Positions 1 through 64,000 of a DNA stretch of 64,000 bases are shown piece after piece. Numbering within the stretch: position 1 is the first letter of the stretch; each line of letters opens with the position of its first letter. The notes beneath the pieces are model-generated. The model was given only the letters and a program-made list of their open reading frames with translations. It was not told the origin of the DNA and did no database searches. The translations under genes and the position numbers were made by a program. The stretch is from Halorubellus sp. JP-L1 (GTDB lineage Archaea; Halobacteriota; Halobacteria; Halobacteriales; Natrialbaceae), in assembly GCF_011440375.1 (NCBI RefSeq), contig NZ_JAAOIR010000002.1, forward strand, positions 868,001 through 932,000, in the 5' to 3' direction.

Positions 1-1
1 C

Positions 2-397
2 CCGATCGGTGAGGCGAGCGTCGAACGGGCTGGCGAGGACGTCACGGTCGTCGCCACCCAGCGACTGCTCGGCGAGGCGAACGCTGCCGCACGGGACCTC
101 GAGGACGTCAGCGTGGAGGTGATCGACCCGCGGTCGCTCTACCCGCTCGACACCGACACGCTCGCGGAGAGCCTCAAGAAGACCGGTCGCCTCGTCGTCG
201 CCGACGAGAGCCCGCTGTCCTACGGTCTGCACGCGGAGATCGTGACGCGCGTCGTCGAGGACGCGTTCTGGCACCTCGACGCGCCCGTCCAGCGCGTCGG
301 TGTCCCGGACACGCCGATCCCGTTCTCGCCGTCCCAGGAGGACGAGGTGGTGCCGGACGCCGACGACGTCGGGCGCGCCATCCAGCGGACGATCTGA
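2..397 (+). CDS. 2-oxoacid dehydrogenase E1 beta subunit, C-terminal part (5' end outside window)
   Basis: The reading frame is open from base 2 and ends with TGA at 395-397, giving about 131 residues. It matches the C-terminal transketolase-like domain of TPP-dependent E1 beta subunits: a 'VTVVATQ' strand, then 'VEVIDPRSLYPLD', then 'VVADESP', the usual order in pyruvate, branched-chain and acetoin dehydrogenase E1 beta. This domain holds the lipoyl-domain docking surface in the family. The substrate cannot be told from this part. Haloarchaea often carry such complexes alongside ferredoxin-dependent oxidoreductases such as korAB later in this window. It converges on the proS gene. Confidence 0.85.
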   Translation, partial: PIGEASVERAGEDVTVVATQRLLGEANAAARDLEDVSVEVIDPRSLYPLDTDTLAESLKKTGRLVVADESPLSYGLHAEIVTRVVEDAFWHLDAPVQRVGVPDTPIPFSPSQEDEVVPDADDVGRAIQRTI

Positions 398-411
398 CGC
401 GTCCGCGACGA

Positions 412-453
412 CGCCAGCCCGCGAGTCCGGCGAGGCGTCGGCGAGCGCTGGCG
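412..453. terminator. Possible bidirectional hairpin between convergent genes
   Basis: A 7-base inverted repeat (CGCCAGC at 412-418 and GCTGGCG at 447-453) lies between the stops of two converging genes. There is no T-run beside it, so its role as a terminator is only inferred from position. Confidence 0.25.
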
Positions 454-456
454 CGT

Positions 457-1737
457 TCAGTCCCGGAGTTCCGCGACGGCGGTGTCGAGGTCTCGGTACC
501 GCGTGTCGCCGTCCCTCGTCTCGAGTTCGACTTCGCCGGTGTCGACGTAGTGGTTGCCGAGGACGACCTTCGTGGGGACGCCGAGGAGGTCGCTCTCCGC
601 GAACCGTTCGCCGATGGTCTGGTCGGCGTCGTCGAAGAGGAGGACGTCCACGCCTGCGGTCTCGAGTTCGTCGTGCACGCGGTCGGCGGCCGCGCGGACG
701 TCGCCGTCGTAGCTGAGGGGGACGACGGCGACGTCGTAGGGCGCGACCGTGCCGGCGTCGGTGACGGGCCAGCGACAGCCGTCCGCGTCGGCGTGCTGGG
801 CGAGCAGCGTCTGGAGGACGCGCGTGACGCCGATGCCGTAGCTCCCCATTTCGACTGCCTGGGATTCGCCGTCGCCGTCGTCGACGGCGAGGTCCATCGC
901 GTCGGCGTACCGCGTGCCGAGCTGGAAGACGTGCCCGACCTCGACGCCGTCGGTCGCGGCGAGCGCTCCGCCGCAGGTGGGGCATTCTTCGATGCCATCA
1001 CCGTCCTCGCGGCGATACGCGCCGAACTCGGGGTGCTCGTCGGTGACGCCGAACCGGCAGTCCGCATTCGTGAAGGACACGAGCGCGCACGAGCCGTCGT
1101 GGACGGGCGCGACGAACTCCTCGCTCGCGGACCCGCCCATGATGGAGTTGTCGGCGTCGCAGATCGCGACGTCGAGCCCGAGCGCGTCGAAGATCCGCTC
1201 GTACGCTCCGCGGACGCGGTCGTAGGTCTCCCGGAGGCCGCTCTCGGTCGCGTGCAGGCTGTAGGCGTCCTTCATCGTGAACTCCTTCGTCCGCAAGAGA
1301 CCGTTGCGGGCGTGGTCGTCGCGGTGCTTGGACTCGACCTGGTACAGGAGGAGGGGGAGGTCGTCGTACGACCGGACGTGGCCGTCGACGAGGTGGACGA
1401 CGCCCTCCTCGTGACTGGGTGCGAGGCACATGTCGGCGCCGTCGCGGTTCTCGAGCGCGAACATCTCGCCCTCGAAGCTCCCCCAGCGTCCGCTCTCGTC
1501 CCAGCGGTCGCGGTAGTTGAGCTGGGGAAGGCTCACGCGCTGGCCGCCGATCGCGTCCATCGCCGCGGCGACGACGTCGATCACCTTCCGGCGGACGCGC
1601 TCGCCGGTGGGCGCGAACCCGTACAGGCCGCTCCCGTACTGGCGGACGAGCCCGGCCCGCACCGCGAGCCGGACGTCCTCGCGGACCTCACCGCGGTCCT
1701 CGCGGCTCGTCGCGAGGAACGCATCGCTACGACGCAT
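457..1737 (-). CDS. proS: Prolyl-tRNA synthetase, short bacterial type
   Basis: Charges tRNA-Pro with proline in the cytoplasm. The 426-residue product starts at ATG 1735-1737 ('MRRSDAF', where bacterial-type ProRS start); a 17-codon upstream extension is possible but unlike the family. Class II signatures of the bacterial type are visible: 'SGRWGSFEGEMF', 'RTKEFTMKDAYSL', a zinc-ribbon-like 'CPTCGG', 'VEVGHVFQLGTRYADAM' and 'GSYGIGVTR', followed by the anticodon-binding domain. Bacterial ProRS usually has an editing insertion of about 180 residues between motifs 2 and 3; here only some 30-40 residues separate these parts, as in mitochondrial and alphaproteobacterial short forms. Archaea normally use a different, eukaryote-like ProRS, so this is either a transferred replacement or a second enzyme. 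Confidence 0.88.
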   Translation of the reverse strand: MRRSDAFLATSREDRGEVREDVRLAVRAGLVRQYGSGLYGFAPTGERVRRKVIDVVAAAMDAIGGQRVSLPQLNYRDRWDESGRWGSFEGEMFALENRDGADMCLAPSHEEGVVHLVDGHVRSYDDLPLLLYQVESKHRDDHARNGLLRTKEFTMKDAYSLHATESGLRETYDRVRGAYERIFDALGLDVAICDADNSIMGGSASEEFVAPVHDGSCALVSFTNADCRFGVTDEHPEFGAYRREDGDGIEECPTCGGALAATDGVEVGHVFQLGTRYADAMDLAVDDGDGESQAVEMGSYGIGVTRVLQTLLAQHADADGCRWPVTDAGTVAPYDVAVVPLSYDGDVRAAADRVHDELETAGVDVLLFDDADQTIGERFAESDLLGVPTKVVLGNHYVDTGEVELETRDGDTRYRDLDTAVAELRD

Positions 1738-1959
1738 CCTCCTCACCTCCGAGGACGGCGGACGTTCGACCGACGTCGGTCTCGCCACTGCGATAGCGAA
1801 CGCTGGTCACCGATACGACTGTCCAGAACAGCAGGTTCTCAGTGCGTTCGCGGAACCCAGCCGCGAGCCGCGCCGGGCTCGCGGTTGCCACCGCAAACGC
1901 TCAGTGTTCGGCACATTGCACTCGCCAGTGGAGCTCGCGGCCCAAGTACGTGTCGGTTG

Positions 1960-2097
1960 CATGTCACGCAGTCACGAGGCAGGTGCCCGAGGGCCGACGC
2001 GGACGCGTGGGCAGTGCGGTCGACGGTCGCGGTGCGGGCGGGTGTGGTCGCGGTGCGGTCAGGTGCGGTCGCGGTCCGGTGGCGTCCATCGCACCTA
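1960..2097. repeat. Degenerate GC-rich tandem repeat upstream of the thi4 3' element
   Basis: A stretch of imperfect GCGGTCGCGG/GTGCGGTC units, ending in a conserved 'GTCCATCGCACCT' block at about 2084-2096. The same order (tandem GCGGTCGCGG units, GTCCAnCGCACCT, GC hairpin, TTTTTCGCCCACGTTTTT stem) recurs downstream of korB, so the gap 1738-2197 is mostly repeat. The proS promoter should lie in 1738-1800, but no clear box is seen. Confidence 0.55.
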
Positions 2098-2194
2098 CCG
2101 CGAGCGCCCCGTCGGGGCGCTCGCGGCCTTTTTTCGCCCACGTTTTTGCAAGCGGGGGTGGCCCTCCGGGCCACCCTCCGTAGCAAAAAGGTGG
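2098..2194 (-). terminator. Structured 3' element after thi4
   Basis: Two nested hairpins directly after the thi4 stop. An outer stem pairs 2138-2149 (CCACGTTTTTGC) with 2183-2194 (GCAAAAAGGTGG), enclosing an inner stem at 2156-2176 (GGGTGGCCC/GGGCCACCC). Beyond it is a 13-bp perfect hairpin (2098-2110 with 2114-2126), preceded in the thi4 sense by a run of A. The same architecture follows korB at 24645-24740. Its place right after a stop suggests transcription termination or 3'-end protection. Confidence 0.6.
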
Positions 2195-2197
2195 TGG

Positions 2198-3142
2198 TTA
2201 GTCGTCGTCGGTGGCGGGCGCGACCGCCGACTCGCTGCCGTCGAGTTCGATCTCGGGGGCGTCGACGTCGAGTTCGTCGAGTGCGACCTCGGCGGCTTTC
2301 TTCCCGGAGACGAGCATGGCGCCGAACGTCGGGCCCATGCGCGGGAGGCCGTAGGCGGTGGCGACGGCCATGCCGGAGGCGACGAGGCCGTCGTGGACGA
2401 GACCGGTGTGTTCGACGACTTGGTCTTCGCTCTGGCCGACCCACATCGAGTCGTGGCCGGGCGAGTCGTGGCCGGGGGCGCCGTAGGAGTCGTCGCCACT
2501 CGAGTCCATGACCTGCCCGCGCTCGTTCGCCGCCTCGATGCCGGGGGCGTCGAGGACGCCGCGCTCGTCGAGCTTGTTGATCGCCATGGCGTCGTGGCCG
2601 GTGGAGTCGATGACGAGGTCGGCCTCGACCGCGACGGGGTCGACGCACGTGATCTCGCGCGGGAGGGCGTGGACGGGCGTGTAGTTCATGACGATGCCGG
2701 CGACGCGGTGGTCCTCGCGGACGACGATGTCCGTGAACTCCGTCATGTTCTGGATCTTCGCGCCGGCGTCACAGGTGGCTTTGATGAGCGAGGACGCGGC
2801 GTGCGGGCCGTTGGCGACGAAGAGGTCGTCGGTGTCGCGGGCGGCGTCGTAGGGGACGTCGAGCTCGTCGAAGACCTTCTGGGCGGGGTCGCGGACGGTG
2901 ACCTTGTTCATGAGGAAGCCGCCGAGCCAGAACCCGCCGCCGAGGTAGTTGTTCTTCTCGACGACCATCACGTCGACGTCGCGCTCGGCGAGCTCCTTCG
3001 CGGCCATGAGCCCGGACGGGCCGCCGCCGACGACGATCACGTCGGTGTCAGAATAGTCGAGGAACTCGTCGCTCCACTCCTGACCGATGGCCTGCGTCAC
3101 CTGTGCTTCGCCGACGTCGCTGAACGAGTCGAAGTCCTTCAT
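2198..3142 (-). CDS. thi4: Thiamine thiazole synthase Thi4
   Basis: Makes the ADP-thiazole precursor of thiamine from NAD and glycine. The 314-residue protein has an N-terminal Rossmann FAD/NAD motif ([14 protein letters not shown], about residues 35-48), '[14 protein letters not shown]', and C-terminal '[20 protein letters not shown]', all typical of Thi4. Cys166 lies in '[20 protein letters not shown]', the position of the sulfur-donating cysteine in yeast Thi4 and the essential cysteine reported for the Haloferax homologue; methanogen-type enzymes that use free sulfide have histidine there. A GGTGGT purine stretch precedes ATG 3140-3142. The gene stands alone with no other thi gene beside it. 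Confidence 0.93.
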
Positions 3143-3259
3143 ACCACCTAGTGATATCTTCGAGTGGTAGTTAGTGGTTTCGGTACGGCCGTCGCTGTCG
3201 GCGGAGCGAGGAACGGAGGGGCGCGGCCAGTGGTCGGGCGTCGCTGCCAGACGCTCGGT

Positions 3260-3823
3260 TCACTCGACGCTCCTGATGGCGTCGAGGAGTTCGCGCCGGT
3301 AGCGTCCGGACTCGACGTCGACGCCGCCGACGCCTCGCGTGAGGTACGCGCCGCCGGCGAGCGAGACGTCGCCGTCGGCGTGCCAGACGCCCAGCCAGCC
3401 CTCGCAATCGACGCGTGCGCCATCGACGGGTACCGTCGCGTCGAACTGGCGGAGCGCGACGCGAACGCCCTCGGCCGTCCGCGTCCGGTCCCGTCGCCCG
3501 CGGGACACTCGCTCGAACCCGCGGTCGCGGAGGTCCGACGCGAACGCGCGCTCCGCGGCCTCGCGGATCGTCGGGAACACGGCCGCGACGGCCGCGCCCG
3601 GCGGCAGCGGCGGGTCGAACGCGAGGTGCGTCGCGAACGCGAACCGGACCGGCTGGTCGACCGCGCCGTCGGTCGCCGCCCGCACCGACGCCCGGAGCGC
3701 TGCGTCCTCGTACACGATCGTGTGCCCACGGACGCGCATCGTCGGGAGCGAGAACACCACCGACTCCTCGTCGCTCAGTTCGCGCCAGTCGCTGGCGAGC
3801 GAGAGCGTCGGCCGCCTCGGCAT
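3260..3823 (-). CDS. Uncharacterised haloarchaeal protein
   Basis: A 187-residue soluble protein that I do not recognise. It has no membrane segment, signal peptide or cysteine cluster. Visible features are an Arg-rich centre (around 'RVSRGRRDRTRT') and a C-terminal part rich in Gly and Val ('GVWHADGDVSLAGGAYLTRGVGG'). Codon use is typical of the window, and acidic residues are spread throughout, which favours a real gene. It lies between the phosphopantothenate synthetase gene and thi4 on the same strand, with an 88-base gap upstream, so co-transcription with the CoA gene is possible. Confidence 0.7.
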   Translation of the reverse strand: MPRRPTLSLASDWRELSDEESVVFSLPTMRVRGHTIVYEDAALRASVRAATDGAVDQPVRFAFATHLAFDPPLPPGAAVAAVFPTIREAAERAFASDLRDRGFERVSRGRRDRTRTAEGVRVALRQFDATVPVDGARVDCEGWLGVWHADGDVSLAGGAYLTRGVGGVDVESGRYRRELLDAIRSVE

Positions 3824-3911
3824 ACGCCCGCGTGTAGGTCAGCAACCGTCAAAACGATGTGCCCCCTCGTCCCCGTCAGTTTCGTCGTCGCCTCAGTCCC
3901 CCTCGCTCCGG

Positions 3912-4661
3912 TCAGTCCCAGTCGCCGCGCCGGATTCGTCGCTCCGCGTCTTCGAGCGCGGCTTCGCGGTCGAACGACTCGACGATCTCGCGCAGTTCGG
4001 CGTCGGTCGCGTCCGCCAGGTCGCGCGCGTGCCGCGTGATATTCGGGATCGCCCTGAGGACGTTGTCGACGATGGGAACCGTCGCGGTCTGCGGCGAGCG
4101 ACTCATCGGGTTCAGGTCGATGACGATCTCGGTCTTCCCCATCGCGGCCAGCGCCTCCGCGCGGTCGCCGTCCTCCAGGGGGACGACGACGACGTCCGCG
4201 TCGTGGATGCCGTCCGCGTCCACCTTCGCTCGCTCGTGGGAGAGCCCCGGGATGCGCGCGTCCGCGTTCAGTCCCTTCACGTCCTCGGCGCCGTGCTCGC
4301 GGAGGTGGTCCGCGATCGCTTCCATCCGCTCCGCGGTGCGGTTGAAGAGGTTCACCTCGAGGTCCGCGTCCACCGCCTCCGCCAGCTCCACGAGTTCGTC
4401 CGGACACAGCGCCGCGACGTTCCCGTTCACGGACAGCACCGGGTGCTCGGCGAGCAGGAGGTGCGCGGACGCCGCCCGCTCGGCCGCGTCCGCCGACGGC
4501 GTCGTCTCCTCCCCCAGCAGGTAGTCGAACGCCTCCCCGCGGCCCTGCGCGATGAGCCCCTGCTGGCTCGTGATGCCCTTCGCCACCCCCTCCTCGATCC
4601 GGTGGCGCGTCAACAGCGACTCGTACCGCGGATGGTCCTCCGGGACCTCGACCTCGCTCAT
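3912..4661 (-). CDS. 4-phosphopantoate--beta-alanine ligase (archaeal phosphopantothenate synthetase)
   Basis: Joins 4-phosphopantoate and beta-alanine with ATP to make 4'-phosphopantothenate, the archaeal route to CoA (DUF137 family). The 249-residue product starts at ATG 4659-4661 with 'MSEVEVPEDHPRYESLLTR', followed by 'GITSQQGLIAQGRGEAFDYLLGE', 'NGNVAALCP' and 'DLNPMSRSPQTA', all conserved in this family. It has its own promoter-like box at 4688-4695. Its partner pantoate kinase lies at 7769-8596; the two are often adjacent in archaea, but here a 2.8-kb repeat-protein gene separates them. Confidence 0.92.
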   Translation of the reverse strand: MSEVEVPEDHPRYESLLTRHRIEEGVAKGITSQQGLIAQGRGEAFDYLLGEETTPSADAAERAASAHLLLAEHPVLSVNGNVAALCPDELVELAEAVDADLEVNLFNRTAERMEAIADHLREHGAEDVKGLNADARIPGLSHERAKVDADGIHDADVVVVPLEDGDRAEALAAMGKTEIVIDLNPMSRSPQTATVPIVDNVLRAIPNITRHARDLADATDAELREIVESFDREAALEDAERRIRRGDWD

Positions 4662-4687
4662 GGCACGCACTCGGCGACCGGTGCGTG

Positions 4688-4695
4688 AAAAAATA
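4688..4695 (-). promoter_or_regulatory. TATA-like box for phosphopantothenate synthetase
   Basis: In gene sense GGTATTTTTTC, centred about 29 bases before ATG 4661. This spacing fits a leaderless haloarchaeal transcript and implies that the gene is transcribed independently of the gene upstream. Confidence 0.5.
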
Positions 4696-4789
4696 CCGGA
4701 ACCGACGCGTCGCGGCGGCGGGACCGACACCGCACGTCGAACCTGCCGCCGGCGTCGGATCAGACTCGTTACCGCTCGGACCCGTGGAG

Positions 4790-7600
4790 TCAGACTCGCT
4801 GGCGCTCGGCGAAGTTCACCCAGCCGTCCGGCGCGGTCTCCTTCACCGTGTTCATGGCTTCGCGAGCCGCGACGCGCGTGTCGTAGACGCGCGTGCTCGT
4901 CGCCATCGAATCGCCGTTGTCGTCGACGAGCTTCCACCGCCAGCCGTCCTCGGCCGCGTGTAGCTCGAACGCCGCGGAGTCGATCTCGAGGATGCTCGCA
5001 CCCCCGATGAGGTCGCGGACGTCCGCCAGCGCGTCTCGCGCTGCACGCTCGCTCGGGTAGGACTCCGCGCCCTCCGTGACGACCGTCCGGCCGTCGTCCA
5101 GCAGCCGCCAGCGCCACGACGGTGCCTCGCCCTCGCTCTCGGGGTACACCTCGAAGCTCGCCACGCCGAAGTCGACCTCGCCCGCCTCCGGCGCGAGCCG
5201 CTGCACGCGCTCGACGCGGTCGAGGACCTCCGAGCTCGACCGTCGAGCGGCCTGCCCGGTCGCGAGCGACGCTCGCTCGGCCGACTGGAGCTCCCACTGC
5301 CAGCCGTCGTCGTCCCGCGTCACCCAGATCGCGGCGTCCTCCACGAACACCGGCGCGTCCGCCGCGTTCGACTGGAGGTTCGCGACGACGTCCCTGGCGG
5401 CGTCCTCGGTCTCGTAGGACGCCTCGCTGTCCGCGAGCACGTCCCGGTTCCGATCGAGGAGCCGGAACCGCCACTCGTCGGTCTCCTGGAGCTGCACGGA
5501 CAGCTCGCCGATCGTGAACAGCGACGCCACCGTCGCGTCCTCGCGGAGCTCCTCGACGGACCGATGCAGGTCGTCGCGCGTCGAGTGCGCGTCCGCCGAG
5601 GCCGCGACGGTGCGGTTCTCCGGGAGCACGAACCGCCAGCGCCAGTCGTCGCCGTCCGTGTACGTCTGGAACGCCGCGGTCTCCATCGTCCGGATCTCCG
5701 CGTGGAGGTCCGACGTCAACGCGTTCATCGCCTCTCGTGCGCCCGAGCGCGAGTCGTGGACGTGCGGGTCCGCCGCGATGAGCTTCCCGGCCTCGTCGAT
5801 GAGTCGCCACGCCCAGCCGTCCGCGTCGTCGTCGCGGAAGATCTCGAACGCGGCCGTGTCGATCTCGATGATGTCGGCGTCCGGCGCCTTCTCCTTCAGC
5901 GTGAACATCGCCTCGGTCGCTTCGCCGCGCGAGTCGTGCTCCGCGCCCGAGTCCGCCATCACCGCGCCGTCCTCGTCGATGAGCCGCCACCGCCACTCGC
6001 CGCTGTCGGCCTCGTACACCTGGAACGCGGCCTCCTCGAACTCGATGAGGTCCGCCTCCGCGGCCTGACTCCGGACGCGCTCGATGCCCTCGCGCGCCGC
6101 CTCGTCGCTCTCGTGCGCTTCCGTGCTGTCTGCGACTACCGACCGGTCCTGCGTGACCAGACGCCAGTGCCACTCCTCGCCGTCGGGGTACGTCTCGTAC
6201 GCCGCCCCGTCGACCTCGACGACGTCCGCCTCGGCCGCACCCGACTGCAGAGCGCGCGCGCCTCGCTCCGCGCTCGCGCGGTCGGCGAGCGGTTCGTGGT
6301 GGCGCGCGATGACGTCGTCGGCGTCGTCGACGAGCCGCCACTGCCAGTCGTCGCCGTCGTCGAACACCTCGTACGTCGGGTTGCCGGCGACCGTCGTCGA
6401 CGCGTCCTCGAGGTCCGAGAGCACGCGCTCGACGGCCGCTTCGGCGGACCGCCGGCCGTCGTACGCGGTCCGCGAACTCACGAGCTCGCGCTGGTCCGAG
6501 TCGAGGATGCGCCACCGCCAGCCGTCGCCGGCCTCGTGGAGTTCCACACCGTAGGATTCGAGGACGATCGTACGGCCGTCGGCGAGCAGGTCGCCGGCGT
6601 GCTCGGCCTGGTCGACCGCCGACGAGCGACTGTTCGCGGCGGCGACGCCCGAGGCGAGCGCGCGTCGTTCGTCGTCGAGGAGCTCCCAGTGCCAGCCGTC
6701 GTCGTCCTGGTGGTAGTTGAACGCCGCCCCCTCGATGTCGACTATCTCCGCGGTCGGCGCGCGGTCCTTGAGGAAGCTGACGTCGTCCTCCGCGCCGTCG
6801 CGCGCGTCGAACTCCGCCTGGCTCTCGGCGACGACGCCGCCGTCGTCGCGCATCAGGAGCCACCGCCAGCCGTCCTCTGCGCTCTCGTACAGGCGGAACG
6901 CGGCGGTCGTGATCTCCAGCAGGCGCGCGTTCCCGATCTGTTCCTTGAGGTCGTCGATGGCGTCCTCGGCGTCCGGTCGCGTTCGAGCGCTCCCGGTCGC
7001 GCTCGCCATCGCTTCCTCGTGGACGACGTTCCACGTCCAGTCGCCGTAGTCGTCGCGGTGGACGGCGAACATCGCGTCCTCCTCGGCCTCGCCGAGCATG
7101 ATCGGCGGATGCTCGTCGATCCCCTCGGCCTCGACGAGCATCGCGCGTTCGCCCGTGAGGACGGGGACGAGTCCGGTGATGCCCGCGAGGATCCCGCACC
7201 CGACGGCGTACACGGCCATCACGGTCGGTTCGCCCTGGGCTGGCGTCCACTCGCCGGGGTACGCCTGCAGGAAGAGGACGACGCCACCGAGCGCGACGGC
7301 GAGCCCGACGACGCTCGCCTGGATGCCGCGGCGACGAACCGGGAGCAAGAGGACGATTCCGAACAGCGCGATGGCGAGCCCGAACGCCGACACCGAGAAC
7401 GATATCTCCCTGAGGAGGAAGTTCGTCGTGCTCCGGGACTGTGCCGGCCCGAGGATGTAGACGACCACCCCGAGCATCCCCGAGAGGTACCCCACGATGA
7501 ACACCCAGTACCCGTAGACGTCCTTCGCCGAATCCGCGTCCCCGACGTACTGCTCGTACAGCCGGAACAACCCACTTTCAACGCTACGAATTCCAGACAT
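4790..7600 (-). CDS. Membrane protein with 13 tandem DUF1508/YegP-like repeats
   Basis: A 936-residue protein. Residues about 25-150 hold four hydrophobic helices (the first around 'YGYWVFIVGYLSGMLGVVVY', the last around 'VMAVYAVGCGILAGITGLV'). From about residue 170 to the end there are 13 consecutive units of roughly 56 residues. Each has a core of the form AAFxxYxxxDGWRWRLxDxxxxxxA, then a helix (RxxAxxAMxxLKxxAPxAxIxEI). This is the fold signature of DUF1508 (YegP/HVO_2922-type) domains, which usually occur one to three times per protein. Trp-x-Trp is kept in nearly every unit (units 1-9 and 11-13; WRF in unit 10). No catalytic residue is apparent. The array is presumably one large soluble surface anchored to the membrane; its function is unknown. 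It sits between the two archaeal CoA-pathway genes. Confidence 0.85.
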   Translation of the reverse strand: MSGIRSVESGLFRLYEQYVGDADSAKDVYGYWVFIVGYLSGMLGVVVYILGPAQSRSTTNFLLREISFSVSAFGLAIALFGIVLLLPVRRRGIQASVVGLAVALGGVVLFLQAYPGEWTPAQGEPTVMAVYAVGCGILAGITGLVPVLTGERAMLVEAEGIDEHPPIMLGEAEEDAMFAVHRDDYGDWTWNVVHEEAMASATGSARTRPDAEDAIDDLKEQIGNARLLEITTAAFRLYESAEDGWRWLLMRDDGGVVAESQAEFDARDGAEDDVSFLKDRAPTAEIVDIEGAAFNYHQDDDGWHWELLDDERRALASGVAAANSRSSAVDQAEHAGDLLADGRTIVLESYGVELHEAGDGWRWRILDSDQRELVSSRTAYDGRRSAEAAVERVLSDLEDASTTVAGNPTYEVFDDGDDWQWRLVDDADDVIARHHEPLADRASAERGARALQSGAAEADVVEVDGAAYETYPDGEEWHWRLVTQDRSVVADSTEAHESDEAAREGIERVRSQAAEADLIEFEEAAFQVYEADSGEWRWRLIDEDGAVMADSGAEHDSRGEATEAMFTLKEKAPDADIIEIDTAAFEIFRDDDADGWAWRLIDEAGKLIAADPHVHDSRSGAREAMNALTSDLHAEIRTMETAAFQTYTDGDDWRWRFVLPENRTVAASADAHSTRDDLHRSVEELREDATVASLFTIGELSVQLQETDEWRFRLLDRNRDVLADSEASYETEDAARDVVANLQSNAADAPVFVEDAAIWVTRDDDGWQWELQSAERASLATGQAARRSSSEVLDRVERVQRLAPEAGEVDFGVASFEVYPESEGEAPSWRWRLLDDGRTVVTEGAESYPSERAARDALADVRDLIGGASILEIDSAAFELHAAEDGWRWKLVDDNGDSMATSTRVYDTRVAAREAMNTVKETAPDGWVNFAERQRV

Positions 7601-7768
7601 TGACTAACACACTTGGCCAAAACAACTATTAGGATAAGAATATTCGGATACCCATCGCTACTGGTTATTTCTCGATTCGTACAGGTTCGACGACGTCTGC
7701 ATCAGATTTCGTTACCACCCGACTAGCAGGACGACCAGCCGTCGCGAGAATCGGTCGCTGTCGCCCGG

Positions 7769-8596
7769 TCAGCGGAGGGTCGCACCCGCGGGATGCGTGC
7801 GCGTCACGACCGGATCGTAGCCCGCGTCCGACAGCCCGGTCCCGAGCGCGAACACCGTGTCGCCGAGCATCGCCATCGCCGCCTCCCCGTCCACGTCGTT
7901 CACGTCCAGGATCGCCTCCCGGACGTCGTCCGTCAACAGTCCGGCCTCGCGCGCGAACGCTCGCGAGGCGTACACGAACGACCGGAGCGTCGGCTCGCCG
8001 ACGACGCGAGACAGCGCGGTCTTCCCCGCCTCACTCAACTTGGTCGTGTTCCCCGCGAGCACATCCTCCGTCGACAGCTCGCCGAACGAGACGTACTCGA
8101 CGCGCGCCTGCGCCGGAATCGCGTCCAGGAGATTGTGCTGTGGCCCACCCGGCTCCAGCCGGATCGGGACGCCGCCCTTCGCCTGCGCCACCACGTCCCC
8201 AAGCCCCGTCCCCGACTGGACCTCCGCACCGTGCGCGATCGTCACCAGCTCGTTCTCCGACAGCCGCCGGTCGAACGCGCGGTTCGCCGCCAGCGCCGCC
8301 CCGAGCGCCATCGCACCCGACACCCCGAACCCCGCACCCAGCGGCAACTCCGTCTCCGCCGACACCGTCGCCTCCACCTCCAACGCATCCAGCACGCGTC
8401 CCACCGGCTCCACGTCGATCGAGCTATCGTTCAAGTAGACCGCGGTCTCCTCGCTCGCCCGAACCGTCACGTCCACGCCCGCCGCGAGCGTCACGCCAGC
8501 CCCACGCGACCCCGCCACCGTCGGATCCTCGTCCGGGTGCGAACTGAAAAAACCCGTCACGTGCCCCGGCACGAACGCCGTCGCTTCATCGCTCAT
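7769..8596 (-). CDS. Pantoate kinase
   Basis: Phosphorylates pantoate with ATP, the first of the two archaeal-specific steps to phosphopantothenate. The 275-residue protein is a GHMP kinase: 'AFVPGHVTGFFSSH' at the N-terminus, 'ELPLGAGFGVSGAMALGAAL' as the glycine/serine-rich ATP loop around residues 88-108, and 'GAEVQSGTGLGDVVAQAKGG' as a further conserved block. The start is taken at ATG 8594-8596 because family members begin close to 'AFVPGHVTG'; GGTGGT precedes it. A TATA-like box lies at 8617-8625. The gene order pantoate kinase, repeat protein, ligase is one-directional. Confidence 0.93.
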   Translation of the reverse strand: MSDEATAFVPGHVTGFFSSHPDEDPTVAGSRGAGVTLAAGVDVTVRASEETAVYLNDSSIDVEPVGRVLDALEVEATVSAETELPLGAGFGVSGAMALGAALAANRAFDRRLSENELVTIAHGAEVQSGTGLGDVVAQAKGGVPIRLEPGGPQHNLLDAIPAQARVEYVSFGELSTEDVLAGNTTKLSEAGKTALSRVVGEPTLRSFVYASRAFAREAGLLTDDVREAILDVNDVDGEAAMAMLGDTVFALGTGLSDAGYDPVVTRTHPAGATLR

Positions 8597-8616
8597 ACCA
8601 CCGAACACTCCTGCGT

Positions 8617-8625
8617 GGTTTAATG
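8617..8625 (-). promoter_or_regulatory. TATA-like box for pantoate kinase
   Basis: Gene-sense CATTAAACC centred 25 bases before the start codon at 8596. Confidence 0.5.
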
Positions 8626-8740
8626 ACTTATCGTCTCGCGGCCGACCACGACCGCCTCGCGAACCACCCACGCCGCGACGCCAGAACCAACCGACCGCAA
8701 CCACTCAAAATCACGTCTCGCTTGCTCGCCAGGTCCTCGC

Positions 8741-8776
8741 CCTTACGGGCTCAGAGGCTGGCGATCTCGCGGGAAT
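8741..8776 (-). repeat. Degraded second copy of the aspS 3' end
   Basis: Read on the minus strand, this segment encodes FPRDRQPLSP followed by TAA, nearly identical to the true C-terminus of aspS ([13 protein letters not shown]) 92 bases upstream. The two copies are separated by a palindrome-rich linker, gene-sense AGCGAGCGGAGTGAAACGG. The copy is not part of any gene. It resembles the echo copies downstream of tRNA-Gln. Confidence 0.7.
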
Positions 8777-8835
8777 CCGCTCACTCCGTTTCACTCCGCT
8801 CGCTATTCCCACGCTCCAGAACAGCGCCCTTCGCC

Positions 8836-10146
8836 CTACGGGCTCAGGCGCTGTCTGTCGCGCGGGAACAACACAGCCTCACGAATGTTACCCAGGCCGA
8901 GCATCGTCATGACGAGACGCTCCCCGCCCAGGCCCCAGCCGGCGTGCGGCGGCATGCCGTACTTGAACATCTTCGTGTAGTACTCGAACTCCTCGGGGTC
9001 CAGGCCCTGCTGCTCGAACCCTTCGACGAGCGCGTCGTACCGATGCTCGCGCTGGCCGCCCGAGACGAGCTCCATCGTCGGATGCATGAGGTCGAACCCC
9101 GTCGACGTCTCCGCGTCGTCGTCGTAGTCCTTGATGTAGAACGGCTTGATCTCGCTCGGCCAATCCATCACGAAGTAGTGCTCGCCGATCTCGTCGCCGA
9201 GCACGTGCTCGGCCTCCGTCGACAGGTCGTCGCCGTACACGAGTCGCTCGTCGAGCTCGCCCGTCGCGTTCACGCGGTCCAGCGCCTCCTCGTACGTCAG
9301 TCGCGGGAACCCGCCCTCGGGCACCGCGAAGGAATCCTGCATGTCGAGCGCCGCCAGCTGCTCCTGGCAGTTCTCGCTGACGGCCTCGTACGCCGCGACG
9401 ACGATGCCCTCGACGACGTCCATCGCGTCCTCGTGGTCGCAGAATGCGCCCTCGAAGTCGATGCTCGTCGCCTCGTTCAGGTGCCGGGGCGTGTTGTGCT
9501 CTTCCGCGCGGAAGATCGGGCCGATCTCGAACACGCGCTCCAGACCACTGCCCGCCATCAGCTGCTTGAACAGCTGCGGGCTCTGGTTCATGAACGCCTC
9601 CTCGCCGAAGTACGACACCGGGAACAGCTCCGTCCCGCCTTCGGTGCCAGTAGCGACGATCTTCGGCGTGTTGATCTCCGTACAGCCGACCGACCGGAAG
9701 TACTCGCGCGCCGCCCGCATGACTTCCGCGCGAATCTCGAAGATCGCCTTCGTCTCCGGCTTCCGGAGGTCGAGCGTGCGGTTGTCCAGGCGCGTCGGCA
9801 ACTCCGCGTCCACCTTCCCCGACGGATCGAGCGGCAACTCGGTGTCCGCCGGCGCAACCAGCTCGAACGACTCCGGGACGAGCTCGACGTCCGTCGGCGC
9901 CCGCGGCTCCTCCTTCACGTCACCAGAGAACGACACCACGCTCTCCCGAGCCACGTCCAGCGCACTCTCGACGAGTTCCTCGTCCATCTCGTCCTTCTCG
10001 ATCTTCACCTGGAGCTTCCCGGTCTTGTCGCGAACGATGAGGAACGCGATCCCACCGAGGTCCCGGACCTCGTGCACCCAGCCCGCGATCGTCGCCGACT
10101 CGCCGGGCGTCACGTCCGCCGCATACGTACGGTTCTCGAAACTCAT
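8836..10146 (-). CDS. aspS: Aspartyl-tRNA synthetase (probably non-discriminating)
   Basis: Charges tRNA-Asp and, in archaea without an asparaginyl-tRNA synthetase, also tRNA-Asn. The 436-residue protein has an N-terminal OB-fold ('[19 protein letters not shown]'), then a class II core with motif 2 '[15 protein letters not shown]' and motif 3 '[11 protein letters not shown]', ending in the conserved '[10 protein letters not shown]'. The presence of gatB in this window fits the indirect route in which Asp-tRNA-Asn is amidated by GatCAB. Non-discrimination is inferred from this context, not read from specific residues. A strong TATA-like box at 10170-10176 suggests a leaderless message. Confidence 0.95.
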
Positions 10147-10169
10147 ACCTACCCGTTCCCGAGGCGTCC

Positions 10170-10176
10170 AAATAAA
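10170..10176 (-). promoter_or_regulatory. TATA-like box for aspS
   Basis: Gene-sense CTTTATTTGG, centred about 27 bases before ATG 10146. Confidence 0.55.
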
Positions 10177-10224
10177 GACAGTCTTTCGTCCGCGTGCTGG
10201 GTTTTCTCACACTGACTCCCGGTT

Positions 10225-10460
10225 CGAGCCAACCGACCACGCACACGACCCGCTCCTCCACCGTCTCTACTAGGAGAGTGCCCGCCACAACGACCGAACA
10301 GAACGCCCCCGCACGCTCGACCCGCTCGTTCATCGTATATCCTTCGAGCCCGACCCCCACGACGACCGACCAGAACGCCCCCGCGCGCTGGACCCGCTCC
10401 TTCACCGTATATCCTTCGAGCTCGACCCCCCACGACGACCGACCAGAACGCCCCCGCACG
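10225..10460. repeat. 72-73 bp tandem repeat upstream of aspS
   Basis: Copies beginning 'CGACCGAnCAGAACGCCCCC' start at 10291, 10363 and 10436, spaced 72 and 73 bases apart; a more degraded copy covers about 10225-10290. Each unit contains 'CCGTATATCCTTCGAG' or close variants. The last copy merges into the left arm of the inverted repeat described next. The repeats translate without stops in some frames, but this is a by-product of GC-rich sequence. Confidence 0.75.
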
Positions 10461-10580
10461 CTCGACCCGCCGGGACCGCACCTGCGCTCCTCGGCGTCGC
10501 TCCGCTCGCCTGCGGTGCTTGATGGGTCCGGGCGGGACCGACCGCGCGGCCCCGTTCAGTCCCACCCGACCGCAACCGCC
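10430..10580. repeat. Left arm of a large imperfect inverted repeat
   Basis: The reverse complement of this arm matches 10885-11035 through several ordered blocks: GGTGGGACTGAA, GGGGC-GCGCG-TCGG, GCACCGCAG-CGA, GAGGAGCGCAG, GTCGAGCG-GCGGGG and TTCTGG-CGGTCG. The arms flank a core of about 310 bases, giving a MITE-like layout with no coding capacity. Confidence 0.55.
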
Positions 10581-10585
10581 ACGTA

Positions 10586-10890
10586 GCCTCGTCCTCCCCA
10601 GCCGATTCCTCCCTCACTTCGTTCGGTCGTCATCCCTCGCACGGTTTCGACGCAGACGCACTCGTCTTCACTCGTGCGTCTGCGACACCGCGCGCCAGCC
10701 GGCCGACGAACGGTCCATTCGACCCACCAATCCGGCCGCGAGCGGCGCGCGAAGCGTCGCGCGAGCGCGCTGCGAGCAGGGGGAGGGCAGGTCGCGGCGC
10801 GGTCGCGGTTGCGGCGCGGTCGCGGTTGCGGCGCGGTCGCGGTTGCGGTGCGGTCGCGGTTGCGGTGCGGTCGCGGTTGCGTCGAGGTCG
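10586..10890. repeat. Dispersed intergenic repeat, copy A
   Basis: Shares ordered blocks with 24361-24640: 'AGCCTC-CCCTCCCCA-CCGA-TCCTC', 'CGTC-TCCCTCGCACGGT-TCGACGCAG', 'CTGCGACA-CGCGCGCCA-CCGG', 'GGCCGCGAGC-GCGCGCG' and 'CGCGCTGCGAGCAGGGGGAGG', each followed by GCGGTCGCGG tandem units. It has no plausible gene. Together with the flanking arms it fills the 1-kb gap between aspS and the GGGP synthase gene. Confidence 0.7.
10801..10884 (+). repeat. 17-bp minisatellite
   Basis: Five units with exact 17-base spacing (GGTCGCGGTTGCGGCGC or GTGC variant) start at 10801, 10818, 10835, 10852 and 10869. Confidence 0.85.
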
Positions 10891-11035
10891 CGGTGGGTGG
10901 GACTGAAAGGGGCGGCGCGCTCGGGCGGCCTCGCGACGCAAGCACCGCAGCGAAGCGAGGAGCGCAGCGAGCGCGGGCGGTCGAGCGCGGCGGGGCTTTC
11001 TGGGCGGTCGCGGTTCGGTGCGTGGTGGTCTTCGC
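10885..11035. repeat. Right arm of the large inverted repeat
   Basis: Inverted relative of 10430-10580. A further partial unit (GCGGCGGGGCTTTCTGCGTGG) lies at about 11079-11100. The remainder of the gap to 11190 shows no recognisable feature. Confidence 0.55.
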
Positions 11036-11190
11036 AGGAGACGAACTGAATCACGCCGAGCTGCGTGGTGAGGAGCGCGGCGGGGCTTTCTGCGTGGTCG
11101 CAGTCCCGAACGCGGTCGTCGCGAGTCCAGTCGGTACGGGTCGAGAACTGCCGGCGGGAGAATCGAGCGCGAATCCCGCGAGAACGCGGC

Positions 11191-11892
11191 CTAGGCGTCC
11201 TTTGCGCCGTTGACGGTTTCGGTGACGGCGTCGACGCCCTGGTCGTGGACGAGGTCGCCGACGACGACGACGTCGGCGTGTTCGCCCATGAGGTTCGCGG
11301 ACTCGTAGTCGTGGATGCCGCCGCCGTAGAACAGCGTCGCGTCCTCGAGCGCGTCCCCCGCGGCCGCGACCTTCTCGGGGTCGCCGAGCGTCCCCGAGTA
11401 CTCGACGTACACGACGTCCTGGCCGAACATCTGCTCGGCGACTTCCGCGTACGCCGCGACGTCGTCCGCGGCCAGGTCGCAGTCCGCGTCCGTATACTCC
11501 GCCACGCTCGCCTCGGGATTCATCACGATGTAGGCCTCCGTCGTCGTCCGCTCCCAGTCCAGGCCGTTCTCGATCCGCACCCACTCCTTGTGCGCGCCCG
11601 TCACCCAGAACACGTCCCCCGCGTTGAACACGACCGGCACGAGGTAGCCGTCGAGCACCGGCGAATCCACCACCACGCTCGGGTTCGACGGCTCCTGGTA
11701 GACGGGGAGGTCGTACTCGGCCGCCCGCTCGATGAACGACACCATCTTCTCCTCGGTCATCCCGAGCGTCCCACCGATCTCCAGCGCGTCGGTCCCACAC
11801 GCCGCCACGTCGGCGAACGTCTCGTCCTCGTACAGCTCCTTGTCCGGGTCCAACTTCAGGACGTGATCCCAGTCCGCCCACGGCTCGCTCAT
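11191..11892 (-). CDS. Geranylgeranylglyceryl phosphate synthase
   Basis: Forms the first ether bond of archaeal membrane lipids by joining sn-glycerol-1-phosphate and geranylgeranyl diphosphate. The 233-residue TIM-barrel protein of the PcrB/GGGPS family shows '[13 protein letters not shown]' at the N-terminus, '[12 protein letters not shown]', '[10 protein letters not shown]', '[15 protein letters not shown]', '[13 protein letters not shown]' and the phosphate-binding '[13 protein letters not shown]'. The start ATG 11890-11892 is preceded by a TATA-like box at 11916-11922. The type I restriction operon begins 136 bases away and runs in the opposite direction. Confidence 0.95.
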
Positions 11893-11915
11893 ACCCCCAG
11901 AACCCCGGCGCGAGG

Positions 11916-11922
11916 GTAAAGC
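11916..11922 (-). promoter_or_regulatory. TATA-like box for GGGP synthase
   Basis: Gene-sense GCTTTACCC, centred about 27 bases before ATG 11892. Confidence 0.55.
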
Positions 11923-11996
11923 ACCTTCGGTAGATGGACAGGTGACGTACCCCGAGTGGGTCGTCGATTTTTCTGGTGTCGCCTTCGTGCCGTGCG

Positions 11997-12004
11997 TTTT
12001 AATT
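11997..12004 (+). promoter_or_regulatory. TATA-like box for the hsd operon
   Basis: TTTTAATT centred about 28 bases before ATG 12029, which places the transcription start at or next to the start codon. Confidence 0.6.
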
Positions 12005-12028
12005 GTCTCAGTTGTATGGGGGCGGTAT

Positions 12029-14020
12029 ATGGTGGAGAATTTCAGCGAGAAGGCGGATTTCATCTGGGAGATTGCCGACCTTCTCCGGGGGGATTACAAG
12101 CAGTCGGAGTATCAGAAGGTCGTCCTCCCGCTCACGGTCTTGCGCCGCCTCGATTGCGTGACGGAGCCGACGAAGGACGAGGTGCTCGCGCGGGCGGCGG
12201 AACTGGAGGATGCGGGTATCGAGAACAAGGCGCCGATGTTGAAGGATGCGTCGGGCGAGGCGGTGTACAACACGAGCGAGTACACGTTCGAGTCGCTGTG
12301 TTCGGACCCGGACGACATCGCGGAGAACCTCCAGTACTACATCAATCAGTACGACGAGGACACGAAGGAGATCTTCGACAAGTTCGACTTCGACCATCAG
12401 ATTCAGCGGCTCGACGATGCGGATCTGCTGTACAAGGTCATCCGGCAGTTTTCGGAGATTCCCCTTCATCCGGACGAGGTCCCGAACGAGGAGATGGGGT
12501 ACATCTACGAGGAGCTCATTCGGAAGTTCAACGAACTCAGCAACGAGACGGCTGGGGAGCACTTCACGCCGCGGGAGGTCATCGAGTTGATGGTGAATCT
12601 CATCTTCGACGAGGACGACGAGGTGCTGTCGGAGGAGGGCGCGGTGCGGACGGTGTACGACCCGGCGTGTGGGACGGGTGGGATGCTGAGCGTCGCGCAG
12701 GACCACGTGCGCGAGTTAAACGAGGCGGCGAACCTGCACGTTTTCGGGCAGGAGTTGAACCCGGAGTCGTATGCGGTCTGTAACTCGGACATGCTCATCA
12801 AGGGCCAGAATCCGGACAACATCGTGTACGGGAACTCGTTCACCGACGACGGGTTCGACGACCGGAAGTTCGATTACATGCTCTCCAATCCGCCGTTCGG
12901 GGTCTCCTGGAAGAAGGTCAAGGACTACATTGAGCGCGAACACGAAGAGCAAGGGTACGCTGGTCGGTTCGGTGCCGGAACGCCGCGGGTGAGCGACGGT
13001 GCATTCCTGTTCCTCCAGCACATGCTGAGCAAGATGAAGGACCCCGACGACGGTGGGTCCCGCGTCGCCATCGTCTTCAACGGGTCGCCGCTGTTCACGG
13101 GCGGTCCGAACAGCGGCGAGTCAGCCATCCGGCGGTGGATCATCGAGTACGACTGGCTGGAAGCCATCGTCGGTCTCCCCGAGAACCTGTTCTACAACAC
13201 GGGGATTCACACGTACATCTGGGTGCTGAACAACGACAAGCCCGAGAAACGCGCTGGAAAAATCCAACTCATCGACGCTCGCGAGATGTACGAGGAGATG
13301 GACGAAAGCCTCGGAGAGAAGCGTCATAAACTCTCGGCGAACCATATCGATGAGATTACGGAGATTTTCGGCGACTTAGAGGCGAACGGACGGTCAAAGG
13401 TGTTTGATAAGGAGGAATTCGGTTATCGACGCATCGTTATCGACCGCCCACTCCGAATGAGTTTCCAAGCGACCGAGGAGCGCATCGAAGATTTGCATGA
13501 CGAACGGGCGTTCACCAACCGGGACAAGGAGACTCAGAAAGCCGTAAAAGAAGCACTGATGGCTCTGGATCCGGAAATACAGTGGTTGAATCGCGACGAG
13601 TTCATGGATGAGGTCGAGTTGGCGTTCAACACGCATGGTGTGGATGTTCGAAACAGTGTCTATAATGCCATTGAACGTGCGCTTGGTGAACAAAATCCTG
13701 ATGCTGAAATCGTGAGAGACAGTAATGGTGACCCGGAGCACGATACCGACCTACGGGACCGTGAGCGCGTGCCATTGGGCGAGGACCCTATCGAGTATTT
13801 TGAGCGGGAAGTAAGGCCCCACGTTGAAAACGCGTGGGTTAATAGAGAGAATAAATATTACGACGAAAAAGATGACAAGCTAGGAAAAGTAGGGTATGAA
13901 ATAAATTTCAATAAATACTTTCACCAGTATGAACCGCCTCGCTCGTTGGAGAAAATTAATGAGGATATTGAGCATACAGGTGAGGAAATCGTTGAGTTAC
14001 TGAAAGAGGTCAGTAAATGA
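12029..14020 (+). CDS. hsdM: Type I restriction-modification DNA methyltransferase subunit
   Basis: The modification subunit, an N6-adenine methylase that acts with HsdS. Of 663 residues, about 1-165 form the helical HsdM N-domain. SAM motif I 'DPACGTGGM' is at 211-219 and catalytic motif IV 'NPPF' at 287-290. The start is ATG 12029 ([11 protein letters not shown]) because the promoter box lies just upstream; an earlier in-frame ATG would cross that box. The C-terminal 200 residues extend beyond the usual length of about 500, and the last 600 bases are clearly AT-richer than the first two thirds. The stop overlaps hsdS (ATGA). Confidence 0.95.
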
Positions 14021-15318
14021 AGAACCCAGCAAGTGCCAAAGCAAACCGGGTTGAGAGCACATTTCCTGAATTACCTACTGAATGGGAGTGGGTGAGCCTA
14101 AAACACCTCTGCTCAATATCGGCAGAGTACGGGCTAAATATTTCATCTAGTGAATATGGCGATGATGGAATTCGCTTGATCAGGACAACTGATATTTTGG
14201 AAAAGGGTGCCCTCCAAGAGAATGATGCAGTCTACATACCACCATCTGAGGCAGGAGACACTATTTTGAAAGATGGTGATATATTGATATCTAGGAGCGG
14301 GACAGTGGGTCTTCCATTCCGATATGATAGTTCAATCCACGGTCCTTGCACCTTTGCTAGTTATCTGGTTAGATTCCGACCGCAAGACCATCTCGATTCG
14401 CGTTTCTTTGAATATTTCACCCAGTCAAAACTTTTTGAGGAACTAGTTAATGCTGAGCGTAGTGAGTCAACTATCTCGAACGTCTCTGGTCGGAAATTTG
14501 CGCAATTCTCCTTCCCTAAACCCCCAGTTGAAAGGATGAGATTGGTAGCAGACTATCTCGACTTTCATATAGAAACTATAGATGAATTAATAAAATATAA
14601 AAAGAATCTGTTAGGGCTGTTGGACGAGAAACGAAGGGCTGTTATAGAGGACTTCATGGCCTCTGACGGGAAATCTGTACCACTCAAATATCTCGTGGAT
14701 TCCACTCCTGGCTATGCGTTCCCAAGTGCTGAGTTCACTACTAATTCAGAAAATATGAGGCTTCTAAGGGGTGTGAACGTAGGAGTTGGGGAACTCAATT
14801 GGGACGAGACTGTTTATTGGCCAGAAGAGAAAATTGATGACTTTGAGGATTTTCTCCTACAACCAGGCGATATTGTCCTTGGAATGGACCGTCCTTGGAT
14901 TAGTGACGGAATTCGCGTGGCAAAACTGGACGAATCTGATTGCCCCTCGCTTCTAGTACAACGAGTCCTACGAATCCGAGCAAAAGCGGGAGTTGACCAG
15001 AAGTACGTGAGGATGATATTAGAGAGTGAGAGGTTTCGCCAGTATTTTGAACCAATAACGACCGGTGTAAGTGTCCCACACATAAGTCGCGAACAGGTGA
15101 ACGAGTTTGAGGTGCCGCTTCCCCAGGAATCGTCGCAAACTTCTATTTCAGCGAAGTGGGTAGATTTCTGTAAGACAAAAGAACGATTGGAAGAGACTAT
15201 TAACCAATCAATCCGCCTTCTCGAAGAAAAACGCCTAGCCCTAATCACCAAAGCAGTCACTGGGCAAATCGATTTAAGTGACTGGCAGCAGTCTGACAAG
15301 CAAGATGCGACGATATGA
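14017..15318 (+). CDS. hsdS: Type I restriction-modification specificity subunit
   Basis: Chooses the DNA target for both methylation and cleavage. The 433 residues hold two target-recognition domains (about 15-185 and 225-390), each followed by a conserved helix: 'DELIKYKKNLLGLLDEKRR' in the middle and 'INQSIRLLEEKRLALITKAV' at the C-terminus. The ending 'VTGQIDL' is typical of HsdS. The gene is the most AT-rich coding sequence in the window, with codons unlike its neighbours, indicating recent acquisition or domain exchange. Both ends overlap neighbours by ATGA, so translation is coupled. The recognition sequence cannot be predicted here. Confidence 0.95.
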   Translation: MKNPASAKANRVESTFPELPTEWEWVSLKHLCSISAEYGLNISSSEYGDDGIRLIRTTDILEKGALQENDAVYIPPSEAGDTILKDGDILISRSGTVGLPFRYDSSIHGPCTFASYLVRFRPQDHLDSRFFEYFTQSKLFEELVNAERSESTISNVSGRKFAQFSFPKPPVERMRLVADYLDFHIETIDELIKYKKNLLGLLDEKRRAVIEDFMASDGKSVPLKYLVDSTPGYAFPSAEFTTNSENMRLLRGVNVGVGELNWDETVYWPEEKIDDFEDFLLQPGDIVLGMDRPWISDGIRVAKLDESDCPSLLVQRVLRIRAKAGVDQKYVRMILESERFRQYFEPITTGVSVPHISREQVNEFEVPLPQESSQTSISAKWVDFCKTKERLEETINQSIRLLEEKRLALITKAVTGQIDLSDWQQSDKQDATI

Positions 15319-18284
15319 GTAAGGATCACGAGGAAGGGGCGTTCGAGAAGGCGATAGAGGCGCATTTAGTCGAAGAGGATGGGTACGAGTCGATTCCATC
15401 GGACGAATTCGATCAGGAGCGGGGTATCTTCCCGAGTGTCGTGATTTCGTTCGTGCAGGAGACGCAACCGGAGAAGTGGAAGAAGCTCGAAACTGCGTAC
15501 AAGGGGAATGCGCGCAAGCAGTTCCTCCAGCAACTCACGAGCGCGCTGGAGAACCAGGGGACGCTCAACGTGCTCTGTCACGGATTCCGTATTGCCGGCA
15601 CCGCGATCGACCTCGCAGCGTTCAAACCAAACACCGGGCTGAATCCCGAGATCGAACGCAAGTACAAGGCGAACAAGCTAGGCGTCACGAGACAGTTCTA
15701 CTACTCGCTCACCGACCCCGGGAAGAGCATCGACCTCGCACTCAGCGTCAACGGCATCCCCGTCGCCACCGCCGAACTCAAGAACAAGCTCACCGACCAG
15801 AGCATCGAAGACGCGAAACGCCAGTACGAGACCGACCGCGACCCCGCCGACCCCGTCCTCTCGTTCAAGCGCGGCGCGCTCGTGCACTTCGCCGTTGACC
15901 AACACGAGGTCGCGTACACCACCGAACTCGCCGGCGACGACACGCACTTCCTCCCGTTCAACAGGGGTCACGACGGCGGCAGCGGGAACCCCCCGCTCAA
16001 ATCCGGCCACCGGACCGCGTACCTCTGGGAAGACGTCTGGGAGAAAGACAGCTGGATGGAGATCATCAAGCGGTTCATCCACATCGACGAAGAGGAGATC
16101 GTCGAAGGCGGCGTGAAGGTCGACACCGAGGAGACGATGATCTTCCCGCGCTACCACCAACTCGAATCCGTCAGGGAACTCGTCGCCAGCGCACGCCAGA
16201 ACGGTGCCGGCGAAGACTACCTCGTCCAGCACTCCACCGGGAGCGGAAAGAGCAAGTCCATCGCGTGGCTCGTCCACCGACTCGTCTCCCTCCACGACGA
16301 AGACGACGAATCCGTTTTCGACGGCGTCGTCGTCGTCACCGACCGCACGATACTTGACGAACAACTCCGGAACACCATATACGAACTCGACCACAAGACC
16401 GGAGTCGTTCACGCGATCAAAGACGAAGGGCAATCCAAGTCCGAAGAACTCGCGCAGGCACTCGAAGCCGGGAAGCCAGTCATCATCACGACGCTCCAGA
16501 CGTTCCCGTACGTCATCGAACACACCAAGGGACTCCCCGACCGGAAGTACGGCGTCGTCGTCGACGAAGCACACAGCAGCCAGACCGGCGAGATGGCCAA
16601 GGAGATGAAGCAGATTCTCGCCGGCCAAGACATCGAGGAGGACGACGACTGGGAGGACATCCTCGCCAAGAGCGCGCAAGCCCGCGGCCAGCAGGAGAAC
16701 CTGAGCTTCTTCGCGTTCACCGCCACGCCGAAAGGGAAGACGCTCGAAGCGTTCGGGCACGTCCCCGAAGACGGTGACAAACCCGAACCGTTCCACCTCT
16801 ACTCCATGCGGCAAGCCATAGAGGAGGGGTTTATCCTCGACGTCCTCCAGCACTACACGACCTACGACACCTTCTCCGAAATCGCGAAAGCGATCGAGGA
16901 GAATCCACAGGTGCCGAAGAAGAAGGCCGTGAAGGCCGTCGCGAACTTCCTCAAATTCCACCCGCATAACATCTCCCAGAAGGTCAAGGTCATCGTCGAG
17001 CACTTCCGGAATCACACCCAGCACAAGATCGGCGGGCAGGCGAAGGCGATGGTCGTCACCTCCTCGCGCCTCCACGCCGTCCGGTACAAGAAAGCGATCG
17101 ACGACTACGTCGAAGACAACGGCTACACCGACTTGAGTGCGCTCGTCGCGTTCAGCGGCACCGTCGAGGACGACGGCATCGAGCACACGGAAAAGGGGAT
17201 GAACGACGGCATCAAGCAGTCCGAACTCCCGAGCAAGTTCGAGACCCAGGAGTACCAGGTGCTCGTCGTCGCCGACAAGTACCAGACCGGGTTCGACGAA
17301 CCGCTCCTGCACACGATGTACGTCGACAAGAACCTCTCCGGGATTCAAGCCGTCCAGACGCTCTCGCGTCTCAACCGAACGCATCCCGGGAAGGACGATA
17401 CGTTCGTCCTCGACTTCGTGAACGACCAAGAGGACATCTACGAGGCGTTCGAACCCTACTACGAGCGAACGACCGTCGAGGAGACAACCGACCCACAGCA
17501 CATATACAAGCTCGAATCCGACCTCGACGCGTTCCAAATCTACACCGACAAGGAGGTCGAGAAGTTTGCCGCAGCCTTCTTCGGCCCAGACAACACCGGG
17601 ACGGACCAGTCTCACGCAGAACTGGAGAGTCACATCCAACCCGCGCGCGACCGATTCAAATCGAAGGGCGAGGAAGTCAAGGACGACTTCCGGTCGACGC
17701 TGAAATCGTTCCTTAGACTGTACAAGTTTCAGTCCCAGATCGTGAACTACTCCGACCCTGAACTGGAGAAGCTCTACACTTTTGGACGATTCCTCTACAA
17801 GGAGCTACCGAGTGCGTCCGCGTCTTCTCGCGTGGAGTTCAACGACGAACTCGCTCTCCAGTACTATCGACTGGAGAAGTCCGAAGAAGGTGCAATCGAC
17901 CTCCAGTCGTCCTCCCGAGAGGTTTCCGTCCCGACGGACACCGGGACCCGACAGCAGGACGAAGAGGAAGTCGACCTCTCGACCATCATCGACCAGATCA
18001 ACGAGAAGTTCGGGACCGACTTCACCGAAGCGGACAAGCTCTTCCTCGACCAGCTCAAGGAGGACGCACTGGAGAAGGACGACCTCCAGAAATCTGCTCA
18101 GGTGAACAGCAAGGAGAACTTCGCGCTACAGTTCGACGAAGAACTGACGAAGATGATCATCGACCGTCGAGAGCGCAACCATGACCTGTTCAAGGAGTTC
18201 ATGGACAACGACGACCTCCGGGACGCAATAACCGAACACCTCCGAAATCAGGTGTATCAGGAGAGTCAAACCGTCGAAAGCTGA
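15315..18284 (+). CDS. hsdR: Type I restriction endonuclease subunit R
   Basis: The motor and nuclease subunit. Of 989 residues, the N-terminal part is a PD-(D/E)xK nuclease (Asp140, then Glu154-x-Lys156 in 'ATAELKNK'). SF2 helicase motifs follow: Walker A 'TGSGKS' at 308-313, DEAH at 417-420, and 'FFAFTATPKGKT' as motif III. 'DKYQTGFDEPLLHTMYVDK' and 'VQTLSRLNRTHPGK' match motifs V and VI. All key residues look intact, so the system is probably active. GC content returns to the host level, in contrast to hsdS. Confidence 0.95.
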   Translation: MSKDHEEGAFEKAIEAHLVEEDGYESIPSDEFDQERGIFPSVVISFVQETQPEKWKKLETAYKGNARKQFLQQLTSALENQGTLNVLCHGFRIAGTAIDLAAFKPNTGLNPEIERKYKANKLGVTRQFYYSLTDPGKSIDLALSVNGIPVATAELKNKLTDQSIEDAKRQYETDRDPADPVLSFKRGALVHFAVDQHEVAYTTELAGDDTHFLPFNRGHDGGSGNPPLKSGHRTAYLWEDVWEKDSWMEIIKRFIHIDEEEIVEGGVKVDTEETMIFPRYHQLESVRELVASARQNGAGEDYLVQHSTGSGKSKSIAWLVHRLVSLHDEDDESVFDGVVVVTDRTILDEQLRNTIYELDHKTGVVHAIKDEGQSKSEELAQALEAGKPVIITTLQTFPYVIEHTKGLPDRKYGVVVDEAHSSQTGEMAKEMKQILAGQDIEEDDDWEDILAKSAQARGQQENLSFFAFTATPKGKTLEAFGHVPEDGDKPEPFHLYSMRQAIEEGFILDVLQHYTTYDTFSEIAKAIEENPQVPKKKAVKAVANFLKFHPHNISQKVKVIVEHFRNHTQHKIGGQAKAMVVTSSRLHAVRYKKAIDDYVEDNGYTDLSALVAFSGTVEDDGIEHTEKGMNDGIKQSELPSKFETQEYQVLVVADKYQTGFDEPLLHTMYVDKNLSGIQAVQTLSRLNRTHPGKDDTFVLDFVNDQEDIYEAFEPYYERTTVEETTDPQHIYKLESDLDAFQIYTDKEVEKFAAAFFGPDNTGTDQSHAELESHIQPARDRFKSKGEEVKDDFRSTLKSFLRLYKFQSQIVNYSDPELEKLYTFGRFLYKELPSASASSRVEFNDELALQYYRLEKSEEGAIDLQSSSREVSVPTDTGTRQQDEEEVDLSTIIDQINEKFGTDFTEADKLFLDQLKEDALEKDDLQKSAQVNSKENFALQFDEELTKMIIDRRERNHDLFKEFMDNDDLRDAITEHLRNQVYQESQTVES

Positions 18285-18321
18285 CACCGATTTCGCGCTT
18301 TCCGAGCCCTGACGACCGAAG

Positions 18322-20817
18322 TTAGGCTTTCGCTTGCCAGGTCCGGATCTGGTCTTCGCTGACGCCGTCGACGCTGCCCGCGATCTGGTCGGGGTCGGCG
18401 TCCGTCAGCGCGTCCAGACTTTCGATGCCGGCGGCGGCGAGTTTCTCGGCGGTCTTCGCGCCGATGCCGTCGACGGCCTCTAACCCCGTTCCGCTCTCGC
18501 TCTCGCGTTCCTGGTACTCGTGGTAGTTGCAGATGGGGCAGCCGAGTTCCCAGGGGTCGTCGTCGTCTTCGCCGTCGCGGATCTCGATGTGGGGGAGGTC
18601 GTGTTCGTCGCACGTCTCGTCGGTGACTTCGATGTCGCCGCGACGCGGGAGGGGGAGCGAGTAGTCGCAGTCGGGGTAGCGCGTACACCCGACCAGTCTG
18701 GTGCCGGCTTCGAGCGTCTTCACCGCCAGTTCGCCGCCGTGCTCTTCTCCACAATCCGGACACTCGCCGATGATGGGGCCTTCGCCGGAGCGTTCCTTCG
18801 CGCAGAGCGGGCAACCGTGGACGAACGTCTGGCGGCCCGCGAGCATCTTCACCTCGCGGAGCCCGTGCTCCTCGCACTCGCTGTCCTGGAGGAGCGGTTT
18901 CCCCTTGCTCGGCAGCGGGAGCGTGTACTCGCAGTCCGGGTAGCCGTCGCAGCCGACGAAGTAGCTGCCGCCGCGCGAGCGCCGCAGCAGGAGTGCGTGC
19001 CCGCTCTCCGGGCACTCGCCGAGGGTCTTGTCCGCCTTCAGGCTCTCCTGGAGGTGCGTGCCGATCTCCGCCTGCTTGTCGCGGAGGTTCTCGAACACCG
19101 ATTCGAGCATCTCGCGGGACTCGTCCGTGACGTCCTCGAGCGAGGCGTCGCCGCTCGCGATCGCGTCCATGTCCTGCTCGAGTTGCGCGGTCATGTCCTC
19201 GCTGACGACGCGGTCCGCGTACTCCTCGGCGGCCTCGACGACGGCCTTCGCGAGCGCGGTCGGGACCGGCGGGTCGTTCTCCACGTACCCCCGGTTGTAC
19301 AACTTCTCGATGGTCTCGTGTCGCGTCGCCTTCGTCCCGATGCCCATGTCCTCCATCGTCTCGATGAGGCGACTCTGGCCGTACCGGCGCGGCGGCTGGG
19401 TCTGCTTCGCTTCCAGCCGCGGGTCGGCGAGGTCGAGTTCCTCGTCGACGGTGACGTCGGGGACGTAGTTCTCCGAGGTGGAGAAGTACGGGTAGACGTC
19501 GTGATAGCCCGCCTCGACGAGGCGCTTCCCGTTCGCCTTCAGCGTCCTGCCTGCCGCGTCGGCGACGACCTTGAGGTGCTCCCACTTCGCGGGGTCGGCG
19601 ACCGTCGCGTAGAACCGGCGGACGACGAGCTCGTACACCTCCCACTCGTCGTCGTCGACGTCCGTCCCGCGAACGGGGATCTCGCCGGTCGGATGGATCG
19701 GCGGGTGGTCGGTCGTCTCCTCGTCGCCTTCCGTCGGCGAGAGCTCCTCCGCTTCGAGCAGGCTCTCGGCGCTGTCGCCGAGTTCGCGGTGGTTCACGAA
19801 CTCCTCCAAGAGCTCCGCGGGGTCGAGGTCCTCGGGGTACACCGTGTTGTCGGTCCGGGGGTACGTGATGTAGCCGGCGGTGTAGAGGTCCTCGGCGATG
19901 CTCATCGCGCGCTTCGCGGTGTAGCCGAGCGAGCCGGCGGCGCGGATGAACTGCGTGGTGTTGAACGGCGCGGGCGGGTCGTCAGTGCGCGTCCGCCGGT
20001 CGACGTCCGTCACCGTCGCCGTCGCGGCGTCCTGGAGCGCCTCCAGGACGGCGTCGGCCTCGTCCTCGTCGAGGACGCGCTCGGCCTCGTTCCCGTCCTC
20101 GTCCCGGTAGAAGTACTGCGCCTCGAACGAGTCGTCGGTTGCCTTCGTCAGGTCCGCGAACAGCTCCCAGTAGTCGGTCGGGTCGAACGCCTCGATTTCG
20201 CGCTCGCGGTCGACGATCAACCGTAGCGTCGGCGATTGCACGCGGCCGACGCTGATGAAGTCCTCGCCGAGCTGGCGCGCGGACAGCGAGAGGAATCGCG
20301 TGAGGGCGGCGCCCCAGACGAGGTCGATGATCTGGCGGGCCTCGCCGGCGGCCGCGAGGTCAAAGTCGATGTCGTCCGGGTTCGCGAACGCCTCCGTCAC
20401 CTCGCGGTCCGTGATGGAGGAGAACCGCACGCGCTGGATGGGGACGTCGTCGTTGACCTCGCGAACGATCTCGTAGGCTTCCTTCCCGATGAGTTCGCCC
20501 TCGCGGTCGTAGTCGGTCGCGATCGTGACGGTGTCCGCGCGCCGCGCGAGCAGGCGGATGGTGGCGACGATGTTCTGCTTCGTCGGCGTCTTCTCGACGC
20601 TGGCGTCGATGAGTTCGACCGGTTCGACGTCCCGCCAGTCGCTGTACTCGGGCGGGAAGTCCACGCCGACGACGTGCCCGCTCAGGCCGACGCAGCGCTT
20701 GCCGCCCCACTCGTAGACGTTCACGTCGTTCTCGCGCGTCGCGGTCGCACTCTCGCCGCTGAGGATGTCCGCGATGCGTCTCGCGGCGTTGTCCTTCTCC
20801 GTGACGATCAGTTCCAT
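18322..20817 (-). CDS. topA: DNA topoisomerase I (type IA)
   Basis: Relaxes negative supercoils by single-strand passage. The 831-residue protein has an N-terminal TOPRIM domain (Glu7 in 'VTEKDNAARRI', acidic 'DYDREGE' at 102-108) and catalytic Tyr319 in 'GYITYPRTDN'. Then come 'YGQSRLIETMEDMGIGTKATRH' conserved sequences, three to four C-terminal four-cysteine zinc ribbons (for example 'FVGCDGYPDCEYTLPLP'), and a final helix-hairpin-helix segment ('VDGIGAKTAEKLAAAGIESL'). The start is ATG 20815-20817 at 'MELIVTEKDN', as in homologues. It converges on hsdR with only 37 bases between the stops. Confidence 0.95.
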   Translation of the reverse strand: MELIVTEKDNAARRIADILSGESATATRENDVNVYEWGGKRCVGLSGHVVGVDFPPEYSDWRDVEPVELIDASVEKTPTKQNIVATIRLLARRADTVTIATDYDREGELIGKEAYEIVREVNDDVPIQRVRFSSITDREVTEAFANPDDIDFDLAAAGEARQIIDLVWGAALTRFLSLSARQLGEDFISVGRVQSPTLRLIVDREREIEAFDPTDYWELFADLTKATDDSFEAQYFYRDEDGNEAERVLDEDEADAVLEALQDAATATVTDVDRRTRTDDPPAPFNTTQFIRAAGSLGYTAKRAMSIAEDLYTAGYITYPRTDNTVYPEDLDPAELLEEFVNHRELGDSAESLLEAEELSPTEGDEETTDHPPIHPTGEIPVRGTDVDDDEWEVYELVVRRFYATVADPAKWEHLKVVADAAGRTLKANGKRLVEAGYHDVYPYFSTSENYVPDVTVDEELDLADPRLEAKQTQPPRRYGQSRLIETMEDMGIGTKATRHETIEKLYNRGYVENDPPVPTALAKAVVEAAEEYADRVVSEDMTAQLEQDMDAIASGDASLEDVTDESREMLESVFENLRDKQAEIGTHLQESLKADKTLGECPESGHALLLRRSRGGSYFVGCDGYPDCEYTLPLPSKGKPLLQDSECEEHGLREVKMLAGRQTFVHGCPLCAKERSGEGPIIGECPDCGEEHGGELAVKTLEAGTRLVGCTRYPDCDYSLPLPRRGDIEVTDETCDEHDLPHIEIRDGEDDDDPWELGCPICNYHEYQERESESGTGLEAVDGIGAKTAEKLAAAGIESLDALTDADPDQIAGSVDGVSEDQIRTWQAKA

Positions 20818-21039
20818 ACCGCACCTCGCTCGTTCCGGGGGCGTGTCATTGACGAGAGGTAGGTCCGAGGCCGGTTTCAACGTTTCGGGCCCGCAAAACC
20901 GCAAGCAGTGGCGGGGACAACGCAGGGGTGTGCGTGCACGCGACCGGCCGCCTACGGGGGCGTGCGACCGGCCGCCTGCGCGTGCGAGACGACTCGAAAT
21001 ATGGCTCGCGTCACGGGCCGACCTGGAATCCGGTTCGCG

Positions 21040-22581
21040 TCACGTGACGAGGTCGACGTCGGTGAACGCGAACCGGACGCCGCCGTCGACGCTCGACTCG
21101 ACGGTCACCGTCCAGTCGTGTGCGTCCGCGACGGCGTCGACGATCGCGAGCCCGAACCCCGTGCCACTCCCGCCGCTGTACCCCTGCTCGAGGACGCGGT
21201 CGCGTTCGTCCGCGGGGATGCCGACGCCATCGTCCGCGACGTAGAATCCGCGACGGTCGTCGTCGTCGATGACGCCGACCGTTACCACGAGGCCGCCCCG
21301 GTCGTCCGACGTCTCCTGGCCGTGTTCGACGCTGTCATCGGACTGCATCGGGTTGCTCGTCGAGCCGTGCTCGACGCTGTTCGCGAAGAGGTTCTCGAAG
21401 AGCTGGCGGAGCCGGCTCTCGTCGGCGCGTACCGCGGCGTCGCCCAGCGAGACGTCGAGCGTGGCCGTCTCGGTGTCCACCGCGGACCATGCGTCCCGGG
21501 CGACGTCCGCGAGCCCCAGCAACTGGCGGTCCTGGGCGTCCGTTCCCTGCTGGGCGAGCGCGAGGAGGTCCTGGATGAGGTCGTCCATCCGCGCCAGCGC
21601 TCCGTCGAGAGCCTCCAGGTCTTCGTCGTCGTGGCGCTCCTTGAGCAGTTCCGTGTACGTCATCGCGACGCTCAACGGATGTCGGAGGTCGTGACTGACG
21701 ACGCCCGTGAACGCCTCCAGGCGCTCGTTCTGGGCCTCCAGGCGCGACGTCGCCTCCCGCAGTCGGTCCTCGCGCTCGCGCTGGGTCGTGATGTCCGTGT
21801 AGATCGCGTACCCTCGCATCCCGTCGCTCTCCGGAACCGGGACGTCCCGCAGGAGGAACTCGCGTTCGCCGTCGGCCGTCGCCCGCCGCACCTCCAAGTC
21901 CAGATGCTCGCCGTCCGCGATTCGGTCGTTCAGCGTCGCCGCCTCGTTCGCCTTCGATTCCGGGACGATGTAGTCGTCGACCACGTCGCCCTGTAGGGTC
22001 TCGGCGTCGTACCCGAACACCGACTCGAACGCCGGGTTCACGTCGGTCGTGACCGGCCGGCCGTCGACGATCTCGTAGAACACCGTCGGCTCAGGGATGT
22101 GCTCGAACAGCGCCGCGAACCGGTCGCGTTCGGCGCGCAACGCCGTCGCTTGCGCGCTCGCTCGCTCGCGAACCCGCGCCCCCTCGACCGCTGCCGTCAC
22201 GCGTTTGGCGAGCACGCCCACCGACGTCTCCCCCTCGCGCGGCACGACGTCCGTGAACCCCATCGCGAGCGCGTCCAGTAACTCCGCGACGTCGTCGACG
22301 GGCGCGTACGAGACGAACGGCAGCCGTGGGTCGCGCGCCCGAACCGCCTCCAGGAACTCGTCGTCGCCGAGCGGCGCGGTACTCACCACGCAATCCACGT
22401 CCGCGACTGCCTCGAGCACGTCCGTCCGATCGCCGACGGTACGGACCGTCACGTCCAGCGTCGACGACGACAGCCGCGACGCGACTCGCTCGGCCAGCGC
22501 GTCGTCTCCCCCGACCAGCAACACCACGGCGTCCTCCCCGACAGCCGACGTCCCAGTCGCACCGTCGAACCCCCCAGTCAT
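21040..22581 (-). CDS. PAS-domain sensor histidine kinase with degenerate receiver domain
   Basis: A cytoplasmic sensor kinase of 513 residues. Residues 15-135 resemble a response-regulator receiver, but the usual phosphoacceptor position in 'VDCVVSTAP' (about 62-70) carries Thr instead of Asp. A PAS domain spans about 150-270 ('VNPAFESVFGYDAETLQG'). The H-box is 'VVSHDLRHPL' with His297, the N-box centres on Asn401 ('NLFANSVEHG'), and 'DDGVGIP' and 'GTGFGLAIV' form the ATP lid. No membrane segment is seen, so the signal is internal. No response regulator lies beside it, as is common for haloarchaeal orphan kinases. The start is taken at ATG 22579-22581. Confidence 0.88.
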   Translation of the reverse strand: MTGGFDGATGTSAVGEDAVVLLVGGDDALAERVASRLSSSTLDVTVRTVGDRTDVLEAVADVDCVVSTAPLGDDEFLEAVRARDPRLPFVSYAPVDDVAELLDALAMGFTDVVPREGETSVGVLAKRVTAAVEGARVRERASAQATALRAERDRFAALFEHIPEPTVFYEIVDGRPVTTDVNPAFESVFGYDAETLQGDVVDDYIVPESKANEAATLNDRIADGEHLDLEVRRATADGEREFLLRDVPVPESDGMRGYAIYTDITTQREREDRLREATSRLEAQNERLEAFTGVVSHDLRHPLSVAMTYTELLKERHDDEDLEALDGALARMDDLIQDLLALAQQGTDAQDRQLLGLADVARDAWSAVDTETATLDVSLGDAAVRADESRLRQLFENLFANSVEHGSTSNPMQSDDSVEHGQETSDDRGGLVVTVGVIDDDDRRGFYVADDGVGIPADERDRVLEQGYSGGSGTGFGLAIVDAVADAHDWTVTVESSVDGGVRFAFTDVDLVT

Positions 22582-22663
22582 GCTCTCCGGAACGACACCC
22601 ACGGAGAAAGTCCTATTGGCACCCTCGACCCGAAGCCACCACCCCGAGAATGCGGGGGAGCTG

Positions 22664-24148
22664 TTAGGAGTCCAGTGCCGCCCGCAGCTCCTCGTTGACC
22701 GTCCCCGGGTCCGCGCTCCCGCCCGTCTTCCCCATCACTTGCCCGACGAGGAAGTTGATCGCACCGTCGTCGCCCTCCTCGTAGTCCGCAACCGCCTCCG
22801 GGTTCTCCTCGATCGCCTCCCGGACGGCGGCCGCGACCGCGTCCTCGTCGGTCTTCCCCAGGTCCTCGCGCTCGACGACCTCGTCGGGCGAATCGCCGTC
22901 GTCGAGCATCCCCCGGAGCACGACCTCGCGCGCGTTCTTCGCCGTGATCTCCTCCTCGGCCACCAGCTCCACGAGACGCTCGACCTCGTTCAGCCGGTCG
23001 CCGAGTTCCGTCACCGCCATGTCGCGGTAGTTGAGTTCGCCGAGGAGTTCGTCCGCCACCCACGTCGCCGCCAGGTCCGCGTCGAACGACGCCGCGACGT
23101 CCTCGAAGAAGTCCGCGACTTGCTTCGTCGACGTCAACTTCGACGCTGCTTCCTCGCTCAACCCGTACTCTTCGCGGAACCGCTCCCGTCGCGCGTCCGG
23201 CAACTCGGGGATCGAGATCTCTTCCTTCCACCCCGAGACCTGCAGCGGCGGCAGGTCGGCTTCCTCGAAGTACCGGTAGTCCTTCTCCTCCTCCTTCGAC
23301 CGCATCGACACCGTCGACCCATGGGTCTCGTTGAAGTGCCGGGTCTCCTGCGCGACGGCTTTCCCGCGCCGCATCAGGTCCTTCTGGCGGCCCTCCTCGT
23401 ACTGGAGTGCGGTCTCCGCGCCCTTGTGACTCGAGATGTTCTTCACCTCCGTCCGGTTCGCCTCCTCCAGGACGGCCTCGCTGATCTGTCCGTCCTCGTC
23501 GACGGCGTCGCTCGGGACGAGCGACAGGTTCGCGTCGATGCGGAGACTCCCGTCGCGACTCGCGTCGAACACGCCGAGGTACTCGAGGACCTCCTCGAGC
23601 TTCTCGAGGAACGCGCGCGTCTCCTCGGGTGCGCGGAAGTCCGGCTTCGTCACGATCTCCATCAGCGGCGTCCCCGCCCGGTTGTAGTTCACGAGCGTGT
23701 AGTCCGCGGTGTCGATGGTTCCGCCGACGTGCTGGAGACTCCCCGGGTCCTCCTCGAGGTGCGCGCGACGGATGCCGACCGTCCGGCGCTCCCCGCCGAC
23801 GCGGATCTCGAGTTCGCCGTCCGCACAGATCGGTTCGTCGTACTGCGTGATCTGGAAGTTCTTCGGCAAGTCGGGATAGAAGTAGTTCTTCCGGTGGAAC
23901 CGCGTCTCCTCGGGGATCTCCGCGTCGATCGCCTTCCCGACCTTCACCGCGGCCTCCACCGCCGCCTCGTTCAGCACCGGGAGTGCCCCCGGAAGCCCGA
24001 GACAGACCGGGCACGTCTGCGTGTTCGCGTCGTCGGTCGGCGCCGTCGGACACCCACAGAATATCTTCGTGTCAGTCTCCAGCTGGACGTGGACCTCCAG
24101 CCCGATGACCGTCGTCAGCTCCGTGGTCTCCGCGCTCTGCGCACTCAT
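22664..24148 (-). CDS. gatB: Asp-tRNA(Asn)/Glu-tRNA(Gln) amidotransferase subunit B
   Basis: The tRNA-binding and kinase subunit of GatCAB, which converts Asp-tRNA-Asn to Asn-tRNA-Asn (and Glu-tRNA-Gln where present). The 494-residue protein begins 'VIGLEVHVQLETDTKIFCGC', with a zinc-like Cys set ('CGCP...CPVCLG'), then 'NYFYPDLPKNFQITQYD' and 'GSLQHVGG', then a C-terminal YqeY-like tail ending 'FLVGQVMGKTGGSADPGTVN'. The start ATG 24146-24148 is preceded by a clear TATA-like box. It stands alone without gatA or gatC. It complements the aspS gene of this window. Confidence 0.95.
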   Translation of the reverse strand: MSAQSAETTELTTVIGLEVHVQLETDTKIFCGCPTAPTDDANTQTCPVCLGLPGALPVLNEAAVEAAVKVGKAIDAEIPEETRFHRKNYFYPDLPKNFQITQYDEPICADGELEIRVGGERRTVGIRRAHLEEDPGSLQHVGGTIDTADYTLVNYNRAGTPLMEIVTKPDFRAPEETRAFLEKLEEVLEYLGVFDASRDGSLRIDANLSLVPSDAVDEDGQISEAVLEEANRTEVKNISSHKGAETALQYEEGRQKDLMRRGKAVAQETRHFNETHGSTVSMRSKEEEKDYRYFEEADLPPLQVSGWKEEISIPELPDARRERFREEYGLSEEAASKLTSTKQVADFFEDVAASFDADLAATWVADELLGELNYRDMAVTELGDRLNEVERLVELVAEEEITAKNAREVVLRGMLDDGDSPDEVVEREDLGKTDEDAVAAAVREAIEENPEAVADYEEGDDGAINFLVGQVMGKTGGSADPGTVNEELRAALDS

Positions 24149-24172
24149 TGCGCGAGCGTTCGACTCGCGGTG

Positions 24173-24179
24173 GTTAAAG
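24173..24179 (-). promoter_or_regulatory. TATA-like box for gatB
   Basis: Gene-sense CTTTAACC, centred about 27 bases before ATG 24148. Confidence 0.6.
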
Positions 24180-24360
24180 ACTAACGAACACCCCCCGCTA
24201 TCAGTTGATCGTCGCATCATTGGCGTCTTCGCCGTTCGACGCTCAACCGTTCCGTATCGCGACCGAACCGCTACCGCACCGCGAACGCATTGCTACTTCA
24301 CGACCACCGCTCCTCGTGCCGGTGCCGATGACTCCCCGCACCGCGACCGCACCACACCGC

Positions 24361-24640
24361 AGCCTCACCCTCCCCAACCGACTCCTCGCTTCGCTCGTCG
24401 TCCCTCGCACGGTATCGACGCAGCCGCGCTCCTCTCCAGTCGCGCGACTGCGACAGCGCGCGCCAACCGGCGGTCTCCCACTTATTCGACTAAGAACCGG
24501 GCCGCGAGCAGCGCGCGCGGAACTGCGCGCGCTGCGAGCAGGGGGAGGGCAGGCGCGGTGCGGTCGCGGAGCGGTCGCGGTGCGGTCGCGGAGCGGTCGC
24601 GGTGCGGTTGCAGGGCTGTCGCGGTCGAGTCCAACGCACC
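24361..24640. repeat. Dispersed intergenic repeat, copy B
   Basis: Same ordered blocks and orientation as copy A at 10586-10890, with about 22-base GCGGTCGCGGAGCGGTCGC tandem units at 24555-24605. It then continues into the same 'GTCCAnCGCACCT' block seen before the thi4 3' element. It fills most of the 592-base gap between gatB and korB; no gene is present. Confidence 0.7.
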
Positions 24641-24644
24641 TAAA

Positions 24645-24740
24645 CCGAGCGCGAACGGAGTGAGCGCTCGGGCGGTTTTTCGCCCACGTTTTTCCAAGGA
24701 GCGGTGCGCCGCAGGCGCACCCGACGCAGGAAAAAGGTGG
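24645..24740 (-). terminator. Structured 3' element after korB
   Basis: Homologous in layout to the element after thi4. The outer stem pairs 24684-24695 (CCACGTTTTTCC) with 24729-24740 (GGAAAAAGGTGG), the inner stem is 24703-24721 (GGTGCGCC/GGCGCACC), and a distal stem pairs 24645-24652 with 24664-24671. The right arm ends one base before the korB stop codon. Confidence 0.6.
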
Positions 24741-24741
24741 T

Positions 24742-25605
24742 CTAGTAGAACTCGCGGACGAGGTCCATCGCGCCGTCGGGCGCGCCGTCGGGGATCTCGC
24801 TCATGTTCGCGTCGACGCCGTGGGTGGCCTCGTAGGACGTGGCGTCCTCGTCCTGCCAGATGACGCCCATGTACTCTTTGTCCGCTTCGAGGATCTTCTC
24901 CTTCGCGGCGTCGCGGTCCGTCGGGTCGTGACCTTCTTCTTCGAGGTCCACGAGGGAATCCCGGAAGTAGTCGTACGTGTCGACGTCGTTGAACGTCACG
25001 CACGGACTGAAGACGTTCACGAACCCGAACCCGTCGTGCTCGATCGCCGCCTGGACGATCTCCTGGTGGCGGAGTGCGTCACTGCTGAACGACTGCGCGA
25101 TGAAGGACGCCCCGGACGCGAACGCGAGCGCGAGCGGGTTGACAGGCGGCTGCTGGGGGCCCTCGGGCGTCGTGCTCGTCTCGAAGTCCGAGCGCGACGT
25201 GGGCGACGCCTGCCCCTTCGTCAGCCCGTAGATGCGGTTGTCCATGACGACGTACGTCATGTCGACGTTCCGGCGGACCGCGTGCACGAAGTGCCCCGCA
25301 CCGATCGAGTACCCGTCGCCGTCGCCGCCGGCGACCATCACTTCGAGGTCGGGGTTCGCGAGCTTCACGCCCGTCCCGACCGGGAGCGCACGCCCGTGCA
25401 CGCCGTGGAGCGCGTACGAGTGCATGTACGTCCCGATCTTCCCCGAGCACCCGATGCCCGCGACGACGAACGTGTCGTCCGGCGAGTTCCCGGTCTCCGC
25501 GAGTGCTTTCATCATGCCGTTCATCGTCCCGAAGTCACCGCACCCGGGACACCACGTCGGTTGCTTGTCGGACTTGAAGTCCGTGAATTTGACTTCGCTA
25601 CTCAT
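24742..25605 (-). CDS. korB: 2-oxoacid:ferredoxin oxidoreductase beta subunit (probably 2-oxoglutarate)
   Basis: Oxidatively decarboxylates a 2-oxoacid to acyl-CoA with ferredoxin as acceptor; the beta subunit binds TPP. The 287-residue protein shows 'PTWCPGCGDFGTMNGM' (Cys19 and Cys22, iron-sulfur ligands), 'GIGCSGKIGTYMHSYALHGVHGRA' and the TPP motif 'GGDGDGYSIGAGHFVHA...MDNRIYGLTKGQ', with a third cysteine in 'NVFSPCVTFN'. Its start lies one base after the korA stop, so the two are coupled. The short C-terminal tail and the partner's length favour the 2-oxoglutarate rather than the pyruvate enzyme. Confidence 0.92.
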   Translation of the reverse strand: MSSEVKFTDFKSDKQPTWCPGCGDFGTMNGMMKALAETGNSPDDTFVVAGIGCSGKIGTYMHSYALHGVHGRALPVGTGVKLANPDLEVMVAGGDGDGYSIGAGHFVHAVRRNVDMTYVVMDNRIYGLTKGQASPTSRSDFETSTTPEGPQQPPVNPLALAFASGASFIAQSFSSDALRHQEIVQAAIEHDGFGFVNVFSPCVTFNDVDTYDYFRDSLVDLEEEGHDPTDRDAAKEKILEADKEYMGVIWQDEDATSYEATHGVDANMSEIPDGAPDGAMDLVREFY

Positions 25606-25606
25606 G

Positions 25607-27361
25607 TTAGGCCTCCTCCATCGCGGCTTCGATGTCGACGGCGAGTTCGTCGGCCTTGAACCGCACGCCGTCGTACTTGTTCACTCGATCCACGCGCTCC
25701 AGGACGTCGTGCTCGACGAGGTCAGCGAACTGCCCCGTCGCGTTGCACTCCACGACGATCGTCTGGTTCGCGGCCGCGACGTCCTCGCTGAGGTCCGGCC
25801 GCGGGTAGATGTACGGCACGGACAGCACGCGAACGTCGACGTCGTTCGCCTCCAGCGTCTCCAGCGCCTCGACGAGCGCGCCCTCGTTCGACCCCCACGA
25901 GACGACGAGCGTGTCGGCGTCCGGGTTCCCGTACTCGCGGACGTTCCAGTCCTCGCGCTCGATGGCGGTGTCGACCTTCCGCTGGCGTTTCTCGACCTGC
26001 TCCATGCGGACGTCCGTGTCCTCCGTCCGACGCCCGAGCTCGTTGTGCTCCAGGCCCGTACTCATGTGCGCACCGTCGACCGTTCCGGGGAACGCCCGCG
26101 GACTGATGCCGTCCTCGGTGGCGGCGTGCGGCGTGAACCGACCTTCCTCGTCGAGCCACGCCTCGATCTCGGCGTCGTCCACGACCTTCCCGCGCTCGAC
26201 CTCGACCGCGTCCATGTCGAACGCCTCCGGCGCGAACGTCTGTTCGGTCACCGCGAGACTCAGGTCCGCGAGCAGGTAGACCGGGAGCTGGTACTTCTCC
26301 GCGAGGTTGAACGCCTCGACGGTCTTCCAGAAGCACTCGTCGATCGTCGTCGGCGCGAGGACGAACCGCGGGATCTCGCCGTGCCCGCCGTACAGCGCCA
26401 TGTTGAGGTCGCCCTGTTCCTGCTTCGTCGGCATCCCCGTGGAGGGCCCGCTACGCATCACGTCCGCGATGACGAGCGGCGTCTCCGAGGTAGCGACCAG
26501 CCCGAACGTCTCCGTCATCAGGTCGATCCCGGGACCGGACGTCGCCGTCATCGACCGCGCGCCCGCTCGCGCCGCACCGAGCGCCATGTTGATCGCGGAG
26601 AGCTCGTCCTCGGCCTGCACGACCTGCCCGCCGAAGTGCTCGATGCGGCCCTTGAGGTACTCCATCACGTCCGTCGCGGGCGTGATCGGGTAGCCCGCGT
26701 AGAACCGGCAGCCTGCGGCGATGGCGCCCATCCCGATCGCCTCGTCGCCGTTCAGGAGCACGTAGTCCGCGTCCGTCGTCTCCAGCTCGAAGTCGAAGTC
26801 CTCGGTCGAGAGCGTCCCGTACTCGTCCTGGACGTACTGCTTCCCGAGGCGCGCGGCCTCCTTGTTGTTCTCGACGATCTTCTCGCCCTTGTCCCCGAAG
26901 CGCTTCTCGAGGGACTCGTCGAGGTTCTCGATCGGGAAGTCCGCGAGCTCGCACGCCGCGCCGAGCGCGACGACGTTACGCATGATCGCCCCGCCGGCCT
27001 CTTCCGCGAGGCTCTTGAGGGGGACGTCGACGGCGTACATCTCGTCCGGGATCTCGGCCTCCCAGGACCGTTCGCCGTCGTAGATGATCGCGGAGTTCTC
27101 GTGGAGTTCGTCGAGGTTCTCGTCGATCGTTCGCTGCGTCAGGGCCACCAGGAGGTCGAGTCGGTCGACGACGCTCTGGATGTCGTCGACGCTCGTCCGA
27201 ACCTTGTACGCGGTGTACCCGCCGCGGATTCGCGACGCGAAGTCCTTGGAGGTGAATACGTGGCGCCCCGCCCGCGAGAGCGCCTGGGCGAAGATCTTGC
27301 CTGTGGAGTCGATCCCGTCGCCGGCCTCGCCTCCGATAGCCCAGTTGAAGTCCTCAGCCAT
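25607..27361 (-). CDS. korA: 2-oxoacid:ferredoxin oxidoreductase alpha subunit (fused gamma-alpha)
   Basis: Partner of KorB in the ferredoxin-linked citric-acid-cycle step. The 584-residue protein starts with a gamma domain (about 1-190, 'WAIGGEAGDGIDSTGKIFAQAL'), followed by the alpha domain ('AIGMGAIAAGCRFYAGYPITPATDV', 'SGPGIDLMTE', 'PSTGMPTKQEQGDLN') and a C-terminal transketolase-like part ('LVVSWGSNEGALVEALETL'). This gamma-alpha fusion is standard in haloarchaea. ATG 27359-27361 is preceded by a CCTTTTGCC box some 30-40 bases upstream. It is divergent from the flavin reductase-like gene. Confidence 0.93.
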   Translation of the reverse strand: MAEDFNWAIGGEAGDGIDSTGKIFAQALSRAGRHVFTSKDFASRIRGGYTAYKVRTSVDDIQSVVDRLDLLVALTQRTIDENLDELHENSAIIYDGERSWEAEIPDEMYAVDVPLKSLAEEAGGAIMRNVVALGAACELADFPIENLDESLEKRFGDKGEKIVENNKEAARLGKQYVQDEYGTLSTEDFDFELETTDADYVLLNGDEAIGMGAIAAGCRFYAGYPITPATDVMEYLKGRIEHFGGQVVQAEDELSAINMALGAARAGARSMTATSGPGIDLMTETFGLVATSETPLVIADVMRSGPSTGMPTKQEQGDLNMALYGGHGEIPRFVLAPTTIDECFWKTVEAFNLAEKYQLPVYLLADLSLAVTEQTFAPEAFDMDAVEVERGKVVDDAEIEAWLDEEGRFTPHAATEDGISPRAFPGTVDGAHMSTGLEHNELGRRTEDTDVRMEQVEKRQRKVDTAIEREDWNVREYGNPDADTLVVSWGSNEGALVEALETLEANDVDVRVLSVPYIYPRPDLSEDVAAANQTIVVECNATGQFADLVEHDVLERVDRVNKYDGVRFKADELAVDIEAAMEEA

Positions 27362-27552
27362 GTTGTGGTAGGGCTACCGTGGGAGTTGGCAAAAGGCTTC
27401 TGAAACACCCGCCGACGCGCTGGAGATACCGGTCGACGACGCCGGAATCAGTACGCTAAAGCGTCGTCGCTCTCGGGAGTCCGCGGTCGCGTCGCTCCGG
27501 GGGCTCGGGTGCGAGTGAGAAGGCCTTTGGTTCGACCACGGGACGTTCGCGT

Positions 27553-28200
27553 ATGGACGAGTACGAGGTCGTCGTCGCTGGCGTGCGCGACGTCGGACCG
27601 CAGACGGTCGCGATGGACGTGGAGACGCCCGCGGGGTTCTCGGCACTTCCCGGCCAGTTCGTCGTGGTGAAGGCGCCGGTCGACGACGAGGTCGTGGACC
27701 GCTACTACACGGTCTCGTCGCCGGACACCGAGGGCACGTTCGAGCTGACGGTCGAGGTCGACCCCGACGGGGACGTGACGCCGTGGCTCGCCGACCGCGA
27801 GGCGGGTGACGAGCTGACGGTCGCGGGCCCGCTCGGCGATGTCTGCTACGACGACGGCGGCGACGTCCTCGTGGTCGCCGGCGGACCCGGTGTCGGGCCG
27901 GCGGTCGCCATCGCCGAGCGCGCGGTCGACCGCGGGCACTCGGTCGCGGTCGTCTACGAGGACGACGGGTTCGTGCACGAGGACCGCCTGCACGCCCTCG
28001 AGGACGCGGGCGCGGCCGTCGCGTTCCTCGACGAGACCGCTCCCGATCGCGAGGACGCGCTCGTCGACGCACTCGGCGCGCACGCCGACATCGGGGACGC
28101 GTACGTCTTCGGGTTCAAGGAGTTCTGTGGCACCGCCCGCGACGCGCTCGTCGACGCCGGCGTCGACGAGGACGCCGTCCACGTCGAGAGCTTCGGGTAG
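27553..28200 (+). CDS. FAD/NAD(P)-binding ferredoxin reductase-like protein
   Basis: A 215-residue FNR-family flavoprotein. The N-terminal FAD domain has 'PGQFVVVKAP' and the flavin-binding 'DRYYTVSSPD'; the C-terminal NAD(P) domain has 'VVAGGPGVGPAVAIAERA' and 'YVFGFKEFCG'. It lacks an iron-sulfur domain and a transmembrane part, so an electron partner is needed; ferredoxin linked to the neighbouring korAB is plausible but only inferred from position. Start ATG 27553. Similar short reductases are common in haloarchaea and not well characterised. Confidence 0.85.
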   Translation: MDEYEVVVAGVRDVGPQTVAMDVETPAGFSALPGQFVVVKAPVDDEVVDRYYTVSSPDTEGTFELTVEVDPDGDVTPWLADREAGDELTVAGPLGDVCYDDGGDVLVVAGGPGVGPAVAIAERAVDRGHSVAVVYEDDGFVHEDRLHALEDAGAAVAFLDETAPDREDALVDALGAHADIGDAYVFGFKEFCGTARDALVDAGVDEDAVHVESFG

Positions 28201-28300
28201 GTCGAGCGCTCGACCACGTTCTGCCGCACGCGGAGCGAAGCGTCGGGAGGCAGCCGACATCGAAGCGGCTTAGTCCCATGCCGGCGTCCGTTCGGAATCC

Positions 28301-28888
28301 ATGGCCCCCGAGTACGTGAACCGCGAGGCGGTCCGCGAGCGCGTCGCCCGGTTGCTCGACGAGTACGGGCGCGAGGGCGTCGGCGTGTCGATCGCCCGCG
28401 AGGAGCCCGACGAGGAGTTCGAGACGCTCCGCGGGTACGCCGACGAGGGCTACCTCGGCGGCGGGTACTGCTTCGTCGTCCGCGAGGAGGCAGACCACCC
28501 GGGGTTCTCGGAGACGATGCCGGACGACGCCGCGACCGACGGCGACAGGGTCCTGCTCGCGCTCGGCCGGTACGACGAGACGTGGGGGCCGCCCGGTGGC
28601 GGTCGCGAGACCGGGGAGACGTTCGAGGAGGCCGCGGAACGCGAGGTCCGCGAGGAAGTCGGCGTCGACTGCACCGTCACCGACGTCGTCGCTATCCGGC
28701 ACGTCACCGTCGTCGACCCCGAGAGCGACGACGAGATCCACCTCGCGTACGTCGCGTTCGAGGCCGCGTACGACGGCGGAACGATAGACGTGCAGGAGAC
28801 GGAGGTCGCGGGCGCGGGATGGTTCGGCGCGCTCCCGGAGCGACTCCACGAGTACGCGGCGTTCTACGAGCACGACTGGGCGCCCTGA
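28301..28888 (+). CDS. Nudix hydrolase 1
   Basis: Hydrolyses a nucleoside diphosphate linked to another moiety; the substrate is unknown. Of 195 residues, the Nudix box spans about 100-122 in the form GX5EX7REVREEVG, complete with all catalytic glutamates. An N-terminal 60-residue segment ('NREAVRERVARLLDEYGREG') precedes the domain. A second Nudix gene of the same layout follows 99 bases downstream. Confidence 0.9.
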   Translation: MAPEYVNREAVRERVARLLDEYGREGVGVSIAREEPDEEFETLRGYADEGYLGGGYCFVVREEADHPGFSETMPDDAATDGDRVLLALGRYDETWGPPGGGRETGETFEEAAEREVREEVGVDCTVTDVVAIRHVTVVDPESDDEIHLAYVAFEAAYDGGTIDVQETEVAGAGWFGALPERLHEYAAFYEHDWAP

Positions 28889-28987
28889 GCGAGGCCCGCG
28901 CCGCAGTCGCCGCCGCGCGTGGCGACCGCGGCGACGACGAACGCGAATCCGAAGACGATTTACCGGACGCCAAGAGAGTCCGTGAAG

Positions 28988-29533
28988 ATGTCCGAGCGCT
29001 CCACGACGGAACCGCCCGAGCCCGGTCGCGAGACCGCGTACGACGTCGACGCGCTCCGCCAGCGGTACGGTCCGGCCCCCGTCGTGCGGCGGTGCTTCGA
29101 GGAGGCGGACGCGAGCGAGTTCGTCGCGGACGCCGAGCGGGACGCGCTCGGCGGTGCTCGCGTCGTGATCCGTCGAGCGCGAGACGGCGCCGTCCTCTAC
29201 GTGAACGTCCGCGGCGACGACGCCGAGTGGGACGTCCCCGGCGGCGGTCGCGACCCCGGCGAGACGCCGGAGGCCACCGCCGTCCGCGAGGTCCACGAGG
29301 AAGTCGGGCTCGCCGTCGACGTCGACGACCTGGCGTGCGTCCACCACCTGACGTTCCAGGACGGCGACGCGTCCGCGACTGGCGTCTGGACGCACTTCGT
29401 CGCGACCGTCTCCGACCCCGAACCCCTCGACGTCCAGGAATCCGAGCTCGCGGCGACGACGTGGCGCGAGACCCCACCCGAGGACGTCGACGAGTTCCTC
29501 GCGTTCGCACTGGACGCCATCCGCGACCGCTGA
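28988..29533 (+). CDS. Nudix hydrolase 2
   Basis: A 181-residue Nudix protein starting at ATG 28988 ('MSERSTTEPPEPGRET'); an upstream in-frame ATG at 28919 would add 23 unlikely residues. The box GX5EX7REVHEEVG is complete ('VPGGGRDPGETPEATAVREV'). Preceding residues 'VVIRRARDGAVLYVNVRGD' form the first strands. The N-terminal region ('VDALRQRYGPAPVVRRCFEE') differs from its neighbour, so the pair is an old duplication or a chance pairing of paralogues. Confidence 0.88.
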   Translation: MSERSTTEPPEPGRETAYDVDALRQRYGPAPVVRRCFEEADASEFVADAERDALGGARVVIRRARDGAVLYVNVRGDDAEWDVPGGGRDPGETPEATAVREVHEEVGLAVDVDDLACVHHLTFQDGDASATGVWTHFVATVSDPEPLDVQESELAATTWRETPPEDVDEFLAFALDAIRDR

Positions 29534-29607
29534 CCGCGACAACCTCCGGCCGTAGCGGGGGCGTCGTCGGGGAACGATTCAAGTCGTCCGCGAGCGTAAT
29601 CTATCGC

Positions 29608-30066
29608 ATGACCGACGCAGCCGACGACGACCGCGACGTGGACTTCGTGCTCGTCGACCCCGAGGACGCCGACGTCGACGACGCGGTGACGGAGACGGGA
29701 TTCGTCGTCGTGGAGGACACCGACCTCGTCCCGGCCGAGGACGCCCCGGGGACCGAGCCGGCGGTCTTCGAGGAACCAGAGCGCGGGTTCGTGGTCCGCG
29801 ACCCCGAGACCGAGGAGACGGGGTTCGTCGTCGTCCGCGACACGGACCTCGTGCCCGTCGCCGACCCGACGTTGAACTATCCCGCAGTCATAGAGAGCGT
29901 CGAGACCGACTTCGTGCTCGTCGAGCGCGACGACCCGGAGACGACGGACTTCGTGCTCGTCGACGACCCCGACCTCGAGCGCGATACCGGCCTCGTCCCC
30001 GTCGACCCGGACGCGTACGCGCTGGACACGCGCCCGCCGAATCCCAGGCGGAACGGTCACCGATGA
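29608..30066 (+). CDS. Small acidic protein with repeated FVLVD-type motifs
   Basis: 152 residues, extremely acidic, with no recognised domain. It consists of repeated short strands: DFVLVDPED, GFVVVEDTDLVPAED, GFVVRDPETE, GFVVVRDTDLVPVAD, DFVLVERDDPE, DFVLVDDPDLE and TGLVPVDPD. The alternating strand-turn pattern suggests a small beta structure or an extended solenoid. Start ATG 29608. Codon use fits the window, and the repeats are at protein level, which supports a real gene. Function unknown. Confidence 0.7.
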   Translation: MTDAADDDRDVDFVLVDPEDADVDDAVTETGFVVVEDTDLVPAEDAPGTEPAVFEEPERGFVVRDPETEETGFVVVRDTDLVPVADPTLNYPAVIESVETDFVLVERDDPETTDFVLVDDPDLERDTGLVPVDPDAYALDTRPPNPRRNGHR

Positions 30067-30101
30067 GCGGTTCGCAGCCGCCGCTTGACGGCCGCGTCGA
30101 C

Positions 30102-30145
30102 CCCCCGAGGACTGCTCTCACGGGCGTCATAACGATCCTCGGGGG
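30102..30145 (+). terminator. Perfect inverted repeat downstream of the acidic repeat protein
   Basis: Ten-base arms CCCCCGAGGA (30102-30111) and TCCTCGGGGG (30136-30145) with a 24-base loop, 36 bases after the stop. It may be a terminator or a protein-binding palindrome. The rest of 30146-30284 is AT-richer and probably holds the transporter promoter. Confidence 0.4.
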
Positions 30146-30284
30146 ATCGCCTTCCGTCCGAGTCCAGTGAAACGACCGATGGGACAAAGCTGCGTATGGA
30201 GCAGTTGCGGTATACACAGCTTCGCGACCAAGAGAACGATAGCGGGCGAAAATACGATTGTCCTCCGTAGCGCAGGTACCCATA

Positions 30285-31241
30285 ATGAGCGAGCGTGAGG
30301 ACGAGGATTCACGTAACGAGGTTCGCGACTCACTCGACCGTGCCGCATCCGGCGCACCGGCGGCCGGGTGGGCTGTTCGGGACCGGTTCTCGGCGAACGA
30401 GATCTACGAACGGATTCTGGCGAGTGCGACCGAAGAGATCGCGGCCAGCAAACAGCGGCTCTTTTTCAGCGGCCTGGCGGCCGGATTCGCCATCACCCTC
30501 ACGTTCCTCGGGCACACTGTCGGTACGGATATGTTTCCCGAAAACCGGTTCCTGGGCGCGATCCTGTATCCGATCGGATTCCTCTATATCATCCTCGGTC
30601 ACTACCAACTGTATACCGAAAACACGCTCCCACCCGTTGCGTTGGTTCTCTCTCGACTCGCCAGCATTCCGTTACTACTTCGCGTCTGGGGTATCGTCCT
30701 GTTCGGCAACGTGGTCGGAGCGGGACTCGGTGCATACCTCCTGGCACAGGGGGGGATATTCTCGCCAGAAGCGCTCCAGACCGGTACGACGTTCGTCAGT
30801 AATGGACTCGACCACGGGTGGTGGACAGTCTTCAACCGGGCGCTCGTAGCTGGATGGTTGGTCGCCGGGGTGGTATGGCTCGATCACGCAGCACAGGATA
30901 CGATTTCCCGGCTGGTCATCATCTATATCTCCTTCTACCTGATCGCTGCAACGGATCTCTACCACGTCATAACGGCTGCGTGCGAAGTGTTCTATTTCCT
31001 GATTCTCACCGACTCCGGGGCGTTCGCCGTCGGCATCGAGTACTGGCTTCCGGTGATGCTGGGCAACACTATCGGCGGCGTGATTCTTCTCACCCTGGTA
31101 AACTACGCACAGACCGAACAATCACGCTATCCCGACATTCGGGAGCTCACGCTCCGAGAGGTCCTGCTCAGTTGGCGCGGTGGGGTCGAGACATCGCCTC
31201 CGTCATCGGCATCAGATACCACGGACTCTGAACACGAATGA
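30285..31241 (+). CDS. Formate/nitrite transporter (FNT) family protein
   Basis: An integral membrane channel for small monovalent anions (formate, nitrite, hydrosulfide). Of 318 residues, a 50-residue acidic cytoplasmic N-terminus precedes six hydrophobic helices, among them 'LFFSGLAAGFAITLTFLGHT', 'LYPIGFLYIILGHYQLYTEN' (the family's P(I/V)GF signature) and 'LFGNVVGAGLGAYLLA'. 'LPVMLGNTIGGVILLTLVNY' matches the last helix with its conserved GN pair. Start ATG 30285 rather than an upstream ATG at 30258. The gene and its flanks are less GC-rich than the neighbours, and codons such as CTA/ATA are more frequent, hinting at transfer. No formate or nitrite enzyme gene lies nearby. Confidence 0.88.
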   Translation: MSEREDEDSRNEVRDSLDRAASGAPAAGWAVRDRFSANEIYERILASATEEIAASKQRLFFSGLAAGFAITLTFLGHTVGTDMFPENRFLGAILYPIGFLYIILGHYQLYTENTLPPVALVLSRLASIPLLLRVWGIVLFGNVVGAGLGAYLLAQGGIFSPEALQTGTTFVSNGLDHGWWTVFNRALVAGWLVAGVVWLDHAAQDTISRLVIIYISFYLIAATDLYHVITAACEVFYFLILTDSGAFAVGIEYWLPVMLGNTIGGVILLTLVNYAQTEQSRYPDIRELTLREVLLSWRGGVETSPPSSASDTTDSEHE

Positions 31242-31469
31242 GGAGACCGCTCGATCGACGACCGAAGCCCACGAAAAACCGGCAGTCCCCTGGGGGACGC
31301 CATGGACGGCGCGATGAGAGGTCTTCTCACAGTTCTGCGAGCTGAATCGAAATACTCGGAAAGTCGTGCGCTCGCCACCTCCGGCGGTAAGCGCTCGCCC
31401 CGTCTCTCCCGAATCAATCGGTAGCTGTTGCCGGGTGTGAGAACAGTTACACGCCGCTTTCTTCTCTGG

Positions 31470-31856
31470 CTAGTGCTCGACGAACTCGACGAGCACGCCG
31501 CCGGTCGACTTCGGGTGACAGAAGGCGACGTCGTGCCCCCACGCGCCCGGTCGCGGTTCCTCGTCGATCAGGTCGACGCCGATGTCGCGAGCATTCGCCA
31601 ACGCCGCTTCAACGTCGTCGGTCGCGTACGCGACGTGGTGGATGCCGCCATCGCGCTCGGCGAGGTAGCGCGCGATAGCGCCCTCGTCGGTGAGGGGTTC
31701 GAGGAGTTCGAGGTAGCCGTCGCCGGTGTCGAGGAACACGACGCGCATCCCGTCGAACTCCTCGCGGTGGACGCGCTCGGCGTTCAGGAGGTCGACGTAG
31801 AGGCTGGCGAGGTCGTTCGCGTCGGTCGTCGCGATGCCGGCGTGGTCGAAGTGCAT
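31470..31856 (-). CDS. Methylmalonyl-CoA epimerase
   Basis: Interconverts (S)- and (R)-methylmalonyl-CoA, feeding methylmalonyl-CoA mutase, whose gene lies 3 kb away. The 128-residue vicinal-oxygen-chelate protein has 'FDHAGIATTDANDLASLYVD' (metal His), 'FLDTGDGYLELLEPL' (Glu), 'GGIHHVAYATDDVEAAL' (second His) and 'FCHPKSTGGVLVEFVE' (Glu). Start ATG 31854-31856, divergent from the aminotransferase gene. It belongs functionally to propionate or branched-chain degradation, or to the methylaspartate cycle. Confidence 0.92.
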   Translation of the reverse strand: MHFDHAGIATTDANDLASLYVDLLNAERVHREEFDGMRVVFLDTGDGYLELLEPLTDEGAIARYLAERDGGIHHVAYATDDVEAALANARDIGVDLIDEEPRPGAWGHDVAFCHPKSTGGVLVEFVEH

Positions 31857-31978
31857 GTCCGGGCGTGCGGCCGGCGGCGACGTAAGTTCGTGTGGTCGGA
31901 CGTTCGCGCGTTCCGCGTGTGCGAGCGTCGGTCGATGGGACCCACAGCGATTTGTCCGCAGCGTTCGAGGTTTTGGGC

Positions 31979-33085
31979 ATGCATCCCTCCGCGATCCGCG
32001 AGGACACGCCGGCGCTGCGGGAGACGACGTACCTGAACACGGGCGCGAGCGGCCCGAGCCCGCGTCGCGTCGTGGACGCCGTCGAGGCGTCCTACGAGCA
32101 CCACGAGTTCGAGACGCCAGCGACCGACGGCATGTACGAACCCGCGTTCGCGCTATTCGAGGACGTCCGCGAGACCGTCGCCGCACACGTCGACGCGGAC
32201 CCCGTCGAGGTCGCGCTCACGGGGAGTACGACCGACGGCATCGGTCGACTCCCGCTCGCGATGGACTGGGACTCCGACGACGTCGTGGTGCGAACTGACG
32301 CCGAGCACGCCGCCGGCATCCTCCCCTGGCGCCGGCTCCGCGACGAGTACGGCGTCGAAGTGCGCGTCGTCGAGACCGACGCCGGCCGCATCGACCCCGA
32401 CGAGTGGGCCGCGGCAGTCGACGGCGCGACGCTCGCGACGTTCTCCTCGATCTGCTGGACGAGCGGCGTGCTCGCGCCCGTCAGAGAACTGACCGAGATC
32501 GCGCAGGACGCCGGTGCGCGCGTGCTCGTCGACGCCGTCCAGTCGACCGGCCAGCACGCCTTCTCCGTCCACGAGTGGGGCGCGGACGCCGTCGCCGGCT
32601 CCGCGCACAAGTGGCTGCTCGGGCCGTGGGGCGCGGGCTACCTCTACGTCGACGAATCGTTCGCGGAGACGCTCGAACCCGTCCAGCTCGGCTACCGGAA
32701 CCTCGTCGACCCCTACGCGGACCCCTACGAGTACGAAGCGGGCGCAAAGCGCTTCGAGTTCGGGACCGTCGCACCGGCACCGTACGCCGGCCTCAAGGAA
32801 GCCATCGAGATGATGGAAGCGGTCGGATTGGACGTCGTCGAATCCCACAATGCCGACCTCACGGACTACCTCAAGGCCGAACTCGGCGACGACCGCCTCG
32901 TCTCCCCGCGCGAGTACCACTCCGGCCTCGTCTCCTGGCACGACCCAGACCCGGAGGCGACCGTCGAGCGCGCCGCCGACGCGGGCGTCCAGATTCGCTC
33001 GATCCCGACCGCGGGCGTCGTCCGCGCGAGCCTCCACGTCTACAACACGAAAGACGACGTCGACAGACTCCTCGACGTCGTCTAG
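31979..33085 (+). CDS. Class V aminotransferase (cysteine desulfurase-like)
   Basis: A 368-residue PLP enzyme of fold type I. The PLP lysine is Lys211 in 'AGSAHKWLLGPWG', and Asp185 ('VLVDAVQSTGQH') would bind the pyridine nitrogen. 'YLNTGASGPSPRRVVDA' is the family N-terminus. The SufS/NifS active-site cysteine loop is not recognisable, so a desulfurase role is doubtful; related enzymes include isopenicillin-N-epimerase-like and selenocysteine-lyase-like aminotransferases. Start ATG 31979, with 122 bases to the divergent epimerase. Confidence 0.85.
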   Translation: MHPSAIREDTPALRETTYLNTGASGPSPRRVVDAVEASYEHHEFETPATDGMYEPAFALFEDVRETVAAHVDADPVEVALTGSTTDGIGRLPLAMDWDSDDVVVRTDAEHAAGILPWRRLRDEYGVEVRVVETDAGRIDPDEWAAAVDGATLATFSSICWTSGVLAPVRELTEIAQDAGARVLVDAVQSTGQHAFSVHEWGADAVAGSAHKWLLGPWGAGYLYVDESFAETLEPVQLGYRNLVDPYADPYEYEAGAKRFEFGTVAPAPYAGLKEAIEMMEAVGLDVVESHNADLTDYLKAELGDDRLVSPREYHSGLVSWHDPDPEATVERAADAGVQIRSIPTAGVVRASLHVYNTKDDVDRLLDVV

Positions 33086-33169
33086 GCGCGATACTCGCCC
33101 GTCGAGTCCGCTGAAACGGAGCTTTCACCTAGCACAAGAGAGTCACCCGGGGGACGCGTCCACTCGGGC

Positions 33170-34117
33170 ATGAAGCGACGCACGCTCCTTGCCGCGCTCT
33201 CCGCGACCGGGACTGCGGTCGGCGGTGCCGGCTGCCTCCAGGCGCTCGGCACCGGTGGCGGAACCGGGACGACACCGAACGGGGCCGACGACGGGACGAC
33301 GGACCCGCCGACGCGGACGACCGACTCCGACGACGCCCGCGAGAAGAGCGAATTCGACCCGGAGTGGAACCCCGAGGGCGGCCCGGTCGAGACGTTCGCG
33401 GTAGGCGACCGAGACTCCGTCGCGTTCCCGAACAGCAACCAGCCACACGACCTGACGTTCTGGAACCGCGTCGACCGCGAGCGAGAGGTTCGAATGGCGT
33501 ACGCCGACGGCGCGACCGAGGAGGCCGAAGCCATCGGATCCGTGACCGTCCCCGCCGGCTACACGTTCGCGGTCGAACTCCGGGTGCCGACCCGGTACGC
33601 GCTCACCGTCTCCGTCGACGGCGAGTCCTTCGGGACCGTCACCGTCGGCCGCCAGTGGTTCGACTGCAACGACTCCGGCACCAGTTACGCGCTCGGGAAG
33701 ACAGACATCGTCGACTACGGCACCGCGAGCACGCTCGTCTACTGCGCGCGACCGGAAGTGGCGAGCACGAGCGTCGACGCGACCAACCGCGGCTGCGCGA
33801 GCGACGACGAAGACACCGCGACCATCGCGTACGACGGCGAACGCGTCCGCGTCGACGGTACGTTCGTCGCCTCCAACCCCTGCCACGAACTCGCGATCGC
33901 CGACGCAGGCTACGACGAGAAATCCCGGACAGCCACGCTCGTCCTCGACGCCACCGCGCCCGACGGCGAAGCCTGCCAGGACTGCGTCGGCGCCATCGAG
34001 TACGCGGCGAACATCAAGTACGACCGCGACCTCCCCGAGGAGGTCGTCGTCGTGCACCGCGACATCGACGGCGCCGAGGACGTCGTCGCGACCGGCAGAC
34101 GGAACGGCGAGGCCTGA
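33170..34117 (+). CDS. Tat-exported lipoprotein, function unknown
   Basis: 315 residues with a twin-arginine signal ('MKRRTLLAALSATG') and lipobox 'GGAGC' at residues 18-22, followed by a Gly/Thr/Asp-rich linker, the standard haloarchaeal lipoprotein layout. The mature domain is beta-rich, with eight or so cysteines spread through it ('WFDCND', 'VYCARPE', 'NRGCASDDED', 'SNPCHELAI', 'EACQDCVGAIEY') that may form disulfides outside the cell. It is not a recognised enzyme family. Confidence 0.85.
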   Translation: MKRRTLLAALSATGTAVGGAGCLQALGTGGGTGTTPNGADDGTTDPPTRTTDSDDAREKSEFDPEWNPEGGPVETFAVGDRDSVAFPNSNQPHDLTFWNRVDREREVRMAYADGATEEAEAIGSVTVPAGYTFAVELRVPTRYALTVSVDGESFGTVTVGRQWFDCNDSGTSYALGKTDIVDYGTASTLVYCARPEVASTSVDATNRGCASDDEDTATIAYDGERVRVDGTFVASNPCHELAIADAGYDEKSRTATLVLDATAPDGEACQDCVGAIEYAANIKYDRDLPEEVVVVHRDIDGAEDVVATGRRNGEA

Positions 34118-34151
34118 CCGGGAGTCCTCCCACGACCCGGTTCGACGCCGT

Positions 34152-34820
34152 CTACTCGCAGGCGTCGGCGTTCGAACCCAGCAGCGACGACGCGATGGAC
34201 GCGTTCGCGTCGGCGAACGCGTTCAGGACGTTGACGGCAACGACCCCGAGCACGGCACCGGCGGGGACGGCGAGAAGCCGCTCGGTGGTCGTCTCGAAGC
34301 TCCGGGCGACCACCCATCCGGCCACCTCCACGTTGAACGCACCACCCGGGTAGACGGGCAGCAGGAGGAGTTCGATCGCCGTCCCCAGGAGCGAGACCAG
34401 GAGGACGAACGAGAGGACTCCGACGGGGAACTTCAGCGCGACGAAGCCGAGCCCGCCCCAGGTAGAGCCGGCGCGGAGGTACGCCTTCGCGGTCTCCACG
34501 ACGCCGCTCGCATCGCGATCGACGTCGTCGGGGTCGGCGATCTCCGTCCCGAGCAGTCGATTCGCTAGCGACCGCTCGAACGACGCGAGGAACCGCGAGC
34601 CGACGACCACCCCCAGCAGGACGAGGAGGCCGACGACGACCACCGCGAGCGCGACGCCGAGTACCAACCCGAACACGAGCAGGAAATAGTAGCCGAGCCC
34701 GAGCGGGAACGCCAGGAAGAGGTACAGGACGTTCCGGTAGGTCTGCGGGTCTGCAACGGGGGCGACGACGCCCGCGAGCGAGCGCCCTCTCCACCCAGTA
34801 GCGTCCGCCCTTTCAGTCAT
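34152..34820 (-). CDS. Membrane protein of the 'putative sensor' family
   Basis: 222 residues with four membrane helices in two pairs: about 30-75 ('YLFLAFPLGLGYYFLLVFGL', then a Val/Leu-rich helix) and about 115-200. The sequence 'DPQTYRNVLYLFLAFPLG' is characteristic of the membrane sensor domain found at the N-terminus of actinobacterial histidine kinases and, as here, in standalone haloarchaeal proteins. No kinase domain is attached. It converges on the lipoprotein gene. Confidence 0.75.
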   Translation of the reverse strand: MTERADATGWRGRSLAGVVAPVADPQTYRNVLYLFLAFPLGLGYYFLLVFGLVLGVALAVVVVGLLVLLGVVVGSRFLASFERSLANRLLGTEIADPDDVDRDASGVVETAKAYLRAGSTWGGLGFVALKFPVGVLSFVLLVSLLGTAIELLLLPVYPGGAFNVEVAGWVVARSFETTTERLLAVPAGAVLGVVAVNVLNAFADANASIASSLLGSNADACE

Positions 34821-34858
34821 CTTGCGATCACGTACCGAGACCCGGGACGAAAACGTTT

Positions 34859-34981
34859 CGCCGCATGCTCGAAGAGTCAGCGGGTGGAAACGGCGACCTG
34901 GCGGTCGCCGTATGCTCGCTGAGTCAGTCCCCCGCAGAAACGGCGACCTGGCGGTCGCCGTATGCCCGCTGAGTCAGTTCA
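34859..34981 (-). repeat. Stop-proximal tandem hairpin repeat after mutA
   Basis: Two near-identical 50-base units start at 34887 and 34937, with a more degraded third unit at 34859-34882. Each contains a perfect hairpin, in gene sense CGGCGACC-GCCA-GGTCGCCG (34891-34910 and 34941-34960), next to the motif ACTGACTCAGC. The first unit begins inside the mutA stop codon. The same motif and a compensated version of the hairpin follow the DtxR gene at 60674-60847. Confidence 0.75.
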
Positions 34982-36661
34982 AAGCGCGCTCCCGGGTTGA
35001 TATTCGCCGAAGACGCCGCGCATCACGTCGCAGATCTCGCCGACCGACGCGTACGCCTTCACGGCGTCGACGATGTACGGCATCACGTTCTCGTCGCTCG
35101 CCGCCGCGTCCTCCAGTGCGGCGAGCGCGGCGTCGACCGCCTCGTCGTCGCGCGCGGCCTTCGTCTCCGCCAGGCTCTCGACCTGCCGGCGTTCCTGCTC
35201 GGGCTCGACCTCCTCGACGTCCATCTCGGGCTCCTCGTCGACCTCGAACTCGTTCACGCCCACGATGATGCGCTCGCCGCTCTCGATCTCCTGCTGGCGG
35301 TCGAACGCCACGTCCTGGATCTGGCGCTGCACCCACTGGGACTCCACCGCGTCAAGCATCCCGCCGCGCTCGTCGACCTCGTCGAGGAGCTCGAACGCCT
35401 CCGCCTCGATCTCGTCCGTCAGGCTCTCGACGTAGTAACTGCCAGCGAGCGGGTCGATAGTGTCCGCCGCCCCGGACTCGTGCGCGAGAATCTGCTGGGT
35501 GCGCAGCGCGGTCCGCACGGACTTCTCCGTCGGCAGCGACAGCGCCTCGTCCTTCCCGTTCGTGTGTAGCGACTGGGTCCCACCCAGGACGGCCGCGAGC
35601 GCCTGGTAGGCGACGCGGACGACGTTGTTCTCGATCTGTTGGGCGGTCAGCATCGACCCCGCGGTCTGCGTGTGGAACTTCAACTGCTTCGACTTCTCGC
35701 TGTCCGCGTCGAAGCGCTCCTCCATGATCTTCGCCCACATCCGACGGGCGGCGCGGAACTTCGCGACCTCCTCGAACACGTTGTTGTGCGCGTTGAAGAA
35801 GAAGGAGAGCTGGGGCGCGAACTCGTCGACGTCCAGGCCCGCGTCGAGCGCCGCCTCGACGTACTCGATGCCGTCCCCGAGCGTGAACGCGAGCTCCTGG
35901 GCGGCCGTCGACCCGGCCTCGCGGATGTGGTAGCCGGAGATGGAGATCGTGTTGAACTTCGGCGTCTCCGCGGCGCAGAACTCGAAGATGTCCGTGATGA
36001 TCCGCATCGACGGCCCCGGCGGATAGATGTACGTGTTCCGCGCGATGTACTCCTTCAGCACGTCGTTCTGGATGGTTCCGCGGAGCTGTTCGCGGTCGAC
36101 GCCCTGCTGGTCGCCGACCGCGATGTACATTGCCAGGAGGACCGACGCGGGCGCGTTGATCGTCATCGACGTCGACACCTCGTCGAGGGGAATGCCCTCG
36201 AACACCGTCTCCATGTCCGCGAGCGTGTCGATCGCGACCCCGGACTTCCCGACCTCGCCCGCGGCCATCTCGTCGTCGCTATCCCGCCCCATCTGCGTCG
36301 GCAGGTCGAACGCCATCGACAGCCCCGTCTGGCCCTCGTCCATGAGGTAGTTGAAGCGCTCGTTCGTCTCCGCGGGCGTCCCCATCCCAGCGTACTGCCG
36401 CATCGTCCACAGGCGCCCGCGGTAGCCCGTCGAGTACACGCCGCGCGTGTACGGCTCCCGGCCCGGGAACCCGAGGTCCTCCTCGTAGTCGAGATTCGCG
36501 ACGTCGTTCGGCGTGTACAGCCGATCGACCTCGTGCCCGCCCGTGTCCGTCGTGAACGCGTCCTTTCGCTCGCCGAAGCGATCCAGGACGGGGTCGACGT
36601 CCTCCGCCGCCCAGTCCTCGCGGCCCTCCCGTATCGCTTCGAGGTCGTCCTGGTCGAACAT
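34979..36661 (-). CDS. mutA: Methylmalonyl-CoA mutase large subunit (catalytic chain)
   Basis: Rearranges methylmalonyl-CoA to succinyl-CoA with adenosylcobalamin. The 560-residue protein holds the substrate-binding TIM barrel only: '[31 protein letters not shown]', '[16 protein letters not shown]', '[18 protein letters not shown]', and '[10 protein letters not shown]'. The B12-binding domain is missing, as expected in archaea where it is a separate small chain; that gene is not in the window. The epimerase gene lies 3 kb downstream and an acyl-CoA dehydrogenase 1.2 kb upstream. The stop codon is the first base triplet of the hairpin repeat. Confidence 0.95.
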
Positions 36662-36793
36662 ACGAGAACCGAGGGTGACGTCCGTCTTAAATCACCGCGA
36701 TAACGCGACGCCCGGACGCGTCAGTCTCGCGGCACGGAGCGATCCGACTCGCGGACCACGCCGTTTTTGCCCGTACGCACCTCACCGTCGAGT

Positions 36794-37066
36794 ATGGACG
36801 CGCTCCCGACGAACGAGGAGACGGCCGGCACCAGTCGCGCACGAGCCGCGCTCTACGTCTCGCCGTTCGTCGTCATCGGGCTCGCCAACGTGCTGCTCCT
36901 GCTCTGGTGGGGGATCGACCCGCTCTGGGGGTTCATGATCCTGCCACCCATCCTCACCATATCCATCCTCGGGTACATCGGATTCAAGTACGGGTTCATC
37001 CGCAACGTCGGCGAAGAACGATACGGCGACGAGGACGACGAGACGAACGACGGCACGCAGTTCTGA
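36794..37066 (+). CDS. Small two-helix membrane protein
   Basis: 90 residues, start ATG 36794 ('MDALPTNEETAG'). Two hydrophobic helices (about 22-42 'LYVSPFVVIGLANVLLLLWW' and 47-66 'FMILPPILTISILGYIGFKY') with a short loop, then an acidic tail ('DEDDETNDGTQF'). It resembles small DUF-type membrane proteins found across haloarchaea; function unknown. It is transcribed away from mutA and converges on the acetyltransferase gene. Confidence 0.75.
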   Translation: MDALPTNEETAGTSRARAALYVSPFVVIGLANVLLLLWWGIDPLWGFMILPPILTISILGYIGFKYGFIRNVGEERYGDEDDETNDGTQF

Positions 37067-37096
37067 CGGTTCGCGACACCACGACGACCGAACGCG

Positions 37097-37717
37097 TTAC
37101 CGGCCGGTGTCGTACTTGTACGTCGCCGTCTCCTCGTCGATCCCGAAGTCCTCCGCGGATTCGTCGGCGTCCGGCGGCTCCTCGTCCTTGTTCGCGGTCT
37201 TGAATCGCTCGCGGAACGACTCTGGGACCGAGAACGCGTCGACGTCGAGTCGCATCGGCGTCGCGTCCGGCGCCACGCCATCGCGCTTCTCCGCCAGCCG
37301 CTCCCCGAGCGCCTCCGGTAGCTCCTCGGCGGGCATCGACTCGAACCCGAACTGCGCGAGGTACGACGCCTCGTCCGTCAACGCGTACACCACTTCGAAT
37401 TCCTCGTCGCTCGCGTACTCAACGAGGCGCTCCACGACGTGCGCGCCGACGCCCTGCTCGCGCCAGCCGTCGAGCACGCCGATGCTCGTCATCTCGCAGA
37501 CGTCCGCGGGCGCCCGGTCCGTCCGCCCGCTCTGCGTGCGCTCGCGCTCGTCGGCCTTGTGCACGCGGATGCGTCCGAAGCCCGCGCGCTCGTCCGACCC
37601 CTCGTCGACCGCGATGACGTAGTCGCGCGACCGGAACGCCGTGTCGTCGAGCCCCATCTCCTCGATGCGGTCGAGCAACCAGACCTCGTCCCTGTTCTTC
37701 GCGTCCCGGACGTACAT
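37097..37717 (-). CDS. GNAT family N-acetyltransferase
   Basis: 206 residues with a GNAT core: 'DYVIAVDEGSDERAGFGRI' (strands 2-3), 'EMTSIGVLDGWREQGVGAHV' containing the acetyl-CoA pyrophosphate loop (R/Q-x-x-G-x-G/A as 'REQGVGA'), and 'ALTDEASYLAQFGFES' as the C-terminal strand. An acidic 40-residue tail ('DEEPPDADESAEDFGIDEE') follows. The substrate is unknown. Start ATG 37715-37717, divergent from the acyl-CoA dehydrogenase. Confidence 0.85.
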   Translation of the reverse strand: MYVRDAKNRDEVWLLDRIEEMGLDDTAFRSRDYVIAVDEGSDERAGFGRIRVHKADERERTQSGRTDRAPADVCEMTSIGVLDGWREQGVGAHVVERLVEYASDEEFEVVYALTDEASYLAQFGFESMPAEELPEALGERLAEKRDGVAPDATPMRLDVDAFSVPESFRERFKTANKDEEPPDADESAEDFGIDEETATYKYDTGR

Positions 37718-37862
37718 GGCGGAACGTACGCCGTCGCCGACAATAGAAGTTGTCCCCCATCGAGGCGACGCGCTGCTCGAACCCGCCGACGGCGAGTGCC
37801 GCGCGTTCCGAACGCACTCGGGGAAGGGAAAAGTAAAGGAACGGCCGACCGACCGTCCGCGT

Positions 37863-39005
37863 ATGGACTTCAGTCTCTCCCCGGAGCAGAAGCAGATCCG
37901 AGACATGGTCTCGGAGTTCGTCGACGAGGAGGTCGTCCCGCAGGCCGCCGAGATCGACGAGACCGACGAGTTCCCGCGGGACCTCGTCGACGACATGGCG
38001 GAACTCGGCCTGATGGGGATGCCGTTCCCCGAGGAGTACGGCGGCGCCGGCCTGGACTATCACTCCTACGCCATCGGCATCGAGGAGATTTCGCGGGGCA
38101 GCGGCGGCCTCGGCACCGTCGTCGCGGCGCACATCTCGCTCGCGGGGAATATGCTCTACGAGTTCGGGAGCGACGCCCAGAAGGAGCAGTACCTGACGCC
38201 GCTCGCCGAAGGCGAAGACGTCGGCGCGTTCGCGCTCAGCGAAGCCGGCGCCGGGAGCGACGTCCCCGCGATGGACACGACCGCCGAGCGCGACGGCGAC
38301 GGCTACGTCATCGACGGCGGGAAGCTCTGGATCTCGAACGGCTCCGTCGCCGACACCATCACGGTTTTCGCGAAGACGGACCCCGACGCCGGCAACAAGG
38401 GCATCTCCTCCTTCGTCGTCCGCCCCGAGGAGGACGACGGCTTCGTCGTCGAGGGCACGGAGGACAAACTCGGCGACAAGGGCTGTCCGACCGCCGAACT
38501 CCGCTTCGACGACTGCTACGTCCCCGAGGACCGCCTCATCGGCGACGAAGGCCGCGGGTTCGTGCAGGCACTCAAGACGCTGAACGGTGGCCGCATCACG
38601 ATCGCGGCACGCGGCGTCGGCATCGCGCGCGCCGCCCTCGACCAGGCCGTCGACTACGCCGGGGAGCGCGAGCAGTTCGACCAGCCCATCGGCGAGTTCC
38701 AGAGCATCAAGCACAAGCTCGCGGACATGGACACGAAGGTCCAGGCCGCGAAGATGCTCATGCACAAAGCCGCGGACAAGAAGATCCGCGGCGAGGACTT
38801 CATCAAGGAGGCCGCGCAGGCGAAGCTGTACGCGAGCGAGATCAGTCGCGAGGTCGCGAACGAAGGCATCCAGATCCACGGCGGCTACGGGTACACGAAG
38901 GACTTCCCCGCCGAGCGCTTCTACCGGGACGCGAAACTCAACGAGATCTACGAGGGCACGAGCGAGATCCTCCGAAACACCATCGGCGACCACGTCCAGC
39001 AGTAG
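37863..39005 (+). CDS. Acyl-CoA dehydrogenase
   Basis: FAD-dependent alpha,beta-dehydrogenation of an acyl-CoA. 380 residues with 'MDFSLSPEQKQIRDMVSEF', 'GEDVGAFALSEAGAGSD' and 'LWISNGSVADTITVFAKTD' (signature 1), 'GGRITIAARGVGIARAALDQ', and 'QIHGGYGYTKDFPAERFYRD' (signature 2), followed by 'IYEGTSEI' with the likely catalytic Glu, the pattern of short- and medium-chain enzymes. Start ATG 37863 with an AT-rich 'AAAAGTAAAGG' about 32 bases upstream. It fits with the mutase and epimerase genes in acyl-CoA breakdown. Confidence 0.95.
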   Translation: MDFSLSPEQKQIRDMVSEFVDEEVVPQAAEIDETDEFPRDLVDDMAELGLMGMPFPEEYGGAGLDYHSYAIGIEEISRGSGGLGTVVAAHISLAGNMLYEFGSDAQKEQYLTPLAEGEDVGAFALSEAGAGSDVPAMDTTAERDGDGYVIDGGKLWISNGSVADTITVFAKTDPDAGNKGISSFVVRPEEDDGFVVEGTEDKLGDKGCPTAELRFDDCYVPEDRLIGDEGRGFVQALKTLNGGRITIAARGVGIARAALDQAVDYAGEREQFDQPIGEFQSIKHKLADMDTKVQAAKMLMHKAADKKIRGEDFIKEAAQAKLYASEISREVANEGIQIHGGYGYTKDFPAERFYRDAKLNEIYEGTSEILRNTIGDHVQQ

Positions 39006-39052
39006 CACTGGAAAGTAACCCTCTTTACCGTCCGCGGAGAACTCCCGCCCGC

Positions 39053-39125
39053 AGTCCCGTGGTGTAGTGGCCAATCATAATGGCCTTTGGAGCCATTGAC
39101 GGCGGTTCGAATCCGCCCGGGACTA
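39053..39125 (+). tRNA. tRNA-Gln (anticodon TTG)
   Basis: A 73-base cloverleaf without encoded CCA. The acceptor stem is AGTCCCG (39053-39059) with CGGGACT (39118-39124), discriminator A at 39125. The anticodon stem is ATGGC/GCCAT with loop CTTTGGA, giving anticodon TTG. The T-arm is GGCGG-TTCGAAT-CCGCC. No intron. The gene follows the acyl-CoA dehydrogenase stop by 47 bases, and its 3' half is echoed three times downstream. Confidence 0.93.
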
Positions 39126-39445
39126 CTCGCGAGGAACGAAGGTGACGAGCGAGTCGCCCACTGCGTGATTCGAATCCCACCAGTCGCGCGGAGCGAACGA
39201 AGTGAGCGAGCACGTCTGGTGAAGGTTCGATATCCGCCCGGGACTATCCTCCTGCGAACGAACGTGAGCAGCAGGTAGTCCATCCGGCGGATTCGAAGCA
39301 GGGAGCAGCTTGCTGCGACCGTGGTTCGATATCCGCCCGGGACTGTTCGACTTCGAACGAAGGTGAGTGCCGGTAGGTAATCCGGCGTGTTCGAGGCGGA
39401 AAGCGGGACGAACGGAGCGGTCTGGGGTCGATATTCGCACGGGGT
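39104..39445 (+). repeat. Echo array of the tRNA-Gln 3' end
   Basis: The T-loop plus acceptor segment GGTTCGAATCCGCCCGGGAC of the tRNA (39104) recurs as GGTTCGATATCCGCCCGGGA at 39224 and 39323 and more degraded (GGGTCGATATTCGCACGGGG) near 39425, at spacings of 120, 99 and about 101 bases. The same inserted base (GATATCC for GAATCC) marks all three echoes. Linkers carry GAACGAAGGTGA-type sequence (CGAACGAAGTGAGCGAGC at about 39194). No gene lies in 39126-39542, nor any integrase. Confidence 0.8.
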
Positions 39446-39542
39446 GGTGGTCGCCTCGTTGTCGGTCGTGTCGGTGGTGGCGGGTCGTGGTAACTCGACT
39501 CTCGCAAGGGTTATCCGCGGGGCGGTCCTGTGTATGGGTGTA

Positions 39543-39749
39543 ATGGCAGAAGGTAAGGTTGACTTCTTCAACGACACGGGCGGCTACGGTTTCATTTCGA
39601 CTGACGACGACAGCGTCGACGACGACGAGGACGTTTTCTTCCACATGGAGGACGTTGGCGGGCCTGACCTCGAGGAGGGGCAGGAGGTCGAGTTCGATAT
39701 CGAGTCCTCGCCGAAGGGACCGCGCGCGACGAACCTCGTTCGCAAGTAA
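39543..39749 (+). CDS. Cold-shock domain protein
   Basis: A 68-residue single CSD protein that binds single-stranded nucleic acid. 'GKVDFFNDTGGYGFIS' carries RNP1 (GYGFI) and 'DVFFHMEDV' is RNP2. Haloarchaeal acidic insertions ('DDDSVDDDED') separate the motifs. Start ATG 39543, with an alternative ATG nine bases upstream. A GGTTATC stretch about 30 bases upstream could be the promoter. Confidence 0.93.
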   Translation: MAEGKVDFFNDTGGYGFISTDDDSVDDDEDVFFHMEDVGGPDLEEGQEVEFDIESSPKGPRATNLVRK

Positions 39750-39913
39750 CTACGGTCTTCGTCGGTCGTCCGGTGCGATTGGCGATTTCTCGTTCTTTCA
39801 TTTTCACGCCAGAGAGCTACTGCGTTGGTTCGGGAGTGGTTGCGGGACTCGAGGGAGTGTGGGGTGCCGGCAGGTATTTGTGACGGTATCTCATGGGTTG
39901 TTCTTGCATAGAG

Positions 39914-40183
39914 ATGCAACCGTGTCACAACTGTCAGGCGCCCATCGACGAGTATTTGTTGGATAAACAACTCGAACCGCTGCGCGATCTCACAGTCGAC
40001 GACTTCAACGTGTGCGTCGACTGTGCGACGGTCGTCGACGATGCGTGCGTGGAGTGTGGCGGCGCAGTCTACGTCCCCCGGTCGGCGAGTTCCCGGCCGG
40101 ACTACTGTCCGGCGTGCCGCTCCGACCTCATCGAGCGGACGGGGCAGGATCCCGGATGGCAGTGCGACACGATGTCGACCTGA
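39914..40183 (+). CDS. Small zinc-ribbon protein
   Basis: 89 residues from ATG 39914 ('MQPCHNCQAP'); an earlier ATG at 39893 would add 'MGCSCIE'. Four CxxC pairs are visible: CHNC, CVDC, CVEC and CPAC, making two likely zinc ribbons. The segment 'YLLDKQLEPLRDLTVDDFNVC' is well structured between them. This is a haloarchaeal family of unknown function; a nucleic-acid or protein adaptor role is possible. Confidence 0.75.
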   Translation: MQPCHNCQAPIDEYLLDKQLEPLRDLTVDDFNVCVDCATVVDDACVECGGAVYVPRSASSRPDYCPACRSDLIERTGQDPGWQCDTMST

Positions 40184-40277
40184 TTCGGTCAGTTCGACCG
40201 CGGAGCCCACACGGTACGAACTCGGGCTTCGACGGTCCCGCGCCAGCGCCCGACGCGTTGGTACCAGGTAACCTACG

Positions 40278-40284
40278 TTTATTT
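40278..40284 (+). promoter_or_regulatory. TATA-like box for the HTH-10 regulator
   Basis: GTTTATTTTGG, centred about 27 bases before the GTG at 40309; it decides in favour of that start. Confidence 0.55.
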
Positions 40285-40308
40285 TGGTTGCAGTCCAAGT
40301 GCCGAGCC

Positions 40309-40971
40309 GTGACGAGAATCGCCGAGTTCGCGCTCCCGACGTCGGAATTCCCGCTGGGCGTCGCGTTCGAGGTGCGGCCGGACGCGACGCTCGAACTCGA
40401 CCGCGTAGTGCCGAACGAGGATACGGTGATGCCGTACTTCTGGGTGTACGACCCCGAGTCGGACCTGGATGCCTTCGCAAGGGCGTTCGCGGACCTCCCC
40501 GAGCTCCGGTCGGTGACGCTGATGGAGGACCTCGGCGACCGCGGACTGTTCCGCGCTGAGTGGAACCCGGAGTACCTGGGGATCATGCGCGCGATCGCGA
40601 CGTCCGACCTCACGGTCGTGTCAGCGACCGGCAGTCTCGACGGCTGGCGGTTCGAGCTCCGAGCGCAGTCGGCCGACCAGCTCTCCGCGTTCCAGGCGTC
40701 CTGCGACGCCACCGACGTCCGGGCGTCGCTCGTGCGCCTCCATCACCTCTCCGAGGTGACGCCCGGGCAGTCGTACGGGTTGACCGACGAGCAACGCGAG
40801 GCGCTCGTGCTCGCGTACGAGAACGGGTACTATCGGAGTCCCAGCGAGGTTTCGCTCGCGGACCTCGCGAGCGAGGTCGGCATCACCGGGCAGTCGTTCG
40901 GGTCGCGGCTCCGGCGCGGGACGCATCGACTCGTCGAGCACACGCTCGTCGACGGCCCGGACGAGACGTGA
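40309..40971 (+). CDS. HTH-10 (bacterio-opsin activator-like) transcription regulator
   Basis: 220 residues, GTG start ('MTRIAEFALPTSEFPLG'). The N-terminal about 150 residues form the Bat-associated GAF/HTH sensory region of this family ('PYFWVYDPESDLDAFARAF'). The C-terminal HTH-10 domain is typical: 'YGLTDEQREALVLAYENGYY', 'PSEVSLADLASEVGITGQSF', then 'RLRRGTHRLVEHTL'. Such single-domain regulators are abundant in haloarchaea; the target is unknown. A small HalOD1 gene follows 85 bases downstream in the same direction. Confidence 0.9.
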   Translation: MTRIAEFALPTSEFPLGVAFEVRPDATLELDRVVPNEDTVMPYFWVYDPESDLDAFARAFADLPELRSVTLMEDLGDRGLFRAEWNPEYLGIMRAIATSDLTVVSATGSLDGWRFELRAQSADQLSAFQASCDATDVRASLVRLHHLSEVTPGQSYGLTDEQREALVLAYENGYYRSPSEVSLADLASEVGITGQSFGSRLRRGTHRLVEHTLVDGPDET

Positions 40972-41056
40972 CCGTCGCCGACCCATTGGTCGGTACTTGA
41001 ACGGCGTTCACTTGAAGGACGAACGATGAACGCCGTCGGTCGCGTGAATCGAACTA

Positions 41057-41410
41057 ATGCATTCAGGGAACGACGTCGCATTCGAGCCGTTACAGACCGC
41101 GGATTTGGCGGTCGACGTGGAGTACGACCCCGAAGCGGACGCGTACCGGACCGATTTCGACCCGGCCGAGCGGTCGACGAGCGAGGCCGTCGTGGAGGCT
41201 GTCGCGGCGGCGACGCGGACGGATGTGCTCTCGCTCCCGCCGCTTCACTCCGTCGTGGACGCCGATGCACTGGACGGACTGTTCGCGGCGATTCCCGGGG
41301 AGCGGCTCCGGTTCGGGCGGACGGCGTTCGAGTACGCGGGGTGTGCGATCTCGGTGAGTGGCTCGGGCGACCTCCTCGTCGAGGTCGATGGCACCGTCGA
41401 GGACGTGTAG
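41057..41410 (+). CDS. HalOD1 output domain protein
   Basis: 117 residues consisting almost entirely of a HalOD1 domain: 'STSEAVVEAVAAATRTDVLSL' at the start, 'PLHSVVDADALDGLF' in the middle and 'FEYAGCAISVSGSGDLLVEV' at the end. The domain is found in haloarchaeal signalling proteins. Its position after an HTH-10 regulator suggests a regulatory pair, but no biochemical role is known. Confidence 0.85.
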   Translation: MHSGNDVAFEPLQTADLAVDVEYDPEADAYRTDFDPAERSTSEAVVEAVAAATRTDVLSLPPLHSVVDADALDGLFAAIPGERLRFGRTAFEYAGCAISVSGSGDLLVEVDGTVEDV

Positions 41411-41574
41411 GCCGGGACGCCCTCGGGGACGCGTCGTTCGGGGTCACCGTCGACGTCGGGTGCGTGTCGACCGTGGGATGCGTGTCGCGGCCCGCGTCGC
41501 TGTGGCGCGTGAGCGCGTGTCGTGACTGTCGGGGAATCGGCTAGCTTTTCCGCGCTGCGCTCGACGAACCCAGT

Positions 41575-41754
41575 ATGGGTTTTGGTAGCTACGACGAATC
41601 CGAGCAGAAGGACGACGACACCGACATCGAGGAGAACGACGCGGTCAACGTCCACGAGAGCGAGCACGACGGCGACGTCTCCTTCGAGTCCGACCTCTCG
41701 AACGAGGAGCTCGTCGATCAGCTCTCGCACATGAAGGACGGCGACGACGAGTAA
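41575..41754 (+). CDS. Small acidic haloarchaeal protein
   Basis: 59 residues from ATG 41575 ('MGFGSYDESEQKDDD') to TAA 41752-41754. It is highly acidic, with a conserved-looking C-terminal helix ('SNEELVDQLSHMKDGDDE'). I recognise the pattern from many haloarchaeal genomes (a DUF5786-type family), but its function is unknown. Confidence 0.75.
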   Translation: MGFGSYDESEQKDDDTDIEENDAVNVHESEHDGDVSFESDLSNEELVDQLSHMKDGDDE

Positions 41755-41890
41755 GGGTCGTCGGTCGGTATCGTCGGTCGGCGTCGTCGCCGACGCGAAC
41801 CGGCTGGCTTCGAGGGAGTCTCTTTCGATCTGTGGAACACGACGGCCGTTAGCAGTCGGTGCGTCCGAAGTCACAACGACGGTTGCGGCG

Positions 41891-42919
41891 TCAGCCGGCC
41901 GTCCAGAAGGCGTCGGGGCCGTGGTCGTCTTGCCAGGCGAACGCGAACAGGCGGCGCGCTGGGAGGCGCTCGAGTTCGCGGGCGTCGTCGCTCTTTCCTG
42001 TCGCTCCCTTCCAGCGTGCACCGTCGGCGCGGTACGTGCCGGGTTCGGCGGTGCGGTCGAATCCGAATCCGGGGTTCTCGTAGGCGTGGACGCCGTCGGG
42101 GGTGGCGAACGCGACGACGTCGGCGTCGCCGACGGTGGCGTGCGCGACGCTCCCGTTCGCCTCCAGGCGGTCGAGCGCGAACCCGAGTGCGTCGCCGTCG
42201 CGTTCGACGCCGATGACGACGGTCTTCGGGTCGAGGTCCTCGCGCTCCCAGTCGCGTTCGTCGCCGGTTCCGCGGTGCGCGGCGAGCCCGAACCCGTCCA
42301 TCTCGAAGTACGACTCGTACGGCGTGGCGTCGTAGTCGATCGCGGCGGGGTCGTCGGTGTCGCTCGCGGCCTCGCTCTCCCCGCCGGGGGCGACGAGCAC
42401 CTCGCCGTCCGGGTTCGCGTCCGCGAACGCGCCGACGGTCGTCATCGCCGCCGGGAGGACGTCCAGTTCCGTGCCCTCGAGCGCCCCCGAGATGGCGACG
42501 CCCGCCGACTGCTTCCACTCGCTGTCGGTCTCGCGGTCGTACATCACGAGGTCGTCGTCCGCGAGCGTCCCGCTCACGCCGAACTCGAGGACGCGTTCGC
42601 CGTCGGGCGTCTCGACGGTCCTGTCGTAGACGACGGCGCTCCCGCAGAGCGGACACCACGTCACCGCGATCGCCCGGCCGTCGACCTCGGCGTTACAGAT
42701 CTCGTGGTAGTGGAGGTATCGGACCGGGTACGCGCGCACCGGGTCGCCGTCGACGGAACCGCCGCTCGCGGTTCCGTCTGCTCGTCGCGTCGCCGACGCG
42801 ACGCTGTCGACGACCACGACCTCGTCGTCGCGGTCGTTGGCGTACTCCGCGACCGGCTCGTACGTCGGGTCGTCCACGCTCGGGATGGCGTCCCGCGGGA
42901 GGACGTCGATGACGTTCAT
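41891..42919 (-). CDS. DUF3179 domain protein
   Basis: 342 residues. The diagnostic block is 'PVRYLHYHEICNAEVDGRAI' followed by 'VTWCPLCGSAVVYDR', with the CxxC typical of DUF3179, and later 'SEWKQSAGVAISGALEGTEL'. No signal peptide, so it is probably cytoplasmic. A Ser/Asp-rich insertion ('ESEAASDTDDPAAID') is characteristic of halophile adaptation. Function unknown; the conserved cysteines suggest metal or redox chemistry. Confidence 0.85.
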   Translation of the reverse strand: MNVIDVLPRDAIPSVDDPTYEPVAEYANDRDDEVVVVDSVASATRRADGTASGGSVDGDPVRAYPVRYLHYHEICNAEVDGRAIAVTWCPLCGSAVVYDRTVETPDGERVLEFGVSGTLADDDLVMYDRETDSEWKQSAGVAISGALEGTELDVLPAAMTTVGAFADANPDGEVLVAPGGESEAASDTDDPAAIDYDATPYESYFEMDGFGLAAHRGTGDERDWEREDLDPKTVVIGVERDGDALGFALDRLEANGSVAHATVGDADVVAFATPDGVHAYENPGFGFDRTAEPGTYRADGARWKGATGKSDDARELERLPARRLFAFAWQDDHGPDAFWTAG

Positions 42920-43009
42920 GTCCGTTCGTCGTGCGGCCGCCGCTGAAAGCGTTCGGATGTGCGAGGGGAGTGCGGGACCGCGAGCGACGCGGGCGCGCCC
43001 GGCCCGGAT

Positions 43010-43816
43010 CTACTCGAGTACGAACCGGATACGTTCCTCGCCGCTTCCGGCGGTCTCGCGGCCCGTGACGGTCACGTCGCCGATCTCGCCGGTGCCGGTG
43101 ACGTGCGTGCCGGCACACGCCGTCCGATCGATGGGCTCGTCGGCGGCGTCGGCGGGCTCGCAGTGCCCGCGTGGACCGTCGCCGCCGATCTCGACGATGC
43201 GGAGTTCGGTGATGCTCTCGGGGAGCAGGTCGATGCGCGTCCGGTCGGTGTCGAGTTCCGCGTCGGCGACGTCGCGGTCCATCTCGTACCATCGCACGGG
43301 GTGGTCGGCCGCGACGAGTTCGCTGAGCCGGGACTCGATCGCGTCGAGGTCGTCGTCGTCGAAGCGCTCGTACTCGCAGTCCAGCCGCGCGCGGTCCTCG
43401 TAGAGCTGATTGCCGGTGGTCCGGGCGTCGTACTCGTCGAGGAGCACCGCCGAGAGCAGGTGCTGGGCGGTGTGGTACCGCGAGTGCGCGCTCCGGCGCG
43501 CGTCGTCGACGACGCCGACGACGGTATCGCCCGGCGCGAGGTCGAGTTTCGCGTCGTCGCGGTCGGCGTCGGCTCCGCCGCCGTCGTCGTCGGATCCGTC
43601 GAGGTCGAGGTGGTGCTCGAGTTCGTCCGTGAGATCCACGTCGACGACGTCGTACGCGTCGTCGTCGGTGCGGAGCACGCCCGTGTCGTGGGGCTGGCCG
43701 CCGCCAGTCGGATAGAAGTGGGTCGCGTCGAGGACGACCGCGTCCCCGCGGACGGCCGTCACTGTCGCGTCGAACTCGCGGACGCTCGCATCCTGGAGGT
43801 AACGTCGCTCGGTCAC
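43010..43816 (-). CDS. Alanyl-tRNA editing protein AlaX
   Basis: A freestanding editing enzyme that hydrolyses mischarged Ser- or Gly-tRNA-Ala. 268 residues, GTG start. It has the N-terminal 'DATHFYPTGGGQPHDTG' of AlaX-M types and the zinc/catalytic motif 'HSRYHTAQHLLSAV' (His115, His119), and a second metal motif 'CAGTHV' near residue 235. An acidic linker ('GSDDDGGGADADRDD') replaces a loop. It lacks any synthetase domain. Confidence 0.92.
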   Translation of the reverse strand: MTERRYLQDASVREFDATVTAVRGDAVVLDATHFYPTGGGQPHDTGVLRTDDDAYDVVDVDLTDELEHHLDLDGSDDDGGGADADRDDAKLDLAPGDTVVGVVDDARRSAHSRYHTAQHLLSAVLLDEYDARTTGNQLYEDRARLDCEYERFDDDDLDAIESRLSELVAADHPVRWYEMDRDVADAELDTDRTRIDLLPESITELRIVEIGGDGPRGHCEPADAADEPIDRTACAGTHVTGTGEIGDVTVTGRETAGSGEERIRFVLE

Positions 43817-43944
43817 GGTCGCCGGGAGGACGCCACAGCACGTAAGTGTAGGGTGTCGAAACGCCTAAGAGTTGAACGGGCGTCTCTAGACACAACAATG
43901 ACCAAGCACAGTTCGATTGCGGTTCTTCTCCGAGGTGGGAACGC

Positions 43945-44643
43945 GTGGGCGTCGAGATAAAGGAGGGGCGCGTCACCGACGAGGAGTACGCGGCGATGAA
44001 GCAGTTCGTGTACGACTACCTCGCCGCGAGCGTCGAGAACGAAGAGGAAGGCGGGCGGATGCGCTGGTATCCCTGGCACTCCGCGGAGTACCGGTACAAC
44101 CACATCCTGAACGTCGTCGACCTCGCGGCGAAGATCGCCGACCGCGAGGGCGCGGACGTGGACGTGACGCGCGTCGCCGCGCTCTTCCACGACATCGCGA
44201 AGCTCGACGCCGACCAGGACGTGCACGCCGAGGAGGGCGCGCGCGTCGCCCGCGAGTACCTCGAGACCCACGGGGAGTTCCCGCGGTCGTTCGTCGACGA
44301 GGTGTGTCGCTCCATCGAGCGCCACTCCTACCAGGACGACCTGTCGGACCTCCCGATGGAGACCCAGTGCCTGATCGAGGCGGACATCCTCGACAAGGTC
44401 GGCGCGAACGGGACCGCGCTCATGCTCCTCCGGATGGGGTACGAGGCGCGCACGCACATGGACAGCGCGGAGATGGTCGAGCGCGTCCTCGACCGCGGCG
44501 AGGACGCCGTCGACCGCATCGAGTCCGATACCGCGGAGTCGATCGCGTACCAGCGCCTGAAGCGCGTGAAGTGGTTCCGCGAGTGGCTGGAGGCCGAGGT
44601 CGCGGAGATGACCGTCGACGACCCCGACATCGACCTGCACTGA
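43945..44643 (+). CDS. HD-domain phosphohydrolase
   Basis: 232 residues, GTG start at 43945. HD motif residues are present: 'YRYNHILNVVDLAAKIA' (first His), 'ALFHDIAKLDAD' (HD pair), 'SIERHSYQDD' (His) and 'EADILDKVGA' (final Asp), so the metal site is complete. Such proteins hydrolyse nucleotides or other phosphomonoesters; the substrate is unknown. The 128-base gap to alaX holds both divergent promoters. Confidence 0.88.
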   Translation: MGVEIKEGRVTDEEYAAMKQFVYDYLAASVENEEEGGRMRWYPWHSAEYRYNHILNVVDLAAKIADREGADVDVTRVAALFHDIAKLDADQDVHAEEGARVAREYLETHGEFPRSFVDEVCRSIERHSYQDDLSDLPMETQCLIEADILDKVGANGTALMLLRMGYEARTHMDSAEMVERVLDRGEDAVDRIESDTAESIAYQRLKRVKWFREWLEAEVAEMTVDDPDIDLH

Positions 44644-44678
44644 GTCGTCGACTCAATCTGTCGACGGGTCGCGTCCGT

Positions 44679-45425
44679 TTAGAGGAAGGCGCCGACAGCG
44701 TCGGCGACGAAGACGACGCCGAACCCGGCGAGGACGACGGCGCTCGTGCCGGCGACCGCCGGTGCGAAGTCGTCGACGCGCTTCCCGGCGGCGACGAGCG
44801 TCGCGGGGAACCCCGCGACCCAGAGGAGGATGCCGAGGAAGAACCCGACGAGGAGTGCGGGGCTGCCGGTCGTGACGACGAGCACGCCGTCGAGTGCACC
44901 GCCGACGTAGGGCGCGTGCGAGAGGACGTCGATGGTTCCGGGACGGAGCATGCGGACGCCGACGGTCAGCCAGAACACGATCTGGTACGGGTTCGTGATC
45001 GCGAGCGCGAACGCCTTCGTGAACCCGCGCTGGTCGTCGCCGACGTCGGGAACCGAGTCGTCGATCGGTTCGTCACCGTCACTCGCGGGCGTCTCGCTGT
45101 CAGTCGTTCGTTCGACGCCGAATGCGGTGCCGGCGCGCGCTTCGGCGAACGCGCCGTACGCGAAGTACAGCATGAGGACGCCGCCGGCCGCGACCATCGC
45201 GGCTTTCAGCGTCGGCGCGGTCTCGACGAACTCGACGACGCCGACCGCGGCGAGCACGAAGAACGTCGCGTCCGCCGTGAACGCACCCATCCCGGCGCTC
45301 GCGCCGGCCCGCCACCCGCGGACGACGCTCTCCTGGGCGATGACGGCGTTCATCGGTCCGGGCGGCGCGGCCAGCGCCAGGCCGAACACGGTGCCGACGG
45401 CGAGCGACGCGACGAGCGAGGGCAT
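44679..45425 (-). CDS. LysE/RhtB family exporter
   Basis: A membrane exporter of amino acids or related small molecules. 248 residues from ATG 45423-45425 ('MPSLVASLAVGTVFGLAL'). 'APPGPMNAVIAQESVVRGW' is the LysE signature. Six hydrophobic helices are seen, with an acidic loop of about 40 residues ('TTDSETPASDGDEPIDDSV') in the middle, then 'AFALAITNPYQIVFWLTVG' with the conserved NP. The substrate is unknown. Confidence 0.88.
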   Translation of the reverse strand: MPSLVASLAVGTVFGLALAAPPGPMNAVIAQESVVRGWRAGASAGMGAFTADATFFVLAAVGVVEFVETAPTLKAAMVAAGGVLMLYFAYGAFAEARAGTAFGVERTTDSETPASDGDEPIDDSVPDVGDDQRGFTKAFALAITNPYQIVFWLTVGVRMLRPGTIDVLSHAPYVGGALDGVLVVTTGSPALLVGFFLGILLWVAGFPATLVAAGKRVDDFAPAVAGTSAVVLAGFGVVFVADAVGAFL

Positions 45426-45530
45426 TCCTCGAAACGTAGGACGCGACCGCACGAAAAGTCCACCGCAGTCGGCGAACGCCGCCTCGTCCCTGCTTCCTCC
45501 GCCCGCGATCGATAGTTGGCGTACGGTCGT

Positions 45531-46277
45531 TCAGACTGCGAGCGGGAGCGCCTCGGTGACTGCGCCGACGAGCATCTCCCAGACGGAGACCCCGAACCCG
45601 AGGGAGAGCGCGGTGTCGAACGCGAAGAACGCGAACACGGCCGCGCCGACGAAGTGGGCCTTCCGCACGTCGAAGCGATGCGAGAACGTGTGGAAGAAGT
45701 ACGCGTTCGCGAGACTCACGGGGACGATCGCGAGCATCTCGCCGACCCAGATGCCGGCGCGTGCGCCGTACTCCGCGGCGAGCGTGATCGTGATGATCTG
45801 GGTCTTGTCGCCGAACTCGCCGGTGAGCATCATCGCGAAGATGGGGACGAACCCGCCGAGGACGTTCGGGACGTCCCGACCGAACACCGTCGCGTCGTCG
45901 ACGTCACCCGCGAGCAGTCCGCCCGCCTCCTCGACGCTCGCGACGCCGCCGTCCGTCTCCGTGTCGACCGCGCCGTCACCGATGCCCTCGCCGGGCTCGG
46001 GCGCGGAGCGAGCGAGGAGGTACGCGAACACGAGGAACATCGTGCCCGTGAACACCTCCAGCCACGCGCCCGGCAGGACCGCTTGAATGAGCTGGCCGGC
46101 CTGGATCTCGACTATCGTCCAGAGCGCGAACGCGCTCCCGGCGGCCGCGACGACGACGAGCGGATTGTACCGCGTCGACAGCCCCGCGATGATGAACTGG
46201 ACCTTCTCGCCGGGCAGCACGGTCAGCTGCGCGATGGCGGCGATCGCGACGAGCTCCCAGAACGGCACGGCCGTCAC
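45531..46277 (-). CDS. GDT1/TMEM165 family (UPF0016) cation exporter
   Basis: 248 residues, GTG start overlapping the regulator's TGA. Six hydrophobic helices in two halves. The family motif E-x-G-D-(K/R)-(T/S) is intact in the second half ('TGEFGDKTQIITI'), but the first half reads 'LTVLPGEKVQF', lacking the Asp-Lys-Thr part. Known members export Mn2+ or Ca2+. The overlap with an MntR-type regulator supports manganese export, by inference. A 45-residue acidic loop joins the halves. Confidence 0.85.
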   Translation of the reverse strand: MTAVPFWELVAIAAIAQLTVLPGEKVQFIIAGLSTRYNPLVVVAAAGSAFALWTIVEIQAGQLIQAVLPGAWLEVFTGTMFLVFAYLLARSAPEPGEGIGDGAVDTETDGGVASVEEAGGLLAGDVDDATVFGRDVPNVLGGFVPIFAMMLTGEFGDKTQIITITLAAEYGARAGIWVGEMLAIVPVSLANAYFFHTFSHRFDVRKAHFVGAAVFAFFAFDTALSLGFGVSVWEMLVGAVTEALPLAV

Positions 46278-47032
46278 GCGTCCGGCACCTCCCCCACGTC
46301 GTCCGTGGCGTCGTCGGCGTCCTCGGTGGTGGTCTCGTCGACTTCCGTCTCCTCGTCGGCGTCGGCGTCGACGACAGTCGGCTCCCGGACTTCGATCGAC
46401 GCCGCGACCGCCTCCGGGAGGCTCTGCTCGGTGCCGTCGACGTCGACGGTCACCATCCCGAACGGCGCGACGGAGACGACGGCGACTATCGTCCCCGGCG
46501 TGAGTCCCGCGTCCTGGAGGTACCGGAGCTCCTCGTCGTCGCGGTCGCTCACGCGAGCGATCTCGACCTCGTCCCCGGCCTCGTGGTCCGCCAGACGCGT
46601 GTGCTCGCTCGCCTCCGGCTCGCTCAAGTCCGCGCCGGGGATCGGGTCGCCGTGGGGGTCGACGGTCGGCTCGTCGAGCGCGGCCGCGAGCCGTCGCTCG
46701 AACTCCTCGCTGATGTGGTGCTCGAGGACGTCAGCCTCGTCGTGAACCTCCGTCCAGTCGTACTCGAGGTGCTCCGTGAGGTACGTCTCCAGGAGGCGAT
46801 GATGCCGGAGGACCTCGAGCGCAACCGTCTTCCCCTCCTCGGTGAGCTCCACGCCCTTGTACTTCTCGCGGTCGACGAGCCCGCGATCCGCGAGCTTCTC
46901 CAGCATGCTCGTCACCGTCGGCGACGTCACGTCGAGGTGCTCCGCGATGGCGGACGTCCCCACCGGCGGTCCGTACTCGTCCTGTAGCTCGTAGATCGCC
47001 TTCAGGTAGTCCTCCATCACGTCGCTGAGCAT
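46274..47032 (-). CDS. Metal-dependent DtxR/MntR family repressor with FeoA domain
   Basis: 252 residues. The winged-helix DNA-binding domain spans about 1-65 ('VMEDYLKAIYELQDEYGPPV', 'SAIAEHLDVTSPTVTSMLEKL'). The metal-binding dimerisation domain follows ('HRLLETYLTEHL', 'DEADVLEHHISEEFERRL'), then an SH3-like FeoA domain about 150-220 ('ISDRDDE' type turn, 'LTPGTIVAVVSVAPFGMVTV'). An acidic tail ends the protein. A perfect palindrome lies in its promoter, so it probably represses itself and the overlapping exporter gene according to Mn or Fe level. Confidence 0.9.
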   Translation of the reverse strand: MLSDVMEDYLKAIYELQDEYGPPVGTSAIAEHLDVTSPTVTSMLEKLADRGLVDREKYKGVELTEEGKTVALEVLRHHRLLETYLTEHLEYDWTEVHDEADVLEHHISEEFERRLAAALDEPTVDPHGDPIPGADLSEPEASEHTRLADHEAGDEVEIARVSDRDDEELRYLQDAGLTPGTIVAVVSVAPFGMVTVDVDGTEQSLPEAVAASIEVREPTVVDADADEETEVDETTTEDADDATDDVGEVPDA

Positions 47033-47046
47033 GACTCCTACACGAG

Positions 47047-47062
47047 ATTAGATGCGTCTAAT
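47047..47062 (-). promoter_or_regulatory. Candidate DtxR/MntR operator
   Basis: Perfect palindrome ATTAGA-TGCG-TCTAAT between the TATA-like box (47064-47070) and the start codon at 47032. It resembles the TTAGG-n-CCTAA pattern of DtxR-family sites. Its place over the likely transcription start suits autorepression. Confidence 0.65.
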
Positions 47063-47063
47063 G

Positions 47064-47070
47064 TAAAAAA
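47064..47070 (-). promoter_or_regulatory. TATA-like box for the MntR-type regulator
   Basis: Gene-sense CCTTTTTTACA, about 35 bases before ATG 47032 and adjoining the palindrome. Confidence 0.55.
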
Positions 47071-47132
47071 GGAACGCTAGCGAACCCTCGAAGTCACCGG
47101 CGTCGAAGCCGGCGGATGCGGAGTCGACGGTC

Positions 47133-47528
47133 TCAGATGTCCTCGTCGAGGATCTCGCCGACCGCGAAGTTCGACTTCACTTCGGTGATCTCCACCTTCA
47201 CGCGCTCGCCGACGTCCGCCCCGGGCACGATGATGACGTACCCGCGTTCGACGCGCGCGATGCCGTCGCCTTGCTTCCCGATGTCCTCGATCTCCACGTA
47301 CCGCGTCTCCCCGCGCTCGACTGGCGGCTGGGGCTCCGACGGGGCCGTTTCCGGGCCGTCGTCGCTCGACGTGGCGCGCTCGCGCTGGATGAGCGCCACT
47401 CGGTACGTCTCGCCGGGGTCGACCGTCCCCCGCTCTACCTCTCGCTTCGGGATCTCGACCGTATATGAGTCGCCGTCGTCGGTCACTTCGGCGCTGAACA
47501 GACACAGGAGCTTATCAGAGATTTCCAC
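47133..47528 (-). CDS. TRAM domain protein
   Basis: 131 residues, GTG start at 47528. The C-terminal TRAM domain (about 70-131: 'VEIEDIGKQGDGIARVERGY', 'GADVGERVKVEITEVKSNFA') is a small RNA-binding beta barrel. The N-terminal half ('YTVEIPKREVERGTVDPGET') is a separate strand-rich segment joined by a Pro/Ser linker. Haloarchaea carry several such small TRAM proteins, thought to act in RNA handling, for example as RNA chaperones. Confidence 0.9.
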   Translation of the reverse strand: MEISDKLLCLFSAEVTDDGDSYTVEIPKREVERGTVDPGETYRVALIQRERATSSDDGPETAPSEPQPPVERGETRYVEIEDIGKQGDGIARVERGYVIIVPGADVGERVKVEITEVKSNFAVGEILDEDI

Positions 47529-47673
47529 AATGAACCCTCGGCCGGACCTGCGTCCGGCGACACCTTAGAACTACCGCCAACGACCGCGGAATATGGCACG
47601 CGAGCCAGCGGCGACGGCCGTCCCGCCCCAGCGTCCCGGCGCCTCACCTGACGTCGACCTCGTCACCGCGCAG

Positions 47674-49431
47674 TCACGGCGACCCGCTCGATTCCGACCG
47701 CGACGTCGTCGCGAACCCCTCGAGGCCGACGTCGGCGTCGACGGGCAGGTCCGCGGTCGATTCGTACGGTCGGTTCACGAGGACGTCCCCCGCCGTCCCC
47801 GAGCCGATGCCGGGGATCGCGGTCAGCTCGTCCATGCTCGCCGCGTTCACGTCCAGGGGGTAGGGGACGCCCGTCACGGACCGGTAGCCGTGGTCGACGA
47901 TCGCGACGTCCGCGACCCGACCGAGTTCGCGCTCGCCCGGAATCCCGACGAGGAGCGGGTACGTGCCGAGCTGGCGACCGAACGTCCGACCGTCCTGATG
48001 GTACTCGAAGTGGACGTCCGGCAGGACCGTGCCGACGGGCGCGACGCGCTGGAGCATCGGGTTGTCGACGGTTTCGCGGACTTCGCGCTTGTACGCCTTG
48101 AACTGGCGCTTGTGGTCGAGCGCGATGCTCGCACCCGTCTCCGCCATGTCCGTTCCCTCGAACGCCATCACTTGCCGGATGTTCACGCGCCGCAGCATCA
48201 GGCCCTCATCTAGCACGCGCTCGAGGAACTGCTTGTTCAGCTCGTAGGTCTCCTCGGTCTCGCCGTCCAGCCCGTGCAGGAGGTTGATGCCGGGAAGGAG
48301 CTTCGGGAGCCGCGGACTCCTCGCGCCAGCCGCGTCCGCGCCGGTCGCGACGTCCGTCGACGGCCCCGTCCCGGGTTCCTTGCCGGGCCGCCAGCCCGCT
48401 TCCTCGTTCACGATCTCGACCGCCCGGAAGCACTCCTCGGCGGTGACGTTCAGCTCGTTGGCCTCCTGGACCACGGGGTCCGCGGACTCCAGTCCGAACG
48501 CGGCCGTGTCGCCGGGCGTGTTGTACTTCGCGATCGTCCGGATGCCCTCCCTGGCCAGCTCCGGCCACTTCACGACCGTGATCGGGTTCATGTTGTCCAG
48601 ATGCAGCGTCTCCAGGTCGGGCGCGACCTCGCGGATGCCCGCGTAGAGCTGCTCCAGAGCGGCCGGATTCGGTTTCTCGCCGTCGCCGCCGTACGCGAGG
48701 ATGTCAGCCTGCCGACCGATACGGAAGTGCGCGACGCCGCGGTCGCTGAGCGCGTCGACCTCGCTCACGACGCTCGGCGGCGTCCGGAAGTCCGGGTCGC
48801 CGTACATCGGTTCCGTGCAGAACGAACACCGGTACGCACACCCTCTGGAGGTCTCGAGTTCGGCGATGAGGTAGTGAGGGTGGTTCGGGTGCTGTTCGAC
48901 GACGAACGCGCCCATGCTCGCCCACCGGTCGACCTCCGCGACGTCCCGGTAGCGGTCGTTGAACCCCTCCAGCCCACTCCGGACGAGGTCGTGCGCGGCC
49001 GCCTCGACGTCCGCCATCGCGAGGAAGTCGAAGTCGAGGTTCTTGCGCTCGGTCTCGGTCGCCCCCGCGTTCTCCTCGCCGACGCCGAACCGGACCGGCC
49101 CGCCCATCACGCTCGTCCCGTTCGCGGTCCACGCCAGCTCGCGGACCTCGTCCGGTTCCGCGGGCGTCCCACCGACGTACTTCCCGGGAACCGTCATCCC
49201 GCCGATGTACACCATGAGGTCGGCTTCCTCGACGTCCAGCCACTTCGAGCGGTCCTCGCGCAACTCGTCGATCGTGTGGTACGTAATCTGCTCCTCTGGC
49301 ACCCCGGCGTCGACGAGCGCGCCGGCGGTGTAGCGCGGGTACGTCGAGACGTACGGCGGCACCCCGAAGTGCGCCGGTTCGTCGACGTAGCCGTCCACGA
49401 GCGTGACGTCGACGGTCTCGGGGTCAGTCAT
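47674..49431 (-). CDS. Radical SAM protein with C-terminal helix-hairpin-helix
   Basis: 585 residues. An N-terminal B12-binding-like alpha/beta domain (about 1-180: 'VDVTLVDGYVDEPAHFG', 'DLMVYIGGMTVPGKY') precedes the radical SAM core with Cys198, Cys202 and Cys205 ('SRGCAYRCSFC'). After the core, a helix-hairpin-helix segment lies near 535-560 ('AASMDELTAIPGIGSGTAGD'). A Gly/Ala-rich insertion ('PSTDVATGADAAGARSP') occurs near residue 370. This family is conserved in haloarchaea and some methanogens, with no known reaction; the HhH suggests action on a nucleic acid. Confidence 0.88.
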   Translation of the reverse strand: MTDPETVDVTLVDGYVDEPAHFGVPPYVSTYPRYTAGALVDAGVPEEQITYHTIDELREDRSKWLDVEEADLMVYIGGMTVPGKYVGGTPAEPDEVRELAWTANGTSVMGGPVRFGVGEENAGATETERKNLDFDFLAMADVEAAAHDLVRSGLEGFNDRYRDVAEVDRWASMGAFVVEQHPNHPHYLIAELETSRGCAYRCSFCTEPMYGDPDFRTPPSVVSEVDALSDRGVAHFRIGRQADILAYGGDGEKPNPAALEQLYAGIREVAPDLETLHLDNMNPITVVKWPELAREGIRTIAKYNTPGDTAAFGLESADPVVQEANELNVTAEECFRAVEIVNEEAGWRPGKEPGTGPSTDVATGADAAGARSPRLPKLLPGINLLHGLDGETEETYELNKQFLERVLDEGLMLRRVNIRQVMAFEGTDMAETGASIALDHKRQFKAYKREVRETVDNPMLQRVAPVGTVLPDVHFEYHQDGRTFGRQLGTYPLLVGIPGERELGRVADVAIVDHGYRSVTGVPYPLDVNAASMDELTAIPGIGSGTAGDVLVNRPYESTADLPVDADVGLEGFATTSRSESSGSP

Positions 49432-49589
49432 ACGCCGTGATTGACGCCCGAGCGGTAAAACGCGTGCGGAACCGCTCGGTCAGTCGCGGACGGCACGATT
49501 CGCTCGTCGCTGCCCGAAGACGCTCCGTCCGTTCGTGGCCGACTTCCCTCTCCGAAAGCCCCTTTCCGGTCGCCTGCGTACGTTACGGT

Positions 49590-49748
49590 ATGCCCGCCAC
49601 GAAGGAGGTCCGTTGCACGAGTCGATCGTGTGACCTCGACATGTTCGAGAACCACTACACGTACGACATCGCCGACGACCACAGCGTCGCGGACCTGTCG
49701 TGCCCGCTCTGCGGCGGGACCGACTGCCTGGAGGAGATCGAGGTATGA
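49590..49748 (+). CDS. Very small zinc-finger-like protein
   Basis: 52 residues from ATG 49590 ('MPATKEVRCTSRSCDLDMFE'). Two cysteine pairs, CTSRSC (9 and 14) and CPLCGGTDC (near 38-46), could bind one zinc ion. 'MFENHYTYDIADDHSVADL' lies between. The stop overlaps the Hsp20 start (ATGA), so the two are translationally coupled. Function unknown. Confidence 0.8.
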   Translation: MPATKEVRCTSRSCDLDMFENHYTYDIADDHSVADLSCPLCGGTDCLEEIEV

Positions 49749-50368
49749 ACTTCGGCGAGGTCGGGCGCTCGGTCGGGAACCGCGTCCTCGAGACGGTCGG
49801 GCGAGCCGCGAGTCGCGTCCAGGAGAGCCGCGGGCTGTCCACGGACGTCCTGGAGAGCGACGACGCCTACCTCGTGGTGTTCGACGCGCCGGGCGCGACG
49901 CAGACGGACGTCCAGGTGCGGTACGCGGACGACGCGATCGAAGTCCGCATCGACCGGTTCCGCGAGTTCTACGACGACTACGACATGCGCATCCCCGGCC
50001 GCGGCATGAGCCTCGACGGCCGCGCGGAACTGCCCGCGGACGCGCTCGTCGACCCGGAGTCCGCGAACGCCACGCTGCGCGCGAACGGCACGCTCGAGGT
50101 CGTCGTCCCGAAGCGCGAACCAACCGAATCCGATGCGAGCGCCGGAACCGTCGAGATCTCGACGCCCGACGACGACGAGGGCGACGACGAGCAAGCGGAC
50201 GGCGACGCGGCGGACGAACACGAGGACGCCGTGGAGTTCAGCGACGAGGACGAGGACGTCCACGTCGGCGACGACACCGACCCGCTCGAGTCGGGGACGG
50301 GGGAGGACCCCGGGGACTTCGACGTCGAGGACGCGGACGACGCCGACGACGTCGACGACGAGCGGTAG
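49745..50368 (+). CDS. Hsp20/alpha-crystallin family small heat-shock protein
   Basis: 207 residues. The alpha-crystallin domain covers about 30-125: 'DVLESDDAYLVVFDAPGATQ', 'VRYADDAIEVRIDRFREFYD', and ending 'ANATLRANGTLEVVVPKRE', which holds the G-x-L-type motif. The last 80 residues are an extremely acidic tail (Asp/Glu-rich, 'DDDEGDDEQADGDAADEHED'), unlike bacterial homologues, which end in an I-x-I motif that is not seen here. It presumably holds unfolding proteins in solution. Confidence 0.85.
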   Translation: MNFGEVGRSVGNRVLETVGRAASRVQESRGLSTDVLESDDAYLVVFDAPGATQTDVQVRYADDAIEVRIDRFREFYDDYDMRIPGRGMSLDGRAELPADALVDPESANATLRANGTLEVVVPKREPTESDASAGTVEISTPDDDEGDDEQADGDAADEHEDAVEFSDEDEDVHVGDDTDPLESGTGEDPGDFDVEDADDADDVDDER

Positions 50369-50416
50369 GCGCACGGCGACCGCCCGGTCGACGAGAGCGC
50401 GGGCGAACGATTCTGG

Positions 50417-51550
50417 CTATCGGTCGTCGACGAGCATGCCTTCGACGACGTCGAACTCCTCGTCGCCGTCGAATCGCGTGGGGTCGAAGGCATCGATGCC
50501 GTCGTCTTCGCCGAGGACCTGTTCTGCGAGCGTCTCCCCGAGTGCGGGAGCGCGCATGAAGCCGTGGCCCTGGAAGCCGGTACCGACGTAGACGTTCTCG
50601 GCGAGTTCGCCGACGAGCGGGTCGCGGTCCGGCGTGGCCGTGCACAGTCCGGCCCAGGCTTCCGTGATGCGAGCATCCTCAACGTCGGGTGCGCGCGCCG
50701 TTGCGCGCTCCCGGAGGGACTCGGCGAACCCATCGTTCGCCTCGCGGTCGTACGCGTCCGGATCGGCCTCGCGCTCCTCCGTGCCGTTCCCCGCGAGCAC
50801 GCCGTCGGCGTGCGGCCGCAAGTAGAAGCCGTCCGTCGCGTCGTACACCATCGGGCCGTCGTACGCGGTCGCGTACGTCGCCGCCTGCACGCGATACGGC
50901 TTCGTCGCGATCTCGAACCCGGCCCCCGCGAGCACCTGCTTCGTGTGCGCGCCCGTCGCGACGACGACGTCGTCGAAACGCTCGCCGTTCACGCGTAGCG
51001 GGTCGACGGCGACCGAGGCCGGTTCGTCCTGGCGCAGCGTCGCGCCCTGGCGCTTCGCGAGCACCGCGAGCGTCCGCGCGTACGACCGCGGGGTCGTGTA
51101 CCCGGCTGCGCCAGCGACCGCGGCGACCGCGACGTCGTCGCTCGTCAGGCTCGGGAACCGCTGCGCGAACTCGTCGCGCTCCATCCGGACCGCCGTCACG
51201 CCGTTGGCTTGCATTCGCGGAAGCTGCTCGCGGATGGCGCGCTCGCGGTCGGCGTCGCCCTCGCGCGCGAGCCACACGTACGGCGACTCGTGGAACTCGA
51301 ACTCGCCGGTCTCGTCGAACGTCCGGAACCGCTCGATCGCGCGCGCTCCGACCTCGGCGTCGACGTCCTCCGCGAACGCGTCGTAGCAGACGCCCGCCGC
51401 GCGGCCCGTCGACCCGTCCGCGACCGACCCCGCTTCGAACAGCGTCACCGAGACGTCTCCGCCGTCGGCGTCCTCGCCAGCGAACGCCAGGTCGAACGCG
51501 ACCGTCGTCCCGAGCGCGCCCGCGCCGAGGACCGCGACGTCGCGCGTCAC
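50417..51550 (-). CDS. FAD-dependent oxidoreductase (DAO family)
   Basis: 377 residues with the N-terminal FAD motif 'VAVLGAGALGTTVAFDLAFA' and 'STGRAAGVCYDAFAEDV'. 'DDVVVATGAHTKQVLA' and the C-terminal 'AWAGLCTATPDRDPLVGELA...GTGFQGHGFMRAPALG' are typical of glycine oxidase, sarcosine oxidase and D-amino acid dehydrogenase relatives. The substrate is not determined. It lies 40 bases after the creatininase-family gene, so the two are probably co-transcribed. Confidence 0.88.
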   Translation of the reverse strand: MTRDVAVLGAGALGTTVAFDLAFAGEDADGGDVSVTLFEAGSVADGSTGRAAGVCYDAFAEDVDAEVGARAIERFRTFDETGEFEFHESPYVWLAREGDADRERAIREQLPRMQANGVTAVRMERDEFAQRFPSLTSDDVAVAAVAGAAGYTTPRSYARTLAVLAKRQGATLRQDEPASVAVDPLRVNGERFDDVVVATGAHTKQVLAGAGFEIATKPYRVQAATYATAYDGPMVYDATDGFYLRPHADGVLAGNGTEEREADPDAYDREANDGFAESLRERATARAPDVEDARITEAWAGLCTATPDRDPLVGELAENVYVGTGFQGHGFMRAPALGETLAEQVLGEDDGIDAFDPTRFDGDEEFDVVEGMLVDDR

Positions 51551-51590
51551 CGCACCCGCACCCCCGGCGGCGCTCGCGCTCGCTCGGGCG

Positions 51591-52352
51591 TCATCGGTGC
51601 GCCTCCGGTCGCAGGTCCGCGTACGGCTGCGCCGCGAGCCAGTCCACGAGCGCGCCGAGTTCGCTCGTCGCCTTCTCGAACAGGCGCTCGCCGGCCTCGA
51701 CGCTCCCCTTCGTCGGTTCGCCGACCGCGCCCGAGTTCGAGAAGTCAGCGGCGTCGAACCCGACCGGGGCGCCGTGCACGGACTCGCCCCACGCGTCCGA
51801 CGCGCCCGCCTCGGCGTCCTCGAGCGCGCCCTCGCGGACGTGCTCGGTCAAGTAGAGCATCATGCTCGTCTCCATCGCGTCCGCGTGCGTGATGCCATCG
51901 ACGTCGAACAGCTCGCTCTCGAGACCCTCCAGGTTCGACCACCAGTTCCACGGCGTCGCGAACGCGACGTCGCGCTCGCGGAGCCGTCGGGAAGCACGCG
52001 TCAACGCGTCGGTGTTCCCGCCGTGGCCGTTCGCGAACACGGCCTTCCGGACGCCGTGCTCGGCGAGGCTCGCGACGACGTCGTGCGCGTAGTCCTCGAA
52101 CGTCTCCGGCGTCACCGACAGCGTCCCGTGGAACTGCCGGTGATGCGAGCTCACGCCCACCGGGATCGGTGGCGCGAGCGCCACGTCGTCGCGGTCCGCG
52201 ACCGCGCTCGCCACCTCGGTCGCCGAGTACAGGTCGGTGCCAAGCGGGAGCGCGGGCCCGTGCTGTTCGACGCTCCCCGTCGGTACGACCGCGACCTCGA
52301 CGTCGTCGAGCGCGTCCGCGGCCGTCGTCGTCGTGTGCGTCGCGAGTTCCAT
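51591..52352 (-). CDS. Creatininase family amidohydrolase
   Basis: 253 residues. Metal-binding motifs: 'PTGSVEQHGPALPLGTD' (Glu, His, Asp), 'SSHHRQFHGTLSV' and 'FANGHGGNTDAL', with a further Glu in 'THADAMETSMMLYL'. The family includes creatininase, mycofactocin maturase and the archaeal ArfB deformylase of riboflavin and F420 synthesis. ArfB is a serious alternative in an archaeon, but the pairing with a DAO oxidase may point to amine or amide degradation. Confidence 0.88.
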   Translation of the reverse strand: MELATHTTTTAADALDDVEVAVVPTGSVEQHGPALPLGTDLYSATEVASAVADRDDVALAPPIPVGVSSHHRQFHGTLSVTPETFEDYAHDVVASLAEHGVRKAVFANGHGGNTDALTRASRRLRERDVAFATPWNWWSNLEGLESELFDVDGITHADAMETSMMLYLTEHVREGALEDAEAGASDAWGESVHGAPVGFDAADFSNSGAVGEPTKGSVEAGERLFEKATSELGALVDWLAAQPYADLRPEAHR

Positions 52353-52449
52353 ACCCGCCCCTGGGAGAGCTGGTGCCGAAAAACGCTCGGTGTCGCCGCG
52401 CCAGCGCCGCCGGGAGCGGTGCGACGCAACCTCGACGACGCGTCCGCGG

Positions 52450-53265
52450 TTACGCGAGCGCGGCGTCGAGGCCGCGAGCGGGGTAGGCGACGACGTGGTC
52501 GACGCCGACGTCGTGGAGGCCGGCGACCTGCTCGCGGACCGTCGCGACGTCGCCGACGAGTGCGTAGTCCCTCACCGCCTTCGAGAGCACGTCGCGAGCG
52601 CGCCCGGTCGCGGACGCGTCCGTGGCGACGGACTCGCCGTCGGCGGCGGCGTCGGGGAGCGCCCGGCGGACGGGGCCGCGCCGCGCGGCGTAGGCGCCGA
52701 CTGCGTCGAGGACGTCGTCCTCGTCGTCGGTCAGCACGGTCGGTGCGTACACCGCCACCTCGCCGTCGAACCCGGCCGCGCGGAGCGCGCGGACGTCCCG
52801 GTGCGTGCTCCGCGAGAGGAGCTCGAACTGGGTCGCGCCCGTCGCGAGCGCCACGCGCTCGACCGCTTCAGTCCCCACCCACGCTTCGGGATGGCGCTGC
52901 ACGGCTTCGCCGAGTCGTGGCGCGACCGCGCGCGCCTGCTCGTCGTCGTCCAGGTACGCGCCGTGGCCGGCGACGAGCACCCGCCCGACGCCGGCCGGGA
53001 TGGCGTCGTCGAGCGAATCGTCGCCCGTCGGGTCGTAGCCCGTCGCGCGCACCGGCGTCGTCATCCGGAGCGTCTTCTCGGCCGCGAGCTCGCGGAGCGT
53101 CGCTCCGTTCGGGACGTGGTCGCGGCCCTCGTAGTCTATCGTCACGACGTCGACGTCGGCGGCGAGCGCTCGCGAGACGTCGCACTCGGCGGGCTTCAAC
53201 GCCAGCGCGTCCACGCCCGTCCGCGACAGCTGCGTCTCGCCAGTCGACTCCGTCACCGACATCAA
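52450..53265 (-). CDS. Luciferase-like (TIM-barrel) protein
   Basis: 271 residues. Its C-terminus, 'LSKAVRDYALVGDVATVREQ' followed by 'AGLHDVGVDHVVAYPARGLD', matches the end of F420- or FMN-dependent luciferase-like monooxygenases and methylene-tetrahydromethanopterin reductases. The N-terminal half ('ALAADVDVVTIDYEGRDHVP') is less conserved, and no cofactor residues are certain, so it may be a degenerate member. It lies 97 bases upstream of the creatininase gene. Confidence 0.6.
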   Translation of the reverse strand: MMSVTESTGETQLSRTGVDALALKPAECDVSRALAADVDVVTIDYEGRDHVPNGATLRELAAEKTLRMTTPVRATGYDPTGDDSLDDAIPAGVGRVLVAGHGAYLDDDEQARAVAPRLGEAVQRHPEAWVGTEAVERVALATGATQFELLSRSTHRDVRALRAAGFDGEVAVYAPTVLTDDEDDVLDAVGAYAARRGPVRRALPDAAADGESVATDASATGRARDVLSKAVRDYALVGDVATVREQVAGLHDVGVDHVVAYPARGLDAALA

Positions 53266-53458
53266 CGAACACCTCCAGCGTCGAGAATCGTTCTAGAACA
53301 GCTCGTGCGGAACTCGATCCATCGTCTGTGCGACCATGTTGACCGGGAAGTCATCGGTCCCAATAAGCGTGATGGACCGCGCGAAGAACTGCCGCACCGA
53401 CCTGCGAGTCCGCCCCCTCCCCATCGAGTTACGGACGCTCGGTGCGGCGCGCACGCCG

Positions 53459-54133
53459 TCACCCGAAGCTGGGGCGGTACGCGAGGAGGGCGACGGTGAC
53501 GACGAAGACGACAGTAGAGAGCCCGAGGGACTGGTCGGTGGTGGCGGCAGCGAGCGCGGAACCGCTGCCGGCGACGCCGGAGACGACGGCGGCGAGGACG
53601 GGCCACGAGCAGGAGACGCACGAGAGGAGGCCGAGGACGCCAGAGACGGCGGTGCGGGCGGCGTCGACGACGGTGGCGTAGACGAGGACCGCGAGCGTGG
53701 CGTACCCCAGGAGCTTGTAGGGAACGAGGACGACGGTGGCGAGCGCGCCCTCGTAGACGGCGGCGGGCCCGTAGCCGGGCGGGAGGCCGGTGGAGACGTA
53801 CCAGCCCGGAGAGCTCGTGCTTGGGTCGCCGAACGCGTACCCGGGGGCGAGAACCCCGCCGAAGTACGCGAGCACGAGGAGGTAGCCGGCGGCGATGGCG
53901 GTGGCGATCCAGCGACGTCGCCCGGACGCTTCGGGGACGTCGACGAGCCAGAGGCCGAGGATGGCGGCGTTCGCCCACGCGAAGGGATAGAGGAGCGCGA
54001 CCGGATCCGTGTACGACCCGGAGGCGTCCGCCAGGTAGAGCCCGAGGACGAGTGCTTCTGCGGTCAGGACGGCGACGCCGACGGAGAGCCCGCGAACGCC
54101 GGGAAGTCGCCGTGCCACGCGCTCGGGATTCAT
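53459..54133 (-). CDS. Membrane protein near cytochrome oxidase genes
   Basis: 224 residues with about six hydrophobic helices; the start ATG 54131-54133 lies next to the stop of the heme synthase fusion. 'GLLSCVSCSWPVLAAVVSG' with the CxxC motif in a helix is the most striking feature, and 'LAPGYAFGDPSTSSPGWYVS' forms an outer loop. The CxxC could bind copper or heme or act in thiol exchange for oxidase assembly; this is only inferred from position. Confidence 0.75.
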   Translation of the reverse strand: MNPERVARRLPGVRGLSVGVAVLTAEALVLGLYLADASGSYTDPVALLYPFAWANAAILGLWLVDVPEASGRRRWIATAIAAGYLLVLAYFGGVLAPGYAFGDPSTSSPGWYVSTGLPPGYGPAAVYEGALATVVLVPYKLLGYATLAVLVYATVVDAARTAVSGVLGLLSCVSCSWPVLAAVVSGVAGSGSALAAATTDQSLGLSTVVFVVTVALLAYRPSFG

Positions 54134-55561
54134 CTATAGGACCAGCGCGTCGACGACCACGGCGAGCAGGAGCGCGCCGAGGTACGCGTTCGACGCGTGG
54201 AACGCGCGGAACGCCGCGGCTTCGGTCTGCTCGTAGTGCAAGCGCACCGCGTAGTAGAGGAACACGCCGCCGAGCGTTGCGCTCGTCACGGCGTAGAGGA
54301 CGCCGAGGTCGGCGACGACCGCGAGCGCGCCCGCGCCGACGAGCGTCGCCGCGATGTACCAGATGATCTTCTTCCGCGTCGGCGCTTCGCCCTTCACGAC
54401 GGGAAGCATCGGGAACCCGCCGCGAGCGTAGTCCTCCTTGTACGCGAGCGCGAGGTTGTAGAAGTGCGCGGGCGTCCACAGGAAGATGACGCCGGCGAGG
54501 ACGACGCCGGGCACGCCGAGGTCGCCGGTGACGGCCGCCCACCCGATGAGCGCCGGGAGCGCGCCCGCGGCCCCGCCGAGGACGGTGTTCGAGACGAAGT
54601 GCGGTTTCAAGACGAGCGTGTACACGACGCTGTAGAATCCGATCGCGGTGAACCCGAGGACGGCGACGAGGAGGTTCACGCTCGCGAACATCGCGAGCGA
54701 CCCCGCGCCCAGCGCCACGCCGAACGCGAGCGCGTGACCGACCGGGATCAGGTCCGCGGCGAGCGGGCGGTCCGCGGTCCGCGCCATCTTCTCGTCCACG
54801 TCCCGTTCGAGCACGTGATTGAACGTCCCCGAAGCGCCGATGGAGAGGACGCCGCCGCCGAGGGTGAGGACGACCGTCTCGACCGTCAACGCGGTTCCCT
54901 CGAACGCCGACGCGAGCGCCATCCCCGCCGCGGCGACGAGACACAGCAGCCACATCAGGCGGGGTTTCGTCATCCGGAAGTACGCTCGCGCCGTCGCCGC
55001 CGCCCGCGGGACGAACGCGGTCGGGACCGGCGGGCGCTCGCCCTCGTCGGCAGCGACCGGCTCCGGCTCCGGCAGGGGCTCCCAGTCGCCGTCGGTCGCC
55101 GTCTCCGTCTCCAGCGTCCACGAGAGCGCGAGCATCATCGTCCCGAAGATACCGACGCCGAGGACGAGGTGGATCGCGGACAGCGTTGTCGGCGTTCCGG
55201 ACGTCGCCGTCACCGCACCGATGCCGACCTGCACGAGGTACGCCACTGCGGCGGCGAGCACCGCGACGCGAACGCGCGTCTCGGCATCGCCGAGCCAGGC
55301 GACCGCGGCGGACGTCAGCATCAGGGCCGCGACCGCGAGCGCGACGACGCGATGCCCCCACGCCACAACCAGCAGGGGGTCGGACAGCGACGGCAGGAAC
55401 TGGCCGTTGCACGCCGGCCACGTCTGGCACGACGCCGCGGCGTCCGTCAAGGTGGTCGTCGCACCGACCACGACGAGCAGGTAGACGCCCACCGCCGACG
55501 CGGCGAGCAACCCACTGAAACGGCCGTGCGAACCGACCGGGTTCGAATACCGTCGACTCAC
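54134..55561 (-). CDS. Fused compact heme A synthase (CtaA) and heme O synthase (CtaB)
   Basis: 475 residues, GTG start. Residues about 15-155 form a four-helix CtaA half-module with Cys45 and Cys51 in 'CQTWPACNGQFLP', His70 in 'GHRVVALAVA' and a second His in 'SAIHLVLGVG'. A compact four-helix CtaA is known from Aeropyrum. An acidic linker (about 155-190) leads to a full UbiA prenyltransferase ('TKPRLMWLL', 'GTFNHVLERDVDEKMARTADRPL', 'FLWTPAHFYNLALAYKEDY'). It converts heme B to heme O and perhaps on to heme A for the adjacent oxidase. Confidence 0.92.
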   Translation of the reverse strand: MSRRYSNPVGSHGRFSGLLAASAVGVYLLVVVGATTTLTDAAASCQTWPACNGQFLPSLSDPLLVVAWGHRVVALAVAALMLTSAAVAWLGDAETRVRVAVLAAAVAYLVQVGIGAVTATSGTPTTLSAIHLVLGVGIFGTMMLALSWTLETETATDGDWEPLPEPEPVAADEGERPPVPTAFVPRAAATARAYFRMTKPRLMWLLCLVAAAGMALASAFEGTALTVETVVLTLGGGVLSIGASGTFNHVLERDVDEKMARTADRPLAADLIPVGHALAFGVALGAGSLAMFASVNLLVAVLGFTAIGFYSVVYTLVLKPHFVSNTVLGGAAGALPALIGWAAVTGDLGVPGVVLAGVIFLWTPAHFYNLALAYKEDYARGGFPMLPVVKGEAPTRKKIIWYIAATLVGAGALAVVADLGVLYAVTSATLGGVFLYYAVRLHYEQTEAAAFRAFHASNAYLGALLLAVVVDALVL

Positions 55562-55628
55562 TAGCCGAACCCTCGGACTCCGCGTATTTCAACCCGCCGC
55601 TTCCCGCCTCCGCGGGGCATTAGCCACA

Positions 55629-55635
55629 TATTTAA
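55629..55635 (+). promoter_or_regulatory. TATA-like box for coxB
   Basis: CATATTTAACC about 30 bases before ATG 55662. A GTATTTCAA box for the divergent heme-synthase gene lies at 55584-55592. Confidence 0.55.
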
Positions 55636-55661
55636 CCCCCAAATCCAAAGCACGAGTATAC

Positions 55662-56576
55662 ATGGATAGAGAGCGGATCACGTCGACGCTCCTCGCCGGC
55701 GTCGCCGGGCTGGCGCTCGCCGCGCAGCCGGTCGCGGCGCAGGCGTCGAGTTCGGACGCGGCGATCACGGGCCTCAACGAGAAACTCCTCGTCGTGGCCA
55801 TCCCCATCACGATCCTCGTGGAGGCCGTCCTCATCTACACGGTCCTCAAGTACAAGGACCAGGACGAAGCGAAGCCGACGCGCGAGAACCGCCGACTCGA
55901 GATCACGTGGACGATCGCGACCGCTGCGGTACTCCTGTTCGTCGGCATCTCCGCGAGCATCACGATGGCCGACGACTCCGTCATCACGCCCGACGATCCC
56001 GAGATATCTGCCGACACCGAAGAGCAGGTGAACGTGACGGCGTACCGGTACGGGTGGACGTTCGACTACCCCGAGTACAACGTCTCGACCGAACCACCGA
56101 ACCAGCCACTGTACGTCGCGCAGGGACAGGCGACGTACTTCAGCTTGACGACGGACGACTGGTTGCACGCGTTCCACGTCCCGACGCTCGGCCTGAAGCA
56201 CGACGCCGTCCCCGGGAAGATCGCGTGGCTGAAGACGACGCCCACGCAGGTCGGGACGTACCAGGGGTACTGCGCGGAGTACTGTGGCGTCGGGCACTCG
56301 GGGATGATGTTCGAAGTGCAGGTCCTCGAGGACCGCGAGGCGCTCGTCTCGCAGATGGAGTCGCTGTGCGACGAGGCGGCGAACAAGGAGTGGAACGGCG
56401 AGACGAACACGTGCGAGTGGGCGCCTGACTCGTCCGGTTCGAACGGGAACTCGTCCGCATCGAACGAGAGCGTCTCGGCGTCCGGGAGCGCGAACGCGAA
56501 CGCGGACGCGACGCCGTCGCTGAGCGGTCCGGCGACCGATCGGACGCCGCCGGCCGTCGTCGCGGCCGACGCGTAA
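55662..56576 (+). CDS. coxB: Cytochrome c oxidase subunit II
   Basis: Delivers electrons to the oxidase through a two-copper CuA centre. 304 residues with a signal-like N-terminus ('TLLAGVAGLALAAQPVAAQA') and two membrane helices (about 40-63 and 85-103). The CuA ligands His172, Cys204, Glu206, Cys208, His212 and Met215 are all present ('YCAEYCGVGHSGMMF'). The last 70 residues form a Ser/Asn-rich tail. This is a quinol- or copper-protein-fed oxidase; the donor is not shown. Confidence 0.95.
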   Translation: MDRERITSTLLAGVAGLALAAQPVAAQASSSDAAITGLNEKLLVVAIPITILVEAVLIYTVLKYKDQDEAKPTRENRRLEITWTIATAAVLLFVGISASITMADDSVITPDDPEISADTEEQVNVTAYRYGWTFDYPEYNVSTEPPNQPLYVAQGQATYFSLTTDDWLHAFHVPTLGLKHDAVPGKIAWLKTTPTQVGTYQGYCAEYCGVGHSGMMFEVQVLEDREALVSQMESLCDEAANKEWNGETNTCEWAPDSSGSNGNSSASNESVSASGSANANADATPSLSGPATDRTPPAVVAADA

Positions 56577-56635
56577 TCGGCGTCGACGCGATCCTTTCGC
56601 ACTGACCGCGGGACTGTTCTCTTCGATCCGCTCGC

Positions 56636-57175
56636 TCACGTCGACCTGTTCGGTTCCCGATCGGCGTCGGCGGCGAGGTAGACGACCGCGGACTCGACGA
56701 GCGCGGGGTTCGGCATCGCGAACGGGCGGGCCGTCTGGACGTCGTCGAGCGCGTCGCGGAAGCGTCGGTCGCCGGTCGCGGCGATGGCGGTTGCGAGGAC
56801 GGCGCTGCTCCGGGAGACGCCGGCGCGACAGTGAACGAGCGTCGCGCCGTCGCGCGCGAGGAGCGTGCGGGCAGTGTCGACGGCGTCGCGGAACGCCGCG
56901 GCGTCGTGGTCGAGGCTGTCCTCGAAGGGACGATGGTGGGTCGTCGACGGCTGTGGGTCGTCCGTGAGCGTGAGGACGTGCGCGAAGGCGTGCTCGTGCG
57001 CGCTCGGGTCGGCGGCGTGCACGTTCCCGATGTACGCCTCGCGGTCGTCCACCCGAACGACGACCGCCTCGTCGTGGACGTACCCGAACGGCCGAACGAG
57101 GACGTCCTCGTCCGCGACCGTCCACGGCTGACCGGACGTCGGTGGTCGACCGCTGGGGCTCTCGTCTCCCGGCAT
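56636..57175 (-). CDS. Dual-specificity protein phosphatase
   Basis: 179 residues from ATG 57173-57175 ('MPGDESPSGRPPTSGQPWTV'). The active site is 'LVHCRAGVSRSSAVLATA' (HCX5RS), with general acid Asp probably in 'FEDSLDHDAAAFRDAVDTA'. The C-terminal 'FAMPNPALVESAVVYLAADA' is family-typical. It sits on the opposite strand between coxB and coxC. Substrate unknown. Confidence 0.88.
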   Translation of the reverse strand: MPGDESPSGRPPTSGQPWTVADEDVLVRPFGYVHDEAVVVRVDDREAYIGNVHAADPSAHEHAFAHVLTLTDDPQPSTTHHRPFEDSLDHDAAAFRDAVDTARTLLARDGATLVHCRAGVSRSSAVLATAIAATGDRRFRDALDDVQTARPFAMPNPALVESAVVYLAADADREPNRST

Positions 57176-57292
57176 GCCCTCGGAGTATCCGACGGAGCAT
57201 CTTGTACGACACGGACCCGCCCGGGAGTCAGGGTGTCCGATACTCGACCGAATCCCGCTACCGACCACAGGTGACGCCCGCGGTTGGATGGA

Positions 57293-57299
57293 TTTTTAG
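57293..57299 (+). promoter_or_regulatory. TATA-like box for coxC
   Basis: GGATTTTTAG centred about 27 bases before ATG 57323; coxC is therefore transcribed on its own. Confidence 0.55.
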
Positions 57300-57322
57300 T
57301 AGTGGACTCGTAAGCCTCGGCT

Positions 57323-58198
57323 ATGACAACGACGGAAGACGCGAGCGACCACGGCCACGGCGGCCACCTCCCAGCCGTGGAGGACTTCCCGCGCGGGTTC
57401 GGGGAAGCCTCCTGGTGGCCGATACTGAGCGCGATCGGCGGGTCGGGAATCTACGTCGGCGCGGCACTGTTCCTCCTCGCCGCCCGCGGCATCGTCGGGA
57501 TGTCGACGGCCGCGGCGATCACCATCGGGAGCATCGGCCTGTTCGTGTTCGGCCTGTTCGGTTGGCTCTACCACGGCTTCGTCGCGAGCTTCTGGGAGCG
57601 CCACAAGTCCGAGCAGAGCGAATCGAAGCTCGTCTGGGGAATGTACGCGTTCCTCGGGAGCGAGATCGCGACGTTCAGCGCCGGGTTCATCTACTTCTTC
57701 TTCATCAAGGCCGGTGGCCTCGGCGAAGTCCCGCACATCTTCGGGAGTCTCGTCATCGTCAACACGCTCATCCTGATCGCGAGCAGTTTCACCCTGCACT
57801 TCTCCGAGGTCGCACTCCGGAACGGGAACCGCGACCGGTTCCTCACGCTCCTCGGCGTCACGCTCCTCCTGGGCGCCGTGTTCATCGCCGGACAGGTGTA
57901 CGAGTACTACGAGTTCCTCGTCGTCGACGGGTTCCGGCCCGCGGCACTCATCGGCGAGGGTGCTGTCGAGTTCTCGAACCCGTTCGCGAGCGCGTTCTAC
58001 GCGCTGACCGGCCTGCACGGCCTGCACGTCACGCTCGGTGCAGTCCTACTCGGTATCGTCTTCGTGCGCGGGCTCCGCGGCCAGTACTCCGCGGACCGCC
58101 ACGTCTCCGTGAAGACCGCAGCACTGTACTGGCACTTCGTCGACGTGGTCTGGATCTTCCTCGTCGCCGCCGTCTACATCGGCGCGACCGCACTGTAG
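57323..58198 (+). CDS. coxC: Cytochrome c oxidase subunit III
   Basis: A 291-residue membrane protein with seven hydrophobic helices. Typical blocks: 'LPAVEDFPRGFGEASWWPIL', 'LVWGMYAFLGSEIATFSAGF' (the W...F..SE motif), 'GQVYEYYEFLVVDGF', 'GLHGLHVTLGAVLLGI' and 'ALYWHFVDVVWIFLVAAVYI'. No catalytic metal. It continues directly into a large membrane protein gene, 13 bases later. Confidence 0.94.
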   Translation: MTTTEDASDHGHGGHLPAVEDFPRGFGEASWWPILSAIGGSGIYVGAALFLLAARGIVGMSTAAAITIGSIGLFVFGLFGWLYHGFVASFWERHKSEQSESKLVWGMYAFLGSEIATFSAGFIYFFFIKAGGLGEVPHIFGSLVIVNTLILIASSFTLHFSEVALRNGNRDRFLTLLGVTLLLGAVFIAGQVYEYYEFLVVDGFRPAALIGEGAVEFSNPFASAFYALTGLHGLHVTLGAVLLGIVFVRGLRGQYSADRHVSVKTAALYWHFVDVVWIFLVAAVYIGATAL

Positions 58199-58211
58199 GT
58201 CCGTCCCGTCG

Positions 58212-59603
58212 ATGTCCCGCGTTCGTCGATCCGTGCTGGCGGTCGGCGTGCTGCTCGCAGCCGCCGGGTCGGTTCGCGCACACGGCGCCGCGCTCCGCGG
58301 TTCGTCCGGGTCGCTGTCCATCCCGACGTGGCTGTTCCTCTCGACGGGCGGGGCGGTCGTCGGCGCCTCGTTCCTCCTGGCGACGTTCGCGACCGACCGG
58401 TCGTTCGTCCGCCGGAGTCACGACTGGGGACGGCGCACGCGAGCGGTCCCGCGAGTCCTCCGCGAGTGGGTCGGGCCGCTCGTCGGCCTCGTGGGATTGC
58501 TCGCAGTGCTCGCGTTCGGGTTCGGTGCGGCAACCGGCCTCGCGCCCACGGAGCCACGACGGAACCTCGCGGTCCTCGTCGTCTGGGTCGGCTGGTGGGC
58601 GGGGTACGTCCTCACCCTCTACCTCGTCGGGAACACGTGGCCGGCGCTCGACCCGTTCCGGACCGTCGCTCGCGTCCTCCCGTCGCTCGACCGCGAGTAC
58701 CCCGACAGCGTCGGCGCGTGGCCCGCCGTCGCCGGCTTGCTCGCCCTCGTGTTCGTCGAGGTGACACTCCCGCTCGTCGAGGACCCGGTCGTGCTCGCTA
58801 CCGCCGTTGCCGCGTACGGCGCGCTCACTGTCGGCGGCGCCGTCGTCTACGGCGTCGACGACTGGTTCGAGCGCGCAGACCCGGTGGCGCGCGCGTTCGA
58901 CCACTACGGTCGCGTCGCCCCGCTCGCCCGCACCGACGACGGCGTCGGCGTCCGCGCGCCCGGCGCGGGACTGGTGTCGATGGCGGACGTCGACGACGGC
59001 CCGCTCGCGGACGCCGGCGGCGTCGCGTTCGTCGTCGCGCTCGTGTTCGCGACGACGTACGACGGCTTCGTCGGCACGCCGGCGTGGCGAGCCGTCGCCG
59101 AAGCCGTGCACGCGGTCGGCGTCCCCGGCCTCGCGATCTACGCCGGCGCGTACCTCGTGGGGTTCGCGGCGTTCGTCGCCGTCTACCGGTGGGCGGCGCG
59201 GGCGAGTCGCCGCACCGGCGATACGTTCGTCGCCGTCGACGAACTCGCACGGCGGTTCGCGCCGCCGCTGCTCGCGATAGCTGCCGGCTACCACCTCGCG
59301 CACTACCTCGGGTTCTTCGTCTCGCTCTCGCTCCCGCTCGCGGAGGCACTGCTCGCACCGACGGCCCCACCGTCACCGCGACTACTCGTGCTCCCGTCGT
59401 TCGTCGGCGCGATCGCGATCACGGCCGTCCTCGTCGGGCACCTGGTCGCGGTCTGGGTCGCGCACGCCATCGGATTCGAGTTGTTCCCCGAGCGCCTTCA
59501 GGCCGTCCGCGCCCAGTACGCGTTCGTCGCCGTCATGATCGCGTACACGACCCTCAGCCTCTGGATCGTCTCCCAACCGACCGTCACCCCACCGTTCCTC
59601 TGA
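58212..59603 (+). CDS. Polytopic membrane protein linked to coxC
   Basis: 463 residues, about ten hydrophobic helices, with an N-terminal signal-like helix ending 'SVRAHGAALRGSSG'. Conserved-looking histidines ('YHLAHYLGF', 'VGHLVAVWVAHAIGF') and Trp-rich segments ('VVWVGWWAGYVLTLY') suggest metal or heme binding. It recalls large membrane proteins of actinobacteria sometimes named fenitrothion hydrolase, a similarity I hold weakly. Close spacing to coxC implies co-transcription and an oxidase-related or copper-related role. Confidence 0.75.
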   Translation: MSRVRRSVLAVGVLLAAAGSVRAHGAALRGSSGSLSIPTWLFLSTGGAVVGASFLLATFATDRSFVRRSHDWGRRTRAVPRVLREWVGPLVGLVGLLAVLAFGFGAATGLAPTEPRRNLAVLVVWVGWWAGYVLTLYLVGNTWPALDPFRTVARVLPSLDREYPDSVGAWPAVAGLLALVFVEVTLPLVEDPVVLATAVAAYGALTVGGAVVYGVDDWFERADPVARAFDHYGRVAPLARTDDGVGVRAPGAGLVSMADVDDGPLADAGGVAFVVALVFATTYDGFVGTPAWRAVAEAVHAVGVPGLAIYAGAYLVGFAAFVAVYRWAARASRRTGDTFVAVDELARRFAPPLLAIAAGYHLAHYLGFFVSLSLPLAEALLAPTAPPSPRLLVLPSFVGAIAITAVLVGHLVAVWVAHAIGFELFPERLQAVRAQYAFVAVMIAYTTLSLWIVSQPTVTPPFL

Positions 59604-59607
59604 ACCG

Positions 59608-59868
59608 ATGCCAGTCGACACAAGTATCCCCGACGACGCCGACGCGCACCGCTGCCCGTACTGTTCGCGGCCGTTCGCGGACCCGGCCCGCGTCGACCTC
59701 CACGTCGGCCTCAAGCACTACGACGTCTGCGACGACGACGAAGCCGCGGCGTTCGAGGACGCCTACACCGGCGAGAACGAGATGATACGCCTGTACCGCC
59801 TGAAGGCCACGGCCGCCATCGTCCTCCTCTACTTCGGGTTCCTGATGGTGTACGCGTTCTTCGCGTGA
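59608..59868 (+). CDS. Small C2H2 zinc-finger protein with C-terminal membrane helix
   Basis: 86 residues. A classical-looking finger 'HRCPYCSRPFADPARVDLHVGLKH' gives Cys-x2-Cys...His-x4-His at about 17-38 (spacing as in eukaryotic C2H2 fingers). It is followed by an acidic stretch and one membrane helix at the end ('AAIVLLYFGFLMVYAFFA'). The start is five bases after the previous stop, so it belongs to the coxC unit. A finger tethered to the membrane could recruit oxidase-related factors; this is speculative. Confidence 0.8.
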   Translation: MPVDTSIPDDADAHRCPYCSRPFADPARVDLHVGLKHYDVCDDDEAAAFEDAYTGENEMIRLYRLKATAAIVLLYFGFLMVYAFFA

Positions 59869-59908
59869 CCGCACGCGACCGCACTCTACGGAGTCGGACG
59901 TGGCGCGC

Positions 59909-60241
59909 TCACATCCCCATGTCCGCGCTCGCCTCGGGGATCGGGAGGTCGTGCTCGCGCACGCCCAGTCGCTCCGCGACGTGATCGAGCGCCATGTCGA
60001 ACCCGTAGTAGCGCTCCAGCTCGTCGCCGTCCACCGCCGTCCGCACCTTCAGCATCGCGTACCCGTCTCGGTTCTGCGCGACCACCGCCGTCCGGCCGTC
60101 GCGCTCGAACGCCAGCACGCGCTCGCTATCGGTCAGCGAGTACCGTGCCGTAATCCCGTTCGCCGACGCTGCCGTCTCCCCGTCCACAGTCGTCTCGTCG
60201 CCCGTCGCCTCCGCCGTCGCTCCATCGTCGTCGTCGGTCAT
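59909..60241 (-). CDS. Uncharacterised small haloarchaeal protein
   Basis: 110 residues from ATG 60239-60241 (a GTG two codons upstream is an alternative). An acidic Thr/Ala-rich N-terminus precedes a compact domain ('ITARYSLTDSERVLAFERDG', 'VVAQNRDGYAMLKVRTAVDG'), with a helical end ('ALDHVAERLGVREHDLPIP'). It is a recognisable haloarchaeal family (DUF7111-like) of unknown function. Confidence 0.75.
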   Translation of the reverse strand: MTDDDDGATAEATGDETTVDGETAASANGITARYSLTDSERVLAFERDGRTAVVAQNRDGYAMLKVRTAVDGDELERYYGFDMALDHVAERLGVREHDLPIPEASADMGM

Positions 60242-60368
60242 ACCCACGTCTTCGACCCACGACTACGAAACCCCAGCGGTCCCGCACCGCCTGCGAGCGA
60301 CCGACGCCCCCACTACCGGCCGCGAGGCGACCGCAAACCCCACCACCGCCCACCGTGAATCCTGCCCC

Positions 60369-60650
60369 ATGACGAAGTACGTCCAGAGCGGGATGCGTCG
60401 CGACGTGCTCGCACTCCTCGCCGCCGACCCACGCCGCGGTCAACAACTCAAGACCGCACTCGAAGCCCACTACGACGAACACATAGAACCCAAGACGTTC
60501 TACGGCGCCCTCGACGCCCTCGCCGACGCCGGCCACGTCACCACCGAAACCGAAGGCGTCCACGACGTCTACCGACTCACGCCCGGCGGCCGACGAATGC
60601 TCGAAGAACACGCCCGCTGGCTCCACGACACCGTCGAGCCCGACGACTAA
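60369..60650 (+). CDS. PadR-type winged-helix regulator
   Basis: 93 residues: 'MRRDVLALLAADPRRGQQLK' then 'PKTFYGALDALADAGHVTTE', the PadR-like helix-turn-helix and wing ('GVHDVYRLTPGGRRMLEEHA'). It has no C-terminal effector domain. Divergent from the DUF7111-like gene, 127 bases apart. The tandem hairpin repeat lies just downstream. Confidence 0.82.
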   Translation: MTKYVQSGMRRDVLALLAADPRRGQQLKTALEAHYDEHIEPKTFYGALDALADAGHVTTETEGVHDVYRLTPGGRRMLEEHARWLHDTVEPDD

Positions 60651-60673
60651 CAGACCACGCGCAGAACCAGACG

Positions 60674-60847
60674 AACCGGCGGCCTTGCGGCCGCCGGACG
60701 CTTGCTGAGTCAATTCACCATCGCACAGCCCCGCACGGAACCGGCGGCCTGGCGGCCGCCGGACGCTCGCGCAGTCAGTTCACCATCGCACAGCCCCGCA
60801 CGGAACCGGCGGCCTGGCGGCCGCCGGACGCTTGCTGAGTCAATTCA
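60674..60847 (-). repeat. Stop-proximal 65-bp tandem hairpin repeat after the DtxR gene
   Basis: Units start at 60674, 60739 and 60804 with an exact 65-base period. Each has a perfect hairpin, gene-sense CCGGCGGCC-GCCA-GGCCGCCGG (60676-60697, 60741-60762, 60806-60827; GCAA loop in the first), beside TGAATTGACTCAGC or a close variant. The last unit ends exactly in the stop codon of the DtxR gene. The unit is related to that after mutA. Confidence 0.85.
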
Positions 60848-61273
60848 ATCCGCGTCCGCTGGCACTTCCAGATACTCGCACTTGTCGGACTCGGCGTCGA
60901 AGCAGTCCGGGCATTCGCCGCGGCGGTCGATGATCGTGTCGAGGCGTTCTGCGACCGTGTCGTCGATGACGGCCTCCAGCGCCGTCGCCTCCCCGCGGAA
61001 GTCCTCGACCTCGAGGACGTTCGCGAGGAACCGCTCGATGATGCAGTACGTCTGGAGCGCGTCCTCCGCCCGCCGGATGCCCTCGTCGGTCAGGCGCGCG
61101 CCCTTGTACTTCTCGTGATCGACGAGCTCGCGCTCCTCTAGCTTCCCGATCATCTCGTTCACGCTCGCGGGCGACACCTCCAGCATGTCCGCGAGCGTCC
61201 CGGTCGCCGCCGGCCCGTCCTCGAGGCGCTGGGCCAGATAGATCGCCTTCAGGTACTGTTCTGCGGTGTTCAT
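60845..61273 (-). CDS. Short DtxR-family metal-dependent regulator
   Basis: 142 residues: winged-helix domain ('QYLKAIYLAQRLEDGPAATG', 'SPASVNEMIGKLEERELVDH') and metal/dimer domain ('LQTYCIIERFLANVLEVEDF'), with no FeoA domain. A cysteine-rich end ('RGECPDCFDAESDKCEYLEV') adds three cysteines that could bind metal. It starts inside the upstream ferritin-like gene (ATGA overlap), so regulator and ferritin-like protein form an operon, pointing to iron homeostasis. Confidence 0.9.
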   Translation of the reverse strand: MNTAEQYLKAIYLAQRLEDGPAATGTLADMLEVSPASVNEMIGKLEERELVDHEKYKGARLTDEGIRRAEDALQTYCIIERFLANVLEVEDFRGEATALEAVIDDTVAERLDTIIDRRGECPDCFDAESDKCEYLEVPADAD

Positions 61274-61761
61274 TCGTGCGCCTCCATCAGGTCCGTGACC
61301 TCTTCCACGCCTTCCGCTTCCTCCTCGCGGATTGCCGCGAGCACCTCCAGGACGCGCTCGCGATCGATACTGAACTCCGTGTCGCTCGCCTCGATCGCCT
61401 CGATCAGGTCGTCGTAGAACTTGTACGCCGTCTCCTCGTTACAGAGCTGGTCGTAGAGCAAGTCGTCGAAGTCCTCGGGCGCGGTCTGGGCGTACTTCGC
61501 CTCGACGAGCGCGTTGATCTCCTCGTACGCGACCGTCTCCGCGTTCAGATCCGCGACGAGTGCCTCCAGGCGGTCGCGGTGGTCCGCGGACTCCACGGCG
61601 GCGTCCTCCAGGAGCGCCTCGACCGCCGGATCGCGCTCCCCGGCGTCGAAGGACTCCAGGTGATGATACGCGCGCGACTCGACGACCTCCTCCAGCACCA
61701 CGCCGATCTGGAGGAGACGCGCGAGCTGGTGGTCGTCGGTGACGCGCTGTCCCAAACTCAT
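61270..61761 (-). CDS. Ferritin-like diiron protein
   Basis: 163 residues, all-helical. 'GVVLEEVVESRAYHHLESFD' carries an E-E...E...H pattern and 'DAAVESADHRDRLEALVADL' a second E-x2-H; 'CNEETAYKFYDDLIEAIEAS' supplies a further Glu pair. This suits a four-helix bundle binding two iron atoms, related to rubrerythrin but without a rubredoxin domain. It is coupled to the DtxR gene. A likely box, GCGTTAAGTG, lies about 27-30 bases before the start. Confidence 0.8.
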   Translation of the reverse strand: MSLGQRVTDDHQLARLLQIGVVLEEVVESRAYHHLESFDAGERDPAVEALLEDAAVESADHRDRLEALVADLNAETVAYEEINALVEAKYAQTAPEDFDDLLYDQLCNEETAYKFYDDLIEAIEASDTEFSIDRERVLEVLAAIREEEAEGVEEVTDLMEAHE

Positions 61762-61855
61762 AGAGACACGTCCGAGAGCCGGTCACTTAACGCTCTCCCT
61801 CTCCGGTTGCGGGCCACGACCCCGTGTCAAGTCCGGCCGAGCACCGCCGGCCCAG

Positions 61856-62296
61856 TCACGCGCCGTCGATCGCCGAAACGACGGCGTCGTGTGCGTCGCG
61901 CTTCGAGCCGTCGTAGTCCGAGTCGGGAAACAGGTCGCGGTCGTCTTCGTGGCGCCCCACGAGATGCACGTGCAGGTGGGGGACCGACTGGTAGCTGGTG
62001 CTGTCGTTGAGTACGTTCACGCCGTCGAATCCGCATTCGTCGTTCCCATCGCCACGCATCCGCGACGCGAGCGACCGAGTGTGCTCCATCACGGCCGCGA
62101 GCACGTCCTCGGGCACGTCGAACAACGTCTCGTGGTGAGCGGTCGGAATCACGAGCACGTGCCCGGGCGCGATCGGGTCGAGCGGCGAGAACGCGAGCGT
62201 GCCTGGCTGCTCTTCGTCGCCATCGCGCGCCTCGACGACGAGCGCGTCCGCGTCGCCCGCGACGATGCCACAGAACACGCAGTCGGCGTCGGTCAT
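61856..62296 (-). CDS. HIT family nucleotide hydrolase
   Basis: 146 residues from ATG 62294-62296 ('MTDADCVFCGIVAGDAD'). The HIT motif is 'VPHLHVHLVGRHEDD' (H-x-H-x-H), with the catalytic middle His. 'IAPGHVLVIPTAHHETLFDV' is the companion block. The Cys pair at the N-terminus with a His often binds zinc in this family. It hydrolyses nucleoside phosphoramidates or dinucleoside polyphosphates. Confidence 0.92.
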   Translation of the reverse strand: MTDADCVFCGIVAGDADALVVEARDGDEEQPGTLAFSPLDPIAPGHVLVIPTAHHETLFDVPEDVLAAVMEHTRSLASRMRGDGNDECGFDGVNVLNDSTSYQSVPHLHVHLVGRHEDDRDLFPDSDYDGSKRDAHDAVVSAIDGA

Positions 62297-62389
62297 GCGA
62301 GATACACGACGACGGAACACCTCACGCTTGGGGTGGCGTGAGAGAGATTCGCAAGAACTTCCGGTCGAAGTGAGAACGCGGCGAGTGCG

Positions 62390-63601
62390 TTACTCGCGGA
62401 GGCGCTCGGCGACGAGGTCGCTGAGGTCCTCGCGGAGTTCGTCCACGTCGACTTCGTCGAGCACGGGCACGAAGAAGCCCTCGACGAGCATGTTCTTCGC
62501 CGTCTGCGGGTCGACGCCGCGGGAGGTCATGTAGAACATCTCCTGTGCGTCGACCTGCCCCACGGTCGCGCTGTGGGACGCTTCCGTGTCGTGGTTGTTG
62601 ATGATGAGCTTCGGGGACGCGTCCGCCTCGCTCTCGTCGGAGAGCATCAGCGTGTTCTCTCGCTGGTAGGAACTCGTGTCCCACGCGTCGCGGCCGACGT
62701 CCTGCACGCCCTCGTACACCGAGCGCGCGTGGTCGTCGAGGACGCCGCGCGTCACGAGGTCCGCGGTCGTGTGTTCGCCCTCGTGCCAGACGCGCGCCGC
62801 GACGTCGAAGTGCTGGTCCTCGTGGCCGAAGAACGCGCCGACGGTCTTCGTCTCCGAACCGTCGCCTTTGAGGTACGTCTCCACGCTGGACTTCGTGAGC
62901 CGCGAGCCGATGTTGCCCTCGATCCAGTCGACCGTTGCGTACGTGTCCGCGTGCCCGCGCTTCAGCGTGTAGTTGTACGTCTCCTCGTCGAGGTTCTGGA
63001 GCGCGCCGTACTGGACGCGAGAGTTCTCGCCCGCGACGACCTCGACGACGCCGCTGTAGTAGCGCTCGCCCTCGACGGCGTCACCCGTGCTCTGGCGTTC
63101 GAGGATGGTGACCGACGAGGATTCCTCGGTGACGACGAGCGTGTAGTTGAACAGCGACCGCGAATTCATCGCGGTCCGGATCTTCACGTCCTCCGCGTCC
63201 ACGCCCTCCGGGACGTAGATCACGGTGCCCGCCGAGAACAGCGCCGTCGAAAGCGCGGTGAGGTAATTCTCTTCGGGGTCGACCACGGTCGCGAAGTGCT
63301 CGCGAACGAGGTCCTCGTGCTCGGCGAGCGCCTCGGACCACTCGAGGACTTCGACGCCCTCGTCGCTCACGCGATCCTTGTCCTCGGCCGCGTTCAGCGG
63401 GTCGACGAGCGCTTCGAAGTCGAGCGCGTGGAGGTTCGTCCAGTCCCGACCCGGCGTCCGGATGACGTCCGGCATGTCGAGTTCGTCGAGCGCGTCGAGC
63501 GCCTCCAGCCGGTGCTCGGTGAGCCACTCCGGCTCGTCGAGGTCGGCCGAGATCTCCTGTACTTGCTCTCGTGTGAGGTTTGCGTGTACCTGCGTACTCA
63601 T
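62390..63601 (-). CDS. sufD: Fe-S cluster assembly protein SufD
   Basis: Part of the SufBCD scaffold that builds iron-sulfur clusters. 403 residues; 'YVPEGVDAEDVKIRTAMNSR' and the beta-helix core ('ERYYSGVVEVVAGENSRVQY', 'YKLKRG'-type strand, 'IEGNIGSRLTKSSVETYLKG') lead to the conserved end 'ASHSATVGQVDAQEMFYMTS' and 'LVEGFFVPVLDEVDVDELRE'. Start ATG 63599-63601, 16 bases after the sufB stop; sufB is upstream in the same operon. Confidence 0.94.
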   Translation of the reverse strand: MSTQVHANLTREQVQEISADLDEPEWLTEHRLEALDALDELDMPDVIRTPGRDWTNLHALDFEALVDPLNAAEDKDRVSDEGVEVLEWSEALAEHEDLVREHFATVVDPEENYLTALSTALFSAGTVIYVPEGVDAEDVKIRTAMNSRSLFNYTLVVTEESSSVTILERQSTGDAVEGERYYSGVVEVVAGENSRVQYGALQNLDEETYNYTLKRGHADTYATVDWIEGNIGSRLTKSSVETYLKGDGSETKTVGAFFGHEDQHFDVAARVWHEGEHTTADLVTRGVLDDHARSVYEGVQDVGRDAWDTSSYQRENTLMLSDESEADASPKLIINNHDTEASHSATVGQVDAQEMFYMTSRGVDPQTAKNMLVEGFFVPVLDEVDVDELREDLSDLVAERLRE

Positions 63602-63617
63602 TGTCTCCTCCCGGGAG

Positions 63618-64000
63618 TTACCCGAGGCTACCCTCCATCTCCAGTTCGATGAGCCGGTTCAGTTCGACCGCGTACTCGATCGGCAGTTCCTCCGTGATCG
63701 GCTCGATGAAGCCCGCGACGATCATCTGCTTGGCGTCGTCGTCGTCCAGGCCGCGGCTCTGGAGGTAGAAGACGTCCTCGTCGCCGATCTTCCCGACGGT
63801 CGCCTCGTGGGCGACGTCGACCTTCGACTCCTGGATCTCCATGTACGGCATCGTGTCCGACGTCGACTCGTTGTCGAACATGAGCGCGTCGCACTCCACG
63901 GACGTCGAAGAGTTCTCCGCTCCGTCGCTAATGTGGACGAGGCCGCGGTAGTTCGTGCGGCCGCCGTCCTTGCTGATGGACTTCGACTCGATCGTGGACT
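63618..64000 (-). CDS. sufB: Fe-S cluster assembly protein SufB, C-terminal part (5' end outside window)
   Basis: About 127 residues are visible. 'SKSISKDGGRTNYRGLVHIS' (just inside the window edge), then 'ECDALMFDNESTSDTMPYME' and 'VAHEATVGKIGDEDVFYLQS' are SufB hallmarks. The end, 'GFIEPITEELPIEYAVELNR', is typical. The frame stays open to the window edge. sufC would be expected further upstream. Confidence 0.94.
   Translation of the reverse strand, partial: STIESKSISKDGGRTNYRGLVHISDGAENSSTSVECDALMFDNESTSDTMPYMEIQESKVDVAHEATVGKIGDEDVFYLQSRGLDDDDAKQMIVAGFIEPITEELPIEYAVELNRLIELEMEGSLG

Follow-up and report, generated by a model that had tools for sequence, protein, structure and literature searches.

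Results

The tRNA-Gln locus

The window (the whole stretch of DNA that was analysed, 64,000 nucleotides of the Halorubellus sp. JP-L1 genome) contains a tRNA-Gln(TTG) gene at 39053..39126, identified by ARAGORN and by Rfam RF00005 (63 bits). A series of echoes downstream copies the last 22-23 nt of this gene (T-loop to 3′ end). The echoes lie in three units, all on the forward strand like the gene itself. Unit 1 opens with a first hairpin (hp1; CTCGC..GAACGAAGGTGA..GCGAG, 39127..39154), recognised from its sequence and fold. It is followed by the T-loop region of the tRNA in inverted orientation (..GTGATTCGAATC, 39162..39177), seen in the sequence and in a match of model R1 (G000:C2:907161-907237, G000 being the genome of the window), by a second hairpin (hp2) of class A (ACCAGTCGC..GAACGAAGTGAGCGAGC..ACGTCTGGT, 39178..39221; model R3, E = 6.4e-14), and by echo 1 (GGTTCGATATCCGCCCGGGACTA, 39224..39246), found in the sequence and by repeat search. 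In unit 2, hp1 (CCTGC..GAACGAACGTGA..GCAGG, 39250..39275) was read from the sequence, and the inverted copy, which here covers the complete tRNA 3′ end (TAGTCC..GGCGGATTCGAA, 39276..39297), from the sequence and an inverted-repeat search; an hp2 of class B (GCAGGGAGCAGCTTGCTGCGACCGT, 39298..39322; model R2, E = 7.5e-15) and echo 2 (39323..39345; sequence and repeat search) complete the unit. Unit 3 (39346..39424) is decayed, and its hp1, inverted copy (39378-39394) and hp2 were assigned by eye, with no model match. It leads to an equally decayed echo 3 (GGGTCGATATTCGCACGGGG, about 39425..39447), with a local alignment score of 23 against a maximum of 21 in 5000 shuffles of the surrounding DNA.

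The three echoes are therefore present where the original prediction had placed them (39224, 39323 and near 39425), and their even spacing, 99 bp and then about 102 bp, and the palindromic sequence of the linkers were also borne out. Echoes 1 and 2 are identical (GGTTCGATATCCGCCCGGGACT). The prediction had further held that all three share the string GATATCC, and here the inserted base is indeed common to them, but the exact string is found only in echoes 1 and 2; echo 3 reads GATATTC and retains GATAT.

The genes scanned around the array encode an acyl-CoA dehydrogenase, a cold-shock protein, a DUF7571 protein and an HTH regulator. In agreement with the prediction, none of the scanned flanking proteins has an integrase domain. 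A cmscan of 38900-39800 against Rfam at E ≤ 5 returned the tRNA and one weak unrelated match, and no rtT.

Anatomy of the unit

Arrays compared side by side share one order, hp1, inverted tRNA 3′ end, hp2 and direct echo, with a unit period of about 120 bp. The first hairpin starts where the tRNA ends, opening with a brief run rich in T, and the inverted copy is best preserved in the T-loop and T-stem, often also at the acceptor end. The second hairpin falls into a few recurring classes, namely A (ACCAGTCGC..ACGTCTGGT), B (CAGGGAGC..GCGACCGTGG), C (GTGAGTCGCAGC..CGTCTCAC) and, in other genomes, E (CCCAGAGGACGAG..GAGTCCTCGCGG). The units contain no genes and are not bounded by terminal inverted repeats.

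Echoes were present in 121 of 218 collected tRNA contexts, 179 echoes in total. Their boundaries are narrow, the start lying 21-24 nt before the tRNA end in 161 of the 179 and the end within 2 nt of the tRNA end in 167; 102 of 163 echoes are perfect copies. In the alignment of hp2 classes A and C, 93% of the cells are paired and 42 are double-changed, against 14.5 in shuffled alignments. The covariation score is 0.298 against 0.139 shuffled, and slid controls collapse. Covariation in class B goes in the same direction and is weaker.

Echoes match their own tRNA throughout the genome

The region of the window matches 13 places in its own genome, and the 12 outside the window all adjoin tRNA genes. 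We identified 43 tRNA genes in this genome with Rfam RF00005 and took them as stretches with their flanks. For 42 tRNAs, the last 17 nt were compared with the DNA downstream of the same gene, with permuted assignments as the null. The mean own-tRNA match was 22.1, against 13.3 when permuted (z = 19.2), and a score of at least 26 was reached by 17 of the 42, with 0.53 expected. The same comparison made upstream, as a control, was flat (z = 1.3), and the inverted copy likewise matches its own tRNA (z = 4.3).

Similar arrays at other tRNAs, which the original prediction had proposed to look for, are indeed present: covariance models found at least one unit at 21 of 43 tRNA genes in this genome, at 22 of 44 in G294, which belongs to another family, and at 12 of 46 in G151. 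The array at tRNA-Gln exemplifies a phenomenon found across the lineage.

Range and specificity

Of 53 genomes sampled from the order, 51 have matches to model R1, as does 1 of 242 genomes outside the order but within the phylum (E = 4e-4). A search of 84,980 bacterial and archaeal species with the exact hp2 pattern gave 46 stretches, haloarchaeal without exception, from genera that include Halorubrum, Halorubellus, Halobacterium, Halogeometricum, Salinigranum and Halovivax. A same-strand tRNA lies at most 500 nt upstream of 38 of 49 pattern matches, the remaining 11 being near contig ends or having no tRNA found, and an echo resembling a tRNA 3′ end follows in all 49.

Model R3 covers the hp2 core and contains no tRNA sequence, and its 12 matches in the own genome (E ≤ 1.2e-10) all lie in tRNA arrays, so that the link to tRNA genes cannot be a chance effect of a T-loop contained in the model. 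Since R1, R2 and R3 were partly built from units of this genome, their matches in it are not independent; the matches in other genomes are. Strong matches away from tRNA genes were mostly explained: three arrays are apparently displaced by integrated elements, one lies behind a tRNA-Trp that an intron hides from RF00005, and four in G151 are hp2 cores within another repeat.

As separate observations, class C cores without a tRNA occur at L173, L174, L175 and L180, and also at L103, on a plasmid of Halomicrobium urmianum. The class C cores of G151 are embedded in a repeat (GGCGCG..GAGGCTGGGGAGG..) with no Rfam match.

The linkers of the window have no match in 50,697 phage records. Plasmids gave matches to tRNA genes, to a single unit linked to a tRNA and to a single hp2 core with no tRNA. 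Viral contigs were considered as carriers too, but their pattern matches were unrelated on inspection. At loose thresholds Rfam recognises only tRNA in the arrays, and no known structured-RNA family. We found the repeat class undescribed in Rfam and in the open-access literature, which does not prove that no description exists. The tRNA-tail cassettes are apparently a widespread and undescribed repeat class, and have been found only at tRNA genes.

Turnover, inheritance and transfer

The original prediction derived the tRNA-Gln echoes from one ancestral echo. We examined the DNA downstream of tRNA-Gln in the sister species, a comparison that it had also proposed, and found an array with GATATCC in both echoes, so that the variant predates the split of the two species or was copied. 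This supports a single ancestor, but the variant alone is weak evidence of ancestry, because one-base T-loop insertions recur at other tRNAs and in other families. A GATATCC-type insertion is found in tRNA-Gln echoes of another family, and further ones are TTCATAATCC at tRNA-Trp and TTCAAAATCC and TTCACAATCC at tRNA-Ala-like echoes. Among inserted bases in echo T-loops (window 39224-39345; L172; L251; L285; L304), 9 of 13 lie at positions 16-17 from the end.

Sister species in a single genus from another family differ at orthologous tRNA-Pro and tRNA-Gln genes, both in the number of echoes (0, 1 or 2) and in the hp2 class (A or B at tRNA-Pro, B or E at tRNA-Gln). Judged from such comparisons, the cassettes appear to come and go between species, behaving like mobile DNA. 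No clean insertion with an undisrupted flank could be polarised, and loss from an older, richer state therefore explains part of the variation. The closer echo copy is the proximal one in 27 arrays and the distal one in 8, with 11 equal (p = 0.002), a gradient that fits either the addition of units beside the tRNA or conversion by the tRNA.

In the own genome, the tRNA-Ile and tRNA-Val(GAC) units are near-identical from T-loop to T-loop and differ in hp1, stems and acceptor ends. This shows that hp2 moved between the two tRNAs with both breakpoints at the T-loop. Strong hp2 similarity between different tRNAs of one genome is otherwise rare (1% of pairs at a score of at least 0.8). At the same score, the nearest neighbour of an hp2 belongs to the same tRNA of another genome in 28 cases and to another tRNA of the same genome in 5; inheritance thus dominates and mobility is slow. 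Cross-tRNA transfers of cassettes are a minority. Our sequence comparisons revealed no transposition or excision, and no enzyme linked to the arrays.

Hairpin stems at the DNA or RNA level

With a stem finder that treats every mismatch type alike, the hp1 stems were found to contain 945 Watson-Crick pairs, 4 G-U and 12 A-C, compared with 35 G-U and 2 A-C in the tRNA acceptor stems of the same set (Fisher p = 5e-7). As hp1 has no excess of G-U, the near-perfect palindromes seem to be maintained at the DNA level and not by selection on RNA; selection on RNA structure had been a candidate, and the G-U test for it came out negative. Folding of the antisense strand would be favoured by the A-C excess over G-U in hp1 (12 against 4, p = 0.08) and by a C.A position conserved in hp2. 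The hairpin tips, inspected by eye, would instead favour folding of the sense strand, on which tandem G.A (GA..GA) encloses a loop of the GNA type, an arrangement that would suit folded single-stranded DNA.

Integrated elements and variant arrays

The own genome carries an element of about 28.7 kb in tRNA-Arg(TCG) (G000:C1:18677-about 47450; L329, L330), and a tyrosine integrase (L330:7776-8885) is encoded next to its right end. At this end about 15 bp of the tRNA end are repeated, and a tRNA-Arg echo unit follows. In G151, tRNA-Gly(TCC) holds an element of 8.1 kb, the right end of which (L170, G151:C1:120600-122300) shows the second half of the tRNA, then two units, with an additional echo of the acceptor end alone around a G+C-rich hairpin. 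Neither hp1 nor hp2 was seen at the few element ends read, namely those of the element in tRNA-Arg and the right-hand one of the element in tRNA-Gly.

Two variant forms were also observed. A tRNA-Pro(CGG) echo in L179 (G294:C1:2654100-2655200) begins as early as the anticodon loop and reaches the 3′ end, with a hairpin interrupting it at the T-loop, and the arrays at L017, L027, L035 and L049 in the own genome and at L071 have an acceptor-only echo around a hairpin of opposite orientation (..AGTCCC..GGGACTCCC..).

Discussion

Comparison with known systems

Among the closest known systems are the rtT repeats of the Escherichia coli tyrT operon, where tandem units follow the tRNA gene and each contains a short stretch copied from the tRNA 3′ end. 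The haloarchaeal cassettes are also tandem, located downstream of tRNA genes and carry tRNA 3′-end copies; to our knowledge, however, rtT repeats have neither the inverted copy nor the two hairpins. In addition, rtT is known from bacterial tRNA operons, from which its RNA is released (PMC4986893), whereas the window region has no Rfam rtT match.

REP and REPIN sequences are short non-autonomous palindromes, some of them within palindromes, which are thought to be mobile as folded single-stranded DNA (PMC3116915, PMC3733652). The cassettes are likewise short palindromes able to fold as single strands, but REPs are bacterial and scattered extragenically, whereas the cassettes are located at the 3′ ends of tRNA genes and duplicate part of the adjacent gene. 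Dispersal of the REP kind was not found, the hp2-core matches of the own genome (E ≤ 1.2e-10) being all in tRNA arrays. We also looked for the unpaired terminal tag, GTAG or CGTC, of the REP superfamilies named after it; CGTC is present in the hp2 3′ arm of classes A and C, but within the stem region. The Y1 HUH transposase family PF01797 is absent from G000, G151, G294 and G240, all of which have R1 matches, in a search with a single Pfam model that could miss a distant enzyme. The only sampled members of the order without R1 matches, G197 and G231, have 10 and 3 PF01797 matches, respectively. A Y1 transposase (RAYT) was rejected as the mover, since this single-model search did not find it in the own genome or in three other array-bearing genomes.

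Some casposons target the last nucleotides of a tRNA gene, leaving it unaltered, with duplications of 1-27 nt (PMC4046053). They are, however, large and gene-bearing, with terminal inverted repeats, and the cassettes are too short for Cas1 or PolB genes. The MITEs, PATEs and SMRs of Haloquadratum are short mobile repeats without a transposase, some of which insert into palindromes (PMC3119063), but they are not described at tRNA ends or with tRNA copies, and the cassettes lack terminal inverted repeats of their own.

Origin of the cassettes

We tentatively favour, with a confidence that falls just short of even, the explanation that the tRNA-Gln echoes are a small array of non-coding DNA hairpin cassettes, found across the haloarchaea at tRNA 3′ ends, that move and multiply as DNA. 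This comes much closer to the second suggestion of the original prediction, an unrecognised element amplifying gene 3′ ends, with the limit that the cassettes were found at tRNA genes only. Recombination at the T-loop and 3′-end sequence would move them, the DNA probably taking the form of a folded single sense strand or of a cruciform. A new unit would be inserted beside the tRNA and bring a fresh 3′ end; because each added unit supplies this end, the gene would never be broken. Older units would drift and be deleted through recombination between echoes. The cassettes may be moved by a recombinase that is directed to tRNAs and acts in trans, or else by recombination of the host itself, whose cells are typically polyploid. 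A bolder version of this explanation, possible but doubtful in our judgement, is that the cassettes represent a new class of mobile or self-propagating DNA, which would spread among tRNA genes through the universal T-loop, its insertion chemistry tailoring mirrored and direct 3′ ends of the host tRNA so that the gene survives.

The strongest rival remains a local process driven by the host, which we regard as unlikely. Template switching during replication or repair at the strongly palindromic and heavily transcribed tRNA 3′ end would generate the inverted and direct copies, which gene conversion would then keep similar to the tRNA, while the hairpins would be passed on by descent or exchanged through short homology. 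The direct-inverted-direct order is the expected trace of a double template switch, and the large share of perfect echoes suggests ongoing homogenisation. The finding that hp2 similarity is mostly between the same tRNA of different genomes also agrees with a local origin, as does the lack of a Y1 transposase in the own genome. However, hp2 cores are conserved in sequence across families and have moved between tRNAs, and a purely local process leaves the exclusive use of tRNA 3′ ends and the fixed T-loop boundary unexplained.

Stacked attachment-site remnants from repeated tRNA-targeted integrations were the other account offered in the original prediction, and we consider them improbable. Archaeal integrases favour the T-loop and 3′ end of tRNA genes (PMC8371274), the region that the echo spans, and a tyrosine-integrase attachment site resembles the arrays in that this region is directly duplicated and the tRNA gene restored (PMC8371274). 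One end of a Haloquadratum provirus, for instance, is marked by a 22-nt tRNA duplication (PMC3119063), and elements do integrate at the same tRNAs as the cassettes, such as those of about 28.7 kb at tRNA-Arg(TCG) and 8.1 kb at tRNA-Gly. The cassettes differ in having no adjacent integrase or cargo, and in their conserved hairpins and inverted copy. The linkers are made up of conserved hairpins and an inverted tRNA end, common across haloarchaeal families, and decayed scars would not give a single hairpin, inverted copy and hairpin anatomy with covarying stems at half of the tRNAs. Genuine integrated elements lie between the tRNA and the array, without these hairpins at the ends read, and the one in tRNA-Arg has only about 15 bp in common with the tRNA end. 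The absence of the linkers from the phage records, and the single tRNA-linked plasmid match, also argue against this account. Stacked integrase scars and Y1-transposase REPs both fit poorly as explanations.

Finally, an RNA structure of the tRNA trailer, in which the inverted copy would pair with the tRNA or the echo as a processing or attenuation switch, agrees with the strand-specific position downstream of tRNAs, with the strong and covarying folds and with the sense-strand tandem G.A and GNA-type tips, but is very improbable given that hp1 stems show no excess of G-U over A-C, the opposite of tRNA stems in the same genomes, and that orthologous tRNAs of one genus carry 0 to 2 units.

Significance

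An unnamed repeat system, copied from the tRNA genes themselves, appears to be present at half of the tRNA genes in the most closely examined haloarchaea, a well-studied group. The arrays account for odd sequence downstream of tRNAs that could be mistaken for tRNA fragments, attachment sites or small RNAs. They document, in natural genomes, events that recurred at tRNA 3′ ends, bear on the role of tRNA genes as integration hotspots, and point to a recombination or template-switch activity that is a candidate for study in a genetically tractable haloarchaeon.
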